NCBI GenBank assembly: GCA_026392275.1
Contig: JAPLCM010000054.1
Location: 1 to 32,528 of the forward strand
DNA length: 32,528 bases
Origin: Actinomycetota bacterium
GTDB taxonomy: Bacteria; Actinomycetota; Thermoleophilia; UBA2241
Direction: 5' to 3'
Shown: positions 1 to 32,528 of the stretch, piece by piece
Layout: every line of letters starts with the position of its first letter
Position numbering within the stretch: position 1 is the stretch's first letter
Program-made: the position numbers and the translations under genes
Notes under the pieces: model-generated
What the model saw: only the letters and a program-made list of their open reading frames with translations
Databases searched by the model: none
What the model was told of the DNA's origin: nothing

Positions 1-276
1 AGCTTCGCCTCGGCGGCCCGCAGCCGCTCGTAGGTGCTCTGCAGCTCCTTCTCGAGCTTGCGTCGCGCGGTGACCGCGCCGGATGCGGCGAGAAACGCCA
101 CGGCCACCCCGGTCACAAAGACGACGCCCGCGACGACGACCGCGACCCAGAAGAGCGAGACCGCGGTCCAGGTGGCGGCGACGAAGTCGATGTCGAAAAG
201 CAGGCCGTTGTTGACGGCGCCCAGAGCCACGAGCACCAGAGCCACGACTACAAGGACGATGAGAGCATTGCGCACG
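1..276 (-). CDS. LapA/DUF1049-like small membrane protein (3' part cut by window edge)
   Basis: Manual minus-strand translation: VRNALIVLVVVALVLVALGAVNNGLLFDIDFVAATWTAVSLFWVAVVVAGVVFVTGVAVAF...ARRKLEKELQSTYERLRAAEAK. Two hydrophobic segments followed by a coiled-coil-like tail. AGGAGG precedes the GTG start at 276. No stop inside the window. Confidence 0.6.
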
Positions 277-409
277 AGGCGGCCTCCTGGGCAAGAGAGT
301 TCACCGGCGAGTATAGCAGCGCGCCGGCCGGCCCAGGCGCCGCAGCCGGTTGGGGAGGCGCGCTGCCAAGCCTCGGATGAACGCCCGCCGGCGACACACA
401 AGCGGGATG

Positions 410-1387
410 CTACGGGAGGATCTCGACCGTGGCGCGCGCCCGCGCCCGCGCGAGCCAGTCGTCGAGGGCGGCGGCCCGCCGCCGGCGCGTGAGCTCGCGA
501 CGGATCGGCTCCGCCACGTCGGCGAACGGCGTGAGGCGCGCCGGCCGGCGCCCGAACAGCTTGAAGAGCTGCCAGCGGCCGAAGGAGCGCACGGGTCCGG
601 TGACGTCGCCCGCACGGAGCCCGGCCAGCGCCGCGCGGACCTCCGGAGGCAAAGAGGGGACCGACACCCAGCCCAGGAGCCCCCCTTCGAAGCGCGTCTC
701 AGGGTCCATGCTGAAGCGCCGAGCCGTGGGCCCGAAGGGGGCTCCGGCGGCCAGGCGCGCCGCTACCTTGTCGGCGATCAGCTCGCCAGGCACTGTAATC
801 TTCCCCAGGCGCACCTCTGCGGCCTTGGTGAAGAGCACGTCCGCATTGCGCCGATAGAACGAACTGACCGCGGCTTCTCCGGCGCGCAGTCCCGGGAACT
901 GCGCGTCCGCGAGACCACCTTCGAGGAGCCCCGCCGCGACGGCGGCCTTCAGCTGGTCTCGAGTCAGCCCGGCCTTCTTCAACGCCGCAGTCAAAGCTGC
1001 CTCTCCCCCGCTGCGCTCGCCGATCGCCGAGAGCCCGGTTTGCACGGCGGCGGCGTCGACGGTCAAGCCGGCTCGCGCCGCGGCGTGCCGGACGAGCACG
1101 CGGCGCACGGCCTGGTCGAGCGCCTGCGACCAGTCGAGCGTGCGCCCCTCGAGGCGGGCCTCTGCGAGGATCGCGTCCACATCGGCGCGCGTGACCTCGA
1201 CCCCGTCGACGCGCGCCATCACCGTGCCTCCATCGCTTGGCGCCACAGTGGCACCCGCGCCGGCGCTCCCCGTGCCGCCGCAGCCGGAGGCGACGGCGAT
1301 CGTCAGGACCGCAAGGCATACCGGGAGGATCGCGTCGCACAGGTGACGAAGGGGCACGCGAGCGCCGCTGGTCAACGAACGAGACAT
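410..1387 (-). CDS. PpiC/SurA-type peptidyl-prolyl isomerase, probable lipoprotein
   Basis: 325-aa ORF. N-terminal lipobox-like ...LTIAVASGC; rotamase-like segment AARFSMDPETRFEGGLLGWVSVPSLPPEVRAALAGLRAGDVTGPVRSFGRWQLFKL. Confidence 0.8.
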   Translation of the reverse strand: MSRSLTSGARVPLRHLCDAILPVCLAVLTIAVASGCGGTGSAGAGATVAPSDGGTVMARVDGVEVTRADVDAILAEARLEGRTLDWSQALDQAVRRVLVRHAAARAGLTVDAAAVQTGLSAIGERSGGEAALTAALKKAGLTRDQLKAAVAAGLLEGGLADAQFPGLRAGEAAVSSFYRRNADVLFTKAAEVRLGKITVPGELIADKVAARLAAGAPFGPTARRFSMDPETRFEGGLLGWVSVPSLPPEVRAALAGLRAGDVTGPVRSFGRWQLFKLFGRRPARLTPFADVAEPIRRELTRRRRAAALDDWLARARARATVEILP

Positions 1388-1417
1388 CTCTTCGGAACGG
1401 AGGGCGCCGGCGCCGGG

Positions 1418-2467
1418 CTAGCTCTCGGCTGCGGCCAGCGCGCCGTCGAACGGCTGGTTGGGGACCGTGCGCACCCCACCAGTGAAGCGCGCCGGGAAGT
1501 AGCACGCGACCTCATGTTGCTGGCCGGTGTCGCCACCAGTGACCGACAGTGCAGGCATCGCCGTGGTGCAGATATCCTGGGCCCGCGGGCAGCGCGGGTG
1601 AAAGACGCAGCCCTTGGGCGGGTTCGCCGGGCTGGGCACATCGCCCTCGAGGATGATGCGCCGCCGTGTCCGCTCGGTGGTGGGATCGGGTATGGGGACC
1701 GCCGAGAGCAGCGCCTCGGTGTAGGGGTGCTGCGGATAGTCGTAGAGCACAGCGCTGTCCGAGATCTCCACGATCTTGCCGAGGTACATCACGGCGACAC
1801 GGTCGGAGATGTGCTTGACCACCGAGAGGTCGTGCGCGATGACGAGGTAGGTGAGGTCGAACTCGTCCTGAAGATCCTCGAGCAAATTGATCACCTGGGC
1901 GCGGATCGACACGTCGAGGGCACTCACCGGCTCGTCGCAGATGATGAGCTTGGGGTTGAGCGCCAGGGCGCGGGCGATGCCGATGCGCTGGCGCTGCCCG
2001 CCGGAGAACTCGTGGGGGTAGCGCTCGGCGTGCTCGACGCTCAGGCCCACGGTCTCGAGCAGTTCGAAGACGCGCTTCTTGCGCTCGGCCTCGGTGCCGA
2101 TGTTGTGGATCTTGAGCGACTCGCCGATGATGTTGCGCACTCTCATGCGGGGGTTCAGCGAGGCGTACGGGTCCTGAAAGATGATCTGCATGTCACGGCG
2201 CAGCGTCTGCATGTCGCTGCGCGAAGCGGCCATGACATCGACGTCCTCGAACACGATGCTCCCTGCCGTCGGGGCGATAAGGCGCAGCACCGAACGTCCC
2301 GTGGTGGACTTGCCGCAGCCGCTCTCGCCGACAAGGCCCAGCGTCTCGCCCTTCTCGACGGTGAAGCTGATTCCGTCGACGGCGTACACATAGCCGGTGG
2401 TTCGTTTGAGGACGCCCGACTTGATGGGGAAGTGCTTCTTCAGATCCTTCACTTCGAGCAGGCTCAC
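1418..2467 (-). CDS. Oligopeptide/dipeptide ABC transporter ATP-binding protein (OppF/DppF type)
   Basis: Walker [14 protein letters not shown], signature [15 protein letters not shown], Walker [13 protein letters not shown], oligopeptide/dipeptide C-terminal [14 protein letters not shown]. Confidence 0.93.
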
Positions 2468-3489
2468 GCGACGTGCTCCCGGAAGCGAGGCAGCCCGGCA
2501 CGGAGCTCGAGGCGCTCATCGTGGGGGATCCAGCAGTCCACACCGTGCTCGGGGCCGACGATCTCGAGCGCCGGCCAGTTGTCGCGGCACTCGGCGCGCA
2601 CATAGTTGCAGCGCGCCGCGAACGGGCAGCCCGCAGCAAGCGCGATGAGGTCCGGCGGCTGGCCCTTGATCGGCGTGAGGCGTGTCTTCTCTACCTCGTC
2701 GAGGCGCGGCAGCGAGCCGAGGAGACCCCACGTATACGGGTGGTGCGAGTTGTAGAAGATCTCGTCGATGCCGCCGTACTCGACGGTGCGCCCGCCGTAC
2801 ATCACCATGACCTTGTCGGCGATCTCGGCGACCACGCCAAGGTCGTGCGTGATGAGGATGACACCGCTCTCGTAACGCTCCTGCATCTCCTGCATCACGT
2901 CGATGATCTGCGCCTGGATGGTGACGTCGAGCGCCGTCGTGGGCTCGTCGGCGATGAGAACGTCGGGGTTGCAGCTGATCGCCATGGCGATCATGACCCG
3001 CTGGCGCATGCCTCCTGAGAACTCGAAGGGGTACTGATTGACGCGCTTCTCGGCGTCGGGGATGCCAACGCGTTCCAGCAGATCGGCCGCCATCTTCCAG
3101 GCCTCGCCCTTCGACTTGTCCTGGTGCAGCGTGATCGCCTCGGCGATCTGCTTGCCGACCTTGACCACAGGATTGAGGCTGGTCATCGGATCCTGGAAGA
3201 TCATCGCGATGTCGTTGCCGCGGACCTGCCGCATCTCCTCGTCGCTGAGCGTACGCAGGTCGCGGGTCCCGAGCATCAGCGAGCCCTCGACCACCTTGCC
3301 CGGCGGGTCCGGCACAAGGCGCATCAGCGAGAGCGCCGCGACGGTCTTGCCCGAGCCCGACTCGCCGACGATGCCCAGCGTCTCCTTGTGGTCGAGCGTG
3401 AAGCTCACGCCGTTGACAGCCTTGACCACGCCGGCGTGGGTGAAGAAATGTGTGGAGAGGTCCTTGACCTCAAGCAGATGCTCGGCCAC
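2464..3489 (-). CDS. Oligopeptide/dipeptide ABC transporter ATP-binding protein (OppD/DppD type)
   Basis: Walker [47 protein letters not shown]-terminal [16 protein letters not shown]. Overlaps the downstream gene by 4 nt. Confidence 0.93.
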
Positions 3490-3491
3490 GT

Positions 3492-4472
3492 CTATTCCTT
3501 GAGCTTAGGGTCGGTGGCGTCGCGCAGTCCATTGCCGAACGAGATGAAACCAAACACCGTCGCGATCAGAAAGAAGCTCGGGAAGGCGAGCATCCACCAG
3601 CTCCCGGCGGCCAGGTAGGTGAGGTTGTCGGCGATCATCTTGCCCCAGGAGGCGTCGGGGGGCTGGATGCCCAGGCCGAGGAACGCCAGAGCCGCCTCGG
3701 TCGTGATCGCCCCGCCGATGCCCATGGCGATCGCCACGTAGACCGGTGCCATGGTGTTGGGGAGGACATGACGGAAGATGATGCGCACGTCGCTCGCCCC
3801 CTGCGCACGCGCCGCCTCGATGTACTCCATCGATTTGACGCTGAGCACCGAACCGCGGTTGAGGCGCGCGTAGGTAGCCCATCCGAGGATGCCGATGGCG
3901 ATGAACACGCTGCCGAAGCCCGGCGGCAGCACGGTCAGGAGCAGCAGGACGAACAGGATGAAGGGGAACGCGAAGAACACATCGGCGGTGCGCATGATGA
4001 CCGAGTCGATCCAGCCGCCGTAATACCCGGAGATCGGCCCCAGAGTCAACCCAATCACGAGAGCGATCGCCACGGCGATCACGCCGACCATCATGGAGAT
4101 ACGCGTCGCGACCAGTACGCGAGAGAACACGTCGCGACCGAGATAGTCGGTGCCGAAGGGGTGCGCCCACGAGGGCGGCGAGCCCAGACCTTGGGGCGAC
4201 AGGGCGTAGTTGACCTCGTTGGGGGGATATGGCGCCACGTACCCGCCGGCCAGGCTCGCGATCTCCTCGACCGTCCCCACGGTGATGAACACCACGATGA
4301 TGCACAAGCCGACGATGGCGAGCTTGTTGCGCTTGAGACGCCGCCAGGTGTCGGCCCAGAGACCGAGGGGCTTAGTGCCGGAGAGTCTCTCCTCCACCAG
4401 ATCCCGCTCGCTGAGCGTGCTGATCGTGAGATCTTCGACGATCTGGTTGCCGCTGGTGTCGCGATCCGCCAC
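3492..4472 (-). CDS. Oligopeptide/dipeptide ABC transporter permease (OppC/DppC type)
   Basis: Permease motif EAARAQGASDVRIIFRHVLPNTMAPVYV; multiple TM segments. Start trimmed from the ORF track 4601 to GTG 4472 (VADRDTSGNQIVEDL...), because the upstream part is out-of-frame OppB coding. Confidence 0.9.
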   Translation of the reverse strand: MADRDTSGNQIVEDLTISTLSERDLVEERLSGTKPLGLWADTWRRLKRNKLAIVGLCIIVVFITVGTVEEIASLAGGYVAPYPPNEVNYALSPQGLGSPPSWAHPFGTDYLGRDVFSRVLVATRISMMVGVIAVAIALVIGLTLGPISGYYGGWIDSVIMRTADVFFAFPFILFVLLLLTVLPPGFGSVFIAIGILGWATYARLNRGSVLSVKSMEYIEAARAQGASDVRIIFRHVLPNTMAPVYVAIAMGIGGAITTEAALAFLGLGIQPPDASWGKMIADNLTYLAAGSWWMLAFPSFFLIATVFGFISFGNGLRDATDPKLKE

Positions 4473-4476
4473 GGGC

Positions 4477-5433
4477 TCAGCCCTCGAGGCGGATACGGGG
4501 GTCGACCAGGGCGTAGCCGAGGTCGACGAACAGGTTGGCGAAGACGTAGAAGATGGTGGCGAAGAGCACGCCGCCGGCGACCACGGGCAGGTCGCGGGCA
4601 CCGATCGCCTGGTAGATCATCAGGCCGATGCCCGGGCGCGAGAACACCGTCTCGGTGAGGATGGCTCCGCCCATAAGGGCGCCCAGATCGATGCCGGCGA
4701 TGGTCATCACCGGGATGACGGCGTTCTTGAAGGCGTGGCCCGTGATCACCCGGCGCTCGCTGAGGCCCTTGGCGCGCGCCGTGCGGATGTAGTCGGTGCG
4801 GATGACCTCGAGCATCGAGGCGCGCTGCATGTACGAGATGTAGGCCACCTCGACGATGCCCAACGTGAAGGCCGGCAGGATCAGAGTAGCGAAGCTGTTG
4901 TACGTGGCCGGGATGATCCCCAGCACGTTGTCGCCGGCGCCAACCAGCGGCAGGAGGTTGAGCTTGAGGCCGAAGAACCACTGCATGAACAGGCCGAGGA
5001 CGAACACCGGGATGCCCCAGACGAGAAGGGCCGCCGTAGTGAGCGCCGTGTCCCAGAACGTGTACTGACGCAGGGCCGAGTAGATGCCCAGGGGGATGCC
5101 GAGCAGCTCGATGAGTACGGCCGCAATGGCGAGCTGGATGGTGAACGGCGCGTTGATGCGGATGAGGCTGGTGACCGACATCTGCATGTAGTATGACTGT
5201 CCGAGGTCACCGTGCAACAGCCGGCCGACGTACTTGACGTACTGCACGGGGAGCGGCTTGTCGAGCCCAAGTCGAACACGCACCTCGGCGATTCGCTCCG
5301 GCGTGGCGGCCTTACCGGCGACCATCACGGCGGGGTCGCCGGGAATGGCGAACAGGATGATGAAGGTGATGATGCTCACGCCCACCAGGACGATGACCAT
5401 CTGCAGAAGGCGCCTGACGACGTAGGAGACCAT
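4477..5433 (-). CDS. Oligopeptide/dipeptide ABC transporter permease (OppB/DppB type)
   Basis: MVSYVVRRLLQMVIVLVGVSIITFIILFAIPGDPA start typical of OppB/DppB; EAA loop DYIRTARAKGLSERRVITGHAFKNAVIPVMT. Confidence 0.93.
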   Translation of the reverse strand: MVSYVVRRLLQMVIVLVGVSIITFIILFAIPGDPAVMVAGKAATPERIAEVRVRLGLDKPLPVQYVKYVGRLLHGDLGQSYYMQMSVTSLIRINAPFTIQLAIAAVLIELLGIPLGIYSALRQYTFWDTALTTAALLVWGIPVFVLGLFMQWFFGLKLNLLPLVGAGDNVLGIIPATYNSFATLILPAFTLGIVEVAYISYMQRASMLEVIRTDYIRTARAKGLSERRVITGHAFKNAVIPVMTIAGIDLGALMGGAILTETVFSRPGIGLMIYQAIGARDLPVVAGGVLFATIFYVFANLFVDLGYALVDPRIRLEG

Positions 5434-5502
5434 GGGGCAACTCTACAGCATGCGTCCAGAGCGCCGCATCCCAGCGGTCCCGAGTCTCACCACGAAGATG
5501 CG

Positions 5503-5534
5503 GAGGCCCGCCGCTCTCGCGAGCGGCGGGCCTC
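5503..5534. terminator. Perfect 14-bp stem hairpin between SBP and OppB genes (terminator/attenuator-like)
   Basis: GAGGCCCGCCGCTC-TCGC-GAGCGGCGGGCCTC, 14-bp arms and 4-nt loop, in the intergenic space 5434-5592. No U-tract. Confidence 0.6.
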
Positions 5535-5592
5535 AGCATCGGCGACCGCGGAGTGCTCCGCGATCGACACTGCAGACGCAGGCGTCAGCTCA

Positions 5593-7266
5593 TCACTTGA
5601 CCCAGAGCTGCCACATATTGACGAAGCCGATCGGGTCCTGGAAGAAGCCGGCGATGCGGTTGTTGGTGACGCGGAAGGCCCGCGGGTACACGGTCGGGAC
5701 GACCGCGGCGTCCGTGAGCATCATCTTCTCGGCCTCGGCGTAGATGTCGTAGCGCGCCGTGGCGTCGTTGGTCGCGCGTGCCTTGGCGAGGAGCGCGTCG
5801 AACTCCGGATTACTGTACAGGCTACTCCGATTGCCGGTCGGCTGGTCGGACTGGAACAACGGGTAGAGGAAGTTGTCGTACGACGGGTAGTCGGCGACCC
5901 ACCCTGAGCGGTAGACCTGACCCTCGCCCTTCGACGTCTTGTCAAGGAACGTGGTCCACTCGAAGTTGCTGAGGGTGACGGTGACGCCGGCGTTCTTCCA
6001 GCCGGCCTGCAGAACCTCGGCCGTCTTCTGGTTGTTCTCATCGGTGTTGTACCAGTAGTTCAGGGTCGGCGGGGTCTTCCCGTAGGCCGCCAGGGCGGCC
6101 TTGGCGCCCGCGTCGTCGTTGGTCTTGTAGGGGCTCACGTCGGGGCGCCAGCCGGGCATGCCCTGGGGCACGACCCCGGTGGCCGGAACGGCCTCGCCTT
6201 CGTGGACGATGTTGAGAATGGCCTCAGCGTCCGTCGACATGTACATCGCCTTGCGGAGCTCGAGACCTTGTGAGCCGCCGACGACCTTGTCTTCCCAATT
6301 GAACGCGACGTAGTCGGTGGTGATGTACGGCCATCCCTTGGCCGTCCACTCACCGGACGTGACGTTAGGGTTGGCCTTGGAGGCCGCGACCTGCCCCGGT
6401 GGGACGTGCGTGTAGTCCACGTCGCCCTTCTGGAACTCCAGCCACGACGTCTGGTTGGAGACGATGATCGGCATGTGGATTTTGTCCACGTAGCCGGAGT
6501 TCGCCTTGTCCCAATAGTCCGGGTTCTTGACGAGGTCGATGTACTGCTTGCGGACCCACTTGCTGACCATGTAGGGGCCGGTGCCTACCGGCTTGAGCGC
6601 GAAGGCCTCGTAGCCGATCTTCTTGATGTAGTCCACGGGCAACGCCGAGGAGACGGGGTGCAGCAGGGAAACGGCGAAGTCGGCGAACGGGTACTGCAGC
6701 TTGACCACGAGGGTGTAGGGGTCGGGCGCCGAGAGGCCGGTGAGACCCTTCTTGGGGTCGGTCGAGAACCCGCTGGCCGCCATGCCCTCGATCGGCGCCA
6801 GCACGTAGGACACGTACGAGGCGTTCTTCTCATCGGTGACGTAGTTCCACGAGTCGATGAAGGTCTGCGCCGTGACCTCGGTGCTGACCGGCGCCGAGAA
6901 CATGACGCCCTTCTTGAGATGGAAGGTCCACGTCTGGTTGTCCGTGGTCTCCCAGCGATCGGCGATGCCCGGCGCAACAGCGACGTTGCCCTTGTCGTCG
7001 ACCGCGGCCGCGACCAGACCCTGGAAGACCTGGTGCACGACCTGCATACCCTCAGACTCGTAGGCCTGGGCCGCGTCGATCGCGTATGGATCCGAACCGA
7101 GCACGAAGTTGTACGTGCCGCCCGGCTTGGGCGTGCCGGCGGCACTCGGGCTGGCGCCGCCGCCGCCCTCGTCGCTGCTGCCGCAGGCGCCCAGCAGCAG
7201 ACCGGCGACGATGAGGACGCCGGCCAGGATGACCAAACCGCGCCACTTCGTGGTGGATCTCTTCAT
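5593..7266 (-). CDS. Peptide ABC transporter substrate-binding protein (SBP family 5), lipoprotein
   Basis: Lipobox LIVAGLLLGACGSS; SBP_bac_5-like sequence KPGGTYNFVLGSDP...GMQVVHQVFQGLV...WTFHLKKGVMF...PVGTGPYMVSKW. AGGAGG upstream of ATG. Confidence 0.92.
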   Translation of the reverse strand: MKRSTTKWRGLVILAGVLIVAGLLLGACGSSDEGGGGASPSAAGTPKPGGTYNFVLGSDPYAIDAAQAYESEGMQVVHQVFQGLVAAAVDDKGNVAVAPGIADRWETTDNQTWTFHLKKGVMFSAPVSTEVTAQTFIDSWNYVTDEKNASYVSYVLAPIEGMAASGFSTDPKKGLTGLSAPDPYTLVVKLQYPFADFAVSLLHPVSSALPVDYIKKIGYEAFALKPVGTGPYMVSKWVRKQYIDLVKNPDYWDKANSGYVDKIHMPIIVSNQTSWLEFQKGDVDYTHVPPGQVAASKANPNVTSGEWTAKGWPYITTDYVAFNWEDKVVGGSQGLELRKAMYMSTDAEAILNIVHEGEAVPATGVVPQGMPGWRPDVSPYKTNDDAGAKAALAAYGKTPPTLNYWYNTDENNQKTAEVLQAGWKNAGVTVTLSNFEWTTFLDKTSKGEGQVYRSGWVADYPSYDNFLYPLFQSDQPTGNRSSLYSNPEFDALLAKARATNDATARYDIYAEAEKMMLTDAAVVPTVYPRAFRVTNNRIAGFFQDPIGFVNMWQLWVK

Positions 7267-7397
7267 TGCGACCTCCTTGGAATGACTAGGACCTGTCCCC
7301 CCGCATGTTCAGCCTCTCGTTCGCACCTCCCCTTGCGTTCGTGAGCACTGCGGTGACTTGGAGAGCGTGCCGGCTGCGACTCGACCCCACACCGCCG

Positions 7398-7619
7398 TCA
7401 GCCGATCCGCCAGACAAGCAGGAACGACGTGACGAACCAGGCGACGCCGCAGATGATGGTGTAGCGCGTGAGGTTGCGCTCCATCACGCTGGCCGACGAG
7501 GCAAACGAAAAGCCGGTGATGCTGGCCATGCCGGCGTCTTTGCCGGAATGGATGAGGATGAGCACGATGAGCAGCACGCTCTCGATCAGGAAGATGGCGG
7601 TGAGCACGGCGTTCAGCAC
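7398..7619 (-). CDS. secG: Protein-export membrane protein SecG
   Basis: 73 aa, two TM segments, SecG-like core LIVLILIHSGKDAGMASITGFS; canonical position downstream of gap-pgk-tpi. Confidence 0.85.
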   Translation of the reverse strand: MLNAVLTAIFLIESVLLIVLILIHSGKDAGMASITGFSFASSASVMERNLTRYTIICGVAWFVTSFLLVWRIG

Positions 7620-7723
7620 GGGTCGACTCCTCTGGGACGCGGACGTGGTAGCGGTTGTGTCTAGTCACGCACCATTGTTACACCTCGGCCACCGCCGGAC
7701 AACTGGCGGAGGCGTGGCGGCGG

Positions 7724-9382
7724 CTACTTCACCCAGACGTCCCACATGTCGACGAAGCCCATGGGGTCGCGCGCAAAGCCGCCGATGCGGTTGTTCGTCA
7801 CGAGAAAGTCGCGGTAGTAGTACAGCGGGATGGCGGGCATGTCGGAGAGGATGAGCTTCTCGGCCTGGGCGTAGAGGTTGTACCGCTGCTGGGCGTCCTG
7901 CGTGCCGCGCGCCTGCAGGAGCAACTCGTCGACCGCTGCGTTCGAGTACCCGGTGAAACTGCCGCTGCGCGACTGCTCCGAGTAGAACAGCGGGTACAGA
8001 AAGTCGCCCATCGACGGATAGTCCGCGATGTAGCCCATGGCGAACAGCTGCGCCCCGCTCCCCGAGTCGCCTCTCGACAGTCCGTCGATCAGAACCGGGC
8101 CATCGAAGTCGCTGGGCTCGACGGCGATGCCGGCGGACGCCCAGCCAGTCTGCAGGATCTCGGCGATCTCCGTGGCGGGCGCGCTCGTCGTGTACCAGTA
8201 GGCGAGTCTCGGAGCTCCGCCGAGGCCCATTACGATGGCCGTCGCCTGCTCCAGATCATAGGGATAGGGATTCTGGGCGTCGCGATGGCCGGCGATCCCC
8301 ACCGGCACGTAGCCCGACGCCTGCAGCGGCACGCCCTCGCCGGCCGCGTTGCACACGGCCTCGGCGTCGGCCGACTGGCTCAGCGCCCGGCGAAGCTGGA
8401 GGTCGTCGCCAAGCGCCGCGTCACCCATGTTGATGCCGATGAAACCAACGGCCGGGTCGGGCCACGCTGCGGCGGTCCACTCACCAGCCGTCACTTGCGG
8501 GAGGGTCGCGGCGGCCTCCACCTGGCCGGGCGGCACCCGCGAGCAATCGAGGTCGCCCGCCTGGAACTCGAGCCACATGGCGTCGGTCTCGGCGATGATG
8601 GGCATGCTGATCGCGGCCACCCAGCCCGCGTTGTCGGCATCCCAGTAGGCGGGGTTCCTGGCGAGCTGGATGGAGCGCCGCTTGCGCCACGATTCGACCA
8701 CGTAAGGGCCGGTGCCCACGGGCCTCTGGCCATACTTCTTCTCGCCGACCTTCTCGATGTAGTCGACCGGGGTCACGGCCGCGACGGTGTGGCCGAGGAT
8801 CATCGGCAGGTCGGCGAACGGATACCGAAGCTTGACCTCGAGCGTGGAGGCGTCGAGCGCCCTCACGCCGGTGAGGCCCACCCTGGGATCGACCTGGTAC
8901 CCGTCGTCGTCGCAGCCCTCAAGGGGAGCCAGGATGTACGAGACGTAGGAGTGGTTCCTCGGGTCGGTGACGCGGTTCCACGAGTCGACGAAGTCCTGCG
9001 CTGTGACCTCCCGGCCCACTGGCGGCTGGAAGGTCACGCCCTTCTTGAGCGTGAAGGTCCACGTCTGCGCGTCGGTGGTCTGCCAGCTCTCGGCGATCCC
9101 GGGTGCGGCGACCATGACGCCGGCGTCGTTCATCCGCCACTTCACCAGGCCCTCGAAGACCTGGTGCGCGACCTGCATGCCCTCCGGCTCCTGGGCGTTG
9201 AGCGGCTCGATGGAGACCGGGTCGGCGCGAAGCGGGAAGTCGTACGTGCCGCCGGTCTTGGGGGCGTCGACCGCAGCGGCGCCGGGGCCGGCGGTGCCGG
9301 CGCTGCCGCAGCCGGGCAGGATGAGAAGGGCAGCGAGGAGCACAGCAGACACCGCGACTGCGGCGCGGTCGAGCGAGTGCAT
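7724..9382 (-). CDS. Second peptide ABC transporter substrate-binding protein (SBP family 5), lipoprotein
   Basis: Start MHSLDRAAVAVSAVLLAALLILPGCGSAG at 9382; the longer 811-aa ORF is an upstream extension in an out-of-frame region. Clear paralog of 5593..7266 (GMQVAHQVFEGLV, WTFTLKKGVTF, PVGTGPYVVESW). ATGA overlap with gpmI. Confidence 0.9.
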   Translation of the reverse strand: MHSLDRAAVAVSAVLLAALLILPGCGSAGTAGPGAAAVDAPKTGGTYDFPLRADPVSIEPLNAQEPEGMQVAHQVFEGLVKWRMNDAGVMVAAPGIAESWQTTDAQTWTFTLKKGVTFQPPVGREVTAQDFVDSWNRVTDPRNHSYVSYILAPLEGCDDDGYQVDPRVGLTGVRALDASTLEVKLRYPFADLPMILGHTVAAVTPVDYIEKVGEKKYGQRPVGTGPYVVESWRKRRSIQLARNPAYWDADNAGWVAAISMPIIAETDAMWLEFQAGDLDCSRVPPGQVEAAATLPQVTAGEWTAAAWPDPAVGFIGINMGDAALGDDLQLRRALSQSADAEAVCNAAGEGVPLQASGYVPVGIAGHRDAQNPYPYDLEQATAIVMGLGGAPRLAYWYTTSAPATEIAEILQTGWASAGIAVEPSDFDGPVLIDGLSRGDSGSGAQLFAMGYIADYPSMGDFLYPLFYSEQSRSGSFTGYSNAAVDELLLQARGTQDAQQRYNLYAQAEKLILSDMPAIPLYYYRDFLVTNNRIGGFARDPMGFVDMWDVWVK

Positions 9383-11010
9383 CAGGCCGGCTCCAGAAGG
9401 CCGGTGCCGGTCATCTCGGCGGGCTGGGCAAGGCCCAGCAAGCCGAGCGCCGTCGGCGCGAGGTCGCACAGCCGGCCCCCTTCGCGCACGCGCACTCCGG
9501 CCGCCGTGGCGATGAACGGCACCAGGTTGGTGCTGTGCGCGGTGTTGACGCTGCCGTCGGGCTCGAGCATGTGGTCGGCGTTGCCGTGGTCGGCGGTCAC
9601 GAGGCAGACGCCGCCGAGGCGGGTCACCAGTTTCACGACCCGCCCCAGACACTCGTCGACGGCCTCGAGCGCCGCGACCGCGGCGGAGATCACGCCGGTA
9701 TGCCCCACCATGTCGGCGTTGGCGTAGTTCACGACTGCGAAGGCGAAGCCACCGCCGACCAGAGCCGCGACCAGCTCGTCGGTGACTGCGTAGGCGCTCA
9801 TCGCCGGCTTGTGGTCGTACGTGGGCACGTCGCGGGGGCTCGGCACGAGGATGCGCTGCTCGCCCTCGACCGGCTTCTCGACGCCGCCGTTGAAGAAGAA
9901 GGTCACGTGCGCGTACTTCTCGGTCTCGGCGATGTGCAACTGGCGCAGCCCGTGCGCGGCAAGCACGTCGGCGAGCACGTTCTCGGGGTGTTCGGGCGCG
10001 AAGGCGACGGGCAGCCCGAACTCCTTTTTGTACTCGGTCATCGTCACGAAGTCGACGGCCGGCGGGTGTGGGCCACGCTCGAAGGCGGTGAAGCCCGGCT
10101 CCGCGAAGGCGCGCGTGAGCTCGCGGGCGCGGTCCGGGCGGAAGTTGAAGAAGAGGCACACGTCGCCGTCGGCGACGCGCGCGTCGCGCTCCGGCGCTAC
10201 GATGGTCGGGCGCACGAACTCGTCGTTCTCGCCGCGCTTGTAGGCGGCGTCCACCGCGGCCTGCGCGTCGGTGGCGAAGAACCCCTGGCCGTAGACCAGG
10301 GCGTCGTAGGCGAGCCTGACGCGTTCCCAGCGCGTGTCGCGGTCCATGGCGTAGTAGCGGCCGCTGACCACGCCGAAGCGGCCCACGCCGAGATCGTCCA
10401 TCTTCTGCTGGATCTCGGCCAGATAGCCCTTGGCGCTTCGCGGCAGGGTGTCGCGGCCGTCGAGAAAGGCGTGCACGACCACGCTACCCACCCTCTCGCG
10501 GGCGGCCAGCTCGAGGCAGGCCTTGAGATGCCCCATATCGCTGTGCACGCCGCCGCCCGACACCAGGCCCATGAGGTGCAGCGTGCTGCCGCGGCCCACG
10601 ACCTTGGCGCACGCCTGCTTGAGCACGCGGTTGGCGAAGAAGTCGCCGTCGGCGATCGCCTTGCTGATGCGCGTGAGGTCCTGGTACACGACGCGCCCGG
10701 CGCCGATGTTGAGATGCCCCACCTCGGAGTTGCCCATCTGGCCCGGCGGCAGCCCCACGGCCGGGCCGGATGCTTCGAGGGTGCCGTGCGGGCAGGCGGC
10801 CAGCAGCCCGTCGAAGACGGGAGTGGCCGCGAGGCTCACGGCATTGCCCGGTCCGGCAGGCGCGCAGCCCCAGCCATCCAGGACCATGAGCACGACGGGC
10901 CGTTGCACGCGGCCCGTCGGCGAGAGGGCCGCGTCGCCGGGGTCCGGGGTCGGCGACCGACCACCCGGAGGCGCACCCGGCCCTGCGCCGACGTTGTCGT
11001 CAGCGCTCAA
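9382..11010 (-). CDS. gpmI: 2,3-bisphosphoglycerate-independent phosphoglycerate mutase
   Basis: VLMVLDGWGCAPAGPGNAVSLAATPVFDGLL, PPGQMGNSEVGHLNIGAGRVVYQDL, VHAFLDGRDTLPRSAKGYL, TADHGNADHML. Start uncertain: TTG 11010 (overlaps the tpi stop, GGAG upstream) or in-frame GTG 10908 (508-aa protein). Confidence 0.93.
   Translation of the reverse strand: MSADDNVGAGPGAPPGGRSPTPDPGDAALSPTGRVQRPVVLMVLDGWGCAPAGPGNAVSLAATPVFDGLLAACPHGTLEASGPAVGLPPGQMGNSEVGHLNIGAGRVVYQDLTRISKAIADGDFFANRVLKQACAKVVGRGSTLHLMGLVSGGGVHSDMGHLKACLELAARERVGSVVVHAFLDGRDTLPRSAKGYLAEIQQKMDDLGVGRFGVVSGRYYAMDRDTRWERVRLAYDALVYGQGFFATDAQAAVDAAYKRGENDEFVRPTIVAPERDARVADGDVCLFFNFRPDRARELTRAFAEPGFTAFERGPHPPAVDFVTMTEYKKEFGLPVAFAPEHPENVLADVLAAHGLRQLHIAETEKYAHVTFFFNGGVEKPVEGEQRILVPSPRDVPTYDHKPAMSAYAVTDELVAALVGGGFAFAVVNYANADMVGHTGVISAAVAALEAVDECLGRVVKLVTRLGGVCLVTADHGNADHMLEPDGSVNTAHSTNLVPFIATAAGVRVREGGRLCDLAPTALGLLGLAQPAEMTGTGLLEPA
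10893..10919. other. Hairpin spanning the alternative gpmI GTG start
   Basis: CGACGGGCCG-TTGCACG-CGGCCCGTCG: perfect 10-bp arms, 7-nt loop containing the GTG (minus strand) at 10908-10906. Confidence 0.5.
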
Positions 11011-12962
11011 GCAGGCGGCTCCACGAAGCGCACGATACGCGCGAACTCCTGGGGGTCGAGGCTCGCCCCGCCGACGAGCACCCCGTCGATGTCGGGCTGC
11101 GCCATGAGCACGTCGATGTTGCCTGCCTTGACGCTGCCGCCGTAGAGGACACGGACCCCGTCGGCGGCGTCGCCGAAGCGCTCGCGCACGCGCCGCCGCA
11201 CGAAGGCCACCGTCTCCTGGGCCTGGTCCGGGGTCGCCGTGACACCGGTGCCGATCGCCCAGATGGGCTCGTAGGCGATGGCCACGAGGGCCAGCTCGGC
11301 CACGCCGACCTCGGCAAGGCCGCCGTCGAGCTGGCCGCCGACCTTGGACTCTGTGGCACCGGCCTCGCGCTCGTCGAGGGTCTCGCCGCAGCAGAGCACC
11401 GGGCGCAGACCGGCGTCGAGGGCGGCGCGCACCTTGCGCGCCAGGTCGGAATCGTTCTCGGCGTAGTACTGACGGCGCTCGGAATGCCCGAGGATGACGT
11501 AGGGCACGCCCAGCTCGAGCAGCATCTGCGCGGCGATCTCCCCGGTATAGGCACCCTCGGCGGCGAAGTGCATGGTCTGGGCGCCGATCGCGACCTCCGT
11601 CCCGGCGGTCGCGGCCAGCGCCGTCTCGAGATCGATGGCCGGCGGACAAAGGAGGATGTCGCGGTCGTCCACCCCGGCGACCCGGGGGACAAAGGCCGCG
11701 AAGAACTCCTTCGTCTGCGGCCGCGTCTTGTACATCTTCCAGTTGCCGGCCATGAGCGGCCTGCGGCCTGCGGCCACGGTACTACCACGATCCATGAGCG
11801 CCTCCACGCCGGGCAGCGCCCGGCCCTCCAGGAATTCCATTGACGCGCCGCCCCCCGTGGAGACGTGCGTCATGCGCGTCTCCAGACCGAAGCGGCGTGC
11901 CGCCGCCACGGTGTCGCCGCCGCCGGCCACGGTGACCGCGGCGCTCGCCGCGATGGCCTCGCCGACGGCCTTGGTCCCGGCGCTGAAATCGTCGATCTCG
12001 AACAGGCCCATGGGCCCGTTCCAGTAGATGGTCCCCGCGCCGCGCAGGTGCCGCACGAACTCGGCGACGGTCTCGGGGCCGACGTCGAGCGCCATCTGGT
12101 CGGCGGCGATGCCGCCGACGCCCACGACCCCGGAAGGCGCCCCCGCGAGCGCGTCGCGCGCCACCACTAGGTCGCGCGGGAGGACCAGCTCGCAACGCGA
12201 GGTGGCGGCGGCGGTCAGCACCCGGACGGCGACGGCGACCTGGTCGCCGTCGCCCTTGGACAGGCCGATGCCGTGGCCCTTGGCTGCGAGGAAGGCGTTG
12301 GCCATGGCGCCACCGATGAGGATCGCGTCGGCGGTGCCCAGCATCTTTTCGATGACGCCGATCTTGTCGGAGACCTTGAGGCCGCCGAGGACGACCACGA
12401 AGGGCCGCGCCGGATCGCGAAGCAGGCGCCCGAGGATCTCGAGCTCGCGGATCATGAGGAGGCCCGCCACCGAGGGCAGGTAGTGCGTGACGCCCTCGGT
12501 GGAGGCATGGGCGCGGTGAGCGCTGCCGAAGGCGTCGTTGACGTAGACCTCGGCGAGCCCCGCCAGGCGCTCGGCAAAGACGCCGTCGTCGTCGGTCTCC
12601 TCGGCGTGGAAGCGCAGGTTCTCGAGCAGCAGCACGTCGCCGGGGCGCAGAGCCCCGGCGGCCGCCTCCGCGGCCGGCCCGACGCAGTCGGCGACGGTCT
12701 GCACGGGGCGGCCGAGCAGCTCGGCGAGGCGCACGGCCACCGGAGCCATGCTCAGAACGTCGACGACCTGCCCCTTGGGCCTGCCGAGGTGTGACGCGAG
12801 CACCACGGCGCAGCCCTGGTCGAGCAGGTACGTGATAGTGGGCAGCGCGGCGCGGATGCGCGTGTCGTCGGCCACGCGGCCACCCTCGAGCGGCACGTTG
12901 AAGTCGACCCTCACGAGGACGCGCTTGCCGGCGAGCGGGTAGTCGGTGAGCGAACGCTTCAT
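11007..12962 (-). CDS. Bifunctional phosphoglycerate kinase / triosephosphate isomerase fusion
   Basis: Single uninterrupted frame. [72 protein letters not shown]; linker [83 protein letters not shown]. Start ATG 12962 with GGGAGG upstream. Confidence 0.92.
11756..11776. repeat. 7-bp tandem repeat at the PGK-TIM junction
   Basis: + strand GCGGCCT GCGGCCT GCGGCCA, about 2.9 copies of a 7-bp unit (not a multiple of 3). Confidence 0.85.
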
Positions 12963-12990
12963 GATGACTGCAGCCTCCCTGGCTCCGCGG

Positions 12991-14019
<1,029 letters not shown>

Positions 14020-14051
14020 CTACCAGAGCTCCCCGGCCGAGGCGCGCGGCC

Positions 14052-17000
14052 TCACGGCGGCCGGGGCGGCGTCGGGCGCGCCAGGGTCGGGATACGACCC
14101 AGGAAGATATTGCCCGTGCGCCCGTCGATGGACAACCACTCGCCGGCACGCAGCTCGCCGCCGGCCAGGCGCGCCGTTCCCTCACGCTCGATCACCTCCA
14201 GGTCCCTGCAGTCGACCACGGCGGTCTTGCCCAGGCGCTTGGCCGTCACGGCGGCGTGCGACGTGGCGCCGCCGCGAGCCGTCAGGATGGCGCTGACCCG
14301 GGCGATCATGGCGATGTCTTCGGGTACCGTGTCCGGGCGCAGCAACACGATGTGCTCGGCGGGAGCCTCGGCCAGCAGCTGATCGATCTGCGCCTCGTTC
14401 ACGGCGATCCGCCCCGAGTAGGCGCCCCCGGCCACTCCCATGCCGACCGCCGCGGGGGGTCCGTAGTTGGGCGAGGACGTATCGAAGTAGGCCGCATCCT
14501 TGGCCTGCTCCTGCACCCCGCCGCGCTTCTGCAGCACGTAGACATCGTCCGCAGCCGGCGACTCGAAGGTGAACTCGATCTCCTGGGGGTCGAACTCACG
14601 CTCGACGACGAGCTCGCACGCCACCGACAGCAGTTCCTCGTAGACCTCCGGGTAGTCCCGCTCCAGAGAGCGCTCCGTACCCCGGTACGTGGAGCTGCCC
14701 AGACGCTGGGCTTCGGAGATGGGCAACGGGAAGACCAGCCCGCCGACCAGATCCTCGCCCTGGCTGCGTACGGCGAAGTCGCCGAACAGGCGCACGCGAC
14801 GGCTGTACGGCTCGAACGGGTTGTGGGTGAAGGTCACTCCGGAGCCCGACTCGCGGCTCAGGTTGCCGAAGACCATGCGCTGCACCACGACGGCCGTACC
14901 CCATTCCTCGGCGACGCCCGTATACTGGCGGTAGATGCGGGCCGGCGCCGAGTCCCACGATTCGAGCACCTTGAAGATGCAGGCGACCACCTGGTCGAAG
15001 GGCTCGTCGATGAAGACGACGCCCTCCGCCTGCGCCCGCAGTTTGTACGCGAGGGCGATCTCGCGCATCTGCGCGACCGTGAAATCGCGTTTCTGCCCGA
15101 CTCCGTGGCGGCTCTTGAACTCGGCGATGATGGCGTCGAAGAAATCCCGGTCGATGCCGTCGGACATGGCCCACGTCTGCAAAAAGCGACGATAGGAGTC
15201 CCAGGCCGCCCACCCGAGGCCGGGTTCCGCCGCCAGCGACTCCGTCAGCGCGTCGTTGAGGCCCACATTGACGAAGGTGGTCATGAGACCGGGCATGGAC
15301 ATGGCCGCGCCCGAACGGATGGACAGGAGCAGGGGCCGCGCGTGGTCGCCGAGGCGCAGGCCGGTCTGCCTCTCCGTCTGGCTCAACGCCTGCCGGACGC
15401 GCTGCACGGTGTCGGCGTACAAGGGCCGGTACGACATCGCCGGCATGGCGCCGAAGAGCTCGGTGGTGAGGATGAAGCCCTCGGGCACACGAAGCCCGTA
15501 CGACGCCATCTCCTTGAGCCCCTGGCCCTTGTAGCCAAGGCTCAGGCGATCGTCGGTGGCGGCCTTGGGCTTGTGGATCGGCGACACCAGCCGCTCGGGA
15601 TCGTAGTTCATCAGGCGCGTGAGCGCCTGCACGCTGAGGCGCCCGTTGAGCAGCGCGATCTGGCGCAGAGCGGCCGCCGCGTAGCGGTCGAGAGCCTGCA
15701 TCCCGAGGGCCGACACGAGCACGTCGCGGAGGACCATCTCGGCGACCGCTTCCATGGACATGCCGCGCGCCGCGCATTGGCGGGGGTCGTTGGTGAGCAC
15801 GGCATGCAGCACCTGGTCGTGGCTGAGGATCGACGTCGCGGAGAGCTCAGTCACGCTGCTCACCAGGAACTGGAACACGTTCTGATACTGGCCGAAGGTG
15901 AAGTTGCGGCTGTTGAAGCTGGCGCCCAGCAGGGCCAGGTTGGCACCCAGGGCGCGCGAATCGACGCCGTCGATGGACAGCGCCCGTTCGAAGCGCGACA
16001 TGGCCGTACTCATGCGGCGCAGCGAGGCCCGGGTCACGTAAGGCTCCGGGCCTTCCTCGACGAGATCCTCGAGAAGCCTGTCGACCAGCTTCTCCACGCG
16101 GAACGATAGGCCCAGCGCGTCGAATTTGGGCTCGCCGTAATTTCCGTAGATCGACGGGATGCCGGCGGCGATGTGGCGTTTCTGGTAGATGTTCTCGGTG
16201 GCCGCTGAGGGCGCCGGGCCGAGAATGATGGCCTTGAGGTCGCGCAGCACGTCGAGAGCCGCGTCCAGCAGGCGATCCAGGGTCGCAGGCTGCGGGTGCG
16301 CCTGCCACGCGGCCAGGTCGCGCGCGAACCTGCGCCTTACCTTCGCCTCGAGCTGCCGGTGCCGGGCGACCGCCGCATCCACGTCGTCGGCTGACAAGGA
16401 GTACTTGTTGGAGACCAGCTGATAGGTGCGCACGAGGAGGGCGACCCGGCGACGATCGCTTTCGGTGCCCGCCTCGTCGCCGCTCGCGGCGCCCGCGCCC
16501 AGCCTGTCCAGATGAGCCTCGAGTGCGGCCGGGGTCAGCGCCAGGAGCCGGCCCGGCAGATCCTCGAGCAGCGGCGCGGCGAACTGCGTCTGCAAGGCCA
16601 GGAGCGTCGCGTGGGGGCCTCTGGCCCACTGCGGCTCGCTGCGCACCATCTCCATCGTGTTGGCAGAGAGGAAAGGTCGGAGGCCGGAAAGCTCGAGGGT
16701 CATCCAGTAATCGAGCACGGCGCGGCAGAACGGCACCATGCGGTTGGATGACTCCGCGTGCAGCTGCTTGCGCAGGAAGTGCGTAAGCGTGTCGCGGCGC
16801 CCGCAGATCTCGTCGATCTGCGTGGAGACGGCGCGCAGCTCACCCTCCGCGCCGATCTCGTTGAAGTACACAGGCAAGGTGCGTAGCAGCTGCTTGGCGA
16901 CGAAGAAGATGGGGCGGATGTCGGCGTCCAGGAACCTCGTGACATCGCGCTGGAAGAGGTCGGTGTCGGCGATGTAGACGCCGCCCAGCCGTAGCTGCAC

Positions 17001-18230
17001 GTTGAGCGCGGCGGCAAGGCGCTCATAGAGCGCGGGGTTCGACTCGATGATGTGCATCCAGCAACGGATCTTCGGCAGATGGAAGGGATTGACCACCGTC
17101 TCCCACTCGTCGGTCGCTCCGCTGATGTCCGGGTACTGAAATCTCCAGTAGAGGATATCGGCGACGAGATGGTCGGCCGCCTTGACGTTGCCGGCCTCGC
17201 CGATGGCCACACCGATGGCCTCGAAGCACTGGAAGCGCATCAGCAGGAACTCGTTGTCACGGTCGCGGAAGAAGGCAGTCAGCCGGCTCAGGATACGATC
17301 GGCGTCCATGTGGCGATCGGGATGGAGCATCTGCCTGACGACTCCCAGAAGGTCGGCCATGACTTCGTTCTGGCGGTGGCCCAGGGTGTCGTCCTTGAGG
17401 AAGTAGAGACACACGGCGAAACGGTCCTCGAGGTTCTCGACGTGAAACAGGTGGCCGATGGCGCGCCCGAGGATGTCGGAGAGCGCGGGGTACTGCTCCG
17501 CCAGAAGGAGCTCCTCGTCGGCCGCCTTTCGGGCGCCGCGGATCAGCGCCGACAGGCGCTTGCCCGAAAGGAGGGCAAAGCGCGCGGCGACGGCCACGGG
17601 ATCGGTGAGGCCGGCCCTCTGCGACGTCGCCCAGCCGGGTACATCCAGACGCTCCTCCAAGCGGCGGTAGCCGAGCAGGAGCACGCGCCGATAGAGATCG
17701 AAGAAGACCGGCGCCGGCCGCCGACCCGCCCGAGCGACGAGGTCGCGCAGCAGCGCGTCGCGCTCGAGAAAGGCCACGGGCTGCAGGGGCAGCAGGCGGG
17801 CCAGCGACGCGCCGATCATCTCGAGACCGTCGTCGTAGGCGGAGCCGTGCCGACCGCTGAGGGCGTCTGTGCACCACTGGAGGAGCGCGCGAAGCAGGAG
17901 CGAGGCCTGCTCGGCGGTGAGAGCGCTCTCGAGCAGGCCGAGCACCAGTTCTGCGAAGAGGCCGAAGAGGCGGGAGCGGTCGTCGGAACGCTCGAAGTAG
18001 GGCCAGTTGCGAAGGAGCGTAGTCTGGAAGCCCTCGACGAGCATGTCGGCGTTGCGGAAGGTGTGGAAGTACTCGCCGATGGTCTCGGTGAGCGAGGCGC
18101 GTACGCCTTGGAGCCCCTCGACCGCGTCCACCAGGGGCAGGTAGCGATCGGGGATGACGACCTTCTGCGCGGTCCTGTCGATGTTGGCGCGCAGGGCGTC
18201 TGAATCGAAGGGTACTGGCGTCGTTCTCAC
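14052..18230 (-). CDS. PPDK-like protein: about 885-aa unassigned N-terminal region + PPDK-type ATP-grasp domain + phosphohistidine swivelling domain; lacks the C-terminal PEP/pyruvate TIM barrel
   Basis: 1392 aa, GTG start 18230. C-terminal about 507 aa: GYKGQGLKEMASYGLRVPEGFILTTE, LLLSIRSGAAMSMPGLMTTFVNVGLND, GTAVVVQRMVFGNLSRESGSGVTFTHNPFE, SQGEDLVGGLVFPLPI, DPQEIEFTFE...VYVLQKRGG, ILTARGGATSHAAVTAKRLGKTAVV, GEWLSIDGRTGNIFLGRIP, then ends. Confidence 0.85.
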   Translation of the reverse strand: MRTTPVPFDSDALRANIDRTAQKVVIPDRYLPLVDAVEGLQGVRASLTETIGEYFHTFRNADMLVEGFQTTLLRNWPYFERSDDRSRLFGLFAELVLGLLESALTAEQASLLLRALLQWCTDALSGRHGSAYDDGLEMIGASLARLLPLQPVAFLERDALLRDLVARAGRRPAPVFFDLYRRVLLLGYRRLEERLDVPGWATSQRAGLTDPVAVAARFALLSGKRLSALIRGARKAADEELLLAEQYPALSDILGRAIGHLFHVENLEDRFAVCLYFLKDDTLGHRQNEVMADLLGVVRQMLHPDRHMDADRILSRLTAFFRDRDNEFLLMRFQCFEAIGVAIGEAGNVKAADHLVADILYWRFQYPDISGATDEWETVVNPFHLPKIRCWMHIIESNPALYERLAAALNVQLRLGGVYIADTDLFQRDVTRFLDADIRPIFFVAKQLLRTLPVYFNEIGAEGELRAVSTQIDEICGRRDTLTHFLRKQLHAESSNRMVPFCRAVLDYWMTLELSGLRPFLSANTMEMVRSEPQWARGPHATLLALQTQFAAPLLEDLPGRLLALTPAALEAHLDRLGAGAASGDEAGTESDRRRVALLVRTYQLVSNKYSLSADDVDAAVARHRQLEAKVRRRFARDLAAWQAHPQPATLDRLLDAALDVLRDLKAIILGPAPSAATENIYQKRHIAAGIPSIYGNYGEPKFDALGLSFRVEKLVDRLLEDLVEEGPEPYVTRASLRRMSTAMSRFERALSIDGVDSRALGANLALLGASFNSRNFTFGQYQNVFQFLVSSVTELSATSILSHDQVLHAVLTNDPRQCAARGMSMEAVAEMVLRDVLVSALGMQALDRYAAAALRQIALLNGRLSVQALTRLMNYDPERLVSPIHKPKAATDDRLSLGYKGQGLKEMASYGLRVPEGFILTTELFGAMPAMSYRPLYADTVQRVRQALSQTERQTGLRLGDHARPLLLSIRSGAAMSMPGLMTTFVNVGLNDALTESLAAEPGLGWAAWDSYRRFLQTWAMSDGIDRDFFDAIIAEFKSRHGVGQKRDFTVAQMREIALAYKLRAQAEGVVFIDEPFDQVVACIFKVLESWDSAPARIYRQYTGVAEEWGTAVVVQRMVFGNLSRESGSGVTFTHNPFEPYSRRVRLFGDFAVRSQGEDLVGGLVFPLPISEAQRLGSSTYRGTERSLERDYPEVYEELLSVACELVVEREFDPQEIEFTFESPAADDVYVLQKRGGVQEQAKDAAYFDTSSPNYGPPAAVGMGVAGGAYSGRIAVNEAQIDQLLAEAPAEHIVLLRPDTVPEDIAMIARVSAILTARGGATSHAAVTAKRLGKTAVVDCRDLEVIEREGTARLAGGELRAGEWLSIDGRTGNIFLGRIPTLARPTPPRPP

Positions 18231-18337
18231 GGTGCGCTCAATGATACCTTGGCCGCCGCCGGCATACGCACCCGGCGGCGCGGGGCCATGCCGTGAGATG
18301 GGCGGCGTCGCGCAACGCGAGGGGAGGGCCGCAGACC

Positions 18338-19060
18338 ATGGGTATCCAACGAACGCTCGGCGTCAACAAGTGGGTCGCATCGGCAAGCTCGTGCCCTGGT
18401 AACACCTGGGGCGCGACGATGTCGACCGCCTCGTGGTCAACGTCGGCCGCCCGGTGGACACGTCGCTTCAGGCGGTGGTGCAGTACGTCGCCAAAGACAG
18501 CCCCTGCGGCCCGCTGCACCGCTATCTCCTTGGGCAGGCGGGCGTGCGCGACGTCCTCGTGGTCGACGAGAAGCGCGGCCTGATCCGCGCCCACGGCAAG
18601 GAGGTCGTCGTGCTCCGCGAGGCCCGCGACCGCAGAGGCATCCCCTGGCGCGACCACGGCGCTGGCCCACAGGATCCGCCCGCTGCTCGAGCGCGACCTC
18701 ACGCGCAACACGATCACCGCGGGCACGAGCACAGTGCCTGCGGTCACCAACACGCAGCCGGTGCTCGACGCCGTGCCGCAGGTCGGCGCCACCGACCTGC
18801 GCAAGAGCCGCGGCGCCTTAGGCAACGTCGTGCGCACGTCGACGAACGCCGCGGCGCTGGAACAGGTCATGCCCGAGATCGGGCGCATCGGCTTCATGGA
18901 CCTGCGTGTACCCTCAGGGGCGCCGGGCGCGGGCGCGGAGTGCGAGACGGTGAGACGGCCGCTCACCCACGTCAAGATCTTCGGCTGGTACGACAACGAG
19001 ATGGGCAGCCACACCCACCGCCTGGGCCAGCTCACCATGCGCATCGCCAAGAGCCTGTAG
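18338..19060 (+). pseudogene. Degenerate glyceraldehyde-3-phosphate dehydrogenase paralog
   Basis: Fragments in more than one frame: MGIQRTLGVNK (18338), then after a frame change GRIGKLVPW*HLGRDDVDRLVVNVGRPVDTSLQAVVQYVAKDSPCGPLHRYLLG (TAA at 18400-18402), then after another frame change DLRKSRGALGNVVRTSTNAAALEQVMPEIGRIGFMDLRVPSG...HVKIFGWYDNEMGSHTHRLGQLTMRIAKSL*. No catalytic SCTTNC region found; length 723 bp versus about 1 kb expected. Confidence 0.85.
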
Positions 19061-19138
19061 GTCGCGCCCGGCGCGGCGCCCCGCCCGCAGTCGGCTCCCG
19101 GGCGCCCGCCCCGGCGTCCGGGCGACGGACGGCATGTC

Positions 19139-19185
19139 GCGAAACGGTAAGAACCCGCCGGCGTCTTCTTATCTTACCGTTTCGC
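19139..19185. terminator. Inverted repeat between convergent whiA and gap pseudogene (bidirectional terminator-like)
   Basis: GCGAAACGGTAAGA (19139-19152) and its exact reverse complement TCTTACCGTTTCGC (19172-19185), 19-nt loop. Confidence 0.6.
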
Positions 19186-19321
19186 ACTACCCCGCCCGGC
19201 GCCGCCAGCCGGCGATGCCGCCCTGATCCACGCCGCGCCCGTGGACTTCGTGCGCCGAGGCCGCCGTAGCTGTCACACCCGGCGGCGGCGCCGCTGCCAT
19301 GACCTCGGCGGCCGCGCGGCG

Positions 19322-20248
19322 TCAGGGGTCGAGCTCTTCGGCACGCGCCGCGAGACGCCGCAGGCGATGGTTCAGCGCCGACTTGCTCAGCGGAGGGTGC
19401 GCGCGCCCGGCCAGCTCCAGCAGGCTGAGGTACGGGTAGCGCAGGCGCAGCTCCGCGACCTCGCGCAGCGAGTCGGGCAGCGCCTGCCAGGCGGGCGAGG
19501 CCATGAGGCGGCGGGCGGCGGCGGCCTGCCGCGCTGCCGCGGCCGCCGCCCGCCGGGCGTTGGCCTCGTCGCAGTTGGCCAGCCGGTTGGCGCTCTCGCG
19601 CACCGTGCCAAGCACGGCGTGCTCCTCCCAGCGCAGGCAGCCCTCGTGGGCGCCGAGCACGGCCAGCAGATCGGCGCCCGTCTGCGAGCGCTTGCTGTAG
19701 CAGGCCACGTTGCGATCGCGCTCGGCCAGCTTGAACGGCAGGCCGAGGCGGCCCAGCAGACCGCGCACCTGCTCCGCCAGCCCAGCGTTCTCGACGGTGA
19801 ATTCGACGTGCACAGGCGCCCCCGGCGCCGAGATCGAGCCGCAGCCCAGGAAGAGACCGCGCAGGAAAGCGGTGAGGCAGCAGTGCCGCTCGACCAGCCG
19901 CCGCGGCACCGTCATCTGCACGCGCAGCTCGTCGGAGAGCACGCCCAGCTCGTTGAGCAACTGCAGGTCGCGAGCTTCGTCGCCAAGCAGAACCTCGTAG
20001 CGCAGCCCGAGCGGCGCGGCGGCCACAGTGCGCAGCGACGACTCGACGGCGAAGCCCTTGAGCAGCCCGAGGACGTGGCGGGCGGTCGCCGGCAGGCCCA
20101 GTGAGAGGCGCACGCCGAAGTGCCCGCCGGCGCCGATCTCGAAGACCCCGGCGCCGAAGAAGACGCCCGAGAGCTGCGCCCGACGGCAGTGCGCCGCCGC
20201 CGGCACGACGGTGCCCAACTCGAGCTTGACGTCGCGGGTGAAGCCCAC
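19322..20248 (-). CDS. whiA: DNA-binding protein WhiA
   Basis: 308 aa; ...LAERDRNVACYSKRSQTGADLLAVLGAH..., NRLANCDEANARRAAAAAARQ, LRYPYLSLLELAGRAHPPLSKSALNHRLRRL; follows rapZ-yvcK. Confidence 0.95.
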   Translation of the reverse strand: MGFTRDVKLELGTVVPAAAHCRRAQLSGVFFGAGVFEIGAGGHFGVRLSLGLPATARHVLGLLKGFAVESSLRTVAAAPLGLRYEVLLGDEARDLQLLNELGVLSDELRVQMTVPRRLVERHCCLTAFLRGLFLGCGSISAPGAPVHVEFTVENAGLAEQVRGLLGRLGLPFKLAERDRNVACYSKRSQTGADLLAVLGAHEGCLRWEEHAVLGTVRESANRLANCDEANARRAAAAAARQAAAARRLMASPAWQALPDSLREVAELRLRYPYLSLLELAGRAHPPLSKSALNHRLRRLAARAEELDP

Positions 20249-20252
20249 GGCG

Positions 20253-21503
20253 CTACCTCACGATGCGGAGGAGCGCCTGCGCCAGACGCTCCGAGTCGTG
20301 GCGCACGACGTTGCTCTCGGCCGCCACCTGGGCGTGCGTCACCTTGACCCCAGCCCCCCGCAGGCGGTCCTCGTCGACGACCACGGGGCGCGCCCCGAAG
20401 CGCTGGTAGCTGGCGACCAGATCCGCGGAGACCGCGGCGTCGTTGACCAGCACCACGTCGACGAGCCCGGCCATACCGTGCCGGTGCAGAGCGTCGAGAT
20501 GGTCGGCGGCCGTGTAGCCGTCGGTCTCGCCGGGCTGCGTCATCACGTTGCACACGTACACCACGTATGCCCTGGTCTCCTTGAGCGCGGCGCGGACCTC
20601 GGGGATCAGCAGATTGGGGATCACGCTCGTGTACAGGCTGCCCGGGCCGAGGACAATGAGATCCGCCCTGCGCAACGCGGCGACGGCCTGCGGCAGCGGC
20701 CGCGGCGCCGCCGGCGAGAGCCAGACCCGCCGCGGCAGGCGCTCGGCGGCCGTGATCGTGCTTTCGCCGCTGACCTGGCCGCCGCCCTCGAGTTGCGCGT
20801 GCAGCACCACGTCGTCGAGGGTGGCCGGCAGCACTCGCCCGCGGACCTTGAGGATACGCGTGGACTCATGGACGGCGCGTTCGAAATCGCCGGTGACCTC
20901 GCTCAGCGCGGCCATGAACAGGTTGCCGAAGCTGTGGCCCTGCAGACCGCCGCCGTCGGGAAAGCGGTACTGGAAGAGGCGGCTCATCATCGACTCGTCG
21001 TCGGCCAGGGCGACGAGGCAGTTGCGCAGGTCGCCCGGCGGCGGCATGCCCATGTCGCGGCGCAGCCGCCCCGAGCTGCCGCCGTCGTCGGCCATCGTCA
21101 CCACGGCGGTGAGATTGCTGGTGTGCGCCTTCAGGCCACGAAGCAGTGCCGCGAGACCGTTGCCGCCGCCTACGGCCACCACGCGCGGCCCTCGCGCCAG
21201 CCGGCCGGCCGCGCGGATCTCGGCGGCCGTCTCCGGGCCGGTGCGCTTGAAGAGCCAGGCCTTGCGGGCGCCGATGAACAGCGCGAGGGCACCCAGCACG
21301 ACGCCGTCGAAAGCCAGGAGCGCCGCCGCCGCATGCCTGGTCTGCAGCCAGCCCATGCCCAGGCCGCGCATGAGCTGCGGTGACCAGAGGACACCGACGG
21401 CGAAGATCGCCGAGTAGACGAGCAGCACGCCGCCGACCCCCGCGAGCAGCAGCCAGCGCTTGATCCCGAGGCCGGGATACAGCCACTCGACAGAGCGCCC
21501 CAT
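20253..21503 (-). CDS. yvcK: YvcK/CofD-family protein (gluconeogenesis factor-like) with N-terminal TM segments
   Basis: VVAVGGGNGLAALLRGLKAHTSNLTAVVTMADDGGSSGRLRRDMGMPPPGDLRNCLVALA, VLGPGSLYTSVIPNLL; ATGA overlap with rapZ. Confidence 0.94.
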   Translation of the reverse strand: MGRSVEWLYPGLGIKRWLLLAGVGGVLLVYSAIFAVGVLWSPQLMRGLGMGWLQTRHAAAALLAFDGVVLGALALFIGARKAWLFKRTGPETAAEIRAAGRLARGPRVVAVGGGNGLAALLRGLKAHTSNLTAVVTMADDGGSSGRLRRDMGMPPPGDLRNCLVALADDESMMSRLFQYRFPDGGGLQGHSFGNLFMAALSEVTGDFERAVHESTRILKVRGRVLPATLDDVVLHAQLEGGGQVSGESTITAAERLPRRVWLSPAAPRPLPQAVAALRRADLIVLGPGSLYTSVIPNLLIPEVRAALKETRAYVVYVCNVMTQPGETDGYTAADHLDALHRHGMAGLVDVVLVNDAAVSADLVASYQRFGARPVVVDEDRLRGAGVKVTHAQVAAESNVVRHDSERLAQALLRIVR

Positions 21504-22372
21504 CAGTCTCTCGCGAGGTCCCGGTGGCGCACGACCGTGTAGTAGCCCTGCTTCTCGTAGCGCTCGCCGATGAGCTGTGCGACGGCCACCGAACGGTGAC
21601 GGCCGCCGGTGCAGCCCACGCCGATGGTGAGGTGCGCCTTGCCCTCCGCGGCGTAACGCGGAAAGAGGAAGTCGAGCAGTGGGAACAGGCGCTCGAGGTA
21701 CTCACCGGTGCCCGCCGAGGCGAGGACGAAATCGCGCACCTCGGCGTCGAGGCCCGTGAGAGGACGTAGACGCAGGTCGTAGTGCGGGTTGGGCAGAAAG
21801 CGCACATCGAAGAGCAGGTCGGCGTCGATGGGGATGCCGTACTTGTAGCCGAACGACACCACGGCAAAGACGATGTTGGTGCGTCGCGTATGGTTGATGA
21901 GATCCTCGTTGAGGCGCGCCTTGAGCTGGTGGATCGAGATGTCGCTGGTATCGATCACCAGGTGCGCGCGCTCGCGCAGGCCGGCGAGCAGCCCGCGCTC
22001 CTTGCGGATGCCGTCGATGACGCTGCCGCGGCCGGCCAGCGGGTGCCGGCGCCGAGTCTCTTTGAAGCGCCGGACGAGAGCCTCGTTGGAGGCCTCGAGA
22101 AAGACGAGCGTGAACTCCACGCCGCGCTCGTGCAGCTCGTCGAGAAGCACCTCGAGCTGGCTGAAATACTCGCCGCCGCGCACGTCGCTGACCACGGCCA
22201 CGCGGTCGACCTTGCTGCCCGTGCGGCGAAACAGGTCGACGAGCGTCGGTACGAGCTCCGGCGGCAGGTTGTCGACGCAGAACCAGCCGGCGTCTTCGAA
22301 CGAGTCCATGGCCTGCGATTTGCCGGCCCCCGACAGGCCCGTGATGACGACGAACTGCAGGGCCTCGGTCAT
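21503..22372 (-). CDS. rapZ: RNase adapter / nucleotide-binding protein RapZ
   Basis: VVITGLSGAGKSQAMDSFEDAGWFCVDNLPP, FGYKYGIPIDADLLFDVRFLPNPHY, IGVGCTGGRHRSVAVAQLI. Confidence 0.96.
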   Translation of the reverse strand: MTEALQFVVITGLSGAGKSQAMDSFEDAGWFCVDNLPPELVPTLVDLFRRTGSKVDRVAVVSDVRGGEYFSQLEVLLDELHERGVEFTLVFLEASNEALVRRFKETRRRHPLAGRGSVIDGIRKERGLLAGLRERAHLVIDTSDISIHQLKARLNEDLINHTRRTNIVFAVVSFGYKYGIPIDADLLFDVRFLPNPHYDLRLRPLTGLDAEVRDFVLASAGTGEYLERLFPLLDFLFPRYAAEGKAHLTIGVGCTGGRHRSVAVAQLIGERYEKQGYYTVVRHRDLARD

Positions 22373-22388
22373 GCGGGCCTCCCCTCGG

Positions 22389-22925
22389 TCATGCGAGTCT
22401 CCCGTTCGCGACGGGCACGCCTTCGAGCCTCAGGAGGCGCTCCTTCCAGGCAGGGTCGTCGCCGTACTGCCCCAGCCGGCCGTCGTTTCTGACGACGCGG
22501 TGGCACGGCAGGATGACCGGCAGCAGATTACGGGCCATGACCGATCCGGCGGCGCGGTAAGCGTTGGGGCGCCCCGCCGCCGCGGCCAGCTCCCGGTAGC
22601 TGACGGCGGTGCCGTACGGTACGTGCGCGAGCGCCCGGAAGACGTCGCGCTCGAAGTCGGTGAGACCATGGGCGCCGGCGTAGGCGTCGACGTCCAGATC
22701 GAAGACGACGCGCTCGCCGGCGAAGTACCGCTCGAGCGACAGCGCCCAGCGGCCCGACGGGCCGGCCCCGGAAGGGGCCGCGGCGTCGGGGTCAGGCAGT
22801 TCCGCCTCGAGCGGCAGGTCGCCGGCCACCAGAAGGCGGCCCACACCGAGGCCGCAGACGTAGACCTCTTCGGCCAGCGGGCCCAGGCCCGCGTAGCGTT
22901 CAGCCCGTCTTGTGAAGCTGCGCAT
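22389..22925 (-). CDS. Methylated-DNA--protein-cysteine S-methyltransferase (Ogt-like)
   Basis: FERDVFRALAHVPYGTAVSYRELAAAAGRPNAYRAAGSVMARNLLPVILPCHRVVRNDGRLGQYG with active-site PCHRVV. Start trimmed to ATG 22925 (MRSFTRRAERY); overlaps the uvrC end. Confidence 0.9.
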   Translation of the reverse strand: MRSFTRRAERYAGLGPLAEEVYVCGLGVGRLLVAGDLPLEAELPDPDAAAPSGAGPSGRWALSLERYFAGERVVFDLDVDAYAGAHGLTDFERDVFRALAHVPYGTAVSYRELAAAAGRPNAYRAAGSVMARNLLPVILPCHRVVRNDGRLGQYGDDPAWKERLLRLEGVPVANGRLA

Positions 22926-24765
22926 AGATCTCCCTCGCCACTTTGCCCGGCAGCCCCGGCACGCGCTCCAGTTCCTCGCGAGAGGCGGCGATGAAGCGCT
23001 CGGGGCTGCCGAAGTGCTGCAGGATACGCCGCCGGCGTACGGGGCCGACCTGCGACAGCCCATCGAACACGGAGGCCTTGTGCAGATCGGCGTCGCGCCG
23101 CTGCCTATGGTACGTCACGGCGAAGCGGTGCGCTTCGTCTCGGACGCGCTGCAGCAGGAGCGAGCCGGGATCGTCGGCGGGCAGCGGCAGCGGCTCGCGG
23201 CGCCCGGGTACGAAGACCTCTTCGCGCTGCTTGGCCAGGCTCACGAGGTCGACGGCGGCGTTCGCCGCTTTCAGCGCCGCCTGCGCCGCCGAAAGCTGCC
23301 CCTTGCCGCCATCGACCACCACCAGATCGGGCAGCGTGGCGAAGCTCTCGTCGTAGTCGCCGCCGGCGGCGGCCACATTGCGCTCGAAGCGCCGCCGCAG
23401 CACCTGGTTCATCATCGCGAAGTCGTCCTGCCCCTGCACGTCACGGAGCGCGAACTTGCGGTAGTGCGCCTTCTTGGCCACCCCGCCCTCGAAGACCACC
23501 ATGGAGCCCACGACGTGCTGCTCGCCGAGGTTGGAGATGTCGTAACACTCGATGCGCAGCGGCAGGCCCTCGAGGCCGAGGCCGTCGCGCAGGCTCTCGA
23601 GCGCCTCGATGCGCGCCGTGCTGCGGCGCGCCAGACGCTCGGCTTCGGCCTGCGCGGCCAGCTCGGCATTGCGTCGCGCCAGCTCCAGAAGGCGACGCTT
23701 GGGGCCGCGCTTCGCGGCACGCACCGTGAGCTTGGCGCCGCGGCGCGCGGCCAGGAGCGCCACCACCCCGACGCTGTCCTCGAGCGGAGCGACGATCTGC
23801 GGCGGGATCGACGCGCCGTCCCAGTAGAACTCGAGGAGGAACTCCTCCACGACCTCCGCCGCGTCGCGACCGCCGGCGTTGTCGACGTAATACGCCTGAC
23901 GATCGACGACGGCGCCGTCGCGTACGCGGAACACCTGCACGTTGGCGCCCGGCTCGCCCTGGTGCAGGCCGATCACGTCGAAGGCCTCGCCGCCCTCGAT
24001 GCGCGCCGCCTGCCGTTCGTGCACGTGCCGGACCGCGTCGAGCCGATCGCGCAGCAGCGCCGCGCGCTCGAACTCCTGTGCCACGGCCGCGGCCGCCATC
24101 TCGCCGGCGATGCCCCGCTCAACGGCGCCGAGACGGCCGCGCAGGAAGTCGATGGCCTGCTGCACGACCGCCATGTACTCCCCGTGCGTGACGCGCGCGT
24201 CGCACGGGGCCAGCGAACGCTTGATGAAATACTGGAGGCAGGGTGATCCGCTGGGGCGGCCCGGCTTGACGCCACGGCACTTGCGATACGGGAAGATGCG
24301 CCCGATCACGTCGAGCGTATCGCGGACCTTGCGCGCGCTGGAATACGGCCCGAAGTAGAGGTTCCCAGGCACGTGCCGACCGCGGAAGAAGCGCACCCGC
24401 GGCCACTCGTCGCGCAGCGTGATCTCGATGAACGGGTAGCTCTTGTCGTCGCGCAGGCGAAGGTTGAACGGCGGCCGCGACTCTTTGATGAAGTTGTCCT
24501 CGAGAAGGAGCGCCTCGACCTCGGAAGCGGTGACCACCCACTCGATGTCCCGCGCCAGAAGAAGCATCTCGGGGGTGCGCCCGTGCGGCGTACCGCTGCG
24601 GCGAAAGTACGACGAGACGCGCTTGCGCAGCTCCTTGGCCTTGCCCACGTACAGGACCTCCCCGGCGGCGCCCATGAAGCGGTACACGCCGGGCTGATTG
24701 GGGATGCGCGGCAGGATGGCGCGAAGAAGCGACGTGTCGTCGGGGGGTTGCGAGGAATCTTTCAT
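22900..24765 (-). CDS. uvrC: Excinuclease ABC subunit C
   Basis: GIY-YIG-like PNQPGVYRFMGAAGEVLYVGKAKELRKRVSSYF, ECYDISNLGEQHVVGSMVVFEGGVAKKAHYRKF, VVDGGKGQLSAA. Confidence 0.97.
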   Translation of the reverse strand: MKDSSQPPDDTSLLRAILPRIPNQPGVYRFMGAAGEVLYVGKAKELRKRVSSYFRRSGTPHGRTPEMLLLARDIEWVVTASEVEALLLEDNFIKESRPPFNLRLRDDKSYPFIEITLRDEWPRVRFFRGRHVPGNLYFGPYSSARKVRDTLDVIGRIFPYRKCRGVKPGRPSGSPCLQYFIKRSLAPCDARVTHGEYMAVVQQAIDFLRGRLGAVERGIAGEMAAAAVAQEFERAALLRDRLDAVRHVHERQAARIEGGEAFDVIGLHQGEPGANVQVFRVRDGAVVDRQAYYVDNAGGRDAAEVVEEFLLEFYWDGASIPPQIVAPLEDSVGVVALLAARRGAKLTVRAAKRGPKRRLLELARRNAELAAQAEAERLARRSTARIEALESLRDGLGLEGLPLRIECYDISNLGEQHVVGSMVVFEGGVAKKAHYRKFALRDVQGQDDFAMMNQVLRRRFERNVAAAGGDYDESFATLPDLVVVDGGKGQLSAAQAALKAANAAVDLVSLAKQREEVFVPGRREPLPLPADDPGSLLLQRVRDEAHRFAVTYHRQRRDADLHKASVFDGLSQVGPVRRRRILQHFGSPERFIAASREELERVPGLPGKVAREIYAQLHKTG

Positions 24766-24786
24766 TGGCGCGGGCCCGCCCGCGCC

Positions 24787-27630
<2,844 letters not shown>

Positions 27631-27680
27631 GCCGTGACGTGACTCCAGCAGTGGTCGGCCCAATGAAGGTCGGGCTCACC

Positions 27681-27686
27681 ATTGTA
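27681..27686 (-). promoter_or_regulatory. Candidate -10 element (TACAAT) upstream of uvrA
   Basis: Reverse complement reads GGTTACAATGG, 51 nt upstream of the uvrA ATG; no convincing -35 recognised. Confidence 0.3.
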
Positions 27687-27899
27687 ACCGCTGCCGCGGA
27701 CGGCTGCGGCCCATCACCTCACGGCGTGAACGCGAAGCCCTGCTCCTCGACGAGGCGCACGCACGAAGCGACCACCTCGGCGTCGCACTTCTCGCCGGCG
27801 CGCTCGCAGACTGACGCGGCGGGCGGCGAACGGCGCGCAGGTGCAGGCTCAGACGACTCGGGGCATGACGGCCGCGGTGCGGAAGAGTACGCTACGCGT

Positions 27900-28079
27900 G
27901 TGGGCGAGGATCAGCTGACCGGCCGGGGGCCGCAGAGCGAGCCGTCGAGGGCGGAGCTCCAGCGCGGCCCGGTGGCATCGACTGCGTGCCTCGTGACCGT
28001 GCTGCTGGCAGTGTTCGCGGCCGTCGTGGTGTTCCCGGTCTCACTGTGGCTGCTGGGCATCGCCTGCGGCGGATCGTGA
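27900..28079 (+). CDS. Possible small single-TM protein
   Basis: GTG start: VGEDQLTGRGPQSEPSRAELQRGPVASTACLVTVLLAVFAAVVVFPVSLWLLGIACGGS*. Clear hydrophobic helix; GGAAGAG upstream. In the otherwise empty interval between uvrA and the DUF2284 gene. Confidence 0.4.
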   Translation: MGEDQLTGRGPQSEPSRAELQRGPVASTACLVTVLLAVFAAVVVFPVSLWLLGIACGGS

Positions 28080-28131
28080 GGGCGCCGGCGAATCGCGCGC
28101 GCCGGCCTGTGATCGTGCGCGGGCGGGACGC

Positions 28132-28842
28132 TCAGTCGATGAGCAGCAGCCCGGTCCAGCGCGGGTGTTCGTCGGCCGGCAGCTCGACGGCCAGGCCGGC
28201 CGCCTCGGCCGTGGCGACGACGTCGATGCCCACGGCCTCCATGGACGGACGCGCCTCAAACGGGTGTCTGCAGGGCTGCCCGTTCACGCCGGCGCAGACG
28301 TCGCAGAGCACGCAGTCGCCGCCGGCGAACGCGGCCGCAAACCGGTAGCCCATCTTGAAGGCCTCGGCCTCGAGGGCGGTCATGAGGCGAGCGAACTCGT
28401 TCTGGCTGTCGCGCAGGCGCGCCTCGTAGGTGGCGGTCTGGGCACTGCCGCCCGCGCCGCCGCCGTTGCCGCCGGCGCCGGCGGCGTCCGTAGGGCCACG
28501 CGCCGCGCCCTCCGTCGTGCCAGACGCCGCACCCGGCGCCTGCGACTCGGCGTAGCCCATGCCGTCGAGCGCTTCGTCGACGGCCGCCTGCGTGAGCGGG
28601 ATGTCGAGCTGCACCACCAGGGTGTCGGAGTACCGCGCCAGCGCGGCCCGGGTCTCGGCCGCCGTCGGCGTATTGGGCGGGCACATGAGATTGACGCCGT
28701 AGCTGGCGCACAGCGGCACCCGGCACTTGAGGTTGACGCGTTCGTCGACGACGACGGCGCGGGCGGGCAGCGGCGCCGCGCTGCCGGCGCCGAGCGCCCG
28801 CGCCCTGGCCACGATCTGCTGGATGTGCAGGGCGTCAGCCAA
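28132..28842 (-). CDS. DUF2284-like predicted metal-binding Cys-rich protein
   Basis: [24 protein letters not shown] and [35 protein letters not shown] start 28842 inside the uvrB 3' end (TTGGCTGA overlap). Gly/Ala-rich insertion in the middle. Confidence 0.75.
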
Positions 28843-30847
28843 CCTTGCTCCCCCTTCGGTCGAGCTCCCTGGCGAGCTCCTTGATCTCGTCGCGGAGCTT
28901 GGCGGCATACTCGAACTTGAGCTGATCGGCGGCCTCGAACATCTCGGCCTCGAGGCTCGTGAGCAGCCTCTCGAGGTCGGCGTTCGGCATGGCCATCTTC
29001 TTGGCCACCGACTTGGCGGCGCGGCGGCCCTTGGTGGGCACCGCCGCCGCGTCGCTGACCATCTGCGCGATGTCGCTGACCGACTTCACGATGCTCCGCG
29101 GCGTGACGCCGTGCACCTCGTTGAACGCCACCTGCTTGGCGCGCCGGCGGTCGGTCTCGCCGATGGCGAACTCCATGGCCGCGGTCATGCGATCGGCGTA
29201 CATGATGACCTTGCCGTCGACGTGGCGCGCGGCCCGGCCGATGGTCTGGACGAGGGCCGTCTGGCCGCGCAGAAAGCCCTCCTTGTCGGCGTCGAGGATG
29301 GCGACCAGCGTGACCTCGGGGAGGTCGAGACCCTCGCGCAGCAGGTTGATGCCCACGAGGACGTCGAACTCGCCGAGGCGCAGATCGCGGATGATCTGGA
29401 TGCGCTCGAGGGTGTCGACCTCGCTGTGCAGGTAGCGCACCTTGAACCCGTTTTCGAGCAGGTAGTCGGTGAGGTCCTCGGACATCCGCTTGGTGAGCGT
29501 GGTGACGAGCACGCGCTGGTCGAGGCCGACGCGCCGGCGGATCTCGTTCATGAGGTCGTCGATCTGGCCGTCGGTGGGACGCACCTCGACCTGCGGATCG
29601 ATGAGGCCCGTGGGGCGGATGATCTGCTCGGCGATGTTGACGCTGTTGGCGAGTTCGAACTGCGCCGGCGTGGCGCTCACGAAGACGATCTGCGGCACCT
29701 TGGCGAGGAACTCGTCGATGCGCAGCGGGCGGTTGTCGAGGGCGCTGGGCAGACGGAAGCCGTAGTCGACGAGCATGGTCTTGCGCGACTTGTCGCCCTC
29801 GGACATGGCGCGCACCTGGGGCAGCGACATGTGCGACTCGTCCATGAAGCAGAGGAAATCGTCGGGGAAGTAGTCGAGCAGGCAGTTGGGCGTGGCGCCG
29901 GGCTCTTTACCGAGGAGAATACGCGAGTAGTTCTCGATGCCGTTGCAGAAGCCCATTTCGCGCAGCATCTCCATATCGTACAAGGTGCGCTGGCGCAGGC
30001 GGTGCGACTCGAGGATCTTGCCGTTTTCGTCGAACCAGGCGCAGCGCTCCTCCATCTCGCGCCTGATCTCGACGAGGGCGCGCTCGACGGCCGGGCTGTT
30101 GGTGACGAAGTGCGTGGCCGGGTAGACGGCCACGTGCCGCGGCTTGTCGAGGACCTCGCCGCCGACCGGGTCGAAGCTGACGATCTGCTCGACCTCTTCG
30201 CCCCACAGCTGCACGCGGATGGCGGTGTCCTGGGCGGCCGGCCAGATCTCGATGGAATCGCCGCGCACGCGGAACTTGCCGCGCGCGGGCTCGAAGTCGT
30301 TGCGCGCGTACTGGATGTCGACGAGCTTGCGCAGCATCTCGTCGCGGTCGATGGTGTCGCCGACGCTGAGCAAAACCATGTTCTCGAGGTAGTCCTCGGG
30401 CGAGCCCAGGCCGTAGATGCAGCTCACGCTGGCGACGATGACCACGTCGCGGCGCAGAAACAGCGAGGTGGTGGCGGAGTGGCGCAGCCGGTCGATCTCG
30501 TCGTTGATGGACGAGTCTTTCTCGATGTACAGGTCCTGCGCGGGCACGTAGGCCTCGGGCTGGTAGTAGTCGTAGTAGCTGACGAAGTACTCGACGGCGT
30601 TGCCGGGCAGGAACTCGCGGAACTCGTTGCAGAGCTGCGCCGCCAGCGTCTTGTTGTGGGCGATGACCAGCGTGGGCTTCTGCACCTTCGCGATGACGTT
30701 GGCCATCGTGAAGGTCTTGCCCGAGCCGGTGACGCCGAGTAGCGTCTGGTAGCGGTCGCCGCGAAGGATGCCGTCGCTCAACGCGGCGACGGCCTCGGGC
30801 TGGTCGCCGGTGAGGCTGTAGTCGGCCTCGATGATGAAGTCGCTCAT
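28835..30847 (-). CDS. uvrB: Excinuclease ABC subunit B
   Basis: [90 protein letters not shown]. Start ATG 30847 ([10 protein letters not shown]). Confidence 0.97.
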
Positions 30848-30898
30848 CCTGGCGACTCTACCAACACGAACACACGTTCGCAAGAGCCGCCGCGCGAC

Positions 30899-31504
30899 TC
30901 ACGAGGCCCGGCGCAGCCGATCGCCGTAGGTCTGCAGGTAGATCTTGCGCGCCTCGAGCACGCTGCGCACGTAGGCGCGCGTCTCGGCGTACGGGATGTC
31001 CGCGAGGCGCAGGGGGTGACCTGCGGCGCGCGCCGCGGCCGCCCACTCACCCACCGCACCGGCGCCGGCGTTGTAGGCGGCGATGGCCGCGACGCGATCG
31101 CCGCCGAACGTATCGAGGACGGTGCGCAGGTAGTAGCAGCCGTAGCGGATGTTGACGCGCGGATCGTCGAGGTCGGCGGGCATGAAGGCCACACCGCCCG
31201 TCTCCAGCGCGATCTGCGCGGCCGTCTCGGGCAGGAGCTGCATCAGCCCGACGGCGCCGTGCGACGAACGAGCCTGCGCGTCGAAGCGGCTCTCGGCATA
31301 GATGACGGCCGCCACCAGTGCCGGGTCGAGGCCGTTACGACGGGCCGAAGTCCTGATCGCGCTCTCGTACTCGAGGGGATACGCGGTGCGCGCGTACCAG
31401 CTCGGAGCCTGCACTCCGCCGGAGCCTGACGACACCCACAGCACCACGCCGGCGAGACCGGCCACGACGGCCAGAACGAGGCCGAACAGGAGGAGGCGCC
31501 TCAC
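30899..31504 (-). CDS. Lytic transglycosylase (SLT domain), membrane-anchored
   Basis: N-terminal TM; ARRNGLDPALVAAVIYAESRFDAQARSSHGAVGLMQLLPETAAQIA, YNAGAGAVGEWAA. Confidence 0.92.
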   Translation of the reverse strand: MRRLLLFGLVLAVVAGLAGVVLWVSSGSGGVQAPSWYARTAYPLEYESAIRTSARRNGLDPALVAAVIYAESRFDAQARSSHGAVGLMQLLPETAAQIALETGGVAFMPADLDDPRVNIRYGCYYLRTVLDTFGGDRVAAIAAYNAGAGAVGEWAAAARAAGHPLRLADIPYAETRAYVRSVLEARKIYLQTYGDRLRRAS

Positions 31505-32154
31505 GGCGTGCTCTCGCCGGCGCCGCCCTCCGCGGCCGCGCCTCCGCCGGCGAGGATCTGCGCCACTGTCTGCCCCACGAACTCCCTGAGCGCCTTACGC
31601 TCGCCGGTGTTGTGAAACACGAAGTCGCTGCGCGCGATCTTCTCGTCCTCGGGCATCTGCTGCGCCAGGCGGAGCTCGAACTCGCTGTCGGTGAGCTTCG
31701 CCATGAGGCGCCGGCGACGCACCTCGGCCGGCGCCGTGATGAGCATGATGAAGTCGAACGCGGTCTCCATGCCGGTCTCGAACAGCAGCGGGACTTCTAC
31801 CGCGATGACGGCCGGGCGCGGCCTGACCTTCTGCTGGGTCATCGCCCACTCCTCCACGGCCACGCGTACGTGCGGGTGCAGGAGCTGCTCGAGCCACTGC
31901 AGCTCGTCGTGATCGTGAAAGACGACGCCGGCCAGTGCCTGGCGATTGACATGGGCCCCGGTCGTGACCTTGTGCCCGTAACGCCCCTGGATGGCGGCGA
32001 TGATCGCGGGACGGTCGTAGAGCCCGTGCACGATGTCGTCGCTCGAGACCACGGCGGCGCCGCACTCGTGCAGGTAGGCGAGCGTCGTGGACTTGCCGGA
32101 GCCTATGCCCCCGGTGAGGCCGAGGCGCGGAATGTGGTGTGGGATGCTGGTCAT
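31501..32154 (-). CDS. coaE: Dephospho-CoA kinase
   Basis: LGLTGGIGSGKSTTLAYLHECGAAVVSSDDIVHGLY, VEVPLLFETGMETAFDFIMLI; 4-nt overlap with the SLT gene. Confidence 0.94.
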   Translation of the reverse strand: MTSIPHHIPRLGLTGGIGSGKSTTLAYLHECGAAVVSSDDIVHGLYDRPAIIAAIQGRYGHKVTTGAHVNRQALAGVVFHDHDELQWLEQLLHPHVRVAVEEWAMTQQKVRPRPAVIAVEVPLLFETGMETAFDFIMLITAPAEVRRRRLMAKLTDSEFELRLAQQMPEDEKIARSDFVFHNTGERKALREFVGQTVAQILAGGGAAAEGGAGESTP

Positions 32155-32171
32155 CTGGCGTCAGACAGAGT

Positions 32172-32215
32172 CGGAGGGCGGACGCGGCGCCGGCCGGCGC
32201 CGCGTCCGCCCTCCG
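32172..32215. terminator. 44-bp perfect palindrome (terminator-like) between probable rpsA and coaE
   Basis: CGGAGGGCGGACGCGGCGCCGG / CCGGCGCCGCGTCCGCCCTCCG, self-reverse-complementary with no mismatch; no U-tract. Confidence 0.6.
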
Positions 32216-32226
32216 CGCGATGTGCG

Positions 32227-32528
32227 TCAGGCCTCGGGGGCCGCCTCGTCGCCGGTCTTGGCCTCGTCGACCGCCTCAGCGGCTTCGACGATGTCCTCGG
32301 CCTCGTCGTCGGCCTTGCCGCCCGCCGGGAAGACGTCGTCGCTCAGGCCCAGTTCGGGCTCGTGCTCCTCGACGAACTCCTGGGCGGCCTCTGCGACGAT
32401 CTCGGCGGCCTCTTCGACGAGCGCCGCGTCTTCGAGTGCCTCGACAAGCTCGTCGACGGTCTCGGCGGCCTCGATCTCGGCGGCGACGATCTCGGCGGCG
32501 ATCTCGACGGCCTCGGCGGCCTCGGCGA
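32227..32528 (-). CDS. Acidic Ala/Glu/Val-rich C-terminal tail of a truncated ORF, probably 30S ribosomal protein S1
   Basis: Manual translation: AEAAEAVEIAAEIVAAEIEAAETVDELVEALEDAALVEEAAEIVAEAAQEFVEEHEPELGLSDDVFPAGGKADDEAEDIVEAAEAVDEAKTGDEAAPEA*. S1 assignment rests only on the common rpsA-coaE-uvrB order; no S1 domain is in the window. Confidence 0.4.
   Translation of the reverse strand, partial: AEAAEAVEIAAEIVAAEIEAAETVDELVEALEDAALVEEAAEIVAEAAQEFVEEHEPELGLSDDVFPAGGKADDEAEDIVEAAEAVDEAKTGDEAAPEA

Follow-up and report, generated by a model that had tools for sequence, protein, structure and literature searches.

Actinomycetota bacterium (GTDB lineage Thermoleophilia; UBA2241; assembly GCA_026392275.1) carries, directly upstream of gap, pgk/tpi and gpmI, a gene for a PPDK-like phosphotransfer protein that ends where PPDK would continue into its PEP/pyruvate-binding barrel. 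To what, then, does such a protein pass its phosphate, and why does it lie beside glycolytic genes? The original prediction, made from the sequence alone, was that the acceptor is something other than pyruvate, possibly bound by the N-terminal region or by a separate partner, and that the position suggests a glycolytic or sugar-phosphate link. We analyzed the window, i.e., the whole 32,528-nucleotide stretch (contig JAPLCM010000054.1, positions 1 to 32,528), together with relatives of the protein, which we call PPDKL.

We first asked whether the observation is real, and found that it is. The ORF starts with GTG and has exactly the predicted boundaries, and the catalytic His codon lies where it had been placed. 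Pfam detected PF01326 (residues 943-1242; 82 bits, cut-off 27) and PF00391 with its TSHA motif (residues 1292-1373; 63.6 bits), whereas PF02896, whose absence had been put forward as a test, was not found even at E<=10. Residues 895-1382 align with Clostridium symbiosum PPDK (1kbl, E 1.3e-71) and stop where PPDK enters the barrel. The features of the locus are listed in the table.

Table. Features of the PPDKL locus (positions in the window)
Feature	Position	Strand	Size or residues	Observations
PPDKL, PPDK-like barrel-less phosphohistidine protein	14052..18230	-	1392 aa
N-terminal region, predicted alpha-solenoid of unknown family, proposed acceptor- or partner-binding region	15576..18230	-	885 aa	invariant clusters at residues 376-517 and 609-713
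ATP-grasp (PPDK_N) domain	14505..15548	-	residues 895-1242
Phosphohistidine swivelling domain	14085..14459	-	residues 1258-1382
Codon of the predicted phospho-accepting His1325 (GGATSHAA)	14256..14258	-		invariant in 61 of 61 sequences
Canonical type I GAPDH (gap)	12991..13989	-	332 aa	start codon 62 bp downstream of the PPDKL stop codon; TIGR01534 437 bits, over the cut-off of 367
Pseudogene of the divergent GAPDH (dGAPDH)	18338..19060	+		intact next to PPDKL in relatives
Fused phosphoglycerate kinase-triosephosphate isomerase ORF	11007..13043	-		PF00162 residues 33-408, PF00121 residues 429-673; real start probably ATG at about 12965
2,3-BPG-independent phosphoglycerate mutase (gpmI)	9382..10902	-		PF06415, PF01676; approximate 5' end

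A barrel in the N-terminal region, in an adjacent gene or in a frameshifted continuation had been named as what would overturn the reading, and we therefore looked for each. None was found in the N-terminus, as a frameshifted continuation or in the adjacent genes identified, which are gap, PGK-TPI, iPGM, whiA and yvcK/CofD, and the two PF02896 matches of the genome are on other contigs. The lack of a barrel is not due to an assembly break, truncation or frameshift, because complete homologues of about 1360-1430 aa with this architecture occur in over ten phyla and end in the same place. Two features had escaped the original prediction: the broken second GAPDH gene on the + strand, and the fusion of PGK and TPI in one ORF.

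We next examined the two halves of the protein. Residues aligned with PPDK K22, R92, R134/R135, Q335, R337, S454 and H455, and the acidic pair, which are catalytic in PPDK, are invariant in 61 sequences, and the predicted fold of the C-terminal half superposes on 1kbl with 3.3 A over 541 columns. The N-terminus was modeled by AlphaFold, a check proposed in advance, as a confident alpha-solenoid (pLDDT 88.3, pTM 0.82). It has no Pfam or PDB relative: no PDB structure matched with a TM above 0.2, the weak resemblance being to protein-binding HEAT-type karyopherins, profile searches against the PDB and Pfam returned only designed helical repeats and noise, and Foldseek against viral proteins returned nothing. 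Phage and defence libraries gave only a PPDK-like phage kinase family matching the C-terminus, and no defence family. The N-terminus is nevertheless conserved, with invariant charged clusters (KRHxAxxIPSxYGxYxE, DTDLF, GAEG, RKQxHxE), and its invariant residues are enriched in charged and His residues (39% against 26%), consistent with an acceptor-binding role. They include R466, R478, R487, K488, H491, K684, R685 and H686.

The survey of homologue neighbourhoods that had been suggested as a test gave a very strong, repeated link to GAPDH across phyla. Of 57 relatives with enough flanking DNA, 54 have a GAPDH gene within 1.3 kb and 56 within 3 kb. Usually this is a previously unremarked deep GAPDH clade (dGAPDH, about 410 aa), often with ordinary gap on the other side, so that PPDKL sits between two GAPDH isozymes in many loci; linked GAPDHs also come from several canonical clades. 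The link is specifically to GAPDH and not to the whole glycolytic operon: gap-pgk-tpi-gpmI as a whole follows only in this Thermoleophilia family, with pgk or tpi near it in a few others, and in Thermosulfurimonas dismutans gap, PPDKL, dGAPDH and pgk lie in that order on one strand. GAPDH is the only broadly conserved neighbour. We considered that the link might merely reflect the old Actinobacterial uvr-rapZ-yvcK-whiA-gap-pgk cluster, but rejected this as the whole explanation, because GAPDH linkage recurs in other phyla and no uvr/rapZ/yvcK/whiA cluster recurred there beside it.

In the samples searched, dGAPDH occurred only in genomes that carry PPDKL: in the same 18 of 60 class relatives, in the same 4 of the phylum sample, and in 6 of 9 PPDKL-bearing genomes against 0 of 110 others in a Bacteroidales-centred sample. 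An alignment of 49 dGAPDHs showed that the catalytic Cys149 and His176 are kept. dGAPDH belongs to the type I GAPDH fold family but forms a single deep clade, is about 75 aa longer, has SCTTT instead of SCTTN, and has the region around the NAD-binding Asp32 remodelled to N-x-GR; all four sequences tested scored below the TIGR01534 cut-off (269-343 of 367 bits). A preference for NADP is predicted from the loss of Asp32. Compared with the Thermoleophilia pair L028, the dGAPDH of the window has a 1-bp deletion plus 251- and 258-bp deletions, whereas PPDKL is under purifying selection (dN/dS about 0.16 between the window and L028).

We then compared PPDKL with the known enzymes of this type. PPDK has the ATP-grasp and swivelling phosphohistidine domains in the same order, but PPDKL reaches only 339.9 bits against the TIGR01828 cut-off of 843, lacks the barrel, has the solenoid in front and is linked to GAPDH; conversion of pyruvate, ATP and Pi to PEP, AMP and PPi was not assayed. 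Phosphoenolpyruvate synthase has the same two domain types, but the match is much weaker (TIGR01418, 61 bits, cut-off 739.75) and PPDKL has no barrel. The closest mechanistic analogue is rifampin phosphotransferase (PMC4844700), in which another acceptor domain replaces the barrel, although PPDKL scores 30.9 bits against the NF041857 cut-off of 999 and has no rifampin-binding domain, its proposed acceptor module being the N-terminal solenoid. Glucan, water dikinase and phosphoglucan, water dikinase combine an N-terminal acceptor module with phosphohistidine and ATP-grasp domains, but have the opposite domain order and carbohydrate-binding modules, of which Pfam showed no trace in PPDKL or in ten N-termini of relatives. 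PPDK-annotated proteins in which no barrel is reported include SSO2820 of Sulfolobus solfataricus (PMC6474364), which lacks the His domain and is inactive as PEPS or PPDK, and Desulfovibrio Dde_0604/DVU0246 (PMC4001038); we found no report of a GAPDH link for them, and their relation to PPDKL was not examined. Earlier biochemical work on the PPDKL architecture would also have counted against the original prediction, but none was found in a literature search that left out most subscription papers. Together these results support the original interpretation, although they do not prove what the acceptor is.

We propose that PPDKL is an ATP-dependent phosphohistidine transferase built on the nucleotide half of PPDK, which probably works at the GAPDH step. 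In this view, the ATP-grasp domain would phosphorylate His1325 (ATP to AMP, probably with Pi to PPi as in PPDK), and the swivelling domain would carry the phosphate to an acceptor site on the conserved face of the solenoid, which takes the place of the barrel. The most likely acceptor is 3-phosphoglycerate, giving 1,3-bisphosphoglycerate for the neighbouring GAPDH (dGAPDH, or canonical gap where dGAPDH is lost), or the reverse reaction would make ATP from AMP and PPi. An acid-activating partner would fit a GAPDH-type acyl-phosphate reductase, and phosphohistidine-to-acyl-phosphate transfer occurs in succinyl-CoA synthetase. Our data establish the domain make-up, the conserved catalytic residues, the novel N-terminal domain, the GAPDH linkage and the one-way dependence of dGAPDH on PPDKL, while catalysis, the PPi/AMP chemistry, the solenoid as the acceptor site and the identity of the acceptor are inferences. 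Several findings speak against this reading, to which we give a probability of about 0.35. PGK is present in 46 of 50 genomes carrying PPDKL (the four without it are MAGs of unstated completeness), so that replacement of PGK is not supported and activation of 3-phosphoglycerate would be redundant with a reversible enzyme. The solenoid resembles no known phosphoglycerate-binding fold, and its conserved face was not shown to be a pocket facing His1325. The broken dGAPDH in the window indicates that dGAPDH is not strictly needed.

The main rival, which we consider doubtful but which genomic data do not separate from acceptor catalysis, is that PPDKL is a regulator. The solenoid would be a protein-docking scaffold, and the phosphohistidine domain would phosphorylate or allosterically control GAPDH, or switch between the two GAPDH isozymes, in response to the ATP/AMP/PPi balance. 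The weak resemblance to karyopherins, the position between two isozymes and the fact that any GAPDH clade seems to do are in favour of this, and SSO2820, a truncated PPDK_N protein, was suggested to be regulatory (PMC6474364). However, all catalytic residues checked are retained, the invariant N-terminal charged clusters look more like an active site than a repeat scaffold, and an 885-aa domain is large for a regulator.

About equally doubtful is the possibility that PPDKL phosphorylates or repairs another small molecule of triose metabolism (glycerate, glyceraldehyde, dihydroxyacetone, or a damaged by-product of GAPDH), whose product enters or leaves at GAPDH. The superfamily has several acceptors, namely pyruvate, water, glucans and rifampin (PMC4844700), and the invariant polar N-terminal residues fit a small-molecule site, but no catabolic gene, transporter or other sugar enzyme recurs in the neighbourhood, which makes an outside substrate less likely. 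A degenerate PPDK that lost its barrel and has no enzymatic role is contradicted by the fixed architecture across more than ten phyla, the invariant catalytic residues, the dN/dS and the conserved partner.

Lower glycolysis is regarded as fully mapped. PPDKL adds a new candidate acceptor-domain fold to the PPDK superfamily. If it were a phosphoglycerate dikinase with a previously unknown acceptor fold, paired with its own GAPDH clade, a doubtful reading but one that our data do not rule out, it would provide a second, AMP/PPi-linked way between 3-phosphoglycerate and glyceraldehyde-3-phosphate, standing beside PGK as PPDK and PEP synthase stand beside pyruvate kinase. A large phosphohistidine enzyme tied to GAPDH in bacteria of more than ten phyla, many of them probably anaerobes, and accompanied by a GAPDH clade seen only with it, points to an unknown reaction or control at the GAPDH/PGK step.

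We first examined the ORF encoding the PPDK-like, barrel-less phosphohistidine protein, hereafter PPDKL, which starts from a GTG codon. A Pfam search, put forward in the original prediction as a check of the domain make-up, gave PPDK_N (PF01326) at residues 943-1242 and PEP-utilizers (PF00391) at residues 1292-1373 and nothing else even at E<=10. PPDK of C. symbiosum aligns from residue 895 to 1382 (E 1.3e-71) and would continue into its barrel where PPDKL ends. A comparison with NCBIfam confirmed that the nearest family is PPDK (340 bits, far under the cut-off of 843) rather than PEP synthase (61 bits) or rifampin phosphotransferase (31 bits). Two PF02896 barrels were found elsewhere in this Thermoleophilia (Actinomycetota) draft genome but none on this contig, so ordinary PEP enzymes are present as well. 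The coordinates of the features are collected in the table.

Coordinates and strands of the genes and gene remnants considered in the window
Feature	Coordinates	Strand	Size
PPDKL	14052-18230	-	1392 aa
Pseudogene of the divergent GAPDH (dGAPDH)	18338-19060	+	
Phosphoglycerate kinase-triosephosphate isomerase (PGK-TPI) fused in one ORF	11007-13043	-	678 aa
6-O-methylguanine DNA methyltransferase-type protein, in the uvrC-rapZ interval	22389-23063	-	

PPDKL is not a fragment. A related protein is encoded by class relatives and by 563 confirmed loci in the bacterial genome collection, of which the best 80 were kept. The kept loci come from Thermoleophilia, Bacteroidota, Ignavibacteriota, Thermodesulfobacteriota, Myxococcota, Magnetococcales, Nitrospirota, Cloacimonadota, Planctomycetota, Chloroflexota, Sumerlaeota and others, and the only named pure-culture strain that we recognised among them is Thermosulfurimonas dismutans S95. 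Complete copies are about 1360-1430 aa long and end after the His domain. Between the window and its close relative, locus L028, dN is 0.07 and dS 0.42. In 61 sequences the residues aligned with the functional PPDK residues K22, R92, R134, R135, Q335, R337, S454, and H455 and the acidic pair before them never vary, whereas T453 is Ala in three.

The N-terminal 885 residues have no Pfam family, either in the window protein or in ten diverse relatives, and no sequence relative in the PDB beyond designed helical bundles and noise. AlphaFold modeling, which had also been suggested beforehand, was based on a 61-sequence alignment and gave a confident model (pLDDT 88.3, pTM 0.82) that is nearly all helix with one beta hairpin at residues 678-699. 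Foldseek found only a weak, global-solenoid resemblance to karyopherins with TM below 0.2, and nothing in viral models. Invariant residues concentrate at 376-517 and 609-713 and are richer in charged and His residues than the domain as a whole (39% against 26%), with the motifs DTDLF, GAEG, RKQxHxE, and KRHxAxxIPSxYGxYxE. This looks like a catalytic or ligand-binding face; we infer that it receives the phosphate, although this could not be shown. A second model, of residues 330-1383, matches the PPDK entries 1kbl and 1dik at 3.2-3.3 A over about 540 columns, much better than the alternative swivel state 2r82. In 1dik the His faces away from the ATP site.

We next surveyed the neighborhoods of the homologues, the test named in the original prediction for a repeated linkage to gap/pgk. 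Clustering of all ORFs around the homologues left one broadly recurrent true neighbor, a GAPDH, in 74 of the 80 loci in the clustering; we read the other large clusters as reading-frame shadows. Of 57 loci with at least 1.5 kb on both sides, 54 have a GAPDH gene within 1.3 kb and 56 within 3 kb. The arrangements differ, with PPDKL then dGAPDH in 33 loci, canonical gap, PPDKL, dGAPDH in 14, divergent canonical gap in 12, canonical gap then PPDKL in 4, and others; T. dismutans has gap-PPDKL-dGAPDH-pgk. The dGAPDHs form one deep clade (100/100 support), while the linked canonical GAPDHs belong to several clades. The link has therefore either been made repeatedly or been kept through much divergence. 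In two records assigned to different phyla, L108 (named Alphaproteobacteria INTA.CYC.164) and L094 (Bacteroidales STF2_223), the GAPDH genes and the locus layout are near-identical, pointing to mis-binning, mislabeling or very recent transfer.

In the samples searched, the dependence between both genes is one-way. Among 60 class relatives, the 18 with PPDKL are exactly the 18 with intact or contig-split dGAPDH, and in 297 genomes of the phylum the 4 others with PPDKL are the 4 with dGAPDH. In a 119-genome Bacteroidales-centred sample, 6 of 9 PPDKL genomes have dGAPDH and none of the 110 others do. These genomes are related, and the counts are hence not independent trials, but no exception to the rule that dGAPDH occurs only with PPDKL was seen. 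A group of Bacteroidales-type genomes has PPDKL beside canonical gap with no dGAPDH found, while several others keep dGAPDH at a distance. The Bacteroidales-type genomes of loci L076, L082, L083, L091, L092, L095, L099, L111, L116, L119, and L123 lack dGAPDH, but most of them carry a third GAPDH in an open frame of about 490-550 aa.

In the window itself, the dGAPDH gene lies divergently from PPDKL and carries a 1-bp deletion and two clean internal deletions of 251 and 258 bp against L028, the first large one removing the catalytic-Cys region. The gene is intact in sister genomes, although a draft-assembly error in the window cannot be fully excluded. PPDKL is followed at 62 bp by canonical gap, then by the PGK-TPI fusion and gpmI. 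In L028 PGK and TPI appear as separate, adjacent matches; a PGK-TPI fusion also occurs in Thermotoga. On the other side of PPDKL lie whiA, yvcK/CofD, rapZ, and uvr genes. Inferring from gene order, PPDKL and dGAPDH look inserted between whiA and gap in this family.

We then considered how PPDKL probably works. That ATP phosphorylates His1325, leaving AMP, is supported by the conserved residues but was not assayed, whereas the subsequent steps are inferred: the conversion of Pi to PPi from the kinship to PPDK, and the transport of the phosphate to the N-terminal domain by the swivelling domain. Also inferred, with a probability of about 0.3, is that the acceptor is 3-phosphoglycerate, giving 1,3-bisphosphoglycerate for GAPDH, or the reverse. 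This reading fits a partner that acts on an acyl phosphate and the dependence of dGAPDH on PPDKL. The main objections are that PGK is nearly always present (46 of 50 genomes) and that a solenoid could as well dock GAPDH itself, and both rivals are kept with similar weight. In some PPDKL-bearing genomes (our genomes G066, G069, G071, G095, and G109) the only PGK found is of a divergent type, with open frames of about 433-453 aa and E about 1e-73 to 1e-83 against PF00162; its linkage to the module was not examined.

Searches of open-access full text found no characterized protein of this architecture. The superfamily principle of changing the acceptor domain is already known from rifampin phosphotransferase (PMC4844700), and PPDKL varies on this principle with an N-terminal fold and a GAPDH partnership that appear undescribed.
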